A DNA stretch of 64,000 nt from Aliikangiella sp. G2MR2-5 (GTDB lineage: Bacteria > Pseudomonadota > Gammaproteobacteria > Enterobacterales > Kangiellaceae): NCBI RefSeq assembly GCF_015687155.1, contig NZ_JADPQF010000002.1:372001-436000 (forward strand), in the 5' to 3' direction. The notes under the pieces are model-generated. The model did no database searches, was not told where the DNA came from, and saw only the letters and a list, made by a program, of their open reading frames with translations. The position numbers and the translations under genes are program-made. Shown in pieces: positions 1-64,000 of this stretch. Every line of letters starts with the position of its first letter. Position 1 is the first letter of the stretch.

Positions 1-35
1 AAGGCAAGAGAAACAATACCTGCTACACCGCACAT
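1..35 (-). CDS. N-terminus of a glutamine amidotransferase, probably AsnB-like (partial, cut by window start)
   Basis: Reading leftward from an ATG at 35-33, the first eleven codons give MCGVAGIVSLA, and then the window ends. Cys2 directly after the initiator Met, followed by G-V-A-G-I, is the N-terminal-nucleophile signature of class II glutamine amidotransferases, above all asparagine synthase B. A purine-rich AAGGG lies about ten bases upstream. XrtA-type exopolysaccharide loci usually carry such an AsnB-like amidotransferase, which fits the neighbours. GlmS or PurF also begin with Met-Cys-Gly, so the exact family is inferred. Only 35 bases are visible. Confidence 0.7.
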   Translation of the reverse strand, partial: MCGVAGIVSLA

Positions 36-335
36 ATGATTACGCCCTTACACCACTAGCCTGTTTTAAAATCTGTTTGCTCATTCCCTGGCTTCTCCTG
101 TAGCCTGAAAGGTTAACGCGTCCTGCTCTTCTGCTTGTTTTCCGGGATGGAGTTTTACATAACTCCAATAAGCCACTATTTTTAGCAAGGACGCAATACT
201 ACTGAAATCAAAGGGTAAATTCAATTAGACAATGAAGTCCGCCACCCACAAATATTGCAAATTGCAATAAGTATAAGGAATATAGGAAGTTTTTTATAAC
301 GCCGGTTTCAATACCGTAAATATTCACGGATAATT
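36..335. other. 300-base intergenic region upstream of the amidotransferase gene
   Basis: No convincing gene is seen. It separates the start of the leftward amidotransferase gene from the end of the leftward deacetylase gene, so it should carry the amidotransferase promoter. The one clear structure is a 17-base dyad at 253-269. I found no good sigma-70 or sigma-54 promoter match. Confidence 0.5.
253..269. promoter_or_regulatory. Dyad-symmetric candidate operator
   Basis: Arms TATTGCAA (253-260) and TTGCAATA (262-269) form a perfect 8-base inverted repeat around one central A. It sits in the gap upstream of the leftward amidotransferase start. The short spacing suits binding by a dimeric regulator better than an RNA hairpin. 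The regulator is unknown. Confidence 0.35.
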
Positions 336-1364
336 CTATCGCGATCCAATAATGTCCAGCTGCTTAACCGGTTGCCGAAACAGATGGAAAGCCAGCTCTT
401 CCGACGCAAGTCTGCCTGAAGTATCTTCAAAATCAGGCTGTGCAATATTATAGCGTCCCAAAATGTAGTAATCCCTCGGTGTTACCGGGTTTAGCACCAT
501 ATCACCGGTAAAAATATACTTATAACCAGCCTCTAACGCCAAAGATTGCAGGTGAGCATTAGTAACGCCGTGTGGAAAAGACATGCTAAGAGGCGGCTTC
601 TGATAGGTTATCTGAGTGAGTGCCTTGGCCGAGTTCGACAAAGCGTCAGCGTCTGAAAGCACCTGAGTGAGAGGCTCATGTTCCTCACCATGTGTCCCCA
701 GATCAAACTGAGATGCATTGATCGCTCGCAGTTGCTCGCGTGTCATCATCTGAGGTAGATCATAGTTTTTAAAGGTCATTCTTTGTGCGAAAGACCTTAA
801 TTTATCCTTAACTTGTATATCACTTGACTGCAACCGATTTATTATTTTTCGGCAATCACCTTCACTGGCAGGCAGTTCAAGACTTATATGGCTAATACGA
901 ACAATCTCATCCAGCACTTCCTGATTAAACTCTCCACTTCTCCAGGCGCTGTAAATTGCTTCCTGCCAGGATAAAATCTTCTGATCAATGGCACTGGTAG
1001 TTACAAATAACAGTGGCCTCACGGAAAATTCTTTCGCAATCTTATCGGCATATTCATAGTTATCCGCCCATCCATCATCAAAAGTAATTAAAAGTGGATT
1101 TTCTGGTAGAGGAGCTCCTTCTCCGGCATTTTCAAGGTCGGATAGGGAAATAACAGAATAGTGTTTCTTGAAAAACTTCAGACATTCTCGAAAAAACTGA
1201 TCGCTAACAGTCCACTCCATGTCCGCAAATGCCCAACGAGGATCATCAACAGGAATTACTCGATGAAAGAGGACAACGGTCAACGCATTGCGCTCGCCTT
1301 TTCGAAGTAGACTACCCAATAGCCCGGAATGATAGAGACACTTTTTTATGATTTTTTTAATCAA
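336..1364 (-). CDS. Polysaccharide deacetylase family protein (NodB domain)
   Basis: The 342-residue protein has a NodB-type fold with motif 1 LITFDDGWADN (about residues 92-102), a GTHGEEH metal-binding motif and a later SFPHG motif. Family members remove N- or O-acetyl groups from sugars using a divalent metal. A short hydrophobic N-terminus is weak as a signal peptide. It is one of four clear deacetylases in this polysaccharide locus. It is read leftward toward the amidotransferase and is divergent from the acyltransferase gene on its right. The substrate is not readable from the sequence. Confidence 0.85.
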   Translation of the reverse strand: MIKKIIKKCLYHSGLLGSLLRKGERNALTVVLFHRVIPVDDPRWAFADMEWTVSDQFFRECLKFFKKHYSVISLSDLENAGEGAPLPENPLLITFDDGWADNYEYADKIAKEFSVRPLLFVTTSAIDQKILSWQEAIYSAWRSGEFNQEVLDEIVRISHISLELPASEGDCRKIINRLQSSDIQVKDKLRSFAQRMTFKNYDLPQMMTREQLRAINASQFDLGTHGEEHEPLTQVLSDADALSNSAKALTQITYQKPPLSMSFPHGVTNAHLQSLALEAGYKYIFTGDMVLNPVTPRDYYILGRYNIAQPDFEDTSGRLASEELAFHLFRQPVKQLDIIGSR

Positions 1365-1585
1365 CCTTTATATTTCCTAAGTAAGTGCAATCCTCTGATT
1401 CAAGAGAGAAAATTATACTACTAAATCACGGTTTTGCGATAAATTCTGGATAATCCATATCGAAAACGCTAGTTTTGGCCTTGCTGCCAGGGTATTTTTT
1501 TCATGTTCATAATACCAAGACTATTTACTTTATTAGCGCTAAATCACTACAATTCGCCCCAATTAAGTATGGATCAGGTATTAAC

Positions 1586-2692
1586 ATGATGTCAGGAAAG
1601 ACTTCTTCAAATGCAAGCAACAATAGCCTCCCTTACGGGCAGCGTCTGGTAAATCTGGATATAATCCGGTTTATAGCAGCGTTTTCTGTTCTGATTTATC
1701 ATTACAAATCAAAGTTCTGTACCAGCTTGCCGGAAACCTCAGTACTATCCCAAAATGTCTATTCAATTACCAAGTTTGGATACCTGGGTGTCGATCTGTT
1801 CTTCCTGATTAGCGGCTTTGTTATTTTTGCATCAGCCAACAACCGAACCGCAATTCAGTTTCTGATTTCAAGAGCGACCAGAATACTCCCTACTTTCTGG
1901 GTGTGCCTGGTGATAACCACTTTTGTACTGCTTTCAATCGGCACAGAAGGTTCCAAAATCTCTATTTTCAGCTTTCTGGCCAACTTCTTCCTGGTGCACG
2001 AATACGTAAATCAACCTGCAGTGGATGGCGTTTACTGGACCTTAATAACTGAGCTGAAATTCTACGCCTGTGTATTTTTACTCATTCTACTTGGCGGTTT
2101 TAAATACTATCGCGCCTGGATATTGCTTTGGCTTGCCGCTACCCTTTGCTTTTTTGTGTGCGAACAGCCATCTTTTATGGGCTGGTTTATTTCCCCCTAT
2201 TATTCTCCTTACTTCATTTCAGGGATCATTTTTTACCTTGCCAAAAAGGAAGGTTACACTCTGTATAACCTTTTAATTCTATCGATCAGCCTGCCTTTAG
2301 CACTGTACAACGGCTATATTACTATTGACTCCTTTGCCAAGGATGTCAGTATCGCCGACAAAGTCATTGCCGATCTATTAATCTGCCTTTTCTTCTTCAT
2401 ATTCTATTTAATTTCGAAGGATAAACTTCAAGTGAAGGAACGACGTTTCTGGCTGTTACTCGGCGGAATCACATATCCTTTGTACCTTCTCCATAATTTG
2501 ATGGGCAAAGTCATTTACGACGAACTTCACGAGTATTTACCTTCATTTATACTACTCGCATTAATAACCCTGTGCATGGTACTGGCATCACTATTTATCC
2601 ATACAAAACTGGAACGAAGAATTTCTGACAGATTAAAATCCTTTTTAATTGGTTATACTGTGAAATTACAAAAGAAAGAGGCGGTCACCTAG
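1586..2692 (+). CDS. Acyltransferase 3 family membrane protein (OafA/YrhL-like)
   Basis: An integral membrane O-acyltransferase with about ten hydrophobic segments. The N-terminal LDIIRFIAAFSVLIYHYK carries the family's conserved Arg and His, and FLISGFVIF follows the next segment. Such enzymes move acetyl or other acyl groups onto cell-surface sugars. The frame is open back to a TTG at 1475, but I prefer the ATG at 1586: the extra 37 residues are not typical of the family, and the conserved core begins soon after the ATG. It is one of only two plus-strand genes in the polysaccharide locus. Its stop codon lies inside the terminator hairpin. Confidence 0.85.
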   Translation: MMSGKTSSNASNNSLPYGQRLVNLDIIRFIAAFSVLIYHYKSKFCTSLPETSVLSQNVYSITKFGYLGVDLFFLISGFVIFASANNRTAIQFLISRATRILPTFWVCLVITTFVLLSIGTEGSKISIFSFLANFFLVHEYVNQPAVDGVYWTLITELKFYACVFLLILLGGFKYYRAWILLWLAATLCFFVCEQPSFMGWFISPYYSPYFISGIIFYLAKKEGYTLYNLLILSISLPLALYNGYITIDSFAKDVSIADKVIADLLICLFFFIFYLISKDKLQVKERRFWLLLGGITYPLYLLHNLMGKVIYDELHEYLPSFILLALITLCMVLASLFIHTKLERRISDRLKSFLIGYTVKLQKKEAVT

Positions 2693-2709
2693 TGACCGCC
2701 TCTTTCTTT
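2671..2709. terminator. Bidirectional terminator hairpin overlapping a stop codon
   Basis: An 18-base perfect inverted repeat has arms at 2671-2688 and 2692-2709 and a three-base loop. It contains the TAG stop (2690-2692) of the acyltransferase gene. T-rich sequence follows the rightward arm, and A-rich sequence precedes the leftward arm, so it can end transcription both ways. The flanking genes are convergent, which fits. Confidence 0.85.
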
Positions 2710-2730
2710 TCTTGAGCCGTAAACTCTGAT

Positions 2731-4548
2731 TTACTGCTTTTCAAAAGCGCCCATATCAATACCATTTCCAGAAGGTCTGCTTGCTCCTAGTATATCGTCA
2801 GTTGGCGCGTTAGCTCCGTCAAAGGAGTTTACTCCTGCATCAATCGCAGGACTTCCCGCGCCAAGCCGATAGTTGCTACTAAAGAGCGCATCCGAGCTTG
2901 ATTCAAACGAGTGACTCCCCCAGCCCTGTGATTGCCATTGAGTAAGAGACATTGTAGCTCCTTCTGAGTCACTGCTTACGCGATAGGTTCCACTCGTCGC
3001 ATTATAATCAGCGGTAAACTGATTGCTATTGAGAGAGATACTGCCGCTACTGTCGATAAGAATATTGTTAAAAATTCGATGTCCACCCTCATCATCAGTC
3101 ATTTTAATTGACCAGCCACCATTGTCCGCAACGGTATTATTGTAGATATCAAAATTTGCAGGCCCGGAAGCAGCATCCATAACAAAACCGCGAATACCGT
3201 GACGTCCATTCGAATAAATCAGGTTATTGCGAATAACCGAGTCGCGGACCCCATCCATATCAAAACCGTTCGCTGCATTATCATAGATAGTATTCTTCTC
3301 GAGAATAATTCCCGTATGCAGTCCATCAGTACCGCTTCCAACGGTCAGGTCACCGTTAAAATGGATACCATTCTTTGCATTCTGATAGCTGATATTGCCT
3401 CTTAAAGTTGTATTATCAGAGCCGCCATTTGCCAGGTAGATTCCGTGACTGGCCTGAGAGTAGGCGGCTTCATTCCCTTCCACCAATGAATAGGATAATT
3501 GTGACAGATAGATATTGGTAGAAGGAGAATTAAAAACTTTGTTATTTCTAACGGTTACGTCCACCATGGGATCCGTTGCAGAAGCGCCGCGCGCAGCGAT
3601 TCCATAGGTTGTCCCATCTTGATTATCAACAGTAAAACCATCAACGATCACGTGGTTCGCATCTGAAATCCGAATAATTGCGTCACTCGCATCTCCGTGA
3701 CGATTGAGCACAACATTGTCTTCTGCCGCCATCACCATCAGTTTGTTAGACTCATCACCACTGCGATAGAGATCAAAGCCCTCATAAGTACCAGCGAAGA
3801 CCTTAACTATGTCTCCAGGGCCGGCATCATCGATCGCATCCTGAATGACTTCGTACTCCTGCATTGCACCGGAAGTATCATCTACACAAAGAACATTCGA
3901 CTGGGCACAATTGGTTTCTACAACACTAAAATGAGCAACAATCTGAGCATTGCTGGTCAGGTTAAATTCACACCTGTCGGTTTGACTGCTGCCACATTGC
4001 TCATCACTCCAATGAGAAAATTCATATCCGGATTCAGCTATTGCAGTTAACTCTACTAGCGTATTTTCGACCAGGTCAACGCTGCATACGGCACCGCAAT
4101 TAATATCGTTCCCGCCAACAACGGAGCCTCCAGTCTGAGGCTTGACAGAAAGCCTGAAAATACTATTGTCTGATGATGTGAACTCAGCGGTGATGAGAAT
4201 ATCCCTGCTCATAGAAAAGCTACAGAGGGAGTCGTTAGAACCATTACATACATCACCTTGCCATCTTACAAACTGATAGCCACTGTCAGCTATAGCCTCT
4301 AGCTCAACCCGAGTATCTGCATCGTACTCCCAGTCGCAATTACCCTGACACATATTAGAGCTATTGACTTCGATTTCTCCGTCATTGACCTCGCCAATTT
4401 CCAGTGTATATTTCTGACTTGCAGGTGGCTCGGGCTCATCTCCACCACCGGAGCTGGCACAAGCAATCAAGTTTGCCAGAAAAAGTGCCTGTAATGTTAA
4501 CCTGAATAGTACTTTCATATCGAAATTGGATTCTTTATCTTGTTTCAT
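2731..4548 (-). CDS. Lipoprotein with two InlB-type B-repeat domains and a right-handed beta-helix
   Basis: The precursor has a lipobox LIAC, so it should be a lipid-anchored envelope protein. Two similar domains of about 80 residues (near 47-125 and 131-210), each with a YxFxxWxG/C-type pattern and paired cysteines, resemble the divergent InlB B-repeat. From about residue 230 to 590 there is a parallel beta-helix with many N-G and N-N turns, ending in a GIDMGAFE motif common in such proteins. Beta-helix proteins of this kind are often polysaccharide lyases, epimerases or adhesins. An internal ATG at 4518 gives a cleaner 20-residue lipoprotein signal and may be the true start. No clear ribosome site decides. 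Confidence 0.75.
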   Translation of the reverse strand: MKQDKESNFDMKVLFRLTLQALFLANLIACASSGGGDEPEPPASQKYTLEIGEVNDGEIEVNSSNMCQGNCDWEYDADTRVELEAIADSGYQFVRWQGDVCNGSNDSLCSFSMSRDILITAEFTSSDNSIFRLSVKPQTGGSVVGGNDINCGAVCSVDLVENTLVELTAIAESGYEFSHWSDEQCGSSQTDRCEFNLTSNAQIVAHFSVVETNCAQSNVLCVDDTSGAMQEYEVIQDAIDDAGPGDIVKVFAGTYEGFDLYRSGDESNKLMVMAAEDNVVLNRHGDASDAIIRISDANHVIVDGFTVDNQDGTTYGIAARGASATDPMVDVTVRNNKVFNSPSTNIYLSQLSYSLVEGNEAAYSQASHGIYLANGGSDNTTLRGNISYQNAKNGIHFNGDLTVGSGTDGLHTGIILEKNTIYDNAANGFDMDGVRDSVIRNNLIYSNGRHGIRGFVMDAASGPANFDIYNNTVADNGGWSIKMTDDEGGHRIFNNILIDSSGSISLNSNQFTADYNATSGTYRVSSDSEGATMSLTQWQSQGWGSHSFESSSDALFSSNYRLGAGSPAIDAGVNSFDGANAPTDDILGASRPSGNGIDMGAFEKQ

Positions 4549-4753
4549 TTAAGTGACCATTTGACCGCATATTATGCGCTTTGTATCGGTAAAACTTGGC
4601 AAACTTAATGCCCTTTGTGGCATTTTGCGAAACAATTCACACTGGTTGGTCTAGAGATATACAAAATGGGATATTTCAGAGAAAACGTCAGCCGGAAGAG
4701 CGGAAAAAAAGGCTGGTGAAAATTAGGTTTTCAGCCCTTCCGTTGAGGTGAGT

Positions 4754-6451
4754 TTAGAATACTTTTCTGGAGCCAAAAAACTCCCAGATATATTGCGACA
4801 AGGAAGGCTTCTCGCCCTGGCAAAATCCTCGCTCAACCTTAGCGTCAAAGCACATCTCAGCTACGATTCTAGCTTCATTTGTCCATGGCCAAAGCGATTC
4901 ATCAGTTAGTTCATTGTACCCCTCATCACCAAAAAAACTTCCTGATCGACCATAGCGTTGAACGACTCTGGCCCCTACGTTGTTTTGTGCAAGCCAGTTA
5001 TTGATATTCGAGCCATTTTCGACGTCTACCGGGTACTGAATAAACCCATTCCTGATCGGACTGGCGGGCAAGACTTTACATTCGCCATCACAATCAGAAA
5101 CATCAAAAGGCTTTTCAGTTGCTTTAGGGTCAAAGCTTGCTGAATTACTGACTTCGGAGCCTCTCGCATTATAGCCAGTCCTGGTAGCTCCAATCGTCAA
5201 GCTGTTACGGATAATGACACTGTCCTGCTCCGGGCTAACACGGATAGCACTTACATTGGGTTTTGCCTGTGATAGAAATATGGAAGCATTTTCAATAATA
5301 CTTGGTGGTCGGTCTGCATCATCATAGTTATAAGGTTTATTTCCAATATTAATACCACCTAGTGTATTACCCAGAGAAACAAAGTGCTTGATGGTCCAGA
5401 CAGGCTCTTCTCCCTCGGTCACATTGTCTGCTTCAAAATGAAGACTAAAATCTTGTGAGTTTACAGACATCGAACCAAGCCACTCATTTCTTCCTAAATA
5501 GTAGTGGCTCCCATCAATAGGCTTACCAGATTGGTTGCTAGCTTTTACTCTCTCCCGCGTCGTATGTTGAGCGGTAGCAAAGTCGCCATACGGCTTGTCT
5601 GCTCTAAGCAGTCTGTCGACAACCATCATATTTTGCACCGAGACATCGTGAGAGTCGTAAACAGTAAATCCAATACTTGGATCTGCCTTAGGAGCACTTT
5701 CACAACCAGCTTTATCACAACCTTCCCCGCGTACAACGACCCTTCGCCATACGTTGTAGTGGGCACGATAGTTCATTGCTATTGCACGACGATTCGCCGC
5801 CCAAACCCACACGTCTTCAATTAAATTATGCGTATTTCCCTGATGATGATCGCCAGTTCCAACGTATAACCCTCCGTAGATCCCGCTGTTTTTAATAGCA
5901 ACATATTGGGTATTGTACAGAGCAGAGCCTCCCTCAACCTTTAAGCCGTCTATCTCTATAAAACGCGCCTTTTCTCTCTTTCGACCGAGAAATAGTGGTT
6001 GTGTATTTCCTTCACCAGTCAGTTTAACGGTTCCTGGCTTAAGGGCACTAAGCCGGGTCGGAAAATCACGTCCTCTCCCCGATGGAATGCCTGCAGAATA
6101 AGGAAGCGCTTTGCCATGGTAATCTACAGAACGAAGAATTCCGGTACCTTTAGCTATCGAGTAATCTCCTGGCATCAGGAAAAGTGTGTCACCGGCCTCA
6201 AAGTCACTATGGTTAAAAGCATATGAAAAAGACTTCCATGGCTTACTCTGACTGCGCCCGTCATTACTGTCATCCCCTTCCGGCGAAATATAATAGACTT
6301 CCGGAACAAATGGTTTAGCATTTTCTTTTTTTGAAGACTCAGATTTTATCGTTTCCGTCTGGTCATCATTCGGCGAATTAGTACAACCCGAAAGTCCCAG
6401 TAACAGCAACAAAGCCCAGAACTTTAGAAGTGATAAAGGTAAATATTTCAC
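4754..6451 (-). CDS. Beta-helix lipoprotein (DUF1565-like), shorter paralogue
   Basis: The 565-residue protein starts with a lipoprotein signal ending LSGC (Cys23). After a charged linker it enters a right-handed beta-helix whose first part reads YYISPEGDDSNDG, a typical DUF1565/pectate-lyase-like entry. From about residue 50 to the end it aligns with the C-terminal half of the next gene, sharing long blocks such as PSIGFTVYDSHDVSVQN. Relative to that paralogue it has an insertion near residues 298-314. Its role is probably binding, cutting or epimerising a polysaccharide at the cell surface. The catalytic residues are not identified. Confidence 0.75.
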   Translation of the reverse strand: MKYLPLSLLKFWALLLLLGLSGCTNSPNDDQTETIKSESSKKENAKPFVPEVYYISPEGDDSNDGRSQSKPWKSFSYAFNHSDFEAGDTLFLMPGDYSIAKGTGILRSVDYHGKALPYSAGIPSGRGRDFPTRLSALKPGTVKLTGEGNTQPLFLGRKREKARFIEIDGLKVEGGSALYNTQYVAIKNSGIYGGLYVGTGDHHQGNTHNLIEDVWVWAANRRAIAMNYRAHYNVWRRVVVRGEGCDKAGCESAPKADPSIGFTVYDSHDVSVQNMMVVDRLLRADKPYGDFATAQHTTRERVKASNQSGKPIDGSHYYLGRNEWLGSMSVNSQDFSLHFEADNVTEGEEPVWTIKHFVSLGNTLGGINIGNKPYNYDDADRPPSIIENASIFLSQAKPNVSAIRVSPEQDSVIIRNSLTIGATRTGYNARGSEVSNSASFDPKATEKPFDVSDCDGECKVLPASPIRNGFIQYPVDVENGSNINNWLAQNNVGARVVQRYGRSGSFFGDEGYNELTDESLWPWTNEARIVAEMCFDAKVERGFCQGEKPSLSQYIWEFFGSRKVF

Positions 6452-6514
6452 AACAACTCCATTTATCGCAGTTTTCGGGCGGAAGTATACAAAAGCAACG
6501 GTTAGAGTTAAAGC

Positions 6515-6551
6515 ACAAAAAGAAAAGGCCCGGTTTATATAAAACCGGGCC
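6515..6551 (-). terminator. Rho-independent terminator after the longer beta-helix gene
   Basis: Read leftward, the arms GGCCCGGTTT (opposite 6542-6551) and AAACCGGGCC (opposite 6527-6536) form a GC-rich stem. A T-rich run opposite 6515-6526 follows. A second inverted repeat, TAAGCCAAG at 6557-6565 with its complement at 6578-6586, lies just before it, close to the stop codon. The pair should end transcription from the gene stopping at 6588. Confidence 0.75.
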
Positions 6552-6587
6552 CTTAATAAGCCAAGGGTATTGGGTATCTTGGCTTAA

Positions 6588-8804
6588 TCAGTACAAATTG
6601 GTTGGCATGGGGTTTCCTAAAGATTCCCAAATATATGAAGTTAAGGTTACCTGACTACTTGAACCTAGCTGACTGCCAGTAGAACAAAAACCTCGGGTAA
6701 TATTCATATCTTCACACATTTCCTTTTTAATGCGATCTTCATTTGGCCATGGCCACAAAGCTTGATCTGAAAGCATGTTATATCCAGCTTCGCCGTGTAT
6801 TGTCCCACTGATACCGTATTGATACATAACAGTGGCGCCAACAGACTCACCGCTGATGGCATTATCTACCGCTGAACCCGCTTCAACTCTTGTTGGGTAG
6901 ATTAAAGAACCATTATTTAAAGGATTAGAGTTTAGTGAAACACACTGTCCAATACAGTTGGCAACATCAAAGTCACCTTCGCTTGCTTGAGGATTATAAG
7001 CAACAGAATCTTCGGCTGTTGAAGCCAACATATTAAATCCGGTTCGGGTTGCGCCAATTGCTAATGTATTTCTTGCAGTTACATTATGCTGACCAGAACT
7101 TACTCGAATGCCACTGCGATTTTCAGCTGGATTTTCAAGGACAATAGTCGAATTTTCTATAACCGATGGAGGACTTCCCGCACTGCCATAGTTATAGGGT
7201 TGATTGCCAATATTAATACCACCGTCAGGATTACCCACTGCAACAAAATTCTTAATAGTCCAGATAGGGTCACCACCGCCTATCACATTATCGGCTTCAA
7301 AATGCATCGCCGCATCTTGTGAGTTAATTGACATAGTACCCAGCCATTCATTTCTACCCAGATGATATTGACTGTCAGCAGTATGTTGAGCCGTGGCAAA
7401 GTCACCATAAGGAGAGTCGTTACGAATCAAACGATCAACTACGATAACATTTTGCACTGATACATCATGGGAGTCATAGACGGTAAATCCAATACTGGGA
7501 TCTGCTTTTGGTGCGCTTTCACAACCAGCTTCATCACAACCATCACTACGCAATATTACACGTCGCCACACATTGTAGTGTGCTTTATAGTTCATTGCGC
7601 TTGCACGCCAGTTGTTGGTCCATACCCACACATCTTCAATCAAGTTATGTGTATTTCCATTGTCATGGTCATTAGTACCAATTGTTAATGGACCATGAAA
7701 ACCGGAATTACGGAACACAACATATTGAGAGTTAAACATGGTACCACCGCCTTCAAAGCGCATACCAGAGACTTCAATGTAACGATCTTTGCGAGATGAA
7801 CGACCTATGAAGATGGGTCGAACCCCTTCAGGTCCCGCAACAATGACTCTGCCAGGGTTAGCCGCGCGAACTATCGTTGGATAATCCCGATTAATTCCGG
7901 AAGGTATTGAGCCTGAATAGTCCAGAGGGTTTCCATGATCATCCACTTCACGAAGAATGCCAGTGCCATTTGCAATTGAGTAGGTGCCATCGAGCAAAAT
8001 CAACTCATCGCCACCTTCCATCCCACCACCGGCAGTATCAAAAGCACGCTCAAACGTGCGCCATGGGGTTGAAGCACTGGTGCCATCATTGTTATCACTA
8101 CCTTCAGGTGAAAGGTAGTAAACATCCAGCCCAAGCTCGGTTACAACCACTGTTACACTTGCCTGAGCAGAAGAATTAATTCCATCAGAACAGGAAACAG
8201 TAAAAACTTCAGTTCCTACCTCATCAGTAAGATAAGTAACCACGTTTTCCTGACTGGTGCGAGTGACATTGCTGGTACCACTGATAGTGTAGGTCAGTTC
8301 ATCCCCATCATTATCAGTCAGCGGCCCCAAAGTTAACTCTATTGTAATACCTGCTTTGGAGCTAAAAGTCATATCTTCCAATATAGCCGCGCCGTTACCA
8401 TCTTCTACTTCAATATTAAAAGCATTCAGCTCATCAGAATCCTGGCCGTCGGTAACCGAAACAACAATGTTGCCGTAATCGCCTATACTGCTTTGTCCTG
8501 TACTCCCATACAGGCGGCCAGTAGACGAGTCAAAACTGGCCCAGTCAGGCTTATTTTGAATACTGAACGAAAGGCTATCTCCATCTTCATCACTTGCCGA
8601 AGGAGTGTAGTCATAAAACTCGCCAGCCACAGCAGAAGAAGGATATTTACCGCTGATAACTGGTGCTTTATTTTGAGATGATTCGCTTGATTTCTGCTCA
8701 ACATCTTCGCTTCCACTACAAGCGATAAGAGACGACAAAGCAGCAGCGATTGTGATTTGCTGAAGAAAACCCAATTTATTTGTGCTTACTTTTGAAGAAA
8801 ACAT
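6588..8804 (-). CDS. Beta-helix lipoprotein with N-terminal Ig/cadherin-like domains, longer paralogue
   Basis: The lipoprotein signal ends LIAC (Cys29 from the ATG at 8804). The frame extends upstream to a TTG at 8831, which I consider less likely. Residues about 45-140 resemble the putative-Ig/dystroglycan cadherin-like domain (DEDGDSLSFSIQNKPDWASF), and about 140-225 resemble a second such domain (DNDGDELTYTISG). The remainder is a beta-helix closely related to the 4754-6451 product, sharing the blocks around PSIGFTVYDSHDVSVQN and YHLGRNEWLG. The pair probably arose by duplication and then gained or lost the N-terminal modules. A lipid-anchored polysaccharide-acting or polysaccharide-binding role is inferred. 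Confidence 0.75.
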   Translation of the reverse strand: MFSSKVSTNKLGFLQQITIAAALSSLIACSGSEDVEQKSSESSQNKAPVISGKYPSSAVAGEFYDYTPSASDEDGDSLSFSIQNKPDWASFDSSTGRLYGSTGQSSIGDYGNIVVSVTDGQDSDELNAFNIEVEDGNGAAILEDMTFSSKAGITIELTLGPLTDNDGDELTYTISGTSNVTRTSQENVVTYLTDEVGTEVFTVSCSDGINSSAQASVTVVVTELGLDVYYLSPEGSDNNDGTSASTPWRTFERAFDTAGGGMEGGDELILLDGTYSIANGTGILREVDDHGNPLDYSGSIPSGINRDYPTIVRAANPGRVIVAGPEGVRPIFIGRSSRKDRYIEVSGMRFEGGGTMFNSQYVVFRNSGFHGPLTIGTNDHDNGNTHNLIEDVWVWTNNWRASAMNYKAHYNVWRRVILRSDGCDEAGCESAPKADPSIGFTVYDSHDVSVQNVIVVDRLIRNDSPYGDFATAQHTADSQYHLGRNEWLGTMSINSQDAAMHFEADNVIGGGDPIWTIKNFVAVGNPDGGINIGNQPYNYGSAGSPPSVIENSTIVLENPAENRSGIRVSSGQHNVTARNTLAIGATRTGFNMLASTAEDSVAYNPQASEGDFDVANCIGQCVSLNSNPLNNGSLIYPTRVEAGSAVDNAISGESVGATVMYQYGISGTIHGEAGYNMLSDQALWPWPNEDRIKKEMCEDMNITRGFCSTGSQLGSSSQVTLTSYIWESLGNPMPTNLY

Positions 8805-9047
8805 AATTTTACCCAATACCTTAGCTTTCAAAGATGACCTTCGTCACCGAGTGCTAGTTATATCGGGGATTTCGGGATTTCTTAACCAAACATGATTGAA
8901 ACTTTGAACCAGCTCACACTATTTATCTCCACTTTTATATAAAGCCTTAAACTTTATTAAATGCGAGTTATTTCAACGCGTTATATCTCTTTTTGAGAAT
9001 CAGGATTAATTCAATATCTTTTATATAAATAACACTTTTTATTTGTT

Positions 9048-10310
9048 TTAATAATAAAGAGAGACGAACACCCTGATTAGCGCAACCCAACCAAGTGTGA
9101 TCATAAATATCATCCAGAAATCTTTTTTAGTAAATTTTAGTTTCTCACCATTTGTCCTGGCAACAACACCTGCCAGACCGAGTAAAAAGAACTGGGTTTC
9201 ATACTCCAGCGTGACAAACATTGAACTTATTAAATAACCAACCAAAGCCAGCGAAACCGAGCGGGCAATTGACTGCTCCTGACTATTATCGGAATGAACT
9301 ACGAAAAAGTAGATATTCCGAAAAGCCCAGAAATAAGCCGCTATCCACAAAAACAGTCCTGGAAACCCGAGCTCCCCCATATTTTCAATTGCAGAGTTAT
9401 GCGCAATCAGGCTTCCTGTGTAATCCGCATAATTCCCCCTTCCTATACCAAATAGCGGATTTTGACTTATCATTTCAATACCCTGCATCCACATGTCAAC
9501 CCGATGCTGGGCTGAGTTATTATCATCTTTAACCTGGGTCAGATGGCTTGGAGCAAGTATCAGCGCCGCAAAACATAATCCTCCTACCGCAAAAATTTTG
9601 CCAATAGAAAGGTTGAGCCGCTCTATATTGCGAAACAAGAGGTACATACCGACAATTCCCATAGTCGCCAGAAATCCTCCGCGAGAGCCTGTGTACCAGA
9701 TAGCCAGAAGCAATGGCGCTAATGCAGCAATGGAGAGAATTTTCTTGAAAGCGCCATAATGCTTGTCAAGGAACTGCAAAATAAAAGGGAGACCTAAAGT
9801 ATAAAGTACGCAGAATACTCCCGGCCCATCAAAAATATTAATCCAGCGCGTTCGACCGGTTCCTCCAGCCTCAAGCACACTTCGATCTACCCAGCCAAGC
9901 GTTTGACCAGCCCAGCCCAGCCCATCGGGCGAGAGTTTATGCTGGATCCCCTCGACAACGATTACCATTACCAGGAGGGCAAGACGATAAGCAGCTTTCT
10001 GTATTCCCTCCATATCGGCAACGCTCGCAACAACCAATTTATAGAGGATGAACCATTTGATATAATTCACAATTCTTGTTGTAGTTAATGCGTTGGTATC
10101 ATTGGCAAAAGACGCCAAAATTATCCAGAAAATATAGGCGAGTAGAATAGTATCCAGTACATCCCACTGGGTAAAATTCTTCATCTTCCCTGTTGCCATC
10201 AAGACAATAAACCAGAGAGGATAAACAATCAGATCTGTACGTAAACCAATAAAAGGTTCGATCCACAGTTGCGGAGCGATAAGTAAAGTTATCAGGTAAA
10301 GAAATATCAT
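9048..10310 (-). CDS. O-antigen ligase / polymerase family membrane protein (Wzy_C)
   Basis: The 420-residue protein has about eleven membrane segments and a large extracytoplasmic loop in the middle. YTGSRGGFLATMG is the hallmark of the O-antigen ligase (Wzy_C) family, and FGIGRGNYADY matches the conserved loop that follows. Such proteins either polymerise repeat units (Wzy) or ligate glycans to acceptors (WaaL/PglL). XrtA-type loci normally carry a member annotated as an O-antigen ligase. It lies beside a Wzx flippase and a Wzz protein in the same locus, so a polymerase role is plausible, but ligase cannot be excluded. Confidence 0.8.
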   Translation of the reverse strand: MIFLYLITLLIAPQLWIEPFIGLRTDLIVYPLWFIVLMATGKMKNFTQWDVLDTILLAYIFWIILASFANDTNALTTTRIVNYIKWFILYKLVVASVADMEGIQKAAYRLALLVMVIVVEGIQHKLSPDGLGWAGQTLGWVDRSVLEAGGTGRTRWINIFDGPGVFCVLYTLGLPFILQFLDKHYGAFKKILSIAALAPLLLAIWYTGSRGGFLATMGIVGMYLLFRNIERLNLSIGKIFAVGGLCFAALILAPSHLTQVKDDNNSAQHRVDMWMQGIEMISQNPLFGIGRGNYADYTGSLIAHNSAIENMGELGFPGLFLWIAAYFWAFRNIYFFVVHSDNSQEQSIARSVSLALVGYLISSMFVTLEYETQFFLLGLAGVVARTNGEKLKFTKKDFWMIFMITLGWVALIRVFVSLYY

Positions 10311-10568
10311 TGACTTAAACTGGCAGACTCTTTTTAAAATGCCTTTTCATCAAAAGGCTTCATCCATGAAAACCACCAATTGCTGTGAGCAGATTGGTAG
10401 ATCAGCAAATATTTGTTATATCAGCTCTTAATTTCCCTATTCTAATACATGAAGACCATCGATGCATTGGCTGAACTAGCAGATTGTACACATCTCAACT
10501 AGTAATCACCATGTGGAAAGGAAATTTTTGGCAAAATATTCTCAGTAGCTGAGATTATGAGATTAATT

Positions 10569-10584
10569 CGCGGTATAATCCGCG
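10569..10584 (+). promoter_or_regulatory. Sigma-70 minus-10 box inside a CGCGG/CCGCG dyad
   Basis: A perfect TATAAT (10574-10579) lies about 30 bases upstream of the CapK-like gene's ATG at 10610. It is flanked exactly by CGCGG (10569-10573) and CCGCG (10580-10584), a 5-base inverted repeat. The minus-35 region is weak. A protein that binds the dyad would cover the minus-10 box. The rest of the 299-base gap 10311-10609 shows nothing else convincing. Confidence 0.5.
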
Positions 10585-10609
10585 CAAACGGATACCAAAG
10601 ATAAGAACC

Positions 10610-11953
10610 ATGAACTTTTACCAGGATGTTTTTTTCAGAAGCCTTGACAGACTAAGAGGCAGAAAGACCATTGAACGACTCCACTTCTTGAGAAAATCGC
10701 AAAACTGGAGTCGAGAACAAATTGACCAGTGGCAACTGGAAAAGCTCAATGAGTTACTGACTCAGGCTAAAAGCCACTCCCCTTTCCATAGCGACAGGTT
10801 GAGAAATATTGAACTCCCGCTTAAGTCGCTCAAGCAACTCGAAAACCTCCCTATCTTAACCAAGAGCGATATTCGTAAGAATCAGGCTTCAATTAAGAGT
10901 GACAATATCGAGCCCTCTCGCTTTGTAGAAAGTCGTACAGGAGGTTCCACCGGTGAGCCAATGTTTTACTTTTGGGATAAGCGCGGAATGGACTGGAATC
11001 GTGGAACTGTTTACCGAAGCGCCGAGTGGGCCGATACCAAACTTGGTGAAAAGACGGTGCAAATGTCTGGCTCTCACTTTGACTATACACAGTCGCAGTC
11101 ACTCCAGAACAAAATTGTCTACTTTTTGCAGCGATATAAAGATTACCCCGTTTCTTATTTAACCGACGAAATACTGGAAAGCTATTATCAAGACCTGCTT
11201 AAGTTCAAGCCCACCAGTATTTGGGGGTATGCCAGTGGGGTCAATGTGTTCGCAGAATATATAGAGAAGAATCATCCTGATACTAATTTTGACTTTCTCA
11301 AGGCAATAATGACCAGTTCTGAAATGCTCTGGCCAAAACAGCGCGAAACAATCAATCGCGTATTCGGTGGCGAAAAAGTATTTGATCAGTACGGTAGTCG
11401 GGAATTTTACATGGGTGCAGAGTGTAAAGCTCACAATGGTTATCACCTGCATTCCGAAGTCATTCTTTTGGAAGTAGTCGATGATGACGGCAAGCAATGT
11501 AAGCCTGGAGAGCTGGGCAGAATTTTAATTACCGACTTATCTAACCATGCCTTTCCGTTTATTCGCTACGAGATTGGTGATCTGGGTATTTTGGAAGAGC
11601 CTACCCAGTGTAAATGCGGTATGCACTTACCCAGGTTGAAATCGGTTCAGGGGCGAATAGCGGATATGATTGTATTGGAAGATCGAGTGTTAACACCACC
11701 GAACTTCACCATCTTGATGAGTGACATTCGAGGACTGAAAAGCTTCCAACTGCAACAGCACAAAATCGATGAAATTGAAGTCCATTTAGTAAAGGATACT
11801 ACCTTTACCGATGAAGTAGCCGACTACATTCACTCTTCAATCAAGAAAATGGTTAATGACAAGACAGAGGTCAGCTTGAAGTATGTTGATGACATTGCTG
11901 TACCGGAATCTGGGAAGCGCCGATTTATTATTTCGACGGTCAATCAGCACTAA
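10610..11953 (+). CDS. CapK/PaaK-like adenylate-forming ligase
   Basis: The 447-residue protein belongs to the phenylacetate-CoA ligase/coenzyme F390 synthetase-like group often called CapK in capsule loci. SRTGGSTGEP (about residues 108-117) is the AMP-binding P-loop-like motif; FDQYGSREF and the later LPFIRYEIGDLG-type stretch (here AFPFIRYEIGDLG) match the adenylation core and its hinge. Such enzymes activate a carboxylic acid as an acyl-adenylate, then pass it to CoA or a carrier. An acyl carrier protein (31054-31314) and an acyltransferase in the same locus suggest acyl or aminoacyl decoration of the polysaccharide. It is encoded opposite to its neighbours, with its own promoter. Confidence 0.85.
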   Translation: MNFYQDVFFRSLDRLRGRKTIERLHFLRKSQNWSREQIDQWQLEKLNELLTQAKSHSPFHSDRLRNIELPLKSLKQLENLPILTKSDIRKNQASIKSDNIEPSRFVESRTGGSTGEPMFYFWDKRGMDWNRGTVYRSAEWADTKLGEKTVQMSGSHFDYTQSQSLQNKIVYFLQRYKDYPVSYLTDEILESYYQDLLKFKPTSIWGYASGVNVFAEYIEKNHPDTNFDFLKAIMTSSEMLWPKQRETINRVFGGEKVFDQYGSREFYMGAECKAHNGYHLHSEVILLEVVDDDGKQCKPGELGRILITDLSNHAFPFIRYEIGDLGILEEPTQCKCGMHLPRLKSVQGRIADMIVLEDRVLTPPNFTILMSDIRGLKSFQLQQHKIDEIEVHLVKDTTFTDEVADYIHSSIKKMVNDKTEVSLKYVDDIAVPESGKRRFIISTVNQH

Positions 11954-11966
11954 GAGGACAAATAGT

Positions 11967-13028
11967 TCAGCTTAACTCCTGATAAACCTTTAGCCACTGG
12001 CGCTTGATCTTTTCCCAGGCAAGGTCATCGACATAAGCCTTCGCCTGCAAGCTTATCTTATTGGCAAGTTCAGGCTGCTCCAGGAGCTTCTTCATATGTT
12101 CAGCCAGAGCAACGTCATCATTGGAATCGGCTAACAAGCCGGTTTCACCGTCGCTTAAAATATAAGGAATCCCACCAACGCTTGTGGACACCACCATAAC
12201 CCCACTAGCATATGCTTCAAGAATAGAGCCAGGCATATTATCAATGACAGGCGTGTTGATCAGAATATCCGACTTTTCAAAATATGAGGCGACTTCCTCA
12301 TTAGGTACATTTCCGACTAACTCAACATGGTTTAATTTGAGAGACTTGATCTGCGACTCGATAGCTCCTCGTTCCGGACCATCACCAAGAATATACATTT
12401 TCGCATCAGGAAAAAACTTTTGCAGGTGAGAAAAAGCTTTTACCGCACAGGCAATATTATAGACAGGAGTTAAGTTTCGTACCGAAAGGACTATCGGCTT
12501 TACCTGCTCGCGCAAGCGATAGCTAAACCGCTCAACATTGGCAAAATTTGGAATAATGTTGCTTTCATGCCCAAATTTTCGGAAAGTAGCTTGCAAATAA
12601 CCTGATGGAACAATAAATGCCGAAGAACGTTTTACTGCATAGGTTAAAACCCCTCGATTATCGGCAAAAAAATCCCCTGCGCCACCGCCATGATAATGCA
12701 TAATAATTTTTTTACCTGCAAGTCTGGCGATAAACATTGGAATCAAGGTGAATAAGTAGAAATTCAATCCCGATGAACTAAAGATATGAATGATTCGACA
12801 ACTCAGTATTTTTCTACAATCCAGAATAAACGCTAGTAACTTGAGTAATCCTTTAAGGCCTCGAATTTTTTCGAGTAGCGCAGGCAATTTTCTGTTTGTT
12901 ACTATTGGCACGATATCAATGTCAGCGGAGAGCATACGGGTTAAATGCTCATTGGCTAACACTGTCATACCTGCATTAGGTGGCGGATATTCAGAAACAA
13001 GGCCAACTTTACCAATAGTTTTTTGCAT
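11967..13028 (-). CDS. Glycosyltransferase family 4
   Basis: The 353-residue protein has a GT-B fold: an N-terminal EYPPPNAGMTVLANEHL start, a linker, and a C-terminal domain with ILGDGPERGAIE and a donor-binding region around SILEAYASGVMVVSTSVGG and DGETGLL. It should transfer a sugar from an activated donor to the growing lipid-linked repeat unit on the cytoplasmic membrane face. It is convergent with the CapK-like gene, only 13 bases apart, and lies at the 3' end of the deacetylase-glycosyltransferase run. The donor and acceptor are unknown. Confidence 0.85.
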   Translation of the reverse strand: MQKTIGKVGLVSEYPPPNAGMTVLANEHLTRMLSADIDIVPIVTNRKLPALLEKIRGLKGLLKLLAFILDCRKILSCRIIHIFSSSGLNFYLFTLIPMFIARLAGKKIIMHYHGGGAGDFFADNRGVLTYAVKRSSAFIVPSGYLQATFRKFGHESNIIPNFANVERFSYRLREQVKPIVLSVRNLTPVYNIACAVKAFSHLQKFFPDAKMYILGDGPERGAIESQIKSLKLNHVELVGNVPNEEVASYFEKSDILINTPVIDNMPGSILEAYASGVMVVSTSVGGIPYILSDGETGLLADSNDDVALAEHMKKLLEQPELANKISLQAKAYVDDLAWEKIKRQWLKVYQELS

Positions 13029-13046
13029 TCTAATTTAAGCCCTGCT

Positions 13047-13664
13047 TTATTGACTCTCTAAACTGCAAAGAGAAACCTCTGCTTGTCGGTACTCTTTTAT
13101 TAGTTTCGGCATTATTTTCGCGTTTAGATCATAGTCGTCATGAAATAAAAGGATATCTCCTTTCATCACCATATTCGGTGATACATTGTTCATAACTTCT
13201 TCTTCAGCATCATAGGAATCTCTGCTATCAAGAGACCACATGACAACTTTTAATCCATATCGAACAGCCATAAAGAGACCAGTTAAAGTCAACTCTCCAT
13301 AGGGAGGACGATAATACTTAATTCGATAACCAAACTGTTTTTCGAAGCGTCTGATATACGCAAAATCAGCGGCAACTTCTTGGCGCGACATTTTTCTTAA
13401 ACTCTTGTGAGAGAATGAATGGTAACCAATATCGTGTCCTAGCTGAATGACTTCTTTAACAATTTCAGGATGCTTTTCAATTTGGTCGCCGACCCAGAAA
13501 AAAGAAGCTCTGACACCAGCGTCAGACAAGGCATTAGCTATTTTTAAGGTGTTCACGGGATGAGGACCATCGTCAAAAGTTAAATAGACACCACTTTTCT
13601 TTCCCTTTCGGATCAGAAAGGGAGACATTAAGAAATATATCAAGTTAATAATGAGCGATTTCAA
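13047..13664 (-). CDS. Polysaccharide deacetylase (NodB domain), compact
   Basis: The 205-residue protein is nearly all catalytic domain and has the full NodB motif set: TFDDGPH, GYHSFSH (metal-binding His pair), RPPYG and a late LLFHDD. It therefore looks like an active metal-dependent de-N- or de-O-acetylase. The N-terminal hydrophobic stretch (residues about 4-17) may anchor it or serve as a signal. It is the most canonical of the deacetylases here. Eighteen bases separate it from the glycosyltransferase downstream and sixteen from the one upstream, so they are co-transcribed. Confidence 0.9.
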   Translation of the reverse strand: MKSLIINLIYFLMSPFLIRKGKKSGVYLTFDDGPHPVNTLKIANALSDAGVRASFFWVGDQIEKHPEIVKEVIQLGHDIGYHSFSHKSLRKMSRQEVAADFAYIRRFEKQFGYRIKYYRPPYGELTLTGLFMAVRYGLKVVMWSLDSRDSYDAEEEVMNNVSPNMVMKGDILLFHDDYDLNAKIMPKLIKEYRQAEVSLCSLESQ

Positions 13665-13680
13665 CTGGGTAAACCTGATG

Positions 13681-14883
13681 TCAATGATTGATAAAGGGGT
13701 TGACTATATCTTTAGCATTACTCTCCCAAGTATGCTCCTGCATTAGTTTACTGTAGGCACTCTCAGCGATAGCTTTACGTTTTTCGCTATCATCTAACAA
13801 AAGACTAATACAGTCCTTCATCCCGTTCATGTCCAATACATCGAAAATCAATCCGGTTTCGTCATGTGTCAGCACGTCAGTAATCGGCATCAACCTGGGG
13901 GCAACCACAGGGATTTTTAGCCCCATAAACTCGAACATAACAACAGGAGAGCCGAATTCGTTTGAATGGGTTATAACAGCGATATCAAGTAACGATATAT
14001 ATTTCTGGACTTCAGCTCTGGGTACAGCACCTGTCAAAATAATTTTATCTTCCAATCCAAGCGTTTTAGCTCGCTCTCTTACATCTTCTAGAACGGCACC
14101 GTCACCTATCAGCAATACAACTAAATCAGAATAACGCTTTTCTAAATCAGCAAAGGCTTCCACTAGCAGGTCGAGCCTATCCCAATCATCAAACCAGCCA
14201 GCAAATCCAATAACAGTTTTATTGTTGAGCCCATATTTTTCAACCAGTTCGCCAGGCTCTTTACTGCCTTTAAATTTTTCTGGCTCTATTGCATTGGGAG
14301 TGACTAAAACATTCTCTGCGGTAACCCCCTGCTTCACAATCATATTTTTCAGGTAAGAAGAAACCGTGTGTATCGAGTGACAGCGTTTAAACAGGAAACG
14401 TTCAAATTTATCACAAAGTCGCTTAAACGTTTGTTTACGGGCACGGTCTTTGATACCGCTGACTTCATTGGCTTCAAGAATTAACGGAATACCGTATTTT
14501 TTGGCTTTAATTGCACCGGCCACCATGAAAAACGCATAGCGCTCATAAATGAGATCATAGTTACCGGACTTGAGTTCTTTTTCCAGCGCCTTCATTGCGA
14601 CAAGATTGTATCCTATCTCCGCAAACTCAAACAAAAAGTTAGGCAAATTTTTACTAACAAATTTCCAAAGGGATTTTACGCCTGATGTTTTAACTTCTGA
14701 CTTATCTACCGGCGCATTGCCTGCCTCAGCCATAGGATCAACGCCAGCAGGCGACACAATAGTCACTGAATGCCCCATCGCTTCAAGCGCTTTAACAATG
14801 CTGGTAATGTGTACTCCCTCAGCACCTCGTCCTTGAGTTCTGTGATGATACAAAATATTCAGTTTATTCTTATTATCCGACAT
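13681..14883 (-). CDS. Glycosyltransferase family 4
   Basis: The 400-residue GT-B protein begins NILYHHRTQGRGAEGVHI, a variant of the glycine-rich acceptor-side loop. Its C-terminal donor domain shows VIGFAGWFDDWDRLD, LIGDGAVLEDV and VVMFEFMGLKIPVVAPR. It overlaps the upstream glycosyltransferase gene by 11 bases, which implies translational coupling. It probably adds one sugar of the repeat unit. The sugar is not predictable from sequence. Confidence 0.85.
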   Translation of the reverse strand: MSDNKNKLNILYHHRTQGRGAEGVHITSIVKALEAMGHSVTIVSPAGVDPMAEAGNAPVDKSEVKTSGVKSLWKFVSKNLPNFLFEFAEIGYNLVAMKALEKELKSGNYDLIYERYAFFMVAGAIKAKKYGIPLILEANEVSGIKDRARKQTFKRLCDKFERFLFKRCHSIHTVSSYLKNMIVKQGVTAENVLVTPNAIEPEKFKGSKEPGELVEKYGLNNKTVIGFAGWFDDWDRLDLLVEAFADLEKRYSDLVVLLIGDGAVLEDVRERAKTLGLEDKIILTGAVPRAEVQKYISLLDIAVITHSNEFGSPVVMFEFMGLKIPVVAPRLMPITDVLTHDETGLIFDVLDMNGMKDCISLLLDDSEKRKAIAESAYSKLMQEHTWESNAKDIVNPFINH

Positions 14884-15988
14884 TTTCTAATTGCTTTCCT
14901 TCGTAAAGCTTTTGGTATTGCTTAACCACATTTAACTGATAGAAATGAGATCTGAAATAGTCAAAACCTCTTCTACCCATCTCTTCTCTCAAACGATTGT
15001 CAGCGACCAGAGACTCCAATGCCAAAGAATACAGTTCAACATCAGGCTCGACTACTAGTCCGGTCATACCGTTGTCAACAGTCTCAGGTATACCACCAAC
15101 CTTTGTCGCGATTACCGGCAACCCAAGACTCATAGCTTCCAGAATAGCTATAGAAATTCCTTCGTAATCAGAAGATACAGCAAAAATATCCATACTATTC
15201 AGAATTTCACCTACTTTATCACTAAAACCATAAAAAGTGACTTTTTTCGAGATGCCGAGAGACTCGGTCAAAGACTCCAGAGCTTCTCGCTCAGGCCCTT
15301 CCCCGACTAACGTCAAATGAGCTTTTTCCAGAGAAGGAATTTTCGAAAATGCGGTGATGAGCAAAGGGTAGTTTTTAATCGAGGCTAACCTGCCAACAGC
15401 AACAACGTTAACTAAACCGTTAGGATGTTCCGTTGGGCTCGATTCCAGACCATGAATGCCGTTATGAATTCGTACAACTTTTTTCGGTTCCAAACGAATA
15501 TCGGAAAAAATATATTCCTTAATCGAGTCAGAAACAGTCACATGCCAGTCAACTTGACGTGAGAGTTGTCTTTCCAGAAAGTGTCTAACCGATTTCTTAA
15601 AGCTGGATAAAAGAGACCTTGAGTAATCTATATATGGGCCATGAACAGTATGAATCACTGAGTCAATTTTAGCTCCTTGTTTTCTGGCTAACTTTATCGC
15701 TCTGGTCGCTTCCAGATAAACACTCCAGTTATGGATATGTACTATATTAATGCCCTGTTCAATAATAAGCTTTGCTAATTTGCCGACAATCTCTGGATCG
15801 TTACCTTCTTTGCCCTCAAGACAGATCAAAGATATATCTTTTTTCGCTTCTTTTACCAGCTCTCCTGCTCTCTTGGTCATACAGATAAACTGATGGTAAT
15901 CAGAAGACATATCGTTAGCAAGCTGGAGCAGAACTTTTTCAGCACCACCGAACTCCAATGACTCTATGACATGCAATACTGATTTCAT
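14873..15988 (-). CDS. Glycosyltransferase family 4
   Basis: The 371-residue GT-B protein opens with VLHVIESLEFGGAEKVLLQL, the typical GGAE loop of family 4 enzymes. The C-terminal domain has VAVGRLASIKNYPLL, LVGEGPEREALE and the ISIAILEAMSLGLPVIATKVGG donor site. Its stop overlaps the start of the following glycosyltransferase gene, and it begins two bases after the stop of the gene upstream, so all belong to one transcript. It is predicted to act on the cytoplasmic side of the inner membrane. Confidence 0.88.
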   Translation of the reverse strand: MKSVLHVIESLEFGGAEKVLLQLANDMSSDYHQFICMTKRAGELVKEAKKDISLICLEGKEGNDPEIVGKLAKLIIEQGINIVHIHNWSVYLEATRAIKLARKQGAKIDSVIHTVHGPYIDYSRSLLSSFKKSVRHFLERQLSRQVDWHVTVSDSIKEYIFSDIRLEPKKVVRIHNGIHGLESSPTEHPNGLVNVVAVGRLASIKNYPLLITAFSKIPSLEKAHLTLVGEGPEREALESLTESLGISKKVTFYGFSDKVGEILNSMDIFAVSSDYEGISIAILEAMSLGLPVIATKVGGIPETVDNGMTGLVVEPDVELYSLALESLVADNRLREEMGRRGFDYFRSHFYQLNVVKQYQKLYEGKQLENVG

Positions 15989-15990
15989 TA

Positions 15991-17091
15991 TTATTTTTCT
16001 ACCAATGATTTTACTTTTTCATACATTTCCCAGGCACTTACATAGTGAAGTGTATATTCGGGTTTATTTTTGAAACTTTTATCAAGGGCCGACCACAAAT
16101 CAAAAAATCCATTTCGTTCAAAAAACATCTGGCTATTTTTAGGTTGTAATCCATGCGTATGGAGCTTGATAAAAACATGTTCTTCAGCTCCCTCAACGCA
16201 TATGTTAGCAGCCTCCCAAAGCTTTACACGACTCAAACCAGGCGGAGCATCGCCTGAAAGTTCGCTGCTTTCAATCTTCGGGATAACTCCAAATTTTCGA
16301 TTTTTCCAATTCAGCATCAATGGCCCCTGGATCATCAGTAATTTATCCTGATACCATTTTCCTACTTTTGCTCTCTCTCCGGTATCATGTGATTTACAGT
16401 GTCCCTTTTCCTCGGCCCAATAAATTTGATTGATCGTTTTAGTTTGAGTATCACTCGGCGCAGAAGGCATAGTCATATCATAAACACATCCAGTCTTCTG
16501 CAATACTTCAATTTCATTATTTACACCACACCAACGACCATCAGGGCGTGAATTGTCAAGAGCCCAGTTACCGTGAATGAAACCGTATATAAGCTCACCC
16601 TTTTCGTTTCTTCGCAATAGATTGTGCTTTTCGTTAAGTAACTGCTTAAAGCCGTTGAGTGTTTTCTCTAAGTTTTCGGCGGTGTCGTTGTCGTGGTGGA
16701 GGTGGATGTCAACATCACCAAAACCATCTTCACAAATCTTTTGAATCTGCTGTAAAACATACTCGTCGTACTCTTCTTCAGGATAAAAGTACGAATGCTG
16801 TGGAGGGCGTCCGTTAGAATCACTGAATTGACTGGCTACTTTTCGATATTGTTCGACCCAGTTATCTACTAGTCCGCGAGCAACTTCCTGAGTCACATTA
16901 TTAAAGTAGGGTTCATAGTGATCTGCGAGACACACATAGATGTGTTTGTGCCTTGCATTTGACTGCCTCAACTTTCTAGTTCGAATATAGGAAGCAATCC
17001 ATATATCCATATGGCGAGACTTCAAAATCCCCCAAAGACCAAATAGTCCTATTAATCCACCGACTAAAATCAGCATCAACCAAAACATCAT
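15991..17091 (-). CDS. Membrane-anchored protein of unknown function, deacetylase-like
   Basis: The protein (366 residues from the chosen start) has one N-terminal membrane helix and then a soluble domain. Motifs such as HIYVCLADHYEPY, DVDIHLHHDND, FIHGNWALDNSRPDG and VFIKLHTHG are rich in His and Asp and are reminiscent of the deacetylase/beta-alpha-barrel hydrolase fold, but I do not recognise the family with certainty. I chose the ATG at 17091: it overlaps the stop of the upstream gene as TGATG, and a GGAG lies about seven bases before it. An in-frame start at 17112 is possible. A role in modifying or trimming the polysaccharide is inferred from context. Confidence 0.6.
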   Translation of the reverse strand: MMFWLMLILVGGLIGLFGLWGILKSRHMDIWIASYIRTRKLRQSNARHKHIYVCLADHYEPYFNNVTQEVARGLVDNWVEQYRKVASQFSDSNGRPPQHSYFYPEEEYDEYVLQQIQKICEDGFGDVDIHLHHDNDTAENLEKTLNGFKQLLNEKHNLLRRNEKGELIYGFIHGNWALDNSRPDGRWCGVNNEIEVLQKTGCVYDMTMPSAPSDTQTKTINQIYWAEEKGHCKSHDTGERAKVGKWYQDKLLMIQGPLMLNWKNRKFGVIPKIESSELSGDAPPGLSRVKLWEAANICVEGAEEHVFIKLHTHGLQPKNSQMFFERNGFFDLWSALDKSFKNKPEYTLHYVSAWEMYEKVKSLVEK

Positions 17092-18260
17092 CAACGCTCC
17101 GCTTTTTTCCACTGTACTTTGGAAGAGTCATTTAAATAGCGCAAGAATCCAATAAATAGTGCATAGTTCATAATGGTAAAGTACATCGGAATATAAATGT
17201 AGGACGGCAGTTTTTCTTTGCCCCGGTTCTTCCAGCCATAAAGTGACAGACTATAAAATGCTACTTGTCCTAGCAATAACAGAAAAATAAACTTATTCTG
17301 CCAAAGCATAAGACTGGTAATAAAAATCAATATAAGAAAATGTGGTGCTAACCATCTGAGCACTTTGTGAGAGATAAAGTTAAAAGCAAAAAGCGTTTTA
17401 GGTGGAAACAAAAAATCCTTTTCATGTGCAATCGTCTGATAGCCACCAAATGTCATTCGAACCTTAACATTAATATCATCCTTAATATCAATAGAGGCTT
17501 GTTCATAAGACTTTGCATTCTCTTCATAAAGAACACGATAACCAGCTTTTACCAGGTCAAAAGTAATAGCAGCATCATCATTAACTTTGTGGCTATCTAT
17601 CGGATTAAAACATTTTGTTCTAACTGCAAGAATTTCGCCTTCTGCAGCAGTGATTGAACCTAATTTACTTTCTGCCTTTTTAATTTGCGACTCATACTTC
17701 CAATAGAGACCATCACCTTCTGCAGACTCACGCTCATTATTTTCATAGATATGTTTTGCTCCTGTTACAGCACCTATTTCTTCATCTTCAAAATGTCGAA
17801 TCAACTGCTTAACGGAGTCTTTACTAAAGTCATTATTTGCATCAGAAAAAACCAGCACTTCCCCTTGAGCCTGCTCTACCGCACGATTAAGAGCTGCAGA
17901 CTTTCCTCCCCGTTTTGGATCGTGCATCCCAATGACACCGTTACCAAAATTTTCGACAATTTCAGAAGTCGAATCAGATGAGCCGTCAGAAACAACAATA
18001 ACCTCAAATAATTCGGATGGATAGTCAATTTCCAGAGTATTTTTCAACTTTTGCTCAATAACTTTTTCTTCATTATATGCTGCAATAATAAAAGATACTT
18101 TAGGAAAATAATCTAACTCTTCCGCGGACTTAATTCTTCCTTCATGAGGGTCTTGTTTTTGATCACTTATTAGCTTTATTAAAAGCGGATAGACGAAATA
18201 GTTGTATAAAAACAAACATGAAGAAGAAATAAAAACGAGATATAAAGCCAACTTAATCAT
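17091..18260 (-). CDS. Membrane glycosyltransferase family 2
   Basis: The 389-residue protein has a membrane helix at about residues 3-25, a GT-A catalytic domain (VSFIIAAYNEE, VVSDGSSDSTSEI, the DxD-like FSDANND, and a later NDDAAITFDL) and three or four C-terminal membrane helices after residue 290. This layout matches processive or initiating family 2 enzymes such as poly-GlcNAc synthases, although the QxxRW motif of true synthases is not evident. The stop overlaps the following gene as TGATG, and the start overlaps the preceding one by eight bases. Confidence 0.85.
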   Translation of the reverse strand: MIKLALYLVFISSSCLFLYNYFVYPLLIKLISDQKQDPHEGRIKSAEELDYFPKVSFIIAAYNEEKVIEQKLKNTLEIDYPSELFEVIVVSDGSSDSTSEIVENFGNGVIGMHDPKRGGKSAALNRAVEQAQGEVLVFSDANNDFSKDSVKQLIRHFEDEEIGAVTGAKHIYENNERESAEGDGLYWKYESQIKKAESKLGSITAAEGEILAVRTKCFNPIDSHKVNDDAAITFDLVKAGYRVLYEENAKSYEQASIDIKDDINVKVRMTFGGYQTIAHEKDFLFPPKTLFAFNFISHKVLRWLAPHFLILIFITSLMLWQNKFIFLLLLGQVAFYSLSLYGWKNRGKEKLPSYIYIPMYFTIMNYALFIGFLRYLNDSSKVQWKKAER

Positions 18261-19803
18261 TATTCACCTGACATGTTAATGCGGTTAATTTTTGCTCTAC
18301 GAGAGATAATAAATGTTTAAACTCATTTCTTTCAAACTCAGAACTATTATCAATCTGAAAACGAACTGCGAAATGATGTACAAAAAATATAATTAGTATC
18401 CAGCTAAGCTGTGCTCGATTCAAACCAAATGCTTGTAGATAGTCGTCGAGCATTATTTTCTCCTGTTGACTAAAGTCCTCATTGACAAATAATGAGTAGA
18501 TTTCGACAAACCGGGCCTGCCCTCCCATTTGTCTGTTGTACAGAAGTAGATAAATTAAATCCAGTAAAGGGAAACCAGTTAGGTCGCTAAGCTCAAAATC
18601 GATTATGCCAACAACTTCAAGCTCTGTATTTATAATGAAGTTTTCCAACTTCATATCACCATGCATATAAACACTGGGCATACCTTTAACAAATCGCTCA
18701 ATATTAAGATCGCGTTTAAGTTGACTAATTTGCTGATCGAACCCAGGATTACGTCGACTAAGCTCATTGAAGAGGTAATCAAGCTTGTCTACAAAAACTT
18801 GTTGCTTACACTCTCGTAATCCGGCTCGATTAAATAACTTTAAATTGTCAAAACAATGACTGGTTACTGTTTCAAGGCCAGGCATTTTAATGTCGACGGT
18901 CATACCAATACTTTGCTTCATAAAATAGCAGTTAAATCCACAAACAATATACTTTTCAATATGCCCCGGGATTAACCGACTAAGGGAAGACTCTTTAACT
19001 AAAGTTTTTACAGCACTAAACTCATTGTCTCTTTGTTGAACAGCTGCCTCACTCAATGCGACAACGAGAACATGCGCGTTATCTTTTTCTAGACGGTCTT
19101 TGTATGTAAATACAATCTTTCCATTTTTATAAAGTGCACCCGAACAGTAGCAAGTATCATTAAATCCGAGTTGAGTCTTTTCCAGAAGCGTTCTTTTTAC
19201 TTCATCAAGCAAATCTAAATCATTTTTTGAAGCTAGCGAAATTAGAATTTTTTTATTGTGTAAAAATCTATAGAAAAGAGAGTTCCTTAGAAAGATCTTG
19301 AGTCTCTCTTTCAAAAGAAAGATATTTTTGTTTGATGAGTAATCACCTGGAAGAAATGAATCGTGGACAATTCCGTCATAAGCTACAGATGGATAACACT
19401 TTACGTATCGCTCTCTGATTGAAAGTAAAGCTTCATCACTTTCTTTTTTGAATAGTGCTCTCAACCAATTTAGTGGCATTCTCTTCAACTTGGATATAGA
19501 TAAAGAGTTCTCTTTCAGTAGTATTACTTTCGCATCTCCGCTAAGAAGTTTATTAAATGCCTCTGTGTTACTCTCAAAAAGATTCGAATCGCTAACTATG
19601 ATCACGGAAAATGCTTGTTCAATGATATTATTGTGCGCAGAAGATAAACATTCAATGCAAACAAGATTTTTCGCCAGCTCACCTAAAAAGGATTTAACTT
19701 TTTTAGGAAACACTCCTAATAAAAGGACTTCATTTTGAAGTCCTTTTCCCGCCAACAACCACCAGGGTAGAGGAGAATATTTTGAGCTGAAACCAGTTTC
19801 CAA
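18253..19803 (-). CDS. APH/choline-kinase-like phosphotransferase with an extra N-terminal domain
   Basis: The C-terminal part (after about residue 230) is an aminoglycoside-phosphotransferase-type kinase: VYMHGDMKLENFII is the Brenner catalytic loop and VVGIIDFELSD the metal-binding Asp motif. The first 230 residues are not recognised; they contain Rossmann-like strands (VLLLGVFPKKV, FSVIIVSDSN). Similar APH-fold enzymes in sugar loci phosphorylate sugars or polyols before nucleotide activation. The start is TTG at 19803, supported by an AGGA about seven bases upstream. Its 3' end overlaps the glycosyltransferase gene by eight bases, so it is part of the operon. Confidence 0.75.
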   Translation of the reverse strand: METGFSSKYSPLPWWLLAGKGLQNEVLLLGVFPKKVKSFLGELAKNLVCIECLSSAHNNIIEQAFSVIIVSDSNLFESNTEAFNKLLSGDAKVILLKENSLSISKLKRMPLNWLRALFKKESDEALLSIRERYVKCYPSVAYDGIVHDSFLPGDYSSNKNIFLLKERLKIFLRNSLFYRFLHNKKILISLASKNDLDLLDEVKRTLLEKTQLGFNDTCYCSGALYKNGKIVFTYKDRLEKDNAHVLVVALSEAAVQQRDNEFSAVKTLVKESSLSRLIPGHIEKYIVCGFNCYFMKQSIGMTVDIKMPGLETVTSHCFDNLKLFNRAGLRECKQQVFVDKLDYLFNELSRRNPGFDQQISQLKRDLNIERFVKGMPSVYMHGDMKLENFIINTELEVVGIIDFELSDLTGFPLLDLIYLLLYNRQMGGQARFVEIYSLFVNEDFSQQEKIMLDDYLQAFGLNRAQLSWILIIFFVHHFAVRFQIDNSSEFERNEFKHLLSLVEQKLTALTCQVNND

Positions 19804-19819
19804 GAATATGTCCTGATAT

Positions 19820-20701
19820 CTATCTAATGTAGGATTTTATGAATAGATACGCAATATTGAGATGAAACTTATGCCGAAAAGCTTCAATCAAGCGTTCTCT
19901 GGCAGCTTTGTTGCGTCCCATCCAGAGTAATGACTTGGCATATTCATAATTAATATTGCTAAGTGCACTTTCCACATCAAACCCTGCATCTAAACAAGCT
20001 TTTTTGTTCGTCTCTACAAACCGTGTGACCACTTTTATGTTATCTTCATAGCTTGTATCATCTGAGCTAAGGCTTCCTTCAGTAACATAAATTTTAACAA
20101 GCTTGTTGTGCAGGTAACCAACTTTGAAGTGAAGAGCGACTCGCATAAAGAAATCCAGATCTTCTGCTGTTTTGAGTTCTTCGTCAAAAAGACCAACTTT
20201 ACCAATCACTTCCTTTTTAACAATAACCGTGGGCAAACCAAAATAAGGATCTTCTAAAACTTCCTTTAATCCAAAGACTGCATCACCTGTATGAGGAATG
20301 ACCTCGTACTTTCTACCTTCTTTGCCGTTTTCATTAATGATAACACCATTGGTAAATGAGAGTCCGAGCTCTGGATTTTTTTCAAGCAACTCAACTTGCT
20401 GTCGTAATTTATCACGCTCCCAGAAATCATCAGAATCAATAAAGGCCAGGTAATCACCCTTAGCCATTTTTATTCCAACGTTTCTCGCTTTTGAAGCACC
20501 ATCACATTTTTCAAAGTGATAAGAAACTTTTCCTTGCCATTGTTTGACAATTTCCGCAGTATTGTCAGTTGAGCCATCATCAATGATAATAACTTCAATA
20601 TTTTGATACGTTTGATTTAATACAGACTCAACGGCTCTCTCGATACAAAAAGCACGATTTTGTGTCGGTAATACTACACTAACTAATTTTGCTTGTTCCA
20701 T
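19820..20701 (-). CDS. Glycosyltransferase family 2
   Basis: The 293-residue GT-A enzyme starts LVSVVLPTQNRAFCIERAV, with IEVIIIDDGSTDNT and the DxD-type FIDSDDFWERD. It lacks membrane helices, so it is a soluble or peripheral enzyme that adds one sugar from a nucleotide donor. The open frame reaches back to 20776, but the ATG at 20701 lies one base after the stop of the upstream deacetylase gene and puts the catalytic motif at the usual distance, so I chose it. It is part of the minus-strand operon. Confidence 0.88.
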   Translation of the reverse strand: MEQAKLVSVVLPTQNRAFCIERAVESVLNQTYQNIEVIIIDDGSTDNTAEIVKQWQGKVSYHFEKCDGASKARNVGIKMAKGDYLAFIDSDDFWERDKLRQQVELLEKNPELGLSFTNGVIINENGKEGRKYEVIPHTGDAVFGLKEVLEDPYFGLPTVIVKKEVIGKVGLFDEELKTAEDLDFFMRVALHFKVGYLHNKLVKIYVTEGSLSSDDTSYEDNIKVVTRFVETNKKACLDAGFDVESALSNINYEYAKSLLWMGRNKAARERLIEAFRHKFHLNIAYLFIKSYIR

Positions 20702-20702
20702 T

Positions 20703-21725
20703 TTAGTGCTCACTAAATATCCTTGGTAGGCACAACAACGCCTTGAATTGACTAAAGTCGACATAATACTCGACATGCAAGCGACGTAGTGCGAACCTGT
20801 CTACAATAGGTAGTTTGTTCACGCCACTCAGGTAGGAAAACCCTACTTTATAGCCTGCCTTCTCAGTTTCAGCCAAGACTTCCTTATTATATGCATCCTC
20901 ATTCCCATCTGGATATGAGATGCTCGATGCTTCAGTCGTTAATTTATCTTCAATATCTTTTTTAGATTGACCGAGTTCAAATCTCAACGCTTGCGAGTTT
21001 AATCTCGCCAAAATAGGATGAGATACAGTATGCGATCCAAATGAAATAACATCTTCATTCATTTCAACTACCTGTTCCCAGGTCATCATTTGGCTCTTTA
21101 ATCTGTCAGATATCTTACTTTCATATTTTTCACTTAGTTGAAGCATTACTGCTTCTCTCTCTGGATTAGATAATCGCTTCATTTCTCTCAGCAATAGCGC
21201 AGCAACCTTTCTTCGTGACATTTCGTCTACAGGAATTTCATATTCCCTGGAAAACTTTTTTATTTGCCATCGCTCACCGCATGCAGCGTTGATTATTCTA
21301 ACAAATTTATCAAACCAGATAATGTCTTTTGTACCTAAATATCCGGTACTAATGAATATGGTTGCCGGGACCTGATGCTTCTTTAGTATTGGAAACGCAT
21401 TATAATAATTATCATCAAACCCATCATCAAAAGTAATAAGCAGCGGTCTTTCTGGAAGACTTTCTCCTTGTTCGAGAGATGCAACCAGTTGCTCCATGCT
21501 TATCGGATTAAAATGACGTTTTACATATTTAACTTGCTTCTCAAACTCATCAGTGCTCGCACTGACAAGCTCATAGTCAAATAGGTAATCTTTTTGTCTG
21601 TCATCGACAACTCGATGGTATGCCAAAACTGTCAAACAATCTTTTCCAGCAGAAGATACAAGAGGAAAAAGCTTTCCAGGAAGACAAAAGCTAAGCACCT
21701 TTGCAAGCAACGCTTTTTTCCTCAT
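20703..21725 (-). CDS. Polysaccharide deacetylase family protein (NodB domain)
   Basis: The 340-residue protein has LITFDDGFDDNY (motif 1), FGSHTVSHP (metal-binding His pair) and ISYPDG (motif 3). It is closest in layout to the deacetylase at 336-1364, with the same long insert between motifs 1 and 2, so the two are probably paralogues. An AGGAG seven bases before the ATG supports the start. Whether it is cytoplasmic or exported is unclear, because the N-terminus is only mildly hydrophobic. A sugar-deacetylating role in this locus is inferred. Confidence 0.87.
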   Translation of the reverse strand: MRKKALLAKVLSFCLPGKLFPLVSSAGKDCLTVLAYHRVVDDRQKDYLFDYELVSASTDEFEKQVKYVKRHFNPISMEQLVASLEQGESLPERPLLITFDDGFDDNYYNAFPILKKHQVPATIFISTGYLGTKDIIWFDKFVRIINAACGERWQIKKFSREYEIPVDEMSRRKVAALLLREMKRLSNPEREAVMLQLSEKYESKISDRLKSQMMTWEQVVEMNEDVISFGSHTVSHPILARLNSQALRFELGQSKKDIEDKLTTEASSISYPDGNEDAYNKEVLAETEKAGYKVGFSYLSGVNKLPIVDRFALRRLHVEYYVDFSQFKALLCLPRIFSEH

Positions 21726-21765
21726 AAATTATCTCCTAATAAAATAAATATACTTCAACCCAAAT

Positions 21766-23250
21766 TCAGGCTTTAACTGTTCTTCTTAAAATTTTGTTAT
21801 TGAGTAAGTTGGCGACATATTGTTTTTCTTCGCGGCTAAAAAACCAGCGAGTCTTAAACATGATTATAAGAAATATCACTGCTAGCAATGCTTTAAAAGG
21901 AATCGATAAGTATAACTCCTCCGCCTGATAAGCTAATGATCCCAGATATACTGCTACCGCCCAGAGTAAACATCCAAGCAAACGCTTGAAATCATATTTA
22001 ACCTTGAAGAACTGCTGAGATTTTCTGTGCATCAAAGTAAGTTGAATCATGTCGGTTAAGATGAGCGTCGCACAAGCGCCATAAATTCCAATAACCGGAA
22101 TAAGCATTAAGTTGCCCGCAAGGCTCACACACGCAGATACGACACCAAAGTAAAAAAAGTATTTTGTTTTCTTTGCATAAAGAATTCCGGTTTGAACTGG
22201 ATAGTTCATAATCTTGATAAGCGAAGAAAACATGATGATAGGAACAATGCTGGCAGCAGGCCAGTAGGCCGCATCAGACATAATGATAAGCAGGTCTTTT
22301 ATGAACAGGCTTACACAAAGGGCGAAGAATGCGGTTCCATACATGAGGTACTTAACAATATTTGCTTGAATTTCAGGGGCATTTTCATTTTTCATTATTG
22401 AAAACCGAAATGAACCATAAGAACGACTAAAAGGTTCTCCGATTAGCTGCTCAACAATTTGACTAAATTTCATCGCTAACATATAGATTCCAACAGTGCC
22501 AAGCGCATCAAGATAATTCAATCCAAACTTATCGGCGTTAGTGGAGATTAGCGATGTAAAAGTACCCAGCAAAAATGGAAAACTGTATTGAAGGATAACC
22601 TTAAGCTTATTCAGGTGAAACGCAAAACCGCAACGTCTTAGAGTAAAAATAGACAATATAAGCCAGCCTAGAAACACTGCCATAAAGTTTCCAAACAGAA
22701 TTCCGACAACTCCCTGATTAGCAAAAATTACAAGATAAACGTTTAAGCTAACTTGAATAAAAAGTTTAGCGATTGCGATGTAGACAAAAAATAGTGAGCG
22801 CTCAATAGCCCTGACATATGCCAGACAAATCTGAGAAGATAGCTCAAATACAATTGTACCCAGAATAATTAGAATTCCGGTAGACAATGCAGTTGAAGAG
22901 AATACCAGCTGCGCTAGCTCGTTGTGCCAAATTGAAACCAGCAGAACGCCGAGTACCGAGATAGCAAAAGAAGCGATATAATTAGTTGAAACAACTGCGT
23001 TTCTTTCCTTTTCGTCATCATATTCAAAATAAAAACGAAGCGTCGCATGCGCAATGCCAATCGACAAAAAACCAAAGATTACCGCGCTCACTCCATAAAA
23101 AAGCTCTAACGCACCATACTCTTCAACAGACAGGTAATTGGTATATACCGGTAATAATAGAAACGCTCCTACTCGATTAACGACATTTCCAATAGCGTAT
23201 ATATACGAGTGCTTGAAAAAGCGGCCTATTTCTTTGTTTTTTTCAGCCAA
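21766..23250 (-). CDS. Oligosaccharide flippase (Wzx-type, MOP superfamily)
   Basis: The 494-residue protein has about fourteen hydrophobic helices and begins FFKHSYIYAIGNVVNRVGAF, a typical Wzx/PST N-terminus. The family moves undecaprenyl-diphosphate-linked repeat units across the inner membrane. Together with the O-antigen ligase/polymerase-type protein and the Wzz- and Wza-like proteins in this locus it indicates a Wzx/Wzy-dependent pathway. It lies 14 bases downstream of the DUF3473 deacetylase gene and 40 bases upstream of the next deacetylase gene. Confidence 0.88.
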   Translation of the reverse strand: MAEKNKEIGRFFKHSYIYAIGNVVNRVGAFLLLPVYTNYLSVEEYGALELFYGVSAVIFGFLSIGIAHATLRFYFEYDDEKERNAVVSTNYIASFAISVLGVLLVSIWHNELAQLVFSSTALSTGILIILGTIVFELSSQICLAYVRAIERSLFFVYIAIAKLFIQVSLNVYLVIFANQGVVGILFGNFMAVFLGWLILSIFTLRRCGFAFHLNKLKVILQYSFPFLLGTFTSLISTNADKFGLNYLDALGTVGIYMLAMKFSQIVEQLIGEPFSRSYGSFRFSIMKNENAPEIQANIVKYLMYGTAFFALCVSLFIKDLLIIMSDAAYWPAASIVPIIMFSSLIKIMNYPVQTGILYAKKTKYFFYFGVVSACVSLAGNLMLIPVIGIYGACATLILTDMIQLTLMHRKSQQFFKVKYDFKRLLGCLLWAVAVYLGSLAYQAEELYLSIPFKALLAVIFLIIMFKTRWFFSREEKQYVANLLNNKILRRTVKA

Positions 23251-23264
23251 AATGCTGAACTCCT

Positions 23265-24128
23265 CTATTTGGCTTCCAATAGTCCGAGATTAACAAGTAC
23301 CTGCTCCATTGTGGTAAAACGGAAGTCGCTCATTAATCTCTCTAATCTTTGCTCGCATTTTTCCAGATTGTTGTAATGTCTGAACTTGGAAAATTTACTG
23401 AGACCAGCAACTTTTGGTTGCTCCGGATCGACCTCCCAAGGATGAATATAAAAAACAAACGGTTTATTTTTTTTGTTAATACGGTTAAGTCCCCAGCGGG
23501 TAAACGCGTATGGAAATAGTCGGAAATAACCTCCACCGGCAATAGGCAAGGTAAAACCTTTTTCTTTTACTGTTGATATAGGAAACTCAACGATAGTTTC
23601 ACCGCAGGGAGCAGTCAGTATATGTGGGTCAGGATTGATATCAGGAATACCATAATTGTCATGACGCATGGGAAAGATACTGGAGTCATACTGATAACCA
23701 GCTTCAATTAAAACATCCAAAGCCCACAAGGATTTTTCTGTGATTGAATAAGTTGCCGCTCTATATCCCTTAATCGGCTTTTGAATAATATCTTCAAGCA
23801 ACTTTTTAGAATCCAAAGTTTCTTGTCGAAAGGTTTCAATATCTTGACGATAAATAAGCTGGTGGGTCATTCCATGAGAAGCTATTTCATGTCCTTGGGC
23901 AGCAATTGCGCGAACTATTTCGGGGTATCGTTTCGCGACCCAGCCCAAAATAAAAAAAGTTCCTATCTGGCCTTTCTTTTCCATTAGCTCCAGGATTTGA
24001 CCAGTGTTCTTCTCTACCCGGCATTCATAGTCATCCCACTTCTCTCTGTCAACAGCCCGGCTCATAGCCTCAACCTGAAAATAGTCTTCGACGTCGACGG
24101 TAAAAGTGTTTACCTGATGATTTTCCAT
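23265..24128 (-). CDS. XrtA-system polysaccharide deacetylase (NodB + DUF3473)
   Basis: The 287-residue protein begins TFTVDVEDYFQVEAMS, the characteristic start of the PEP-CTERM-locus deacetylases, and has ASHGMTHQ (His motif), GYRAATYSI and the C-terminal DUF3473 signature IAGGGYFRLFPY and FYIHPWEVDPEQP. This family is a marker of exosortase A type exopolysaccharide loci. Upstream, its 5' leader carries two hairpins. It should deacetylate the exported or lipid-linked glycan. Confidence 0.92.
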   Translation of the reverse strand: MENHQVNTFTVDVEDYFQVEAMSRAVDREKWDDYECRVEKNTGQILELMEKKGQIGTFFILGWVAKRYPEIVRAIAAQGHEIASHGMTHQLIYRQDIETFRQETLDSKKLLEDIIQKPIKGYRAATYSITEKSLWALDVLIEAGYQYDSSIFPMRHDNYGIPDINPDPHILTAPCGETIVEFPISTVKEKGFTLPIAGGGYFRLFPYAFTRWGLNRINKKNKPFVFYIHPWEVDPEQPKVAGLSKFSKFRHYNNLEKCEQRLERLMSDFRFTTMEQVLVNLGLLEAK

Positions 24129-24150
24129 GTTTAACTTCCTTGACTCATTC

Positions 24151-24201
24151 TTGGGAGCAACTTTATCCCAAAGATATCTCAGGGCGCGTATTTTACGCCC
24201 T
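24151..24201 (-). other. Two consecutive hairpins in the leader of the DUF3473 deacetylase gene
   Basis: Inverted repeats AGGGCG/CGCCCT (24181-24186 and 24196-24201) and TTGGGA/TCCCAA (24151-24156 and 24166-24171) lie between the stop of the hydroxylase gene and the ATG at 24128. No T-run follows in the reading direction, so a classic terminator is unlikely. They may be a processing or attenuation point separating the two genes. Confidence 0.35.
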
Positions 24202-24243
24202 ATGAGAGTCGAATTCTACGGTAATTATTCCACCACTGATAAA

Positions 24244-26331
24244 TTAAAACGGAGATGATTCAAAGGGCAGCCTCGTGAACCGTTTTCCAGTGGCCTGAAA
24301 TATTGCATTAGCTAATGCGGGCGCGATTGGCGGAACCCCAACTTCACCAATTCCTCCTGGCTTTTCTTCGCTATCTACAATATGCACGTCTATGATTGGT
24401 GCATCATGCATAGTGGGAATCGGGTAGTCATGGAAATTGGATTGCTGCACAATACCATTCCTAACATTGATTTCCGCTCCCAGACAAGCACTTAGACCAA
24501 ATATAACGCCGCCTTCTATTTGCTCTCTGATTGCAAGAGGATTAACCGCAATCCCACAATCAACAACGCAGGTAACTCGAACCAACTTTATTGTTTCATT
24601 TTTCTTTTGTAGTTCAGCCACTTGTGCACAATAGCTACCAAACCCTTGATGAAGTGCCACTCCCAGGTAGGACTGCTCGCCTGCTACCTTTTTTGCTTCG
24701 CTAACCGCTCGATTCAGTACACCGTAGGCTCGCGAGTCTTGCGGTAGATTCGCCAATCGATAAGCAATCGGATCCTGCCCGACAGCATTAGCTATTTGGT
24801 CCACTACTGACTCCATGATAAAGGCATTGTGAGAATTGCCGATACCACGCCAGGAGCCAACCGGCACACCAGTCTTTTCCAGGTGATACTCAACTGACAG
24901 AAATTTATGCTTATATGGGAAGTTGCTAGCTCCGCCAGCAGAGCGGCCTTTTGAAGGTCCAACTACTCTATGCTGCCAATTAACTACTTCACCACTTTCA
25001 CTATAATCACATATCAATCGATGAGCTGTGAATGGACGATAGAAGTCATGCTGAATATCTTCTTCTCTCGACCAGATAAGTTTAACCGCGCCTTCAATCG
25101 AAGCAGCGATAATCACTGCTTGTTCAACAAAATCACTCTGCAAGCGGCGTCCAAATGCCCCTCCAACCATCATTGGGTGAACGCGAATAGAGTCTTCTGC
25201 GCCTAAAAAGCTCGCGATCTTGTTAAACCATTTTGAAATTCCTGTTTCCAGAATCGCCTTGGCTGCAGCATGAACACCCGCGGGATTTTGCGTGGACACC
25301 CATATATCGCATCCTTCATCATTTAGATCCACAGTGCAGTTCATCGGCTCCATCGCAACATGGGCCTGCGAAGCTATTTCAAAGTCGCTGATAATCTGTT
25401 GGCCGGCAGCGGCTTTTTCTCCCTGAGAAAAAAAGCTTTTTCCGGGGTTGTCCAATAGCTCACGGTACTTCTGCCGAATTGAACCGTCGCTTTCCCCCTG
25501 ATATTTGGATTCACTCCACTCAACTGAAGCTCGATCAATTGCTCTTTGCGCAGACCAATAGTTGTCTGCAACCACCGCAACGGCCTTCTTCAGTTTCACA
25601 ACCTTGAGCTTTTCATCGTTTACATTGAGCTGGATCGACTTCAACTTGGCACCAAAGGGTGCCTGTTTTATGGCAGCATACTTGAGTCCGTCGATCTGCT
25701 TATCAATGCCATATTCAACGCCTCCACGAACCTTGTCCGCAAGGTCCAGGCTGGCCTGTTCTTTCCCCAGCACAGAAAATTCACGGTTTGATTTGAGCTC
25801 GATTTTTTCGGGAATATCTAACGTTGCAGCGATGGAAACTAATGAACCATAGCTAACCTTGTTTTGAGCATCTTTCTCCACCACGTAACCGTCTTGAGTG
25901 TCACATTGAGACACTTTCAGAGAAAGTCCTGCCGCCCCAGCTTGTAACAGCAAATTTCGAGCGATTGCCGCAGACTTTCTAATCGGTTGCCAAAGCTCTC
26001 TGATAGATGCGCTGCCTGCAGTAGACATGGAACCGTAGGCTTCGTCAAACTGAGCGAGCTTTACCGTTATTTGAGATAAATTAACATCAAGCTCTTCGGC
26101 GACAAGCATAGCAAGTGAGGTTTTAATATTTTGGCCCAACTCGGCTTTAGATAGATTAAATACAACACTGCCGTCACTTTTGATCGCCAACCAGGCACCA
26201 ACTGACAATTCATTGTCATTTTTGGAAGAGCACCCAGGCAACTGAATACCAATAGCCAGACTGGCACCAGAATAAGCTGAAAGTTTTATAAACTGTCTGC
26301 GATCGACAATAACACGGTCGCAATTTTCCAT
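24244..26331 (-). CDS. Orphan molybdopterin-binding subunit of an aldehyde/isoquinoline oxidoreductase (IorB-like)
   Basis: The 695-residue protein belongs to the xanthine dehydrogenase family and resembles isoquinoline 1-oxidoreductase beta subunit. A twin-arginine signal RRQFIKLS near the N-terminus points to export already folded with its cofactor. GGAFGRRL and GEVGVPPIAPALANA match the molybdopterin site; the Glu near residue 663 is the expected catalytic base. The usual small 2Fe-2S partner gene is not adjacent. It begins 24 bases after the outer-membrane protein gene with a strong GAGGGG ribosome site, so it is embedded in the exopolysaccharide operon, which is unusual. The substrate is unknown. 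Confidence 0.85.
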   Translation of the reverse strand: MENCDRVIVDRRQFIKLSAYSGASLAIGIQLPGCSSKNDNELSVGAWLAIKSDGSVVFNLSKAELGQNIKTSLAMLVAEELDVNLSQITVKLAQFDEAYGSMSTAGSASIRELWQPIRKSAAIARNLLLQAGAAGLSLKVSQCDTQDGYVVEKDAQNKVSYGSLVSIAATLDIPEKIELKSNREFSVLGKEQASLDLADKVRGGVEYGIDKQIDGLKYAAIKQAPFGAKLKSIQLNVNDEKLKVVKLKKAVAVVADNYWSAQRAIDRASVEWSESKYQGESDGSIRQKYRELLDNPGKSFFSQGEKAAAGQQIISDFEIASQAHVAMEPMNCTVDLNDEGCDIWVSTQNPAGVHAAAKAILETGISKWFNKIASFLGAEDSIRVHPMMVGGAFGRRLQSDFVEQAVIIAASIEGAVKLIWSREEDIQHDFYRPFTAHRLICDYSESGEVVNWQHRVVGPSKGRSAGGASNFPYKHKFLSVEYHLEKTGVPVGSWRGIGNSHNAFIMESVVDQIANAVGQDPIAYRLANLPQDSRAYGVLNRAVSEAKKVAGEQSYLGVALHQGFGSYCAQVAELQKKNETIKLVRVTCVVDCGIAVNPLAIREQIEGGVIFGLSACLGAEINVRNGIVQQSNFHDYPIPTMHDAPIIDVHIVDSEEKPGGIGEVGVPPIAPALANAIFQATGKRFTRLPFESSPF

Positions 26332-26355
26332 GTTTCCCCTCTTTATTGTAGTTAT

Positions 26356-27747
26356 TTAAAAACGGCCCGAAGGTGAATAGGTAAATCCCAAAACTAAAGA
26401 TGTAGAATCCGTATCTCGACTTATCTCTATCCCTGCTTTGTCCTGAGATGAACGTCTTTCTATCTCAGCAAGCAAAGCTAAATTAGCATTATATTGATAA
26501 GTAAAAGTCAACCTGGAAAGTGACGAACGCGTATCAGTTATGTCACTCAGGGAAGTAGAAAAATCACTATCTGTCAGGCGATAGAGATAAGATAGGTGAG
26601 ATTCTGTTGGTAAATGAAATAGCCTGGATACCGGATAGGACAGGTTAAGTTCAAAGCCCGATCTTTCCTCTGTGTCCGTTGAGTTGACACTCTTTAAGTC
26701 CGACTTGTGCAAACTGAATACTGCATTTAGTGTCTCACTACTGACAGAATAAGCAGCCCGAGTTTCAGTTATTTCCTGAGCAGAAAAAAGGTCATTCGCC
26801 TGACTATCAAGGTCATAACTATTATCTGCGAAATTCGCATCGAGTAAGTTATCAAAACCTGTACGACGGGTAAATTCCAGCGCATGTGTGCGATTAATCT
26901 GTCTGTTAATAATGACCTCGCTCAAACCAGCATCCGCTTCATAGCCGAGAACATCTTCGATATTAGAGCGACCTAAATCCACCTGGATTCGAGTGGCCCT
27001 TCCACGAACAACCCAGCGAATATATGCATCTTGTTGTTCATAGTCTCTAGCGCCCTGTCCTGTGGTGAAATTAAAGTCTGCATCAAAATCTATTTCACTG
27101 GCTTCAACAAACAGATAAAACAGGTTGGTTGAATTGAGTTGTCTCTCATAGCTGATCGATGCCTCATTCACAGTTCTCGAACCATCAATTGCCGATTCAC
27201 TTTGCCCATCACTATCGCTGTCGATTCCGTTATCAATAGCGACATCATCACTATTTGTATCGCTGTAGCTAACATCGAAGTAAACTCTATCCAAAGACCC
27301 CCAACGATAAAAGTAACTAGATGCAACAGTAAAAATATTGTTGTCTCTTACATTGTTAACTGACTGAGAGGAAAACCGGTTTCTTGGAGTCTGAGACAGT
27401 TCATCCATAATCCGAAGGGAAAAATTTGAAGAGCGAGGCTGATAAACCAGGCTTCCTGAAAAAAGTTTATAGTTCTGGCCTTCCAATCCATCCTGCGAGT
27501 AGATTTCTCGAGAAAAACGCCCATCGGCTTGCAGCTGCCATTGCGTCGATGGGTCAGATAGTATTCGAAAAGAAATCCCCGTATTGTATGACTGACCTGA
27601 CTCCTCAACTTCCGAAGCTGATTCGGCGATATTGTCACTAAATCGAGAGTTGTTAAATATCGAATAAGTATACTCTCCGGCGCTAGCGCCAACACTTAAG
27701 AGAGACAAAAAAGCCAAGGTCGCTTTTGCTAGCGCATTTCGTTTCAT
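26356..27747 (-). CDS. XrtA/PEP-CTERM system-associated outer-membrane protein (TIGR03016-like)
   Basis: The 463-residue protein has a Sec signal peptide (cut after about ASA, residue 23) and then alternating amphipathic strands with many aromatic residues, ending in Phe, as in outer-membrane beta-barrels. Length, position directly after the CpsD-like gene, and the opening strand pattern match the beta-barrel protein found in exosortase A exopolysaccharide loci. It may form or support the outer-membrane exit for the polysaccharide. Its stop and the next gene's start are separated only by short gaps, so it is co-transcribed. Confidence 0.75.
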   Translation of the reverse strand: MKRNALAKATLAFLSLLSVGASAGEYTYSIFNNSRFSDNIAESASEVEESGQSYNTGISFRILSDPSTQWQLQADGRFSREIYSQDGLEGQNYKLFSGSLVYQPRSSNFSLRIMDELSQTPRNRFSSQSVNNVRDNNIFTVASSYFYRWGSLDRVYFDVSYSDTNSDDVAIDNGIDSDSDGQSESAIDGSRTVNEASISYERQLNSTNLFYLFVEASEIDFDADFNFTTGQGARDYEQQDAYIRWVVRGRATRIQVDLGRSNIEDVLGYEADAGLSEVIINRQINRTHALEFTRRTGFDNLLDANFADNSYDLDSQANDLFSAQEITETRAAYSVSSETLNAVFSLHKSDLKSVNSTDTEERSGFELNLSYPVSRLFHLPTESHLSYLYRLTDSDFSTSLSDITDTRSSLSRLTFTYQYNANLALLAEIERRSSQDKAGIEISRDTDSTSLVLGFTYSPSGRF

Positions 27748-27748
27748 A

Positions 27749-28573
27749 TTAGAACTCGTTTAAAACTATCCCTGTTAATTTTTCATTTCCAATAGCCATC
27801 GCGGCGTAACGAATTTCTTCTTTAGTACATTTTCCATGAGGTACGACTAAAATCACCATGTCACACATTTCGATTAGAATTCGAGTATCCGCAGATTGGG
27901 TAATACTTGGTGCATCAATGATAGGAAAGCGCTCTGGATAGCGGGTTGCCATATCTTTCATCATACTTTTCATTTTTTCTGATGTGAAATATTCCGCAGC
28001 ACTGACTCTCACCTTACCGCTGGGCAGTAAGCGCAGTCTTGGTATTGGCGTTTTCTTGAGCACATCTTCCATGCCGTATTCGTCTGACTCAAGATAATCG
28101 ATCAAGCCAATATCAGACTCTACATCTAGCAAGCTAGCTAGTTGCGGATTATTAATATTGGCATCTACAAGTAGTGATGTCTTGCCTTCATCCAATGCAA
28201 AGGTTGCCGCCAGGTTTGTTGCCACCATGCTGTTACCACCGGATGGAACAACAGAAGTCACCAAAGTTACGAAGTTTTCTTTCTCAGTTGAAGTCAGTAG
28301 TTTTGTTCTCAAGTTCCGATATTTATTGAGCAAAACCGAATCTTTCATCGACGGATTGATCAAACCTTTAGCCGCCAACTCTTCTGCGGTAAAAATTTTA
28401 TCTTGAGCCATCTGAGTTATCTGGTTGCGCGCAGATGCTAAATCTTTCGGCGGACGAGATCTTGACTCAGCAACCTCTTTTTCAGATTGAACAATTTCAT
28501 CAATGAAATCTTCGGAGTCCTTTCCATCTTTTTTGCCTTTGGATTTTAAATAGGCTGATTCGATAATACTCAT
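27749..28573 (-). CDS. CpsD/CapB-like ATPase (XrtA-locus tyrosine-kinase homologue) with a degenerate P-loop
   Basis: The 274-residue protein has the MinD/CpsD fold: TSVVPSGGNSMVATNLA at the Walker A position, LLVDAN at Walker A' and FPIIDAPS at Walker B. The P-loop lysine expected before Ser is replaced by Asn (N114), and there is no C-terminal tyrosine cluster, so it may not be an active tyrosine kinase. The ATG at 28573 overlaps the Wzz gene's stop as ATGA with a GGGA upstream; a longer frame to 28621 is less likely. It presumably pairs with the Wzz-like protein to control chain length and export. Confidence 0.85.
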   Translation of the reverse strand: MSIIESAYLKSKGKKDGKDSEDFIDEIVQSEKEVAESRSRPPKDLASARNQITQMAQDKIFTAEELAAKGLINPSMKDSVLLNKYRNLRTKLLTSTEKENFVTLVTSVVPSGGNSMVATNLAATFALDEGKTSLLVDANINNPQLASLLDVESDIGLIDYLESDEYGMEDVLKKTPIPRLRLLPSGKVRVSAAEYFTSEKMKSMMKDMATRYPERFPIIDAPSITQSADTRILIEMCDMVILVVPHGKCTKEEIRYAAMAIGNEKLTGIVLNEF

Positions 28574-30108
28574 GATATTCCCGCCACTCTTAGGTAAATC
28601 TGGTATCCATAAAGCGCCCAAATTGAAAATGCAATCAGTCCAATTACCGAAGCTTTCATAAAATTACTTTTCTTTTGAGCTGGAGTACTTGCCGTGTAGA
28701 CAGAGGCCAGAACAGGTAATCCAAGCCCTTCAGTGATCACTTTTGCGTCACGTACCTTTTGATCAATCATACTTAAACCATAACTGATACCAATAGGTAC
28801 GAAAATTGACAGTACCAATCCAGCCAGAACAATGTGAGCAAAGCGGATACCTTTTGGCGTCACAGGTAAAGAAGCCGACTCCTGAATCTTTACAGTTAGA
28901 CCCTGGTTTTCGATGTCAATATTCATTGATATACGAGCATTCTCCCTTTGCTCTAACAATTGCTGATACATTTGCTGATTAACCTGATTGTCCCGAGTTA
29001 GCTCAGCCATTTCTGCCTCAACCGCATTAATTCGATCTTTCGTCGCTCTTTCTCTTTCCATCAGGTTTTCAATTTGTTGTTTACGAGAGTCGAGCGAAGA
29101 CAAGGTTGTTTGCGAGCGTAAAATCTGACGGCGTAGCTCTTGGGCAATGGGACCATCTCGCAGTTCAGTATTGCCAGAATTGCTACCAGAGTTTCTTGTC
29201 TCAATTTCTTGTTTAATTTGATCTTCAAGTGTCTGAATTTGACCTTTCAACTGTACTATGTCGGGATAATCTTCCATATAGGTAAGACGAAGATCCGCTA
29301 ACCGTTCTTCAAGTTGTTGAATTCGCGCACTTAACTGACTTTCTCGAGCGATGCTTCCTGAGTTTTGAGTACCGCTTTCGCCTGCTAGTTGCCTTCTTCT
29401 GGCTTCAAGCTTTGAGCGTTCTTCATAGATTTCCATTTCAACGCCTTCTAGCTGACGCTTGAGTTGTAACAGGCGTTCATCAGCAGCAGCTTCCGCGCCA
29501 GGAGTCGCATCAATATTGCGAGATCTAAAATCCTTAATCGCTTGTTCTGCGTTTTGGAGCTTTTTATGGTATTCCTCTACCTGACTATTGATAAACTCAA
29601 ATGCTGCACGACTCTCTTCTCGCTTAGTTCGGAGAGTTTCATCGACGATGATTTCAGACATGAGCTTGGTGGTTTCATAAGCTCTTCTAGGCAGTTCGTC
29701 TTTGAAAGAGATTCGAAGTAAATTATCTCCAGAGTTTCTAAATTCAGTCCTTTTTTTAATCGACTCAATCTTCTGATCTCTTTCAATTGCCGAGGGCTCA
29801 GAGTCAAACCAATCTGCAGCCTGGAGAATCTGGCTCATCGATTTACGGCTAAATACTATTTCACGCGCAATTTTTGCTCTGTCCTGAGCGCTAGTAGTGA
29901 CAGCAGTCCCTTCCATTAAGGGACGCAAAATATTTTGTCTATCGACAAATATAGTACTGGATGAGGTATAAACCTTGGGCCAGATTAGCGCCAATACGAG
30001 AAATAAAATTGCTGTAATTACAAACAATATTGTTGAAAGTACTTTTCTTTCCCAAGTTTCCCTCATCAGGTTCTTGAGAAGATCGGTTATCGACATATCC
30101 ATATACAA
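28570..30108 (-). CDS. Polysaccharide chain-length determinant / co-polymerase (Wzz family, XrtA type)
   Basis: The 512-residue protein has a membrane helix near residues 20-42, a large periplasmic part with long coiled coils (about 165-410) and a second helix pair near the C-terminus (about 432-452 and 485-505). SASLPVTPKGI just before the C-terminal helix is the typical Pro-rich Wzz motif. It sets polymer length and links the export channel to the cytoplasmic kinase. The start is ambiguous: TTG at 30108 has an AAGG six bases upstream, while ATGs at 30102 and 30096 are also in frame. It is co-transcribed with the Wza-like gene eight bases away. Confidence 0.88.
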   Translation of the reverse strand: MYMDMSITDLLKNLMRETWERKVLSTILFVITAILFLVLALIWPKVYTSSSTIFVDRQNILRPLMEGTAVTTSAQDRAKIAREIVFSRKSMSQILQAADWFDSEPSAIERDQKIESIKKRTEFRNSGDNLLRISFKDELPRRAYETTKLMSEIIVDETLRTKREESRAAFEFINSQVEEYHKKLQNAEQAIKDFRSRNIDATPGAEAAADERLLQLKRQLEGVEMEIYEERSKLEARRRQLAGESGTQNSGSIARESQLSARIQQLEERLADLRLTYMEDYPDIVQLKGQIQTLEDQIKQEIETRNSGSNSGNTELRDGPIAQELRRQILRSQTTLSSLDSRKQQIENLMERERATKDRINAVEAEMAELTRDNQVNQQMYQQLLEQRENARISMNIDIENQGLTVKIQESASLPVTPKGIRFAHIVLAGLVLSIFVPIGISYGLSMIDQKVRDAKVITEGLGLPVLASVYTASTPAQKKSNFMKASVIGLIAFSIWALYGYQIYLRVAGIS

Positions 30109-30116
30109 CTACTACC

Positions 30117-30734
30117 TTAGAATGTGCGTTCAGGGACCGAAATGATATCTCCTGGTTCAATCGCAATATTGGTTCGCATATCACCATCATTGAGTATATC
30201 GAACATATCGATATCAATTGACTCTATCTTACCATTAATTTTTCGGAACAACTTAGTGCTGTTACCAGCAGCAAATTCATTCAGCCCTCCGGCTTCCAAA
30301 ACGACGTCCAAAATGGTCATTCCCTGGCGAAAATTGAGAGAACGAGGCGCTCTCACAGCACCTGTAACTCTGACTCGAGATAGAAACTCGTGGCTTCTTA
30401 GCTCGACCAATATCACCGCCACCTGAGGATCCCTAATAAATTTGGTTAACTTTTGTGTGATATCTTCAGAAACTTCTGTCGGCGTTTTGCCACCCGCAAG
30501 AACCTCTCCGACCAATGGCACCGATATTTTTCCGTCAGGACGGACAGGTACCGTGATAGACAAATCCGGATGACGCCAAACATTCACCTGAACTTGATCA
30601 TCAACGCCGATATGATACTGGTCTACTAGCAGACGTGAATTTTCGCTAACTTCAGGTCCATAGCTGACGGATTCAGGAAGATTACTACAGCCAGTAATCA
30701 TCAGTGCTAAACAAATTCCGATAATTCTTATCAT
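30117..30734 (-). CDS. Polysaccharide export lipoprotein (Wza-like, XrtA type)
   Basis: A short protein (205 residues) with a lipoprotein signal ending MITGC. The Poly_export domain opens YHIGVDDQVQVNVWRHPDLS, followed by VRPDGKISVPLVGEV, and a SLBB-like region with RVTGAVRAPRSLNF. It should form the periplasmic and outer-membrane conduit for the exopolysaccharide. I prefer the ATG at 30734: an AAGGA lies six bases upstream of it but abuts the alternative ATG at 30740. It begins the run Wza-Wzz-CpsD-outer-membrane protein. Confidence 0.9.
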   Translation of the reverse strand: MIRIIGICLALMITGCSNLPESVSYGPEVSENSRLLVDQYHIGVDDQVQVNVWRHPDLSITVPVRPDGKISVPLVGEVLAGGKTPTEVSEDITQKLTKFIRDPQVAVILVELRSHEFLSRVRVTGAVRAPRSLNFRQGMTILDVVLEAGGLNEFAAGNSTKLFRKINGKIESIDIDMFDILNDGDMRTNIAIEPGDIISVPERTF

Positions 30735-30740
30735 TTTCAT

Positions 30741-31053
30741 TCCTTATTAAGTTCCATCTCCGAGTAATGATATCATTTTTAGCGATTTGGACAAATAATT
30801 GAGCAATTTTCGGTCAATCATCTCCCAAATAAATAAAATGCTATCGCAACAAGACTAAATACAGGTAAAACTAGTCAATCAAACAGGGAATTGCCAAGAT
30901 AGTAGCAGAAGCCACTACACCAGATGAGACTCATTCCTTGAGCTTGAATGTCCACACAGCAATAATCAATTTGCTGCTTACCACTATTTATCCTTAATCA
31001 GGTTTTACAAACCTATATCACTTCTATCCAAAGCAAGCGACCAAGCCTGTAGT
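30741..31053. other. Intergenic region between the acyl carrier protein and the Wza-like gene
   Basis: These 313 AT-rich bases follow the stop of the leftward acyl carrier protein gene and precede the leftward export gene. A promoter for the assembly operon is expected here. I found no clear sigma-70 or sigma-54 promoter, no strong hairpin and no additional gene. Confidence 0.45.
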
Positions 31054-31314
31054 TTAGGCAGCTTGTTTCTCTTTAACAAAATCAACTAAACTCGCCACAG
31101 ACTCAAATACCTCTGCTGAAAGTTCGTCATCTTCAGCCATAAAGCCAAAAGTTTCTTCCAGAGCAGTAATCACAGAGACAATAGCCATAGAGTCAAACTC
31201 CGGAATATCTCCTAATAATAGAGTTTCATCTGCCATTTGCTCAACCTCCAAGTCTAATGACAGGATATCAATCAATAGCTGTTTTACTGTGGAAGATACG
31301 TCCAAATTGCTCAT
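31054..31314 (-). CDS. Acyl carrier protein
   Basis: The 86-residue protein has the four-helix carrier fold. The phosphopantetheine site is FDSMAIVSVI with Ser42; the usual Leu after Ser is replaced by Met, as in non-fatty-acid carriers. Phosphopantetheinylated carriers of this kind are found in exosortase A loci next to an adenylate-forming ligase. Here the most likely partner is the CapK-like ligase at 10610-11953, although it is 19 kb away. It is divergent from serA. Confidence 0.85.
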   Translation of the reverse strand: MSNLDVSSTVKQLLIDILSLDLEVEQMADETLLLGDIPEFDSMAIVSVITALEETFGFMAEDDELSAEVFESVASLVDFVKEKQAA

Positions 31315-31504
31315 AGTTTGTACTTTTACCTAATTTGGGCGGGATTCTATCAGTAACTGCCACCCAATGCACTCCACATTTGCATCATTTATAGCAGGCA
31401 TAACCAATAATTTGGACGAAATAACAGATCGATTGTTCTCACCTATAGTATTGCTACACATTTTTTCTTATCCTAAGCCTACTAACCATAATAGGAATAA
31501 AACA

Positions 31505-32740
31505 GTGACCATCCAGGCAACTTCTTTTGACAAAGCAAAGATAAAAATAGTCTTGCTTGAAGGTATTCATGCAAGTGCAGTTAAAGTTTTCGAAAACTCA
31601 GGCTATAGCAATATTGTTACGGCGCCAAAGTCGCTCCCTTTTGACGAGTTAAAATCCACTCTGGCTGATGCCCATTTTCTCGGGATTCGCTCGCGAACTC
31701 AGGTAACAGAAGCACTTTTGGCACATACCCCGAAATTAGCTGCTATTGGCTGCTTTTGTATCGGTACAAACCAGGTTGATCTAGAAGCCACAGAAGTAAG
31801 AGGCATTCCTGTATTCAACGCCCCTTTTGCCAATACTCGCAGTGTTGCCGAACTGGTGCTCGGAGAAATGATTTTACTCCTTCGCGGCGTTCCCCTGAAA
31901 AATGCTGCCGCACACAGGGGCGAATGGCTAAAGAGTGCTATTAACTCATTTGAAACCCGAGGAAAAACTCTTGGCATTGTTGGCTATGGGCATATTGGAA
32001 CACAAATAGGAATTTTGGCAGAAAATCTCGGCATGAGCGTGCAGTTCTATGATATAGAAAGCAAGCTGGCGCTCGGAAATGCAGTAGCAGCAGATAGCTA
32101 TCATCAACTTTTAGAAACTTCCGATGTTGTCACTTTCCATGTTCCGGAAACAGAACAAACCAAACTTATGATGAATGCGGAAGCCTTTTCACACTTAAAA
32201 AAAGGTGCCATTTTAATCAATGCCTCTCGTGGCACAGTGGTGGAAATTGAGTCATTGTGTAAAGCACTTGAATCCGGCGATGTCACCGGAGCGGCAATTG
32301 ATGTTTTCCCTAAAGAGCCTAAGTCTAATCAGGATGAATTCGAGTCGCCATTACGCGCTTTCGACAATGTTATTCTTACTCCGCATGTTGGAGGCAGTAC
32401 CATGGAAGCTCAAGCCAATATAGGTATCGAGGTTAGCGAGAAGCTAGTCAAATATAGTGACAACGGTTCAACCTTATCATCCGTGAATATCCCTGAAGTT
32501 GCTCTACCTTCTCATGCTGGTAAACATAGAATCTGCCACTTCCATCATAATGAGCCAGGAATTCTCGCTAAAATCAATGATGTATTCTATTCCGAGAATG
32601 CCAATATCGCGGCCCAATACTTGCAAACAACTAAAAATGTAGGTTATGTAGTTACCGATATTGATCAGTCTTCCAGTAACAATGCATTTGAAAAGCTCAA
32701 GCAGATTCCGGGTACAATTCGAAGTCGAATTCTCTACTAA
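31505..32740 (+). CDS. serA: D-3-phosphoglycerate dehydrogenase
   Basis: This enzyme catalyses the first committed step of serine synthesis, oxidising 3-phosphoglycerate with NAD. From the chosen start it has 411 residues, matching the short E. coli-type SerA (410). LGIVGYGHIGTQIG is the NAD-binding motif, HVGGSTMEAQANIG carries the catalytic His, and the C-terminal ACT domain (about 335-411) starts ICHFHHNEPGILAKIN and should bind serine for feedback inhibition. The frame is open back to 31367, but the GTG at 31505 has an AGGA eight bases upstream and gives the family length. Confidence 0.95.
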   Translation: MTIQATSFDKAKIKIVLLEGIHASAVKVFENSGYSNIVTAPKSLPFDELKSTLADAHFLGIRSRTQVTEALLAHTPKLAAIGCFCIGTNQVDLEATEVRGIPVFNAPFANTRSVAELVLGEMILLLRGVPLKNAAAHRGEWLKSAINSFETRGKTLGIVGYGHIGTQIGILAENLGMSVQFYDIESKLALGNAVAADSYHQLLETSDVVTFHVPETEQTKLMMNAEAFSHLKKGAILINASRGTVVEIESLCKALESGDVTGAAIDVFPKEPKSNQDEFESPLRAFDNVILTPHVGGSTMEAQANIGIEVSEKLVKYSDNGSTLSSVNIPEVALPSHAGKHRICHFHHNEPGILAKINDVFYSENANIAAQYLQTTKNVGYVVTDIDQSSSNNAFEKLKQIPGTIRSRILY

Positions 32741-32751
32741 AGTCTGCCAGT

Positions 32752-32783
32752 TGCTCCGGTTACTAATGCCGGAGCAGCTTTTC
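32752..32783 (+). terminator. Rho-independent terminator after serA
   Basis: Arms TGCTCCGG (32752-32759) and CCGGAGCA (32769-32776) enclose a nine-base loop, followed by GCTTTT. It lies 11 bases after the serA stop. Confidence 0.75.
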
Positions 32784-32925
32784 CCTGAATACTGATCACT
32801 TCGAACGCCTCACCCAGGTATTGCCAGCAATAGATTTGAATAAGAAAGCTTTTGATTAGTGAAGTCATAAATCGCAAGTCGAGCCCCATATTAGATTAAC
32901 CCTGGTAAGGCTGCATCAATTGCTA

Positions 32926-32959
32926 TTGCGAATGGATAATAACGCACTATAATGGTGCA
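32926..32959 (+). promoter_or_regulatory. ntrB promoter with an overlapping NtrC operator
   Basis: TTGCGA (32926-32931) and TATAAT (32948-32953) are spaced 16 bases apart and form a sigma-70 promoter about 75 bases upstream of ntrB. The minus-10 box sits inside CGCACTATAATGGTGCA (32943-32959), which matches the enterobacterial NtrC site TGCACYANNNTGGTGCA at all but the first specified position. In E. coli, NtrC binding over glnLp represses ntrBC, so the same autorepression is likely here. Confidence 0.75.
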
Positions 32960-33028
32960 ATGAAATGTATAAAATAGAATATCTCACCATTTTGGTTAGT
33001 ACGTTTACGATATAGAGAGTTAATTCCG

Positions 33029-34060
33029 TTGATTTCAATCGAAGTTTTGAGCACTGCTGTCGTTCTGTTAAACGAACAATGTCAGGTAAAACAGATGAAC
33101 CAGTCAGCTGAAAGGTTGCTGGGTGTTTCTGCTCGCCATATTCTCGAGCAAAACTTTTTTGAATTGATTCGGTTTGAGTTTGATTACTCCTCTTTAAGCC
33201 AACTGGTAGATCAAAACCAGTCATGCTTTATAGAAGATACACCATTGCGGACAGCCACCGGCATTACCAGAGTCAACATGATGGCAAGTGGCCGCGAAGT
33301 CGATCGGGAGTCATTCCTGCTTCTGGAAATCCAATCCAGTGAACATCACTCTCATATTAGGAAAGATATGGAACTTCAGCACCAAAGTGAGGTTTCGAAT
33401 CACCTTATAAGAAATCTAGCTCACGAGATAAAAAACCCTTTAGGCGGTATCAAAGGCGCGGCTCAATTGCTAGAGCGCAAACTGCCGGATGAAGTAAGCC
33501 GTCGGTACACCCAGATAATTATCCAGGAGTCAGATCGCCTCGGTTCCCTGGTCGACAAACTACTCTTGCCAGCGGCTCCAGAACCGCCGCAATTAATCAA
33601 TATCCACCGAATCACTGAACAGGTCGTCGATATAATTACACTACAAAGTGAAGAACAGAGTACGTTTGTACGTGACTATGATCCTAGTTTACCCGAGATC
33701 AGAGTATCTCCAGGCCAGATCCAGCAAGCGCTGCTTAATCTGGTAAAAAATGCAGTGGAGGCTGTGAGCCACAATGGGAAAATAACACTACGAACGCGAA
33801 TCTTAATGCAGCATACGATTGGCAAAACTCAGTACAAGCAAGTGATCAGAATCGACGTGCTCGATAACGGCCCGGGAATAGCCCCCGAAATCACAAGAGA
33901 TATATTCTTCCCGACCATTTCCGGCAAAAACTCTAGCGGACTTGGCCTGAGTATTGCACAGTCGCTTGTACAAAGACATGCAGGAATTATCGAAGTCACC
34001 AGCGAACCAGGCAATACCTGTTTCAGTATTTTTTTACCGCTTGAGCATAATCATGAGTAA
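33029..34060 (+). CDS. glnL: Nitrogen regulation sensor histidine kinase NtrB
   Basis: The 343-residue cytoplasmic kinase has an N-terminal PAS domain (about 8-100), the H-box RNLAHEIKNPLGGIKGAAQLL with phospho-accepting His132, an N-box near NLVKNAVEA, and G-boxes DNGPGIAPE and GKNSSGLGLSIAQSL. No membrane segment is present, as expected for NtrB. It phosphorylates NtrC under nitrogen limitation and is controlled by PII. The start codon is TTG, with a GAGAG about 11 bases before it. It overlaps ntrC by eight bases. Confidence 0.95.
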   Translation: MISIEVLSTAVVLLNEQCQVKQMNQSAERLLGVSARHILEQNFFELIRFEFDYSSLSQLVDQNQSCFIEDTPLRTATGITRVNMMASGREVDRESFLLLEIQSSEHHSHIRKDMELQHQSEVSNHLIRNLAHEIKNPLGGIKGAAQLLERKLPDEVSRRYTQIIIQESDRLGSLVDKLLLPAAPEPPQLINIHRITEQVVDIITLQSEEQSTFVRDYDPSLPEIRVSPGQIQQALLNLVKNAVEAVSHNGKITLRTRILMQHTIGKTQYKQVIRIDVLDNGPGIAPEITRDIFFPTISGKNSSGLGLSIAQSLVQRHAGIIEVTSEPGNTCFSIFLPLEHNHE

Positions 34061-35453
34061 TTCATACAACAACAAAAACATTTTACTAGTCGACGATGAT
34101 GACAGCATTCGCTGGGTGCTTAATGAATTACTATCCGACCTTGGCCATACTGTAATCCAGGCTAACTCGGCAGAAGACGCTCAGACTCAACTCGAACGTC
34201 AATCTTTTGATTTATTGATGAGCGATATTCGAATGCAGGGAAAAAGCGGAATAGAGCTACTCGATTACTGCCAGGAAATCCTACCGGAATTACCGGTGAT
34301 CATCATGACGGCTCATTCCGATCTTGATAGTGCTGTACAAGCCTACCAACAAGGAGCATTTGAGTATTTGCCAAAACCATTCGATCTTGATGAAGTTGTT
34401 GCCACAGTGGACAGAGCACTGCATGCAAAACACACTGAGCAACCACCGGAAAGATTGGAGGAGCACTCTGAACGTTTTTCAATTGTTGGCGAGTCGCCAG
34501 CTATGCAAGATCTGTATCGAGCAATTGGCAGACTTTCCAATTCACAGGTCACAGTGCTCATTCATGGTGAATCCGGAACCGGAAAAGAACTGGTGGCTAA
34601 CGCACTTCACCAGCATAGTCCCAGAAAAGGGGCCCCATTTATTGCGCTAAATATGGCAGCAATCCCCAGAGACCTGATCGAGTCAGAGTTATTTGGTCAT
34701 GAGCGAGGGGCTTTTACCGGTGCAAATGCACGTTACCTTGGTCGATTTGAACAAGCTGATGGCGGCACCCTTTTCCTTGATGAAATTGGTGATATGCCAT
34801 TAGAAACACAAACACGATTACTCAGGGTATTGTCCGAAGGTTCCTTTTATCGTATTGGCTCAACTCAGCCTACTCGAGTCAATGTTCGAATAATTGCAGC
34901 AACCCATCAGGACCTGGGCGAAAAAGTAAAAAGAGGTGAGTTCAGGGAAGATCTCTATCATCGCCTCAACGTGATTCCATTGAGATTACCTGCGTTAAGA
35001 CAAAGAAGTAGCGACATACCATTACTGGCAGATTATTTCTTATCCAAGATAGCCAATGAGATTGGCGAGCCTCGCAAGCAGCTATCTGAACAATCGCTTA
35101 CCATACTACAGGCCTATCACTGGCCAGGAAATGTAAGACAGCTTGAAAATACATGTCGCTGGCTGTCAGTAATGGCTAACTCACAAATAATTCTACCGCA
35201 GGATTTACCGCCAGATATCGCCGATCAATCGACTCCCAATCTGCCGACTGTCGAGTGGCAAAATATACTCGCCAATAAGTTGATTAGCGAATACCAAAAA
35301 GGCAATCATAATGCATTAATCAAAGCGCAATCAGATATCGAGCAATTGATGATTAAGACGGCTCTGGAAATCACGGTTGGGAAAAAAGCAGAAGCTTCGA
35401 AAGTCCTTGGGTGGGGTAGAAATACACTAACAAGAAAGCTCAAGACAGGGTAA
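34053..35453 (+). CDS. glnG: Nitrogen regulation response regulator NtrC
   Basis: The 466-residue protein has a receiver domain (phospho-acceptor Asp58 in [10 protein letters not shown]), a sigma-54-interacting AAA+ domain with Walker A GESGTGKE, the GAFTGA loop and Walker [12 protein letters not shown], and a C-terminal Fis-type helix-turn-helix ([19 protein letters not shown]). It activates sigma-54 promoters of nitrogen genes. The ATG at 34053 lies eight bases before the end of ntrB and places the receiver at the usual distance; an upstream in-frame start at 33954 would run through ntrB. Confidence 0.96.
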
Positions 35454-35496
35454 ACTAGCTACCCAGATTTAAATGTAATCCGATTCAAGTTTCAAA

Positions 35497-35973
35497 ATGC
35501 TTAATATAGTCCTGTTCGAGCCAGAAATTCCGCCTAACACCGGTAACATCATTCGGCTGTGTGCCAATACTGGATTTAACCTTCATATCATAGAGCCTTG
35601 CGGTTTTGAGTTAGATGACAAAAGGCTCAGAAGAGCAGGGCTCGATTACCATGAATTTGCGGCACTGAAAATTCACAAAAATTACCAGACATTTCTGGAT
35701 AATGAATCACCACAAAGATTATTTGCCTGTTCTACCAAAGGCAGAGCAAACCCGACTCAGGCGCAATTCGCAGCAAATGATTATTTATTGTTTGGTCCCG
35801 AATCTCGGGGACTGCCAGTTGAAATATTGGAAAGCTTACCCAAAAGTAACATACTCAGACTGCCAATGATGGAAAATAGTCGCAGCCTGAACTTATCTAA
35901 CTGCGTGGCCGTTTTTGTTTACGAAGCATGGCGTCAGCTAGATTTCAAAGGGGCATTTTTGCCTGAAGATTAA
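35497..35973 (+). CDS. trmL: tRNA (cytidine(34)-2'-O)-methyltransferase TrmL
   Basis: This 158-residue SPOUT methyltransferase modifies the wobble base of certain leucine tRNAs with S-adenosylmethionine. It has the three family motifs: [31 protein letters not shown] and [23 protein letters not shown], which form the trefoil knot. The length matches E. coli TrmL (157). Its position next to gpsA resembles the E. coli secB-gpsA-cysE-trmL neighbourhood, with cysE missing. Confidence 0.96.
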
Positions 35974-35990
35974 TGCAAAAAATTATGTTT

Positions 35991-36014
35991 TGAAAAAACA
36001 GTGAGTAGACTGTT
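35991..36014 (-). terminator. Possible terminator after gpsA
   Basis: Read leftward, AACAGT (opposite 36009-36014) and ACTGTT (opposite 35997-36002) form a short stem, followed by a run of T residues. It overlaps the gpsA stop region. The stem is only six bases, so this is tentative. Confidence 0.4.
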
Positions 36015-37026
36015 AATCACCTTCGACTTTAAGATCTCGAGTTAACAGCTCTCTTGCCGCTATTTTAGGGTCTTGATTTTCGTATATGATCCTGTAAATA
36101 GCCTGGCAAATAGGCATGTCCACTTCCAGCTTGTTAGCCAGATGGAAAACTTCCTTTGTGTTTCTCACACCTTCAACAACTTGCCCAATCTCCTTCGCAG
36201 CTTGCTCGACGCTAGCTCCTTTACCAAGAGCGAGTCCAAAGCGACGATTACGTGATTGATTATCGGTACAAGTTAAAACCAGATCACCCAGCCCAGCCAT
36301 ACCGGTAAAAGTTTCTTTGCGTCCACCAAGCTTCTCGCCCATACGCATCATCTCGGCGAGCCCTCTGGTGACCAGAGCAGTCCTGGCATTAGCACCAAAC
36401 CCCAGCCCATCTGCCATACCGGCACCGATAGCCACTATATTTTTAAAGGCTCCACCAAACTGCACGCCTTTTAAATCGGAAGACAAATAGATACGGAAGG
36501 TTTCATTGACCAGACGTTGACTCAGGTCAGAAGCAAACTGGCCGTTATCAGAAGCCAGAGTGATCGCTGTTGGAGAGCCCACCGCCAGCTCTTTGGCAAA
36601 AGTAGGCCCCGACAAAACAGCTTTGGCACAACTTTCGCCAAAAACCTCGATAACCCTTTTTTCCAGAAACTCTGCAGTTTCTGGCTCAACCCCCTTACAG
36701 GCCCAAACGATACGAGCATCTTCAGCGACCAGCGGTTTAAGCTTAACAAGAGTACTCGAGAAAGCATGGCTTGGAGTCACTACCAGTATATCCTGTACGC
36801 CTTTAACCGCTGCTTCAAAACAACTGGTTAACTCAAGGCTTTCAGGAAGAGGTACACCGGGGAGGTATTTTGCATTGAATCCCGACTGTTTGGCGTCTTC
36901 AATTTGTTTGGCATCTCTGCCCCAAAGAGTCGTCGGGTTGCCATTTTTGGCAAGCAAGATAGCTAATGCGGTACCAAACGAGCCTGCGCCCAGTACCGCA
37001 ATAGGTCTTTTAAATATATCCGTCAT
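36013..37026 (-). CDS. gpsA: Glycerol-3-phosphate dehydrogenase [NAD(P)+]
   Basis: The 337-residue enzyme reduces dihydroxyacetone phosphate to sn-glycerol 3-phosphate for phospholipid synthesis. VLGAGSFGTALAILLAKNG is the N-terminal nucleotide-binding motif; ACKGVEPET, SGPTFAKELAVG and KNIVAIGAGMADGLGFGAN are diagnostic, the last holding the catalytic lysine. It follows secB by 30 bases, forming the yibN-secB-gpsA order known from other gammaproteobacteria. Confidence 0.96.
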   Translation of the reverse strand: MTDIFKRPIAVLGAGSFGTALAILLAKNGNPTTLWGRDAKQIEDAKQSGFNAKYLPGVPLPESLELTSCFEAAVKGVQDILVVTPSHAFSSTLVKLKPLVAEDARIVWACKGVEPETAEFLEKRVIEVFGESCAKAVLSGPTFAKELAVGSPTAITLASDNGQFASDLSQRLVNETFRIYLSSDLKGVQFGGAFKNIVAIGAGMADGLGFGANARTALVTRGLAEMMRMGEKLGGRKETFTGMAGLGDLVLTCTDNQSRNRRFGLALGKGASVEQAAKEIGQVVEGVRNTKEVFHLANKLEVDMPICQAIYRIIYENQDPKIAARELLTRDLKVEGD

Positions 37027-37056
37027 TAATTCACTATCACTTAGCGTGGGTAGAAA

Positions 37057-37587
37057 TTACTGTACGGTTTCAGAGCCTGCGTTTTCGCCTTGAGCTTCTG
37101 CTTGCTGCTGTGCTTCAGCTTGTGCACGCTGCATTCTTTCCATGTAAAGTCCCATGAAGTTAACCGGAGTCAACTGAATTGCAGGGAAACCTGTACGACC
37201 GATAAGGTTAGCAATAGCTTCGCGAACATAAGGGTAAAGAGCTTCTGGTGCTGCTGCACCTAAAAGTTGATGCGTTTGCTGCTCATTGAAGTCTTTAATA
37301 AAGAAGATACCTGCTTGCTGAACTTCAGCCAAAAACGCAGTCTTCTCTTCAACTTCTGCGCTTAAAGTTACGCTCAATACAACTTCAAAGTTATTGTCAG
37401 CAACTAAACGAGACTTGCTGTTCATCTCCATTTTTACCTGAGGCTTGAACTCGACATTGAATAGCTCTGGTAAATTAGGTGCTTCAAATGAAATATCTTT
37501 TACATAAACGCGCTGTACCGCAAATTGAGGAGCTGCTTGTTGACCCTCTGCCGCTGCTTCCTGATTATTTTCTACTTGATCTGTCAT
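37057..37587 (-). CDS. secB: Protein-export chaperone SecB
   Basis: The 176-residue acidic chaperone keeps Sec substrates unfolded and passes them to SecA. Family motifs are VYVKDISFEAPNLPELF, the KTAFLAEVQQAGIFFI core strand, and YPYVREAIANLIGRTGFPAIQLTPVNF. Gln/Glu/Ala-rich tails flank the core at both ends, which makes it longer than E. coli SecB (155). It lies between the rhodanese gene and gpsA on one transcript. Confidence 0.96.
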   Translation of the reverse strand: MTDQVENNQEAAAEGQQAAPQFAVQRVYVKDISFEAPNLPELFNVEFKPQVKMEMNSKSRLVADNNFEVVLSVTLSAEVEEKTAFLAEVQQAGIFFIKDFNEQQTHQLLGAAAPEALYPYVREAIANLIGRTGFPAIQLTPVNFMGLYMERMQRAQAEAQQQAEAQGENAGSETVQ

Positions 37588-37679
37588 GATTTCTCTCTTT
37601 TATTCCAAAAATTAATTATCTTCTGGTATTTGCCCTGGAAGCGAAATTGGCAAGTATTATTCTACTCACCCCCCTTTAA

Positions 37680-38102
37680 CTACTTCACTACGGGTAAATT
37701 ATCCCCAATCCAAGACGCCATCCCTCCAGCTAGCTTGTGAACCTGTTGAAAACCTGCTTTGTTCAGGATTTGACAAGCCGCAGCGACCTGGATGCCGTTA
37801 GCGCAGACCATAATAATGGGACTGTCTTTATATTTTTCAAGGTCTTTTGTATTTTCTTTTATTTTACTCAGGGGTATATTCAAAGCTCCCTGTATATGTC
37901 CTTTGCCAAAATCAGCCTGCCCTCGAATATCAACCACTACTGCATTCTCTCTATTTACCATATCGGTAACCATCTGAGTTGTCAGTGATTTTGGGCCGTG
38001 AGCTGTGATTTTGATTTGAATACTTAGCAACACAATAGCAACAACCAGCCACGCACTGGAAAGCTGCCAGTTATCGATTGCAAATTGTACAAATTCGTTC
38101 AT
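37680..38102 (-). CDS. Membrane-anchored rhodanese-like protein (YibN family)
   Basis: The 140-residue protein has one N-terminal membrane helix (about residues 12-30) and a cytoplasmic rhodanese domain. The active-site loop is VCANGIQ, with Cys present, and VVDIRGQADFGKGHIQGALNIPLS is the conserved entry. It matches YibN, encoded just upstream of secB in E. coli, although grxC is absent here. An AAGG six bases before the ATG supports the start. It probably moves sulfur or assists membrane protein handling, but the function is not settled. Confidence 0.9.
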   Translation of the reverse strand: MNEFVQFAIDNWQLSSAWLVVAIVLLSIQIKITAHGPKSLTTQMVTDMVNRENAVVVDIRGQADFGKGHIQGALNIPLSKIKENTKDLEKYKDSPIIMVCANGIQVAAACQILNKAGFQQVHKLAGGMASWIGDNLPVVK

Positions 38103-38261
38103 AAATTACCTTAAATATCTGTTTGGACGAATACCTTTTCGTCGCCTGAAACCTTTTGAAATCAGGCTAGGGGCTGAGCATTATACACACACTGCATGTA
38201 GTGATCTATTGACTTACAGCGCTATTTTGAAAAGCCTTGGCTCCATAAAGTTATCCAGAAA

Positions 38262-38290
38262 TAAACAAAAACGCCAGGCAATGCCTGGCG
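38262..38290 (-). terminator. Rho-independent terminator after the NfeD gene
   Basis: Arms CGCCAGGCA (38272-38280) and TGCCTGGCG (38282-38290) form a strong stem. Read leftward, it is followed by a T-rich run opposite 38262-38271. It lies 25 bases after the NfeD stop and closes the five-gene signalling block. Confidence 0.8.
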
Positions 38291-38314
38291 CCATAATTAA
38301 AAACACTGGAAACC

Positions 38315-38758
38315 TTATTCAGAGGGCTCCACCTTTAATGTCGCTCCATCAGTGTCTGTTATTCTCACCAACCGGCCTTCCTCCATGTCATCGCCCTCAA
38401 CTCGCCAGAAAGTATCATCAATTTGAATTCGGCCAACGCCATTAACAATAGCCTCCTTCAATGGCACTTTGCGTCCCACAAGCGCCTTTCCTCTTTGATT
38501 CAAAGTGCCGGACTCAGTGTCATCATCTGGGCTACTTTTACGTAATTTTTTCCAGGCAAAAATACTGGCAAATGAAATGAGAGAGAAAATTAATACCTGC
38601 CATTCCCATCCCATTTCTGGAAAAAGGAACAACAACCCGCCCACAATAATTGCCCCAAAGCCAAACCACATTAAAATGGCTCCCGGCGCAAGCATTTCCA
38701 GAATAACGAGTACGAGTCCAAGCACCATCCAATGCCAGTAAACCAGATTCTCTAACAT
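38315..38758 (-). CDS. NfeD family membrane protein (YbbK-like)
   Basis: The 147-residue protein has about three N-terminal membrane helices and a soluble C-terminal OB-fold domain (about residues 85-145, with LVGRKVPLKEAIVNGVGRIQIDDTFW). Short NfeD proteins pair with SPFH proteins such as QmcA and are thought to shape membrane microdomains. A GAGGAG seven bases before the ATG at 38758 fixes the start; an upstream GTG at 38776 is less likely. It directly follows the SPFH gene. Confidence 0.9.
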   Translation of the reverse strand: MLENLVYWHWMVLGLVLVILEMLAPGAILMWFGFGAIIVGGLLFLFPEMGWEWQVLIFSLISFASIFAWKKLRKSSPDDDTESGTLNQRGKALVGRKVPLKEAIVNGVGRIQIDDTFWRVEGDDMEEGRLVRITDTDGATLKVEPSE

Positions 38759-38785
38759 ATTTATCTCCTCAATCACTGCGACGAC

Positions 38786-39694
38786 TTAGCTTTTTACTGC
38801 CTTGGCAATTTCCGCAATACCTGCAATAGATCCAATAACAGAGCCGGCTTCGAGCGGCATCATAACCAGTTTGCTGTTTTCAGCTTTGCCTATTTCTGTA
38901 AGTGCATCGATATATTTTTGCGAAATGAAATAATTGACCGCTTGAATATCACCTTTCGCAATCGCTTCAGAAACCATATTGGTTGCTGCAGCTTCCGCCT
39001 GGGCTTGCCTTTCTCTGGCCTCTGCTTCCAGAAATGCGGCCTGTCTTTCCCCTTCTGCTTGGCGAATTTCAGCTTCTTTTTCACCCTCAGCTTTCAAAAT
39101 TGCAGCCTGTTTAAAACCTTCCGCTTCAAGAATATTGGCACGCTTAAGTCTTTCTGCCTTCATTTGTTGTGCCATAGCATCAACAAGATCCTTCGGCGGC
39201 AAAATATCCTTGATTTCGATTCGAGTGACTTTGACCCCCCATGGATTTGTAGCTTCATCTACGATGCCTAAAATGCGTGCGTTAATCTGATCTCGCTTAG
39301 ACAACATTTCATCCAGATCCATAGAACCCAGTACCGTACGAATGTTAGTCATGACAAGATTTTGCATTGCCCTTTCCAGATCATTTACTTCATAGATAGC
39401 TTGTGCCGAATTGACTATCTGATAAAAACAGACAGCATCAATTGTTACCGTCGCATTATCTTGAGAAATAACCTGCTGCTCTGGAATGTCCAGTACCTGC
39501 TCCATCATATTGACTTTCGCGCCAACGGTTTCGATAACAGGTGTGATCCAGTTAAAACCCGGACGTAAACTCTTGGTATATTTTCCAAATCTCTCTACCG
39601 TGTATTCATGACCCTGCGGAACCGTTTTGGCGCCAAGAAAGACAAGAAAAACAATTACCCCTAAAATACCTAAAACTATATATCCTGCGTCCAT
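38786..39694 (-). CDS. qmcA: SPFH/Band 7 family membrane protein (QmcA/stomatin-like)
   Basis: The 302-residue protein has an N-terminal membrane helix (about 3-22), an SPFH domain ([21 protein letters not shown] onward) and a long charged coiled coil made of AEGE-type repeats (about 185-240). It resembles E. coli QmcA (305 residues), which also pairs with an NfeD protein. It probably forms an oligomeric scaffold in the inner membrane that influences proteases or local lipid order. An AAGGA six bases upstream supports the start. The symbol is by homology and arrangement. Confidence 0.88.
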
Positions 39695-39788
39695 ATCTGT
39701 TCCTTTATCTGGTTAGTTTAATTGTTTACAGTCGTTATTCTTTGTTAACGATTGTTTACTTCAAATATTCCGCCTCAACTCCAAACCA

Positions 39789-40136
39789 CTAATTAACAAT
39801 TACCGCAGTATCATCGAGCCCTTTGCTATCACTGTTAACAAAACGAAACTGATTAAACCCTACTTTAATCATATCGCCATCAGCCAGCTTCTCTCTGCTT
39901 ACTTTGCGTCCGTTAAGCTCAGTACCATTTGTGCTTTTTAAATCTTCAATATAGATGTTTTCAGCCCCGTCAAGGTATGGGTCTGCTTCAACAACAAGAC
40001 GAGCATGCTTGGAACTAACCGATTGGTCGTCAATTTGAATATCACAATCCTTTGCTCGCCCCAGGATAATAACTTCATCGTTAATTTCCCATTTGTTGAT
40101 AACAACATCTTCAACAATAAGTGCCAGGTAAGCCAT
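39789..40136 (-). CDS. FHA domain protein
   Basis: The 115-residue protein is almost entirely a forkhead-associated domain: ILGRAKDCDIQIDD, VSSKHARL and LKSTNGTELNG are the phosphothreonine-binding loops. The C-terminal tail ends GLDDTAVIVN, with Thr110 in an acidic setting that resembles kinase target sites in GarA-like FHA proteins. A similar motif is found in the neighbouring kinase. It probably reads or receives Thr phosphorylation from that kinase. GGAG seven bases upstream supports the start. Confidence 0.92.
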   Translation of the reverse strand: MAYLALIVEDVVINKWEINDEVIILGRAKDCDIQIDDQSVSSKHARLVVEADPYLDGAENIYIEDLKSTNGTELNGRKVSREKLADGDMIKVGFNQFRFVNSDSKGLDDTAVIVN

Positions 40137-40187
40137 TAATAACTCCGCTTTAATTTAAAGTGATTTGTCTTAAAAATGAATAAAATT

Positions 40188-40967
40188 TCAATCTGTTTCT
40201 TGCAAGGTTGAAATAATCCCCAAGGTTAGATTATCTCGACTACCTTCAGCCATAGCCCTTCTCACCATAGGTTCAACAACGGTGTAACCCATTGCTGCCT
40301 GCGCTAAAAATCCGGCCATTTCACCATCGGAAAGGCTTTCATGCAGTCCGTCAGTCGAAGCAAGAAGCGCATCTCCTGTATTCAGCGACGTACTTCCGGA
40401 GTCCACTTCAATGTTCGCTTTGACGCCTACCGCCCTGGACAATAGATGCCTGGTATTTGAACGTCTGGCCTCCTCCTGGGAAATCGAGCCTTTATTTAGC
40501 AGGTACTGAATCATAGTATGGTCTTCTGTTAACTGCTGGAGTTCATTTTTCCTCAGTCGGTAAAGCCTGGAATCTCCAACCCAGGCAAAAGCAACAAAGT
40601 TTTGCCAACAGACCAGTAGTACCCCTGTAGTCCCCATTCCAAGATATTCTTCATTGTTTCTGGCCGCCTCAAAAATCAGGCTATTAGCCTCTTCAATTAT
40701 CTTCGCTAAATATTGTTCGCTTTGTTGTGCTTTTGGTTGCTCATGCAAATTACTCAGCCATTTCTGCAAAGACTGTTCGGCATGCTGAACAAACATGCAA
40801 CTGGCTACTTCGCCAGCTTTGTGGCCTCCCATGCCATCAGCTACAGCCATCCAGAGCAAATTTCCCTTCGCAACATCAGAATTTTCAAGACTTCCATACC
40901 GAATTGCATCTTCATTATTCGGTCTGACTTTGCCCTGTTCGCATATCGCCTGAGCTCTAAATATCAT
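40188..40967 (-). CDS. PP2C-family Ser/Thr protein phosphatase (Stp1-like)
   Basis: The 259-residue phosphatase has the PP2C metal-binding motifs: KVRPNNEDA, AVADGMGGHKAGE, LLASTDGLHE and the C-terminal SRDNLTLGI. It should reverse phosphorylation made by the kinase encoded immediately upstream; the two genes overlap as ATGA. It has no membrane segment and so works in the cytoplasm. Bacterial kinase-phosphatase-FHA sets like this are common in type VI secretion loci and in cell-wall control, but no type VI genes are visible here. Confidence 0.93.
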   Translation of the reverse strand: MIFRAQAICEQGKVRPNNEDAIRYGSLENSDVAKGNLLWMAVADGMGGHKAGEVASCMFVQHAEQSLQKWLSNLHEQPKAQQSEQYLAKIIEEANSLIFEAARNNEEYLGMGTTGVLLVCWQNFVAFAWVGDSRLYRLRKNELQQLTEDHTMIQYLLNKGSISQEEARRSNTRHLLSRAVGVKANIEVDSGSTSLNTGDALLASTDGLHESLSDGEMAGFLAQAAMGYTVVEPMVRRAMAEGSRDNLTLGIISTLQETD

Positions 40968-43234
40968 ACTATCGGCGCCTTTCTAAAATCTCTCTTCAAT
41001 GCACTGATTAGTGCTTGTTTGAATTCAAGCATAGTTTGAAAGCGCTTGCTCGCATCTTTTTGTAACGCTTTGTTGGTAATTCTGACCGCGCTTGCGGGAA
41101 GCTTACTATCCCAGCTGCGGACTGATTCCTGTTTACTCTTGGTAATATGATAGGCAACACTGGCAATGGACTCTCCCCCAAACGGCAAGTGACCGCTTAA
41201 TAACTGATAGAAAGTTACTCCCAGACTAAATATGTCACTGCGGCCATCAACTTTTTTCCCCATCACTTGCTCTGGCGACATATAGAATGGACTTCCGACG
41301 ATAGTACCAGTACGAGTTTTGCTTTGATCAGTAACATAGGCAATGCCAAAATCAGTCAATGTAACTCGCTGAATATCATCATCATAGATAATATTTGCCG
41401 GCTTAATATCCCGATGCACCACATTTTGTTTATGTGCATAATCGAGCGCATCGGTAATCTGTATCATTAACTGGTAAACCAAAGGTACCGGTAGCCGGCT
41501 TTCAGGTTTTAAAAAGTTGGATAATGGCGCACCGGTAAGGAGATCCATCGCGATATAGCCAAGGTCTCCTTCTTCACCCACATCATAAATAGTGACTATG
41601 TTTGCATGACTTAAATTACCGGCAGTTTCGGCTTCTCTGAAAAAACGATCTTTATTCTCGGTAAAATGTTCGTCTGCATCTTCAGCGCATAGCTGAAGAG
41701 TTTTGATTGCAACGTGACGATTAATCTTTGGATCAACGCCCTGAAAGACAATCCCCATGGCACCGCGCCCAAGCACCCCCTCAACCTGATAGCGTCCAAA
41801 GCTTTCAATCTGGAAAATAGGATTAGTTACACTTCCCGGAGACGTTTGTCCTGGCTGGATAACTAGTGTTGAGTCAAGCCCATCTTTATTTTCGCTTTCT
41901 TCTAACTGGCGATACTCGTTGAGTTTATCAAGCGCTCCCTTATGACCACTTGTTCTGCGCTCATGCCATTCAAATAGCTTTAGGGCAAAGGTCCGGTTAT
42001 TTTCCGCTTCAGCGCGTAATCCCAGATCAAAAAGGGTTTCACTTAACTGCTCTCCTGGCTCAACACTTTCCAACCAGGGCTGAATCTTTTCAAAATCTCT
42101 CGCCTGATAAAGATATGGCGCCGTTAGCGCCAATAAACGCGATTGCTCGGCTTGCAAGCGGGAAAAACGGCGATATTCATAAAAATACGCATTGACCAGA
42201 ATAAATACGATGGCGAGCAAACTGGCTAGAGGGATCACGGAAAACCACTGGTGCTGAGTAAAAGCCAGATATTGACAAAGTACGAGAAGAGTCACTATAC
42301 CGCTAATGCTGACTATTTGGACAACGCCCCTTTGCCTGGCAACCAAAGTCGCAGCCAGGGTGAGCAGGACCCAAAGAAAAGTATTGAGCAAAATGGTCGC
42401 CCAGCTTTGAGTCAGATAGTTTTTCTGTTCCAGTCGAGCGACAATCTGGCTTAAAAGCTCATCAATCTCAAAACCAGAGTGCTGCAATAGTATTAGATTT
42501 GGCGCGCTTTGCGGCTGCATTTGTAAAAGTGAATCTAGCCCAATAGTGTCAACAGCCTTGCCTCCGCCGTAAACTTTCCCGTTATACCCCAACGGATAAA
42601 ATTGCTCACCAACGGTTAATGCCAAATTTGCTTGCGCACTGAGCTCAGGCTGGGCCTGACCAACACCCGCCAGTATCCAGGCTACGGCAGCTGGCTGAAA
42701 GTATTTTCCGCTGTGCCATAGTGCGGAAAAAGCAGCATCACGACTCATTAGCGGTGCCACTACAACATCATTGTCGGTTCTCCAGGTCAGCTCTTTGTCA
42801 TCTTGGAGATATCGCCATCCGTGCCCGATAAATGTCCAGCTATCAGCTCTTGCAAAGAGTCCATTCTCAGTAGTTTGCCGGGTACTGAGTATAACCAGGT
42901 TGTCTAACTGATTTTTACCAACGGATGACTCCAGTACTCCGGCTATGCTATTCAGCCATTTTTCTGGAGCCTTAGATGATAGAATAAATTTTGTTTGTGG
43001 TAAGCGATTGATTAATCTGATTAAGCTTTCTCTGTCTGAAAGCTCAACCTTGACACTGGCGGCTTTGGAAGTGTTTTCTTGCTGAGGAAAGACACGATAA
43101 AGCAAATCACGATTCCACTGTTCAACTACTGAAAATTGACCGCCCCATAAAAGTCCGAAAACCGCCACAAAGCAGATCAATAACAGGTAAAACCAGCCTG
43201 TATGGTGGAAGGGTAAAACTCGGCTGTTAGTCAT
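40964..43234 (-). CDS. CHASE2-like membrane Ser/Thr protein kinase
   Basis: The 756-residue protein has a membrane helix (about 13-31), an extracytoplasmic domain resembling CHASE2 (about 35-275), three membrane helices (about 280-352), a short helical region (about 365-445) and a C-terminal Hanks-type kinase (about 481-750). The kinase motifs are intact: GRGAMGIVFQGV, Lys511 in HVAIKTL, HRDIKPANI (Asp609) and DFG (Asp628). A juxtamembrane GLDSTLVI (452-459) resembles the tail of the FHA protein. The kinase lies after the membrane helices, unlike PknB. The signal sensed is unknown. Confidence 0.88.
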   Translation of the reverse strand: MTNSRVLPFHHTGWFYLLLICFVAVFGLLWGGQFSVVEQWNRDLLYRVFPQQENTSKAASVKVELSDRESLIRLINRLPQTKFILSSKAPEKWLNSIAGVLESSVGKNQLDNLVILSTRQTTENGLFARADSWTFIGHGWRYLQDDKELTWRTDNDVVVAPLMSRDAAFSALWHSGKYFQPAAVAWILAGVGQAQPELSAQANLALTVGEQFYPLGYNGKVYGGGKAVDTIGLDSLLQMQPQSAPNLILLQHSGFEIDELLSQIVARLEQKNYLTQSWATILLNTFLWVLLTLAATLVARQRGVVQIVSISGIVTLLVLCQYLAFTQHQWFSVIPLASLLAIVFILVNAYFYEYRRFSRLQAEQSRLLALTAPYLYQARDFEKIQPWLESVEPGEQLSETLFDLGLRAEAENNRTFALKLFEWHERRTSGHKGALDKLNEYRQLEESENKDGLDSTLVIQPGQTSPGSVTNPIFQIESFGRYQVEGVLGRGAMGIVFQGVDPKINRHVAIKTLQLCAEDADEHFTENKDRFFREAETAGNLSHANIVTIYDVGEEGDLGYIAMDLLTGAPLSNFLKPESRLPVPLVYQLMIQITDALDYAHKQNVVHRDIKPANIIYDDDIQRVTLTDFGIAYVTDQSKTRTGTIVGSPFYMSPEQVMGKKVDGRSDIFSLGVTFYQLLSGHLPFGGESIASVAYHITKSKQESVRSWDSKLPASAVRITNKALQKDASKRFQTMLEFKQALISALKRDFRKAPIV

Positions 43235-43559
43235 GAGAAAACAACGGCTCCAATAGTTATTATCTTTATATGGGCAGCGGCTATGTAATTAAGCTTATAT
43301 ATTCTGTCATTAAGCTGACATGCAGTCATTAAGCTGGCATGGGCAAAAGCCAATAAGTGCTATTAGCCAGTAAAAAGGTCATTATAGGCAAGTTGCCTCG
43401 GGGTGTTTAGCAATAATTCACAAGTTACCGACCTAAATCACAATCTGAAAGCTTTCCGGGCTACTCGCTTTCGTTTCCCGCTGAGAGCCACATTCGAATA
43501 ACAATAGTGTATAATCGTGCGTCAATTAACCATCCAAATTAATGAAAGAAGTAAATCCA
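43235..43559. other. Divergent promoter region between the kinase gene and gpmI
   Basis: These 325 bases separate two divergent genes. They hold a TATAAT minus-10 box for gpmI at 43510-43515 (minus-35 weak) and a tandem repeat at 43306-43341. No gene is seen. Confidence 0.55.
43306..43341. repeat. Tandem direct repeat in the kinase/gpmI divergent region
   Basis: GTCATTAAGCTGACATG (43306-43322) is repeated with one change at 43325-43341, giving a 19-base period. A looser third copy, GTAATTAAGCTTATAT, starts at 43285. Regular spacing near two helical turns suggests cooperative regulator sites. Confidence 0.55.
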
Positions 43560-45074
43560 ATGCAAAAGCGACCTATAGCTTTGATTATTATGGACGGCTG
43601 GGGATACAGTGAATCAGCCGAATCTAACGCTATTATGGCGGCCCAAACCCCAAACTTTGATCAACTATGGCAAACCTGTCCTAAAACATTGATCTCAGGT
43701 TCTGGACTGGATGTAGGCTTGCCAGACCAACAAATGGGCAACTCTGAAGTAGGCCATTTAAACCTCGGTGCCGGCCGCGTTGTCTACCAGGATTTTACCC
43801 GTATTACCAAGTCTATCAATGATGGTGAGTTTCAGAAGAACCCTGCTTTGGTCGAAGCGATGGATAAGGCCATTAGCGCAGGAAAAGCGGTTCACCTCAT
43901 GGGCCTACTGTCAGATGGTGGTGTCCATAGTCACATAGATCACATTATTGCAGCAATGAATATGGCCAAAGATAGAGGAGCAAAAGCAATTTACCTGCAT
44001 GCTTTTCTTGACGGCCGTGACACTCCTCCTCAGAGCGCAGCCCAATATTTAGAAAAGATCGAACAGCAGGGCGTCGGCCGTATCGCAAGCATCACTGGCC
44101 GCTATTATGCGATGGACCGTGATCAACGCTGGGAAAGAGTGCAGGCAGCTTATGAAGTAATTACTACTGGTCAAAGTGATTATCGAGCCGATTCTGCCGC
44201 AGCTGGACTCGACGCCTCCTACTCACGTGAAGAGTTCGATGAATTTGTAAAGCCTACCGTTATTGGTCAGTCTGTACCTGTTGAATCCGGGGACGCAGTA
44301 ATTTTTATGAATTATCGTGCAGATCGCGCTCGTGAAATGACTCGCGCATTTGTAGATATAGACTTTGAAGGTTTTAAACGTGAGCGGTTAGACGTACATT
44401 TTGTCATGTTGACTCAGTACGCAGCAGATATTAAAACCAGTTGTGCGTACGGCCCTCTCCACTTGCCTAAAGTACTTGGCGAGCATTTGCAAGACCTGGG
44501 CAAAACTCAATTACGGATTGCTGAAACAGAAAAATACGCTCATGTAACATTCTTCTTTAACGGCGGAATCGAAGCCCCTTTTCAGGGAGAAGACAGAGAG
44601 CTTATCCCCAGTCCTAAAGTAGCAACTTATGATTTGCAACCGGAAATGAATGCACCGTTGCTTACCGACAAATTTATCGAAGCTATCGAGTCAGAAAAAT
44701 ACGACTTTATTATCTGTAATTTTGCCAACCCTGATATGGTAGGCCATACCGGTAACTTTGCCGCAACCGTTAAAGCAATTAGCTGCCTGGATGAGTGCCT
44801 CGGACGTATTATCAGCAAACTGAAAGAAAAAGGCGGAGAAGCTTTCATCACAGCAGACCATGGTAATGCAGAAAAGATGGAAGACCATACTACAGGCCAA
44901 CCTCACACAGCCCATACCAATTTTCTGGTACCTTTTATCTATGTTGGACGGCAAGCCAGACCGAGCAAAGAGAATGGAGTCCTGTCCGACGTAGCACCCA
45001 CGATGTTAAAGGCCGCCGGATTACCAATACCAGAAGAAATGACTGGAACACCACTAATGGATATCACTGAGTAG
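43560..45074 (+). CDS. gpmI: 2,3-bisphosphoglycerate-independent phosphoglycerate mutase
   Basis: This two-manganese enzyme interconverts 3- and 2-phosphoglycerate in glycolysis. [13 protein letters not shown] binds the first metal, [15 protein letters not shown] contains the phospho-accepting Ser, [11 protein letters not shown] and [14 protein letters not shown] are substrate loops, and ADHGNAEKM and [10 protein letters not shown] complete the metal site. From the ATG at 43560 it has 504 residues; an ATG at 43542 in the same frame lacks a ribosome site. Its place before envC matches the E. coli order. Confidence 0.96.
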
Positions 45075-45114
45075 TGGGATTTCATTGAGAAAATAATGAA
45101 TTGACAATAGAATC

Positions 45115-45141
45115 AACGGGAGGAAAGACCTCCCGTTTTTC
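45115..45141 (+). terminator. Rho-independent terminator after gpmI
   Basis: Arms AACGGGAGG (45115-45123) and CCTCCCGTT (45129-45137) enclose a five-base loop and are followed by TTT. It lies 40 bases after the gpmI stop, so envC may need its own promoter or partial read-through. Confidence 0.85.
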
Positions 45142-45208
45142 TAATAACAAAACACGAAAATACAGATAATCATTAAATGACTTTCTATTAAACTATCAAG
45201 GTTGCTTT

Positions 45209-46354
45209 TTGAAATTTAATTTAGGGAAATATTTATTGCTTGGACTCATTGCCACTTTTTCGCAGAATGGCTACGGGACTGGGAATGATCCTGAAAAAGC
45301 AGAGCAGGAACTGGTCCAGCTCAAAAAAGAGATCAAATCTTTACAGGCAACGCTAAAAAGCAAGCAAAAACAACAAAGTGCAGCACTAAAACGTCTTCAG
45401 TCGTCAGAAAAACAGATAGCAACAACCTCAAAAATACTGCGCTCGACCCTACGCCAGCTTTCACAAAAAGAAAGAGAACTAAAAAAACTGAGGCGTCAGC
45501 AAAAAAACCTTGAATCCAGCAAAAAAGAGCAAAAAGCAGCCCTCGCTTCGCAAATTCGTGCCGCTTATATCAGCGGTAGTCAGGAATACCTTAAAATGCT
45601 ACTCAACCAGGAAGATCCAGAAGCATTGGGCAGAATGCTGGTGTACTACGATTACATGAATAAAGCTCGATCTCAAAAGGTTGCTAAACTGCAAAAAACA
45701 CTTTTGGAGTTGGAGAACATCGATAAAACTATCCAGGAAGAAATTCGCAACCTTAATCTTTTAAAGCAATCAAAAGAGGAAGAAAGCGAGCGCCTTAATA
45801 AGCTGAAAAATAAGCGTAAGCAAATTGTTGATAACCTCAACAAAGAAATCGACGCGAAGAACGAACGATTAACCGAACTACAAATTAACGCAAAAGAATT
45901 ACAGGAGTTAATTGATAGTGTTCGCGAGGCAATAGAAAAAGTTGATTTTTCCCAACCAATGGAAGGTCTCAAAAAATTAAAAGGTAAGTTGAACTGGCCA
46001 ACCGCTGGAAAGAGAATCCGTAGCTACGGTTCCAGATTGGCTGAAGGATTACGCAGTAACGGCGTTGTGATAGGCGCGAGCGAAGGTAAACCGGTTAACG
46101 CAATACATTATGGAAGAGTCGTCTATGCCGACTGGCTAAGAGGCTTTGGCCTGCTAGTGATTCTAGATCATGGCGAAGGCTACATGAGTTTATATGGTTA
46201 TAATCAGGCACTTTATAAACAGGTAGGCGACTGGGTTGAAGCTGGCGAAGCTATTGCGACAGTCGGTCAAAGTGGAGGCCAGCATCAACCCGGTCTTTAC
46301 TTTGAACTCAGACATCAGGGCAAACCATTTAATCCCGGAAGGTGGTTTCGCTAG
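45209..46354 (+). CDS. envC: Murein hydrolase activator EnvC
   Basis: The 381-residue periplasmic protein has a signal peptide (about 1-23), long coiled coils (about 27-110 and 150-240) and a C-terminal LytM/M23-type domain (about 260-381: NGVVIGASEG, VVYADWLRGFGLLVILDHG, LYFELRHQGKPFNPGRW). The catalytic metal ligands of true M23 peptidases are missing, as in EnvC, which activates the amidases AmiA and AmiB at the septum rather than cutting itself. The start is TTG with an AAGG seven bases upstream. The following gene differs from E. coli, where a YibQ-type gene comes next. Confidence 0.92.
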   Translation: MKFNLGKYLLLGLIATFSQNGYGTGNDPEKAEQELVQLKKEIKSLQATLKSKQKQQSAALKRLQSSEKQIATTSKILRSTLRQLSQKERELKKLRRQQKNLESSKKEQKAALASQIRAAYISGSQEYLKMLLNQEDPEALGRMLVYYDYMNKARSQKVAKLQKTLLELENIDKTIQEEIRNLNLLKQSKEEESERLNKLKNKRKQIVDNLNKEIDAKNERLTELQINAKELQELIDSVREAIEKVDFSQPMEGLKKLKGKLNWPTAGKRIRSYGSRLAEGLRSNGVVIGASEGKPVNAIHYGRVVYADWLRGFGLLVILDHGEGYMSLYGYNQALYKQVGDWVEAGEAIATVGQSGGQHQPGLYFELRHQGKPFNPGRWFR

Positions 46355-46444
46355 CCCCTGCTTTTTTGATAATCTAGTTCATCTTTGTTTACAATGAAGT
46401 TAATCGTTCAAAGAAATTGAACACTTGGAACAAGGGAGTAACCA

Positions 46445-47449
46445 GTGATACTTTCAACACAAGCGGCCCCCTATCTGATAGAACTAATTCAAAAGGGAGC
46501 ACAATTCCATCCTCATTATGGAAATCGGCTTGCCAATCATTTGCCGATGGCGCTAACGGCGCTTTGTCAACTTGGAGCAGATAGCTCCCGTCTTGAGACT
46601 TTCTATCAGTACTACGCCAAAAAACTGATAACTTTTGAGCGTCAGGATCTTGCTAGCGATTTCAACTTCGACAATGATCTCGGTGATACTTCCTACTTCC
46701 CACAATACCTCGCTTATTTTGAATTTCAAATAGCAAAATACGGAATTGAGAAAACTGTAGCCAAACATATTGACCGACTGATCCCGGGTGTCGCTGCGTC
46801 AGCATTTCATGCTTTAATCCGTTTAGCTTACGCACTAGAAGTTAAACAACCGGATGAAGTTGCCATGGCTCTGGCTTTTTGGAGCGCAGATTACCAGTTT
46901 TTGGGAACCTGTGAATTTTTTGGTTCAGCGAAAAGTTATAGCAATCAGTCTCCACTCGAAATACTTAATAGTCAGCAACATTTTTTTGAACAGCTTCACT
47001 TTGAGAAAGGAATCATCGTTGACCGAATGAATCAGGTTTCCGCTGCCACAAACTGGGAAACAACCCCCTTAGTGCCACAGTCGTTAAACCTGGAAACCAT
47101 CGCTGCTATAGCCATTCGTTTGTATCTGCGCGATAAGGATTTCACTCTGCTCCATGGTGTTACCGGAACGCACGCATTACGAGTTCTTATGCCCTATATT
47201 CAAAAGCAAGATCTGGCGTTGAAATATTTCTGGATCGCCTATTGGGCTGCATATCAAACCACTAAAACCTGGGAAGTATCTTCAGAAAATAAAATAACGA
47301 AGATGGACGAGAATGAAATTTCTTTAATAAAAAAACAGGCGGTGAAATCTGACAACGATCATACCATAAAGCTGGTATACAGTTGCTTTCAGGAATATAA
47401 ACATTACAACAATACGGACTTCTTACTCGCAGCAAAAGATAAAATTTAA
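46445..47449 (+). CDS. Questin oxidase-like family protein (DUF4243)
   Basis: The 334-residue all-alpha protein has the N-terminal signature FHPHYGNRLANHLPMALTAL, typical of the questin oxidase/AflY-related family, and later HALIRLAYALE and LHGVTGTHALRVLMPY. In fungi, members carry out Baeyer-Villiger-type oxidations; the role of the bacterial members is largely unknown. A GGGAG six bases before the GTG supports the start. It is convergent with the metallopeptidase gene and has no obvious biosynthetic partner. Confidence 0.75.
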   Translation: MILSTQAAPYLIELIQKGAQFHPHYGNRLANHLPMALTALCQLGADSSRLETFYQYYAKKLITFERQDLASDFNFDNDLGDTSYFPQYLAYFEFQIAKYGIEKTVAKHIDRLIPGVAASAFHALIRLAYALEVKQPDEVAMALAFWSADYQFLGTCEFFGSAKSYSNQSPLEILNSQQHFFEQLHFEKGIIVDRMNQVSAATNWETTPLVPQSLNLETIAAIAIRLYLRDKDFTLLHGVTGTHALRVLMPYIQKQDLALKYFWIAYWAAYQTTKTWEVSSENKITKMDENEISLIKKQAVKSDNDHTIKLVYSCFQEYKHYNNTDFLLAAKDKI

Positions 47450-47460
47450 TTGTTCATTTG

Positions 47461-48129
47461 CTAAGTTAAAGGAATACAACGTCCATTCTGATTCAGTATT
47501 AAAGGATTATCATCAGACTCATCATATCGAAGCACCGGCGCTTTCTGAAATCGATATTTAGCCCACTCCTGACGAAACACGTTTTCTTCTCGAATAGCCT
47601 GACCTTCCGAGTCAAAATAAAGCCAACTTCCTCTCATCTTATGTTTGGCATGGACCAACTCATGATAAAGGTTTTGTAGCGCAGTATACTCTATATAATC
47701 TCTTCCATTCATCGCCAATACACAATGGCTTCCGCGGTCATCCATATCGAGAAAAAACTTTATATAAGCTGATGCGCCAACACCGTTGATTAAATTATCA
47801 GAAATGTCAGCTCCGGTAACACCAGCAGAAATATAGGCTGAGCGACTGTGGTGAATTAGTAGTGAATAGGAGGAGTTCACAATTGAGTCTATTAACTTTT
47901 CTCCCGACTCGGTGAGAGTGATTTTATCCAGCCAATCAAACAACTTGACCGCTTGCCCAAAATTTTGAACTCGCAATTCAATCGAGTTTCTATAGGTGTA
48001 GTATTCATATCCATCATATTCATTGGAAGAGAGTTTCGTGGCAAACAGACTACCGCAGAGTAAACTGCAAAAGAAATAAAAAACAAAATTCCGGCGACAA
48101 GAATTATTATTTACACGACTTGATAACAT
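47461..48129 (-). CDS. Exported HELVH zinc metallopeptidase (M91/NleD-like)
   Basis: The 222-residue protein has a signal peptide (hydrophobic core about 14-28) and the zinc-binding motif LYHELVHAKHKMRG with the catalytic Glu. EENVFRQEWAKYR further on contains a conserved-looking Glu that could be the third ligand. The HELxHAxH context resembles the M91 family of effector peptidases such as NleD, but similarity outside the motif cannot be judged here. The leader suggests a periplasmic or secreted enzyme, not a type III effector. Confidence 0.65.
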   Translation of the reverse strand: MLSSRVNNNSCRRNFVFYFFCSLLCGSLFATKLSSNEYDGYEYYTYRNSIELRVQNFGQAVKLFDWLDKITLTESGEKLIDSIVNSSYSLLIHHSRSAYISAGVTGADISDNLINGVGASAYIKFFLDMDDRGSHCVLAMNGRDYIEYTALQNLYHELVHAKHKMRGSWLYFDSEGQAIREENVFRQEWAKYRFQKAPVLRYDESDDNPLILNQNGRCIPLT

Positions 48130-48303
48130 AGGCTTTCAAATAAGAATCGTTAAATGCCTTATTAAAGCTTAGTCAATAAATTCAGATAAATCTAAACAAC
48201 TTTATGACACGTCACAACCCTGCAAGACAAGAGGGTTCGCTATATTAAAGAGCTGATATCCGCTTTAATGTCTAACACGGCGATTTCTCTTATTGATGAA
48301 GTG

Positions 48304-49602
48304 TCAGTTCAATAAGCGACTTATTGTTATTCTTGTTCCAATATTGAGGTGCTCAATATCGAGCTTTAAACCTTGATACTCGCATAGTCTTTTAACCAGA
48401 GAAAGTCCAACTCCAAATCCCTGACTTTGGCTTCCCTTAACCCAGGTATCTGTGACATTCCTCTTTAATTTTTCATCAATGCCATCACCAGAATCTTCAA
48501 TTGATAGTTGATTATTGGAAAATCGAATCGCAACCTCGCCCCGTTGCGTATACTGAAAAGCATTTCCGATTAAGTTTGTCAGTAGAATATGAAGTTCACT
48601 TTCTCCGATATTTAATTTATCGAATCGCTCAACATGAATTGCTATTTCAACCGGCTTACCTTGAAGCAAATGAGACTGTTGAACTATTACTTTTTCCAAT
48701 ACTGGAAGCACCAGAGTTTCGCAACAACTGATTGCTTCATTCTCTCTAGACAATGAAAGCAAGGTGCTAACTGTTTGTTCCATTTGTGTACAGGCATTTA
48801 TAATGCGATTGAGCTTTTGCTTTTGGTCCACTTCCAGTTTATCAATATCCTGAATCAATAGCTCAGTTGCGCCTCGAATGACCGCTACTGGCGTGCGTAA
48901 TTCATGACTCGCATCCCGAGAAAAATTTTGTTCTCGCTCGATGAACTTCTGAATTCTCGACATATAACCTTCAAGCGCATGGGCCAGTTGCCCGATTTCA
49001 TTGTTCGGGTACTCCTGTTTAAAGTTTTCTCGAACTTCATCTGGTTCCAGATTGCTAATAAAATTGACCAGCTCGGTAAGCGGCTTTGTTGTCCGCTGAG
49101 CTATTCGAGCTCCCCAAAAAATAGCTAGTAAGGAAATCAGTAAAGTCCAGACAGCTAGAAACCAGATAATCGCTTCACGGCTGGAACGCACCATAAGCAT
49201 TTCACTAACCTCTGCGACTAGAAAGGGTCCTTGACTACCACTGAAGCGGTAGAGATGATAGTAGCGCTCATTCTCTCCTCTGACTTCTCGACGTTCGGGC
49301 TCTTCGATAAGCACAGCTCGAATCTCCCCGGGAAATTCTTCAAGCCTCTGGTAAAGCTTGATATATTCGGCTCGTGGTGTTTTCCATTCCTTTGTTTTTT
49401 GAAATTCCTGTAAAAGATAACTCGCTTCCTCTTCCAGCCGAAGCTCAAAATATTCATCTTCTAACGCATACAAATTTAGAAAATTCAAGCCGCTAAATAA
49501 CACGGAAAGTAAAATAGCCATGCCAACAAAGTGACGAACAATTGTTTTTCTTAAACTGACGCTAGGATGATATAAGCTCAATATTTTATCCTTGCTAAAC
49601 AC
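48304..49602 (-). CDS. Membrane sensor histidine kinase
   Basis: The 432-residue protein has two membrane helices (about 26-48 and 143-165) around a periplasmic sensor of about 95 residues, then a HAMP linker, an H-box SRDASHELRTPVAVIRGA, and a catalytic domain with NLIGNAFQY (N-box), IEDSGDGI and GFGVGLSLVKRL. It starts with GTG, which overlaps the stop of the response-regulator gene (TAGTG), so the two are translated together. The signal is unknown. The layout resembles QseC/PmrB-type kinases. Confidence 0.92.
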   Translation of the reverse strand: MFSKDKILSLYHPSVSLRKTIVRHFVGMAILLSVLFSGLNFLNLYALEDEYFELRLEEEASYLLQEFQKTKEWKTPRAEYIKLYQRLEEFPGEIRAVLIEEPERREVRGENERYYHLYRFSGSQGPFLVAEVSEMLMVRSSREAIIWFLAVWTLLISLLAIFWGARIAQRTTKPLTELVNFISNLEPDEVRENFKQEYPNNEIGQLAHALEGYMSRIQKFIEREQNFSRDASHELRTPVAVIRGATELLIQDIDKLEVDQKQKLNRIINACTQMEQTVSTLLSLSRENEAISCCETLVLPVLEKVIVQQSHLLQGKPVEIAIHVERFDKLNIGESELHILLTNLIGNAFQYTQRGEVAIRFSNNQLSIEDSGDGIDEKLKRNVTDTWVKGSQSQGFGVGLSLVKRLCEYQGLKLDIEHLNIGTRITISRLLN

Positions 49603-50291
49603 TAATCTATATCCAGGCCGAAACCGACGCCATGTAATGTTTTGAGCAGCGCTCTTTCGAATGGCTTATCTAATGCCTTTCTGAGTTGATAGATATGAGA
49701 ACGCAATGAATCTGATTCTGTTGGGTTGTCCCCCCATAAGCGATTTATCAATTCTGAACGCGTGATCACCTGGGGATGCGCGTCAACTAGAATACTCAGG
49801 ATTTTATAACCCATACTACTCAGTTCCAGGCTCTTTCCCTGACGAAAAGCCTCTTTCCTCTTCTTATCAAGCTTGAGTTCACCTAGTTCACAGCTAAAAG
49901 ATTGGTTAATTTGGTTTCGTTTGCTTATCGCAAGACATCTTGCAAAGAGCTCTTCCAGCGCGAAGGGTTTGGTTAGATAGTCGTCGGCACCCTGCTCAAA
50001 ACCGAATACTTTATCTTGCAAGCTATCTCTGGCCGTTAGCATAATAACCGGAATATAACGCTCGGCCAGCTTCCTTATCTGTCGACACACTTCAATACCA
50101 TCTAATCCGGGCAACATTAAGTCAAGGATAACCAGATCGTAGTAGTTGTCCAATGCAAGACTCAATCCCTGAGCACCATTTTTTGCATAGTCCATCGTGC
50201 AAGCTCGCTGTTCCAGATAGTCAATTATATTACCAGCAAGATCGGTATTGTCTTCAATCAACAGCACTTGTAGCGACAGACTCTGGTTCAT
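49602..50291 (-). CDS. OmpR/PhoB-family response regulator
   Basis: The 229-residue regulator has a receiver domain with phospho-acceptor Asp in VILDLMLPGLDG and KPFALEEL, and a winged-helix DNA-binding domain (about 130-229, ending DKPFERALLKTLHGVGFGLDI). It forms a two-component system with the kinase gene it overlaps. The nearest upstream gene, 75 bases away, encodes the exported DJ-1-type protein, which may be part of the same transcript or a target. Confidence 0.93.
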   Translation of the reverse strand: MNQSLSLQVLLIEDNTDLAGNIIDYLEQRACTMDYAKNGAQGLSLALDNYYDLVILDLMLPGLDGIEVCRQIRKLAERYIPVIMLTARDSLQDKVFGFEQGADDYLTKPFALEELFARCLAISKRNQINQSFSCELGELKLDKKRKEAFRQGKSLELSSMGYKILSILVDAHPQVITRSELINRLWGDNPTESDSLRSHIYQLRKALDKPFERALLKTLHGVGFGLDID

Positions 50292-50366
50292 AAATACATA
50301 ACCGTTTTAGCAAACACTTGTAAAAAAACACCCTGAAAACTCAGAGTAATTTAACGAGCCGATCCA

Positions 50367-51515
50367 TTATAAAGCTTGCAAAAGCTTTTCAGCATCGACA
50401 AATTCTGGATTGTTTTTTAATAACTTATTGAGAACACTTTTTGCCTGCTCAACTTGGCCAAGCTTGTGGTGAGCCTTTGCAATTTCAAGTCCCATTCTAG
50501 GATGCTGCATGTCTTCCTGGGCGATAATCATCAACTGAAGTGCTGTTCGTATTGCATCATCGCTCTTAGCTGACATTCCCATATAGAAACCGTACATACC
50601 AAGCAAAGAAGGCTCTAGATTATTTTTATCCTGTCTGTAACGCTTGAGAGCTGATTTGTCACCCTGAATAATTTTCGCAACCAGCTTCAAAGTCATGTCG
50701 TCGCTATAATCATTACCTTTGGCTAAAACACCACCTAAGGAACCAATCATAGCGCGGGCAACATCAACTGTTGAAGTCGGATTTTGCCCGGTAATCAATC
50801 TATTGTCGATAGCAACATGGCTCAACATCATAGGACTACTCTCGAATATTGCACCTCTTTCTTTCAATTTATCTTCCAATAGAAAGTCAAAGTGCTTCAC
50901 CCATTTCTTACCAAAAAGCTTTTCTTCCTGATTAGTAAACCCGTTAACTTTTTTCCCTTTAACCAGATAACTCCCATCTTTCAATTTAACATTCACAAGT
51001 GCCGCTGGACCATGGCAAACAGCACCAATAACACCGCCAGTTTGGTATACCTCCGCGATCAATTGCTTAAGTTTTTCATTCTTTGGTAGATCAAACATGG
51101 CTCCTTTTCCACCAACGATAAAAATAGCATCATAGTCACTTTTATTTACAACTTCGATTGCTCGAGTATTATTAATTTTATTTACTGCCTGACTATCAGA
51201 CAATAGTTCCTTGTTGTAAGTTTTTTCAGCGTTAAATTTATCCGCCTCAACTTTACCGCCGCGAGGACTGGCGATATCTATCTCAAAACCGCTATCTCTA
51301 AAAGTCAAATAGGCCTTGGCAAGCTCATCAAACTCGAAACCGGGCTGTTCCTCTCCCTGCTTTTTCCCATAACTGCTAACCACCATCAGAATTCGGTGAT
51401 TCGCTTTATCTCCATATTGCTCGTCCAATTCTTTTGTTCCCGCAAAAACCTCTAGCGTTAATGTGACTAAAGCCAGTAAAAAAATATTGCGACCTATCAC
51501 CGATACTAATTTCAT
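50367..51515 (-). CDS. Exported DJ-1/PfpI-family protein with C-terminal TPR-like repeats
   Basis: The 382-residue protein has a signal peptide (about 1-23), then a DJ-1/PfpI domain (about 35-260) with the nucleophile elbow GAVCHGPAAL and an upstream Glu-bearing loop, as in Hsp31-like chaperone/glyoxalase enzymes. The last 110 residues form helical repeats of TPR type (PRMGLEIAKAHHKLGQVEQAKSVLNKLLKNN...). A GGAGG seven bases upstream of the ATG at 51515 fixes the start; the frame also runs upstream to 51650. A periplasmic location is unusual for this family. Confidence 0.82.
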   Translation of the reverse strand: MKLVSVIGRNIFLLALVTLTLEVFAGTKELDEQYGDKANHRILMVVSSYGKKQGEEQPGFEFDELAKAYLTFRDSGFEIDIASPRGGKVEADKFNAEKTYNKELLSDSQAVNKINNTRAIEVVNKSDYDAIFIVGGKGAMFDLPKNEKLKQLIAEVYQTGGVIGAVCHGPAALVNVKLKDGSYLVKGKKVNGFTNQEEKLFGKKWVKHFDFLLEDKLKERGAIFESSPMMLSHVAIDNRLITGQNPTSTVDVARAMIGSLGGVLAKGNDYSDDMTLKLVAKIIQGDKSALKRYRQDKNNLEPSLLGMYGFYMGMSAKSDDAIRTALQLMIIAQEDMQHPRMGLEIAKAHHKLGQVEQAKSVLNKLLKNNPEFVDAEKLLQAL

Positions 51516-51604
51516 CTTTTGTCCTCCAATCATCTGAGAACTAAAGCCTAGCTTTATACCTGTGAAATAAATGTGAAAAAGAAGGGACTTATCAATAGAA
51601 ACCG

Positions 51605-52219
51605 TCAGGGTTTTGCAATCCCCCAATAATTGAAACTGACTGGCTTCCAACCTGGTATATACATTGTTTCCAGTTCTATATGATTAAATCCCCCCTCTCT
51701 CAGCAGGGCAGGTATATTCCTATCCAGATGACAGCCGCCACCAAGTCGCTTCCAAACCGGAGTCAGTCGATGTTGCCACTTCTCAACAACAGGGTCAGGC
51801 GCCAGTCCATGCTCACAAAAAACCAGCTTGCCGCCAGGTTTAAGTACGCGCAGCATCTGTTTGAGAGCCTTCAGGTAATCAGAAATGCTGCACAGCGTGT
51901 ATGTCATTACCAATGTATCGATACTTTTACTATCCAACGGTATTTCCTCCCCTGGAAGACCAATAAACTCGACATCAAAGGAAGCTTTAAGCGCGATATC
52001 TTTTGCCATTTGTGTAATTTCAAGGGATGGATCAAGACCTATAACCTTGTCTACTTTGGTTGCATCGTAATAAGGCAAATTGAGGCCCGAACCGATACCT
52101 ATTTCCAATACCCGCCCTTCAGCCATAGGAATGATTTTTTCTCGTTGCCGCATATTGGGCTTTAAACCACAGGTGAAATGAATTACGCGAGGCAGAATAT
52201 ATCGGTTGTAGATTCCCAT
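51605..52219 (-). CDS. Class I SAM-dependent methyltransferase
   Basis: The 204-residue enzyme has the SAM-binding motif VLEIGIGSGLNLPYY, an acidic GLDPS at the end of the second strand, and LRVLKPGGKLVFCEHG. It resembles the UbiE/phosphatidylethanolamine methyltransferase-like group that acts on small molecules or lipids. The substrate is unknown. It is the first gene of a minus-strand run that continues with the DJ-1-type protein and the two-component system, and it is divergent from the small lipoprotein gene. Confidence 0.85.
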   Translation of the reverse strand: MGIYNRYILPRVIHFTCGLKPNMRQREKIIPMAEGRVLEIGIGSGLNLPYYDATKVDKVIGLDPSLEITQMAKDIALKASFDVEFIGLPGEEIPLDSKSIDTLVMTYTLCSISDYLKALKQMLRVLKPGGKLVFCEHGLAPDPVVEKWQHRLTPVWKRLGGGCHLDRNIPALLREGGFNHIELETMYIPGWKPVSFNYWGIAKP

Positions 52220-52340
52220 CAGCTTGGCTCCATACCATCAATCCACTAAGTTTAGCTGAATTTTAGAACTTCAAGTCAACCAAAGGATTAGTTATTCGTT
52301 TAATGAATACAAAGACTAAAATTAGCGGAGTTAAATAAAC

Positions 52341-52721
52341 ATGCAGAAAAGATCTACCCTGCTCCTTAGTGGAATTATTGCCAGTGTTCTTCTAAACGGC
52401 TGTATTGTCCATAAGCCACATCACCACAAGCGAAGTAAAACAGTCGTAGTTAACAAAAAGCATGCGTCTGCAGTGTTCGTATTGCCTAAAAACACTCGCA
52501 AAGTTGTCCACGCGGGCGGGAATTATTTCATTCACAAAGGACATTTCTATAGAAGCCATGGTCACGGGCACACCAAAATAGCACCTCCTACAGGGCTAGC
52601 GCTACAATTTTTGCCGGAAGGCTTTGTAAAAGTTAAACGTAATGGCCTTTGGATTTATCATTTTGACGGTGTCTATCTACGATGGAATGCTCGTAAAAAA
52701 GTTTACATTGTTATCGATTGA
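52341..52721 (+). CDS. Small His-rich lipoprotein of unknown function
   Basis: The 126-residue precursor has a lipoprotein signal ending LLNGC (about Cys21), then a His/Lys-rich segment (HKPHHHKRSK and later SHGHGHTK) and a C-terminal domain with repeated aromatic strands (YFIHKGHFYRSHG, GLWIYHFDGVYLRW). Similar small lipoproteins with SH3-like strands are widespread in gammaproteobacteria but lack a defined role. The His clusters could bind metal. A CGGAG ten bases upstream may be its ribosome site. Confidence 0.7.
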   Translation: MQKRSTLLLSGIIASVLLNGCIVHKPHHHKRSKTVVVNKKHASAVFVLPKNTRKVVHAGGNYFIHKGHFYRSHGHGHTKIAPPTGLALQFLPEGFVKVKRNGLWIYHFDGVYLRWNARKKVYIVID

Positions 52722-52787
52722 TCATCCAATCACTTATCATCCCCGATAGAGTGACAATCATAGAGTCTTATTCTTTATCGTCAAAAG

Positions 52788-53417
52788 TTAACTTTCAGGC
52801 TTTCTTGCAATGACAAAGTAGGAAGTCTTACTTTTTGGCGGTAACCAGGCTTTTTCAATAATGAAACCAGAGCTTAGCATACTTTGTTCAAGTTCTTTGC
52901 GACTAAAAAACTCAACATGAGGCGCTAGCCCCAACAGCTTCATCAATGGCAAAATAAATCGCATATAAGCCATGTGGTCGCTCAAACATCCAGTATTGGA
53001 AACAAAAATACCACCCGGCTTGAGCATTTTGAAAGTTTGCGCAATAACCTCTTTATAATTGGACAACAGGTGTAAAATACTTAGCCCTAATATTACGTCA
53101 TACTCGTTTTCAAACTGCCGATAATCATCCAGAGTCGCCACCTTGAATTCAAGATTGTGTATCTCTGTATCCGAAAGCTTGTTCTTGCAAATTTCGACCA
53201 TCTTTGGAGAAATATCGATGGCAGTGTAACTTGAGACGAGCGGTGCATGAACCAGAGCCGTTGAGCCGGTACCACAGGCAAACTCCAAAACTTTCGACTC
53301 ATGGGTTAAATAGGCCTGGGTCATCGCCAGCTTTTTCTGGTAGGCCTCTTCATCCGCGACTGGTTTGGCGGCATATTTTTTGGAAATCTTATCCCAAAAT
53401 AATGCAGTTTGAGTCAT
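52788..53417 (-). CDS. Class I SAM-dependent methyltransferase
   Basis: The 209-residue enzyme has the SAM-binding motif VLEFACGTGSTAL, AIDISPKMVEIC, and FKMLKPGGIFVSNTG. The substrate is not predictable. I chose the ATG at 53417, preceded by purine-rich GGGGAGCAAAGGA, over the open frame to 53525, because the extra residues are not typical. It is convergent with the small lipoprotein gene. Confidence 0.85.
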   Translation of the reverse strand: MTQTALFWDKISKKYAAKPVADEEAYQKKLAMTQAYLTHESKVLEFACGTGSTALVHAPLVSSYTAIDISPKMVEICKNKLSDTEIHNLEFKVATLDDYRQFENEYDVILGLSILHLLSNYKEVIAQTFKMLKPGGIFVSNTGCLSDHMAYMRFILPLMKLLGLAPHVEFFSRKELEQSMLSSGFIIEKAWLPPKSKTSYFVIARKPES

Positions 53418-53608
53418 TTTCCTTTGCTCCCCTTTAAAACCTGTTGCTATGGAGATTAAATCATATTGTTTGGTTAAAGTTTTATACAGACATTTAAACA
53501 GGTAAATTGTAAGTTTTTGCATCACTAATATGTATTAGTTTATTACCTTTGTCTAATGTCTCCTGTCTACTATCAAGAATACCATAATTTGTATGCAACT
53601 CTTATTTT

Positions 53609-53636
53609 AGGTATAACTTCTCAGGTATAACTTTTC
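53609..53636. repeat. Tandem 14-base repeat
   Basis: AGGTATAACTTCTC (53609-53622) is followed at once by AGGTATAACTTTTC (53623-53636). It lies in the gap between the methyltransferase gene and the end of the leftward membrane-protein gene. No function is apparent. Confidence 0.5.
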
Positions 53637-53676
53637 AGGAATTATTGAAATTTCTCCAATATACTCTCTTTATAGC

Positions 53677-55626
53677 CTAACTTTCTTTATGCCCTAACTT
53701 TCTCTCGAGCCAGAGTAGCGATGCGCTCAAAATAAACAAACTCCACATCCACCATAGATTGATCGGAGTAAAGTCTCCTACAGAAATTCTGGACTGCCCT
53801 TCTGAGTTCTTTACCCTGTTTAAACTGGCGATAAATTTTTCATTCTGTTCCTGAGCATGCCATGCTTCTTTGCTATAGCTGTAAAAAGCTTTTTTTGCTT
53901 CAACTAACCCGTTATTTTTCAATGATAGCTGATACCAGCCCTCTCGAGTCAACCAAACCTGAGCACACTTCCTATTCGGCTCCGACAGCGCCGGGGAAAG
54001 CTTCAGTTTTTGACCTCCCCCATGATTCAGGAATATCAGCTCGTGTTTATCACCACCGCGTATACATAGTCGCTGAGCTTTTCCGACCTTTGATGAGTGC
54101 CTCTGATCCAGAGCGATAATTGGATTCATCTCACCGAGCCTTGCAACTTGCTTAATCATTGCCTGCCAAAAGAGACTGTAGTTACTTTTGTCGCCGCTGG
54201 TTGACCAACCAGCAACTCCTGTTAACAGAGAGAGAGCAATTTTTCCTTTACCCTGAGCTCTCGAGACAACCAGCGGTTCACCTTTAGATGAATAGACCAG
54301 GGATATCAACTGACGATCTTGATGCTCAAACTTTATGGCTCTTCTGGAAACTAACGACTCCCTGGGTGAAACCAGGCCACCATTCCCATCATGCCAGGAC
54401 AATTGAACCGGCTCACTTCCTTCTTTTGGCGAAGGATACCCTAGTTGAAAGTGTCGATGTAACCAGTGCGGTTTTATTTTTGCCGAGGCTGTGTTTTGCA
54501 CTAGCAAACTATTGTCTGCAATAACGATCATCCCCAATCCCTTGTTAACTTCATTGATAAGTGCTTCGGTTTCACTCTCTGATAATTGGCTTAGCATTCG
54601 AGCATCTGCAACAACCAGATCAAATGACGAAAAAAACTCCAAATCCAGACTTTTTGAAACAGGAAGCTCCCTGTTCACTGCTTTGGTGATATATTTATCA
54701 CGACTGATTTGAATCTTGCTCAAGATTTTTGCACCACTTGCCGCGGCCCAGTTATGTAGATTCTTCAATTCAAAAGAAGGAGCTGACTGCAATAGCAATA
54801 GATTCAGTTTAGAATGCCCGGTAACCTCAACATCAATTTCTTCAGAGATAAGTACCTGCTTAATTGTTTTATTCATGCGACTAATCTGCAGTCGATACAA
54901 ATGATTTCCTGATAACTTTGGACGATGAGAAACTTCAAAAAATTCAGCGTTCAATAAGGCTCTTTTAACTACCATTTGCCCTGCAGGGTCTATCAACTGC
55001 ATTTCAAAAACATCCGATGATTTGGCATCAGAAATATTCAATCTTCCTGAAAACCTGAAATATTCTCCAATGTTAACTTGCTGGGTCCACTCTGGTGAAA
55101 GAATTCCAGAAACTCTAGAAGATGGTATAAATTCGATAATTTCGGCACTAATCGCTTGCCATTCATTCTCAGTAAGGCCATCACCAAGTACCACTAAGTG
55201 ACCAATTGACGGTTCTCTAATTTGAAGTTGAGCTGCAGAAAGAAGTACTTGTTCTCCGGTAATGCCATAACTTTCTATCATTTCAGTTGTAGGTTCTAAC
55301 CAATAAAAAGATGCTCTGCTTAGCTTTGTATTAATTTTGTTCAAGCCTTCAGAACTAAAGTCTGTATTTGCAGTAATCAAATAAACTTTCTTTCCTTCAC
55401 TAACTTTTATTTCAGGTTTCAAGATCAAGCCGCATAGTGCCAGCGCCACACTCAAATTCAGAGAAAAAACCAACCATCGGTACTTTCTTGATATGCCTTT
55501 CAGCCGCGAGCTTGTATTCGTTAGCGATATCAATAAGGAGGAGAAAACAATGATGACAGCAATAACCTGAAGCCCGCCAAACTCAGGGAAAAGCAAATAC
55601 TCCGACAACAGAACTCCATCAATCAT
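53677..55626 (-). CDS. Large membrane protein of the MoxR/BatA cluster, unknown function
   Basis: The protein (649 residues from the ATG at 55626) has two N-terminal membrane helices (about 15-35 and 47-70) and one at the C-terminus (about 620-640); the 540 residues between are probably periplasmic. The middle region alternates strands and helices (LNLLLLQSAPSFELKNLHNW, DLVVADARMLSQL, GLGMIVIADNSLL) and recalls the amidotransferase-like fold found in membrane proteins next to BatA genes. I do not recognise a named family. It overlaps the upstream gene by eight bases. The frame also extends to a TTG at 55656. Confidence 0.65.
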   Translation of the reverse strand: MIDGVLLSEYLLFPEFGGLQVIAVIIVFSSLLISLTNTSSRLKGISRKYRWLVFSLNLSVALALCGLILKPEIKVSEGKKVYLITANTDFSSEGLNKINTKLSRASFYWLEPTTEMIESYGITGEQVLLSAAQLQIREPSIGHLVVLGDGLTENEWQAISAEIIEFIPSSRVSGILSPEWTQQVNIGEYFRFSGRLNISDAKSSDVFEMQLIDPAGQMVVKRALLNAEFFEVSHRPKLSGNHLYRLQISRMNKTIKQVLISEEIDVEVTGHSKLNLLLLQSAPSFELKNLHNWAAASGAKILSKIQISRDKYITKAVNRELPVSKSLDLEFFSSFDLVVADARMLSQLSESETEALINEVNKGLGMIVIADNSLLVQNTASAKIKPHWLHRHFQLGYPSPKEGSEPVQLSWHDGNGGLVSPRESLVSRRAIKFEHQDRQLISLVYSSKGEPLVVSRAQGKGKIALSLLTGVAGWSTSGDKSNYSLFWQAMIKQVARLGEMNPIIALDQRHSSKVGKAQRLCIRGGDKHELIFLNHGGGQKLKLSPALSEPNRKCAQVWLTREGWYQLSLKNNGLVEAKKAFYSYSKEAWHAQEQNEKFIASLNRVKNSEGQSRISVGDFTPINLWWMWSLFILSASLLWLERKLGHKES

Positions 55627-57982
55627 GCTGTTTATTCCCGTTTTTTTCCGGATCAAATGATTCTACAAACTGCTTGAATTCATTAAAATCTTGCTCTGGA
55701 ATAATCCCTGTTCGATATCGATTTCTCGGTAACGCAACTGGCAGCGCTTTAATTTGCCACAGCTTTTGCTTAAGCCTGGCAAGACAGTCACTACAGTTTT
55801 CCAGCTGCAATTGATTGGCGGCCAATATTTTCTCCAGAATAACCGCATAGTTGATCAGCACCGGTCTATTTTCGCTTAATTCAAGCAGTAGTTCTCGAAG
55901 GTTCTGCAAATTGCTACGCTGCTCCGAGAATAGGGGTCGGTCTATTGGAATTGAATCTAGCGCGCTAAATCCTTTTTGCAATAGAGCTTCCTGATTATTC
56001 GACATAATGACAGCGCTTTGATTAAGGGAATAAGAAAGGATCGCATCCAATTCTCCACTCAATCGTCTATCTTCACTAACTGGTGGAGGTTCAAACCCAA
56101 GGCGTTTAACGTAGATCCTTTCCGCCTGACGCGCACGTTTCAGATAGTCGTAAGCCTTGTATTCAAATGGCAACGCTTTTTCTGGTTCAGAGAGTAACAA
56201 ATGCATTTCTGCTTGCCACATCTCGTGAACGGCTTTTTTCATCCAGGTCTTAGGATCAGACTTTGACAGAGGAGCAACTTCAACACTGCCATGCTCATGG
56301 GTATATTGTGCAATGATATCGCTAGCCCCCGACAAATCCTCCAGATGGTACTCAGAGTCATGCATATGCTCTGCCTGATGAGATTCAGCTATACTAGCTT
56401 TGTCCTGTTCTTCATGTTGTTCTTCATGCCTTTCTTCGTCAGAGTGTTCCATCTGAGCCAATCCGGCAGTCGCCTCCCCCTGACTGACATCTTCACCGCC
56501 ATGATAGCCATCGGCCAGCCCATGCATAGCGCCTTCTCCTTCACCAAACTCGTCCCCCAGAAATTGTCCATATTTCTCTTTTAAGTCTTTTTGTGAGTAT
56601 CCCAGGTCGTGAGACTTTTCTTCAAATTCAATTGATTCTAAGTCGTTTCGATCAGCAATCAGCTGTTCTGTTTCGATAATAATCTGTCGTTGGCTTCGAA
56701 AAAATTCCGGTATGAATCTTATTTGAATTCCTTCAGCCAGCGTCTCTTCATCGTTTTCTTCCAACCAACGAAGAATTAGGCTGGATGATTTACTCAATTG
56801 AGATTCAGGTGTTCTGTTATCCCAGGCTTTGATATGAAAGTAAGCCTCATCACCAGGCTCCATTTCAAGTTCAGCTAATTTCCACTTTCGGGTAAATAAC
56901 GTTCCTTTTTCAGTATCTTCAGCCTGTGAAAATTTAAAAACTTTGTCTCTAAACTTGACAGCCTCCCCACTTCCTTTGGCAACTGACACCTCGATGACGG
57001 TATTCGAAATCGCGAAATCGTCGTTAATCAGTACCTTCAGATTAAAATCTTTGGGTGCTTTCTCTCTGATTTCTGTCAAGGTTGTTTTCGGGGTGAGTAT
57101 TTTTATCTTTGGTGCGCGATCTTTTATTGCCTGGATCGTATATATATCCCCAATATAAACTAGCCGTTTATTTTCAAAATAGGCCAGCCGATAAAAACCG
57201 GATCCCTTGACTTCATGCTGAAATCCAAATCTACCGTTTTCCATATAAGTCATCTTCTGCGGCTTACCATCAACACCAAGCCAATAGAGACTCTCAATAT
57301 ATTTTGTAGTACCAACCTCCCACTCGATCATGGCTCCTTCCAGTACCTTTACATTTAGATCAGATTGGGTTATTGGCGAAAGACCTGTGTAATCAGGAGA
57401 AGAGACAGTGAGTCTTGAAAAATTTAACACTACCAGAGCATCTGACGATTGATTTACTTCATTTATATCTATTTCACCAAAACTCGACTGTTGTATGAGC
57501 TTCATTATTAGCCAAAACGAAATGATCAGAGCAATAATGCTCAGACTCCAGGAAATGCTACGTTTAGTACTTATTTTCGGTAATAGCCTGTTTAATTCGC
57601 CAGATTTTTCTAGCTGAATCAATTTATCTGTTACCTTTTGGCGCTGTATTTCTTTCAATAGCGACTCTGGTTTTGCCAGTACAAGCTGAAGACTTTCTTC
57701 AAGTTCTGCATAGTTTCGATTTAAATGCTCAACCATATTCACCCGGTTAATTCGAGTTTTATGATTGTAATATAGAGTCACGACCAGATAGATGAGGGCG
57801 AAAATCAGACTAGTCAGAATAGCCTTACCTGCCTCCACGTTGATAGTCACTAGTGAAGCAAATGTCGCAAAATCGACAAGCATGGCACCGAGCAGAGACT
57901 GATAGCGCACTCTGCGACGAAACTCCATTATCAATCGCTCGATAATAGCTAAGGCAGGATCTTCTTGAGAATGTTTCATCAT
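55619..57982 (-). CDS. DUF4175-like membrane protein with a His/Glu-rich linker
   Basis: The 787-residue protein has two helices near residues 33-68 and another near 145-165, then a large periplasmic part with beta-sandwich-like strands (about 190-420), a low-complexity His/Glu/Gly-rich stretch (about 475-570) and a helical C-terminal third. The layout matches DUF4175-type proteins found beside MoxR, DUF58 and BatA genes. It begins with an ATGA overlap with the BatA-like gene. The role is unknown; a structural or quality-control part of a membrane complex is inferred. Confidence 0.65.
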   Translation of the reverse strand: MMKHSQEDPALAIIERLIMEFRRRVRYQSLLGAMLVDFATFASLVTINVEAGKAILTSLIFALIYLVVTLYYNHKTRINRVNMVEHLNRNYAELEESLQLVLAKPESLLKEIQRQKVTDKLIQLEKSGELNRLLPKISTKRSISWSLSIIALIISFWLIMKLIQQSSFGEIDINEVNQSSDALVVLNFSRLTVSSPDYTGLSPITQSDLNVKVLEGAMIEWEVGTTKYIESLYWLGVDGKPQKMTYMENGRFGFQHEVKGSGFYRLAYFENKRLVYIGDIYTIQAIKDRAPKIKILTPKTTLTEIREKAPKDFNLKVLINDDFAISNTVIEVSVAKGSGEAVKFRDKVFKFSQAEDTEKGTLFTRKWKLAELEMEPGDEAYFHIKAWDNRTPESQLSKSSSLILRWLEENDEETLAEGIQIRFIPEFFRSQRQIIIETEQLIADRNDLESIEFEEKSHDLGYSQKDLKEKYGQFLGDEFGEGEGAMHGLADGYHGGEDVSQGEATAGLAQMEHSDEERHEEQHEEQDKASIAESHQAEHMHDSEYHLEDLSGASDIIAQYTHEHGSVEVAPLSKSDPKTWMKKAVHEMWQAEMHLLLSEPEKALPFEYKAYDYLKRARQAERIYVKRLGFEPPPVSEDRRLSGELDAILSYSLNQSAVIMSNNQEALLQKGFSALDSIPIDRPLFSEQRSNLQNLRELLLELSENRPVLINYAVILEKILAANQLQLENCSDCLARLKQKLWQIKALPVALPRNRYRTGIIPEQDFNEFKQFVESFDPEKNGNKQHD

Positions 57983-59394
57983 GCTCGACCAGCCCTATCA
58001 GAGCCATCCATACGATGCATTTCATTGATAGAAGAGCTTGATCTTTCCGCAATTATTCTTTCAAACAACCAGAGGACTACCAGTAAAAGCATTAGATAGG
58101 CATACAAACTATCACGCCCTGTTTGCCAGGATAGTTGTTCTCTGTTGTCAACTTTGTGCTGAATCGCAGGCAAATAGGAACTTTGAACAGGCGTATACAG
58201 TTGCCGCATGATCAGCTCATTAATAATAAAAGGAAATGACTCGCGACTAACCATATTGGTCCATTCGGGATGAAATCTACTATTAAACTTAAAACACTGC
58301 TTATCATCACACCGAAAACGGACTAACAGCTCATTTCCCTGGATATTCTTCCAAATTGCTTGAAAAAACTCGCTACTCGGAGCCTTGGTAGAGGTATTTT
58401 GCGCAACAAACGATCGAAACAGAAACATTTCTCCTTCAATAAAAGCTCGTTGAAACGCATCTCCCATTGTTTCATTAATTTCCTGCTTCAAACCTGACTC
58501 ATCTGAAAAATGAAAACCTCTTGTTGCTACCAGATGAGTCAATTCAGGTTTACTTCCCGTCAATTCAAATACCACATCAAAGAACTGCTCTTTACTTAAA
58601 TATTTACCAAGGCTATCCTGTTCAATATAGGTCAGGTCAATGTTAGCTCGATAGGCAGCAGGTAAGCTTTCTAAAGCCTTGTAGAGAATTTGCCCATCAA
58701 CTTTTCGTTTTGAACCGGCGTAGATCAGCAAGCTAAGCTTTTTGCCTTTTAAAATTCTTCGATTCTGTATTACCGAGTTTTCATCTTCTTCGACAATTGT
58801 AATGTTTTTCGAAATATAACTAAGTTTGGCTGGATTTTCATACGCAGAAAAATCATTAACTAGATAGAGATAGATGTTTTCAGCCGGCACTTTCTTTTGT
58901 TGTACAAATTCTAGTATTTTACTTACCGATTGAAGGCTTTTGCTGTCTTCACTAATTTGTTCGATTATTTGAGCCCGCGTTTTTTCGAAATCTACTGGAA
59001 TTACAGGCGAGTCCAGCACAAAGATTTCGCTTTCAGAGAAACTGTTCTTAATTGAGTGGAATTCTGCATTTGAAACCAACTCAAGCCATTGTGGAGAAAG
59101 TATTACCAATTTTTTTTTGTTGCTAGTCCAACTTTTACTAAGAAATAGCTCGCTTAATGCAATCGCAGCAATAGAGACAATTGTTATTCTAAGAAATAGT
59201 AATAACCATTGCTCTAGTCTAAATTGCCTTATTCTGGTTTCCTTCAATCGCTTAATAATTGTCAGATCACCAACCCAGACAAGCTTTCCTCTACCAGGAT
59301 TTATAAGATGGATTATCACTGGGATACTAATGGCGCCAAGAGCAAAAAGGCCAGAGAGATTAGTAACATTCAGTCCTGCAAACCATTCAAACAT
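57979..59394 (-). CDS. BatA-domain membrane protein
   Basis: The 471-residue protein starts with the aerotolerance BatA N-terminal domain: a first helix, ALGAISIPVIIHLINPGRGKLVWVGDL, and a second helix after FRLEQWLLLFLRI. A third helix lies near residues 432-450. The 350 residues between are probably periplasmic and lack a clear MIDAS motif, so a von Willebrand domain is doubtful. It is two bases from the DUF58 gene and overlaps the DUF4175-like gene. Confidence 0.8.
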   Translation of the reverse strand: MFEWFAGLNVTNLSGLFALGAISIPVIIHLINPGRGKLVWVGDLTIIKRLKETRIRQFRLEQWLLLFLRITIVSIAAIALSELFLSKSWTSNKKKLVILSPQWLELVSNAEFHSIKNSFSESEIFVLDSPVIPVDFEKTRAQIIEQISEDSKSLQSVSKILEFVQQKKVPAENIYLYLVNDFSAYENPAKLSYISKNITIVEEDENSVIQNRRILKGKKLSLLIYAGSKRKVDGQILYKALESLPAAYRANIDLTYIEQDSLGKYLSKEQFFDVVFELTGSKPELTHLVATRGFHFSDESGLKQEINETMGDAFQRAFIEGEMFLFRSFVAQNTSTKAPSSEFFQAIWKNIQGNELLVRFRCDDKQCFKFNSRFHPEWTNMVSRESFPFIINELIMRQLYTPVQSSYLPAIQHKVDNREQLSWQTGRDSLYAYLMLLLVVLWLFERIIAERSSSSINEMHRMDGSDRAGRA

Positions 59395-59395
59395 A

Positions 59396-60289
59396 CTAGC
59401 CTGCTCTTTTTCTCTGTTTCAAATACTCCATTAGCACATAATCCAGTGGCTGACCGGTGTTAAAGTTTGCATAGCCAATATTTTTGCTCATAAGCTCAGT
59501 TTTTAACTCTTTAATATATTCTTCTCTAGCCATTGAATAATATTTTGCGGCCTCATTCGCATTTACCAAAACTTCTTCCCGGGTTTCCAGGTCTTTAAAT
59601 CGTACAGCGCCTCGATAAGTAAAATCAGCGTCTTCAGGACTGTTGAGGTGGATCGCAACCACTTCACTTAAAGAAGTATTAATCTTACCGAGAAATTGAC
59701 TTATCTCGTTGTGGTGTTGTGAAAAATCACTTATAAGAAAAATGAGTGAAGGCCTCTGAAAATAATGGAGGTAAGGAATTAATTCCTGAATATCCGGAAA
59801 ATAATTCTTTGCCTCTAACGAAGATAGATGAATCAAAAGTCGCTGAAATTGCTTAATTCCATTTCCTGGAGGGACAATTTCGAAATTCTGCTTACTAAAA
59901 TTCATGAACCCAACCGAGTCTCCTTGCTGGATTGAAAGATAAGCAAGGCTTGCGAGTAAATATTTCGAATAAGTCAGTTTGTCTATGCTTTCCTGTGACT
60001 CAGACTTTTGTGCCATCGATGCAGAACTATCCAGTAAGAACCAGACATCTATCTCACTCTCACGTTCCGCTTCATGAACAAAGTATCTGTCGCTACGCGC
60101 AAAAAGTTTCCAGTCAATTCTCGATAGCTCATCCCCGGTCTCATAGGGTCGATATTGACTAAACTCAACACCAACTCCGCGCTGCCTGCTTTCTTGCAAA
60201 CCAAATAGAAAACCTTCCGCTACACATTTCGCAATTAAAGGCAGGTCTTTAATGCGAGCAAGTATCCTGGGATCAATAAACTTTTCCAA
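59396..60289 (-). CDS. DUF58 domain protein (vWA-like)
   Basis: The 297-residue protein has the DUF58 signature VEFSQYRPYETGDELSRIDWKLFARSD followed by a von Willebrand-like metal site, LLDSSASM. DUF58 proteins are the usual partners of MoxR ATPases and are thought to be assembled or remodelled by them. No membrane segment is seen, so it acts in the cytoplasm or at the membrane surface. It lies 14 bases downstream of moxR. Confidence 0.93.
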   Translation of the reverse strand: MEKFIDPRILARIKDLPLIAKCVAEGFLFGLQESRQRGVGVEFSQYRPYETGDELSRIDWKLFARSDRYFVHEAERESEIDVWFLLDSSASMAQKSESQESIDKLTYSKYLLASLAYLSIQQGDSVGFMNFSKQNFEIVPPGNGIKQFQRLLIHLSSLEAKNYFPDIQELIPYLHYFQRPSLIFLISDFSQHHNEISQFLGKINTSLSEVVAIHLNSPEDADFTYRGAVRFKDLETREEVLVNANEAAKYYSMAREEYIKELKTELMSKNIGYANFNTGQPLDYVLMEYLKQRKRAG

Positions 60290-60303
60290 AATAGAACCTG
60301 TTG

Positions 60304-61329
60304 TTAAAGCTTACTTTTCGGTTTGGCTATTCCATCGAGTAATGTCGAAACAACCTGGTCGCAAGATAATCTTTCAGCCTCAGCCTGAAAATTCAACAAA
60401 ACTCTATGTCGAAAAACCGCAGGTGCTACAAAAGCAATATCATCCAACGTTACGCTATATCTCTTTGCAAGCAGAGCTTTTGCTTTAGCACACAGAACCA
60501 AAGCCTGACCTGCACGGGGTCCAGCCCCCCAACGGACAAAGTCCTTTACCTGATCAATAACTGTCGATTGTGGCCGAGTATTTCTTACAAGGTTAGCAAT
60601 ATAGGCTAATAGTGAGTCTGATATTTCCACACTACGAGTCATTTTTTGTAATTCAACTAAAGTGTCTGCATTTAAAAGTCGTTCAAGCTCAACTTTTCGA
60701 TTACCGGTCGTCCGCTTTAAAATTTCCAGTTCTTCTGCTTCACTAGGATAATCGACACGTATAAACATAAGAAAACGATCGAGTTGGGCTTCAGGTAGAG
60801 GATAGGTCCCCGATTGTTCAACCGGGTTTTGTGTAGCCAGCACAAAAAAGGGTTCAGGCAAAGAATAGGTTTTACCACCGTAGCTAACACTTTTTTCTTG
60901 CATCGCTTCTAATAATGCAGCCTGAGTTTTTGGTGGCGTTCGATTAATTTCATCTGCAAGTAAAATATTGGTAAAAACAGGTCCCTTCTGAAATTTGAAA
61001 AACCTTTTCCCACTCGCGTGATCTTCTTCTAAAATTTCAGTGCCAACAATATCACTTGGCATCAGATCGGGAGTAAATTGGACTCGATGAAAATCAAGCT
61101 CCAGAGCTTTAGCCAAAGTACTTACCATCATAGTCTTAGCTAATCCAGGGACGCCTTCTAATAGACAGTGACCACCAGCCAACAAACTAATTAACAGCTC
61201 TTCGACTACTTGTTTTTGACCCACAATAACTTTACCTACTTCATCACCAACAGCGGCAAGCAGATTAAGTTTCTCATTGATATTTTCTTCGGCGCGCTCA
61301 AGCGCGTCACGCGGACTTGACTCAGACAT
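60304..61329 (-). CDS. MoxR-family AAA+ ATPase
   Basis: The 341-residue ATPase has the MoxR-type Walker A GVPGLAKT, Walker B ILLADEINRTPPKTQAALLEAM, sensor 1 LATQNPVEQSGTYPLPEAQLDRF and a C-terminal lid domain. MoxR proteins act as chaperones that insert cofactors or activate vWA-domain partners, here most likely the DUF58 and BatA-type products. It is 75 bases from the DUF4159 gene upstream. Confidence 0.94.
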   Translation of the reverse strand: MSESSPRDALERAEENINEKLNLLAAVGDEVGKVIVGQKQVVEELLISLLAGGHCLLEGVPGLAKTMMVSTLAKALELDFHRVQFTPDLMPSDIVGTEILEEDHASGKRFFKFQKGPVFTNILLADEINRTPPKTQAALLEAMQEKSVSYGGKTYSLPEPFFVLATQNPVEQSGTYPLPEAQLDRFLMFIRVDYPSEAEELEILKRTTGNRKVELERLLNADTLVELQKMTRSVEISDSLLAYIANLVRNTRPQSTVIDQVKDFVRWGAGPRAGQALVLCAKAKALLAKRYSVTLDDIAFVAPAVFRHRVLLNFQAEAERLSCDQVVSTLLDGIAKPKSKL

Positions 61330-61404
61330 TATTTTCTCGCTGAATTAATTACAACCATTTGTGCCTTTACTGGATACTGATAGATACTCTTACCAATAAA
61401 ACGG

Positions 61405-62112
61405 TTAAGCTGTCATGGCATAAACGACGATATTAACCGCAAATTTCGTATTATCTTCATACATAAAACGTTTATTGCGAAAGTCATAATCCCATTCACA
61501 ACCTAGATCTTTGTTACTGTAAAGTACGGCAATTCGTCCGTCTATTTCAATTCCTTTAAGGTAATCATGAACAAGATCATCCCCCCAGCCATTAAGCTCA
61601 ATACTAGTATCAGGAGGTCCGTCAAATCTGAAAAAAGATGAATAAATGGCATGATCATTAGAAATTTTTCTTAACGCATCAGGGCCAAATATTTCAGACA
61701 TTTGAGCTTCAAAACTCTGTGCAAAAACTCCATCGATATCATGATTACAGTCGTCAACAAAAACAAATCCACCGTTTTTAACATAGGTTTCAAAATTCTG
61801 TCTTTCTTCGTGACCAAACGCAACCAGCCGGTGTCCTGCAAGATAACAAAATGGTGAACTCAACATTGCAGGATCGGATAAGGGTATTATGCGCTCATTT
61901 ATATCCACGCGCATTGTAGTGTATTCAATCAGAGAATTTAGAATGTTCGCCGGCATCCGCTCGTCAACATCCCAATCTCCTGACTCATAACTCAATCGAG
62001 TAAAATAGAAGTCGAAATCGCTCCTACCTTGCGCATGTAGCAATGATGGTAACGAATATGCAGTAGCGCAGCTAAGCGTTGCATATTGAAGAAACTGACG
62101 ACGACTAATCAT
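61405..62112 (-). CDS. Tat-exported DUF4159 protein
   Basis: The 235-residue protein has a twin-arginine leader (SRRQFLQYA, hydrophobic core to about residue 27). The mature part carries the DUF4159 pattern FTRLSYESGDWD, NGGFVFVDDCNHD and DDLVHDYLKGIEIDGRIAVLYSN, related to the glutamine-amidotransferase-like fold. DUF4159 genes are often near MoxR, DUF58 and TldD/E genes. A Tat signal suggests that it folds or binds a cofactor in the cytoplasm before export. The function is unknown. Confidence 0.85.
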   Translation of the reverse strand: MISRRQFLQYATLSCATAYSLPSLLHAQGRSDFDFYFTRLSYESGDWDVDERMPANILNSLIEYTTMRVDINERIIPLSDPAMLSSPFCYLAGHRLVAFGHEERQNFETYVKNGGFVFVDDCNHDIDGVFAQSFEAQMSEIFGPDALRKISNDHAIYSSFFRFDGPPDTSIELNGWGDDLVHDYLKGIEIDGRIAVLYSNKDLGCEWDYDFRNKRFMYEDNTKFAVNIVVYAMTA

Positions 62113-62180
62113 TTAAAACAGTATTTATGATGGTAACTTTATAATTTCTATTATTAAAAATTTATTCGAGTAACGCTATT

Positions 62181-62210
62181 TGCGCTATCGTCTACTCTGA
62201 CAATAGCGCA
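62181..62210 (-). other. Inverted repeat between tldE-like and DUF4159 genes
   Basis: TGCGCTAT (62181-62188) and ATAGCGCA (62203-62210) form an 8-base stem with a 14-base loop, 22 bases after the stop of the TldE-like gene. A T-rich tract follows only about 15-25 bases later in the reading direction, so it could be a weak terminator, a processing site or an operator. Confidence 0.4.
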
Positions 62211-62231
62211 TTAGATATTGTTTTCTAACTG

Positions 62232-63569
62232 TTAAACAGCATCAGAAAGACTGGAAAAAGTGAAGTCTCTTACCTTCATTGGTGGAACCATATTACCATT
62301 GATTCGCACCGGTTTTCCTAGCTCCTCGATATTATTTAGCATAACAATCGGGCTTTCATTGAAACGAAAATTCTTCACAGGATATTTGATTTTACCGTCT
62401 TCAATATAAAACGTACCATCTCTAGTTAACCCAGTGTAAAGCTGTGTTTGAGGATCAACAGCACGAATATACCAAAGTCTTGTGACCAAAATCCCATGAC
62501 GGGTTCCTTTGATCATTTCCTGTAGCGATTTGTCTCCTCCATCCATGATAAATTGACCGCTACCCGGTTTGTACTCGACCCCGGTTTTCTTCGCCCAATA
62601 ACGAGAGTTCGGCATATTTTCAATTTTACCATCCTTAATCCAGTACATTTTTTCACGAGGATGTCCATCACCGCCAAAAGGTGCAAGTGGAACCTCAGGG
62701 TGCTCAGGATCTGTATAAATATTCACTCGTTGATCAAACATCTTTTCACCGAGTCTATTCTTGGGTGGATTTTCCTCTCCCTCTTTGGGTTTATAGCTTA
62801 GAAAACTTCTTCCTTCATCAGCTCCTCGCTGTCCCATACTCCCGACCATATTTTGAAGAAGCTGAACACTTGCTGCCGGCTCCAGAATGACAGTATATCG
62901 GCCTGGTTCCATTTCTTTAGCATCAACAGAGCCGGTTGACTTATCAATTGCAATTCTGGAAGCTTTTGCAGTGTCCAGATGCTTGACGTCCGAGTAATCT
63001 CGAGTAACCCAGCCGGATCCTTTTCCATCTTCGGTGCGTATTGTTGCCGAAAAGCTCACATCCGTTGATACATTGTAGGCAAACAATCCTTTAGAGTTCA
63101 TGATTGCACTCATATTTTGATTATCATTGAGAAAGCCACTAGCAATCAGTTTATTTTTCTTAGAAGGAGAAATGCTATCATCAGCAGCTTTCGCTCTTAC
63201 TTCGGGCGTGATATTAGCCGTTGATGAAAAATTTGTTTTTGATTGCTTATATTTTTGAGGGCCTAAAATCGGCATATACTCCGGATTCTCAGGCGCCAAT
63301 TTTGCTAACTCTTCAGAACGACGTACCACTTTTTCCAGTGATGCATCATCAAATTCATTGATTGTTGCAACGCCACTCTTCTTGCCAAAAGAAGATTGTA
63401 CTACTAACGTTAAATCGTTCACTTCTCCTGCAGTCGTTACGGTGTTTCGTGCATAACGAATATTGCCACTTTTTTGTCCCGTTAGATTACATTCACATTC
63501 GTCTGCCCTGGAAAAAGCCAGGACCTTTTTTAAAATCGCTTTCGCTTCCTTTTCAGATAATATTGACAT
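62232..63569 (-). CDS. TldD/PmbA-family protein, TldE-type subunit
   Basis: The 445-residue protein has the family's N-terminal domain (NIRYARNTVTTAGEVNDLTLVVQSSFGKKSGVA..., shown in part) and a C-terminal domain ending with IKYPVKNFRFNESPIVML, a TldD/PmbA hallmark. It lacks a HExxxH zinc site, so it is the TldE-like non-catalytic partner. In E. coli TldD and TldE form a protease that trims unfolded peptides and matures microcin B17. It follows the TldD-like gene by 40 bases. Confidence 0.88.
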   Translation of the reverse strand: MSILSEKEAKAILKKVLAFSRADECECNLTGQKSGNIRYARNTVTTAGEVNDLTLVVQSSFGKKSGVATINEFDDASLEKVVRRSEELAKLAPENPEYMPILGPQKYKQSKTNFSSTANITPEVRAKAADDSISPSKKNKLIASGFLNDNQNMSAIMNSKGLFAYNVSTDVSFSATIRTEDGKGSGWVTRDYSDVKHLDTAKASRIAIDKSTGSVDAKEMEPGRYTVILEPAASVQLLQNMVGSMGQRGADEGRSFLSYKPKEGEENPPKNRLGEKMFDQRVNIYTDPEHPEVPLAPFGGDGHPREKMYWIKDGKIENMPNSRYWAKKTGVEYKPGSGQFIMDGGDKSLQEMIKGTRHGILVTRLWYIRAVDPQTQLYTGLTRDGTFYIEDGKIKYPVKNFRFNESPIVMLNNIEELGKPVRINGNMVPPMKVRDFTFSSLSDAV

Positions 63570-63609
63570 GATTCACCTCATTAAATTCTGTTTATTCTTT
63601 GCGCGACCA

Positions 63610-64000
63610 CTAAACTTTACGTTTGGTATTGAGAACGTTGATATTGTTAAATCTCGTTGTGGGGCAACCATGAGAAACCGCACTTACTTGAACAGGTTGT
63701 CCTTTACCATCGAAAAATGAACCGCCTACACGATAGTCAGACTTACCTGCCAGTTGCGTACAAGAATTCCAGAATTCCTGAGTATTGGATTGATATGCGA
63801 CATCTTCAATTTGATCAACGATTTTTCCATTTTTGATTTCATAGAAAAGCTGTCCTCCAAACTGGAAGTTATACCTTTGTTGATCAATTGAGAAAGAACC
63901 TCGACCGACAATATAGATGCCATCTTCTACATCTTTAATAACATCATTTGCAGATAAATCTTCTTTAGCATTTGGCATTAAAGACACGTTAGGCATGCGC
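63610..64000 (-). CDS. TldD-type metalloprotease subunit (C-terminal part, cut by window end)
   Basis: About 130 C-terminal residues are visible, read leftward from the window edge. MPNVSLMPN is the conserved TldD segment that follows the catalytic region, and DGIYIVGRGSFSID and FQFGGQLFYEIKNGKI match the C-terminal fold. The HExxxH zinc motif would lie outside the window. It ends 40 bases before the TldE-like gene, so the two probably form a TldD/TldE heterodimer. The internal ATG at 63996 is not the true start. Confidence 0.85.
   Translation of the reverse strand, partial: RMPNVSLMPNAKEDLSANDVIKDVEDGIYIVGRGSFSIDQQRYNFQFGGQLFYEIKNGKIVDQIEDVAYQSNTQEFWNSCTQLAGKSDYRVGGSFFDGKGQPVQVSAVSHGCPTTRFNNINVLNTKRKV

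Follow-up and report, generated by a model that had tools for sequence, protein, structure and literature searches.

A threonine motif shared by a membrane kinase linker and the tail of its operon FHA protein suggests a common docking and switching signal

The window that we analysed, 64,000 nucleotides of Aliikangiella sp. G2MR2-5, contains an operon for a membrane Ser/Thr kinase, a PP2C-type phosphatase and an FHA protein, and a similar Thr motif occurs in the kinase linker and in the FHA tail. The question raised by this locus is whether a single signal is used by both proteins. Our literature searches listed no study of this operon. The features concerned are as follows.

40964..43234, minus strand: membrane Ser/Thr kinase, 756 aa (Pfam Pkinase, E=2e-51; hydropathy)
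43142-43198, minus strand: first membrane helix (TM1) of the kinase (hydropathy)
42188..42394, minus strand: three adjacent kinase membrane helices, residues 281-349 (hydropathy)
41906..42097, minus strand: TPR-like helical stretch preceding the linker, residues ~380-443 (alignment A2)
41858-41881, minus strand: linker motif GLDSTLVI, kinase residues 452-459 (translation)
41867-41869, minus strand: codon of Thr456, invariant in 16/16 kinases
41033..41791, minus strand: kinase catalytic domain, residues 482-734 (Pfam; alignment of 16 kinases)
40188..40967, minus strand: PP2C-type phosphatase, 259 aa (Pfam PP2C_2, E=1e-18)
39789..40136, minus strand: FHA protein, 115 aa (Pfam FHA, E=7e-21)
39858-40067, minus strand: Pfam FHA domain in the FHA protein (Pfam)
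39792-39821, minus strand: tail motif GLDDTAVIVN, FHA residues 106-115 (translation)
39807-39809, minus strand: codon of Thr110, invariant in 17/17 FHA proteins

The kinase consists of TM1, a periplasmic part, three membrane helices, a TPR-like stretch, the linker and the catalytic domain, in this order, with the helices at residues 13-31, 281-299, 307-325 and 331-349 (hydropathy). The TPR label is weak because each of the Pfam TPR models listed matched only 1 of the 16 kinase family members at E<=1. In the catalytic domain, the VAIK Lys, HRD and DFG were invariant in all 16 aligned kinases. The one-plus-three helix layout agreed with that of CHASE2-sensor kinases (hydropathy); a CHASE2 domain was present in a class-level homologue (L145, E=5e-43), and in the window kinase Pfam gave no match to it at E values of up to 5, nor did the whole-genome search at that place. 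PknB has a PASTA sensor, whereas the window kinase has a different N-terminal part and reached 280.8 bits against 450 with the PASTA kinase model NF033483, in its catalytic part only. The PADLOC matches to the kinase (best 25 of 37) began no earlier than residue 476, in the catalytic domain, and the FHA protein had none.

The PP2C gene lies between the other two genes and overlaps the kinase gene by 4 bases; its product scored 217.9 bits with the NCBIfam Stp1/IreP model, slightly below the cut-off of 230. The FHA protein passed the Pfam FHA (PF00498) cut-off (74.9 bits against 20.7), and its Arg27, Ser41, His44 and Asn70, which we take to be the pThr pocket, were invariant in 17/17 proteins (alignment A1). 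Its best sequence match among solved structures was TB39.8, which is FhaA. The three genes were found together in 16/16 family loci and in 31 of the 40 mapped order- and class-level loci. Of 116 kinases, 88 had an FHA gene no more than 4.5 kb away and 83 had a PP2C gene in their region; no PP2C was detected at the locus of G049, which is the most distant member of both A1 and A2. The PpkA-PppA-Fha set of type VI secretion comprises kinase, phosphatase and FHA genes; the FHA protein of the window reached 25.8 bits against 120.25 with the TagH/Fha model TIGR03354, and no type VI genes were recognised by eye among the ORFs listed for 33-48 kb.

In agreement with the earlier note, residues 452-459 of the translated kinase read GLDSTLVI and residues 106-115 of the FHA protein read GLDDTAVIVN. 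The note's claim that the former follows the last membrane helix and precedes the catalytic domain was borne out, since the hydropathy helices end at residue 349 and the Pfam domain starts at 482. Thr456 was the sole invariant linker residue of the 16 aligned kinases, followed in every one of them by Leu or Met at +1 and by an aliphatic residue at +3, in a linker that otherwise varied in length and in sequence. The spacing from this Thr to the GRY at the start of the catalytic domain was constant per subfamily (24 or 13-14), and 52 of 91 order- and class-level kinases had a Thr in one shared alignment column. Among the 17 aligned FHA partners, Leu107 (-3), Thr110 and Ile113 (+3) were the only invariant tail residues and V112 (+2) was kept in 16; position -2 was mostly Asp or Glu, with one Asn, and +1 was mostly Ala (14/17). 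Both Thr of the homologous pairs were found in an FHA-type context, with a hydrophobic residue at -3, a mostly acidic one at -2 and an aliphatic one at +3.

Searched as a DNA pattern in the whole genome, the bare motif gave 42 matches, compared with 50 for the reversed control. The pattern is not rare, so that a match in a single genome proves little, and the motif was rejected as a genome-wide substrate signature. Thirty of the 42 matches came with loci: one was the kinase, one was the FHA protein, and the remaining listed matches fell in ORFs of at most 166 aa or in the middle of long ORFs, except one (L266), which stands 17 residues before a long ORF ends. None of seven other anchored kinases of this genome (L280, L283 and L286 being left out) carried the motif before the catalytic domain.

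Across genomes, 88 of the 116 kinases carried T-phi-phi-phi ahead of the catalytic domain (alignment-anchored); the kinase motif was present in 84/110 versus a mean of 8.6 and a maximum of 16 in shuffles, and among 96 neighbouring FHA proteins 78 had phi-[DEN]xTxx-phi after the FHA fold, versus a mean of 2.9 and a maximum of 10 in 300 shuffles. The strict motif was absent from 28 of the 116 kinases, 16 of which adjoin an FHA gene, and the motif closest to the catalytic domain reads GGT, with no acidic residue at -2, in many of the class-level kinases. Five of the 96 FHA proteins (L159, L163, L203, L205 and L207) had nothing motif-like after the fold, although the kinases of L159, L163 and L203 carried the motif. 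Conservation and class-wide recurrence raise the shared motif above what chance would be expected to give. Because both Thr are conserved in the homologous pairs, the situation that the earlier note had named as contrary to its proposal, a kinase kept without its Thr, was not encountered in the family, nor in 88 of the 116 kinases overall. Relatives from many families within a single bacterial class have retained the motif despite drift in the surrounding sequence, and this points to a docking and switching signal common to the kinase and the FHA protein.

Covariation of the two motifs had also been predicted. The kinase motif was kept in 72/88 kinases with a neighbouring FHA gene and in 16/28 without (Fisher p=0.012, all 116 kinases); an early 2x2 table of 110 kinases, from which 6 loci without an anchor were dropped, gave 70/84 versus 14/26 (p=0.0035). 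A count made with another anchor (p=0.29) was discarded, this anchor being visibly misplaced (e.g. L178, L224, L232). The tree-controlled pairs gave 0.7 same versus 0.6 opposite (5 pairs) and 0.7 versus 0.5 (9 pairs), that is, no tree-independent signal for the predicted covariation in a test of little power with 5 or 9 independent pairs, and therefore we claim no coupling between the motif and the FHA gene. The 28 loci that have no FHA gene nearby, some of them on short contigs, represent 28 genomes, of which 18 were searched, 9 have a second kinase-FHA locus and one (G636) was left out. FHA matches were found elsewhere in 15 of the 18, several with the same motif. In G572, G428 and G678, of one family, the kinase had no Thr motif and the FHA match was absent or weak, whereas G645, with no FHA match at E<=1e-8, kept the kinase motif, which makes one event each way.

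The neighbouring genes revealed no common output partner, because no Pfam family exceeded 5 members: for the gene that follows downstream on the same strand (42 of 45 candidates) the top family was the response regulator, with 5/42, and upstream (41 of 52 candidates) no family was found in more than 5. When genome contigs were scanned with the FHA protein as the sole query, no more than two close relatives were obtained.

The tails of GarA and OdhI are about 30 residues long, whereas 9 residues separate FRFV, taken as the last FHA strand, from Thr110, so that a GarA-type closure in cis of the FHA protein appears doubtful and binding of the tail pThr in trans looks likelier. In the available text of PMC6733907, the self-peptides of DgcB, GarA and OdhI share a similar -3/-2/+2/+3 rule, with hydrophobic -3, Glu -2, Ser +1 and hydrophobic +2/+3. 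Both Thr motifs seem to resemble this pattern of self-binding FHA ligands: L-D-D-T-A-V-I agrees at the hydrophobic positions, and the aligned tails have mostly Asp/Glu at -2 and mostly Ala at +1 where the rule has Glu and Ser. The substrate Thr of GarA/OdhI is in ETTSVF, with Glu at -2 and hydrophobic +2/+3 (PMC8546545, PMC6733907, parts available), and the autophosphorylation sites of PknG anchor its FHA substrate GarA (PMC8546545, same part). The likeness to the GarA/OdhI-PknG system as it appears there is a Ser/Thr kinase with an FHA substrate and docking by a kinase segment, both of these being proposed here. In that text, the PknG system has its motif in the N-terminal part of the substrate, a C-terminal TPR on the kinase and a poorly conserved PknG N-terminal sequence (PMC8546545), whereas the window pair has a C-terminal motif near the fold, a kinase with membrane helices, a linker Thr strictly conserved in the family and an operon PP2C. 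The FHA protein reached 37.2 bits against 200 with the OdhI whole-protein model NF041660 and lacks an N-terminal ETTSVF motif, its chain starting almost at the FHA fold and LDDTAVI being C-terminal.

The phosphorylated juxtamembrane segment of PknB binds FhaA (PMC12077195, available part, citing Roumestand 2011), and PknB-FhaA (Rv0020c) thus resembles the window pair in having a membrane kinase with a cytoplasmic linker as FHA docking site, as is proposed here; the text available describes no matched motif for FhaA, the PknB partner. In the available parts of the respective papers, the FHA domain of Bdellovibrio DgcB recognises a Thr motif within the DgcB chain itself (PMC6733907), differing by its N-terminal tail, its fusion to a cyclase and the lack of a described operon kinase; animal TIFA, whose pThr close to the FHA fold binds the FHA domain of another molecule to form oligomers (PMC7083832), differs by its role in innate immunity, its kinase ALPK1 and its N-terminal Thr9; and type VI Fha interacts with a phosphothreonine of TssL (PMC3953482). 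The docking principle is already known from PknG-GarA and PknB-FhaA, and the matched, operon-encoded motif pair is what is new.

We propose, with a probability of roughly 0.68, that the operon is a self-docking phospho-switch. A signal would lead the membrane kinase to phosphorylate its own linker at Thr456; the FHA pocket would bind pThr456, bringing the FHA tail to the active site, and the kinase would then phosphorylate Thr110. With hydrophobic residues at -3, +2 and +3 and an acidic one at -2, the surroundings of Thr110 may mimic the docking site. The tail pThr would compete for a pocket of the same kind, in trans most probably, on another FHA molecule or a downstream partner, which would free the FHA protein from the kinase or link FHA molecules, and PP2C would strip both phosphates. 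The Thr conservation, the intact kinase and FHA pocket residues and the operon linkage back this reading, within which we infer phosphorylation, binding, the order of events, release and PP2C action. Of the single kinase and FHA site suggested by the earlier note, the conservation of both Thr in an FHA-type context stood, while the covariation gave no signal and the closure in cis became doubtful.

A structural role is an unlikely alternative, in which TLVI and TAVI would be hydrophobic strands packing on their own domains, with the Thr kept for strand geometry. The constant spacing to GRY within subfamilies, the shared column in 52/91, the hydrophobic residues at +1 to +3 and the persistence of the motif in G645 and in the kinases of L159, L163 and L203 would fit such strands; however, the Thr is kept in subfamilies with quite different spacings (13-14 against 24), the flanks vary, one signature occurs in two unrelated proteins of one operon, positions -2 and +3 obey the FHA ligand rules (PMC6733907, as available) and the seven other anchored kinases of the genome are without it. 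It is also improbable that the two Thr are independent phosphosites, the linker pThr being read by another FHA protein or reader and the tail Thr being a substrate, alike through kinase preference only. This would be consistent with the other FHA domains of the genome (7 FHA matches in total), with a paralogue that has an L..T tail, and with the lack of tree-controlled co-loss with the neighbouring FHA gene, but the hydrophobic +3, an FHA reading preference in the available part of PMC6733907, is kept at both sites, and the proximity of an FHA gene to 88/116 kinases argues against it.

The invariant Ile of the aligned short FHA proteins sits 2 to 4 residues before the end, as it might if AVIVN had nothing to do with the kinase linker and served as a PDZ-type ligand or a degradation signal. 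Such a tag is very hard to believe: the same motif, as DFEKTMIIRPG, is internal in the long FHA proteins (about 235 aa), directly after the FHA fold, so that it is not merely C-terminal, and the invariance is centred on L, T and I rather than on the last residues. A bacterial counterpart of TIFA, spread over many families of the class, is a minor possibility; the linker pThr would seed a chain in which each FHA molecule, phosphorylated on a tail too short for self-closure, would therefore be bound by the next one, and the operon PP2C would dissolve the resulting membrane-located polymer or cluster.

The self-docking switch predicts the first substrate, the docking site and the reader together, and the motif could be used to recognise partner FHA proteins in genomes. 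It suggests that the logic of Actinobacteria, where the kinase docks and then phosphorylates an FHA protein, is also present here with the motif placed differently. Thr456 and Thr110 would thus be two residues that may explain the wiring of a widespread kinase-phosphatase-FHA operon.

Both motifs lie in the products of three consecutive genes of a 5.0-Mb genome:

40964-43234, minus strand: membrane Ser/Thr kinase of 756 aa, first of the three
40188-40967, minus strand: PP2C phosphatase, between the kinase and FHA genes
39789-40136, minus strand: FHA protein of 115 aa, last of the three

Translation placed GLDSTLVI in the kinase linker (residues 452-459, including Thr456) and GLDDTAVIVN in the FHA tail (residues 106-115, including Thr110), exactly as the earlier note had given them. 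The kinase consists of an N-terminal helix, a periplasmic stretch, three more helices (the last ending at residue 349), a TPR-like helical region, the linker and a catalytic domain (residues 482-734, Pfam). Alignments showed that the residues which we take to be catalytic in the kinase, and those which we take to form the phosphothreonine (pThr) pocket of the FHA protein, are intact. The periplasmic part of the kinase (residues 32-280; gene 40964-43234) gave no Pfam match above the cut-off. The membrane layout is similar to that of CHASE2 sensors; Pfam found a CHASE2 domain in one class-level homologue, but neither Pfam nor a whole-genome search detected one in the window kinase. By Pfam, the genes directly downstream of the FHA gene (38315-39694) encode proteins of the Band 7/SPFH and NfeD-like types; of 42 loci scanned, 3 likewise had Band 7 as the next gene downstream.

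The FHA search returned matches in 24 of 61 genomes. A separate scan of genome contigs with the FHA protein gave two named matches, both from Kangiellaceae assemblies. Alignment of the close form from 17 genomes (the window genome included, 16 of the 17 belonging to its family) showed that, past the last strand, L107, T110 and I113 were kept in all 17 proteins. V112 was shared by 16 of them and A111 by 14, and the remaining positions were variable. The linker alignment comprised 16 kinases, that of genome G018 being excluded because its operon contig has only a kinase fragment. Thr456 was the sole invariant residue from the conserved TPR-like Glu to the Gly-Arg-Tyr opening the catalytic domain, position +1 being Leu or Met and position +3 aliphatic in 16/16. 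The Thr is retained in two groups that differ in its spacing to the catalytic domain (24 residues versus 13-14). The kinase, PP2C and FHA genes occurred together in all 16 family loci (one kinase partial, one PP2C in two frames), and no PP2C was detected in the locus of G049, a genome outside the family. At L043:3162-3948 the PP2C gene is split between two ORFs that overlap in different frames, suggesting a possible frameshift or misassembly in that genome. The kinase reading frame of one sister genus (loci L047, L048, L049, L051 and L052) is only about 530-560 aa, its N-terminal part much reduced and its linker motif and catalytic domain retained.

The kinase profile matched in 98 of 369 class genomes (E<=1e-85) and 24 of 394 order genomes (E<=1e-80). 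A further 100 regions, taken from the better matches and not from all, brought the 16 earlier loci to 116 kinases. The three genes occurred together in 31 of the first 40 further regions; across the 116, an FHA gene lay within 4.5 kb of the kinase in 88 and a PP2C gene in the region in 83. A Thr followed by three hydrophobic residues was present within the 36 residues preceding the catalytic domain in 88 of the 116 kinases; in the control on the 110 linkers first anchored, shuffled sequences gave 8.6 hits on average and at most 16, compared with 84 in the real linkers. Outside the family, many kinases carry a pair of these motifs, in which the Thr of one type (EETVMLGG) follows acidic residues and that of the other (GGTLVLDG) does not. 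The FHA pattern (hydrophobic-[DEN]xTxx-hydrophobic, at most 35 residues past the fold) was found in 78 of 96 neighbouring FHA proteins (shuffle mean 2.9, maximum 10). In short proteins its Thr always fell 12 or 13 residues beyond the point where the last strand starts; the longer proteins, of about 235 aa, have the motif internally, frequently as FEKTMIIRP. The 18 misses include near-matches, for example HERTAIYIP and FAKTMII, and five (L159, L163, L203, L205, L207) had nothing resembling the motif past the fold. A second small-FHA family has a Thr directly past the fold, then a KKSWIPG-type tail that is strongly conserved and has aromatic residues close to its end; its members are at L054:7746-8120 (elsewhere in the window genome), L053, L055, L056, L057, L168, L288, L289, L290, L294 and L302, and in L053 and L168 the gene is upstream of the kinase.

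The kinase motif was commoner with a neighbouring FHA gene (72/88) than without one (16/28, p=0.012), but this association vanished on the tree, where the 5 or 9 independent pairs included too few differing pairs for significance. The test is further weakened by FHA matches elsewhere in 15 of the 18 genomes searched, several of them with the motif. Sixteen kinases adjoin an FHA gene and lack the strict motif, and in L159, L163 and L203 a kinase with the motif adjoins an FHA protein without it. The constant spacing between motif and catalytic domain within subfamilies would be equally compatible with a structural role of the Thr motif. Docking through pThr is suggested by likeness to known systems. 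According to PMC6733907, the self-peptides of DgcB, GarA and OdhI carry Glu at -2, Ser at +1 and hydrophobic residues at -3, +2 and +3, the last of these positions being stressed; LDDTAVI of the FHA tail fits this rule with Asp replacing Glu and Ala replacing Ser, and LDSTLVI of the kinase fits except for Leu at +1. Autophosphorylated N-terminal Thr residues of PknG anchor the FHA substrate GarA (PMC8546545), and the phosphorylated juxtamembrane segment of PknB binds FhaA, as cited in PMC12077195. Neither protein reached the cut-offs of the models compared: the FHA protein stayed below those for OdhI, FhaB and TagH, the kinase below that for the PASTA model.

Alignment showed nine residues between the last FHA strand, taken as FRFV, and Thr110. 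The termini of an FHA domain lie opposite the pocket, and the tails employed by GarA and OdhI span some 30 residues. For these reasons we tentatively prefer binding of the FHA tail pThr in trans over GarA-type closure. Binding in trans is reported for TIFA (PMC7083832).

The economical reading of the operon is the logic of PknG-GarA and PknB-FhaA, with every biochemical step inferred: the linker pThr of the kinase would dock the FHA protein, whose tail Thr would then be phosphorylated and, as pThr, compete for the FHA pocket, and PP2C would reset both phosphosites. In the open literature, by titles and abstract openings and with subscription papers mostly outside coverage, neither the operon nor the shared motif was described. 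A Gammaproteobacteria-specific kinase cluster is mentioned in PMC2877116; the passages covered of PMC12088040, on PP2C phosphatases, make no mention of such an operon.
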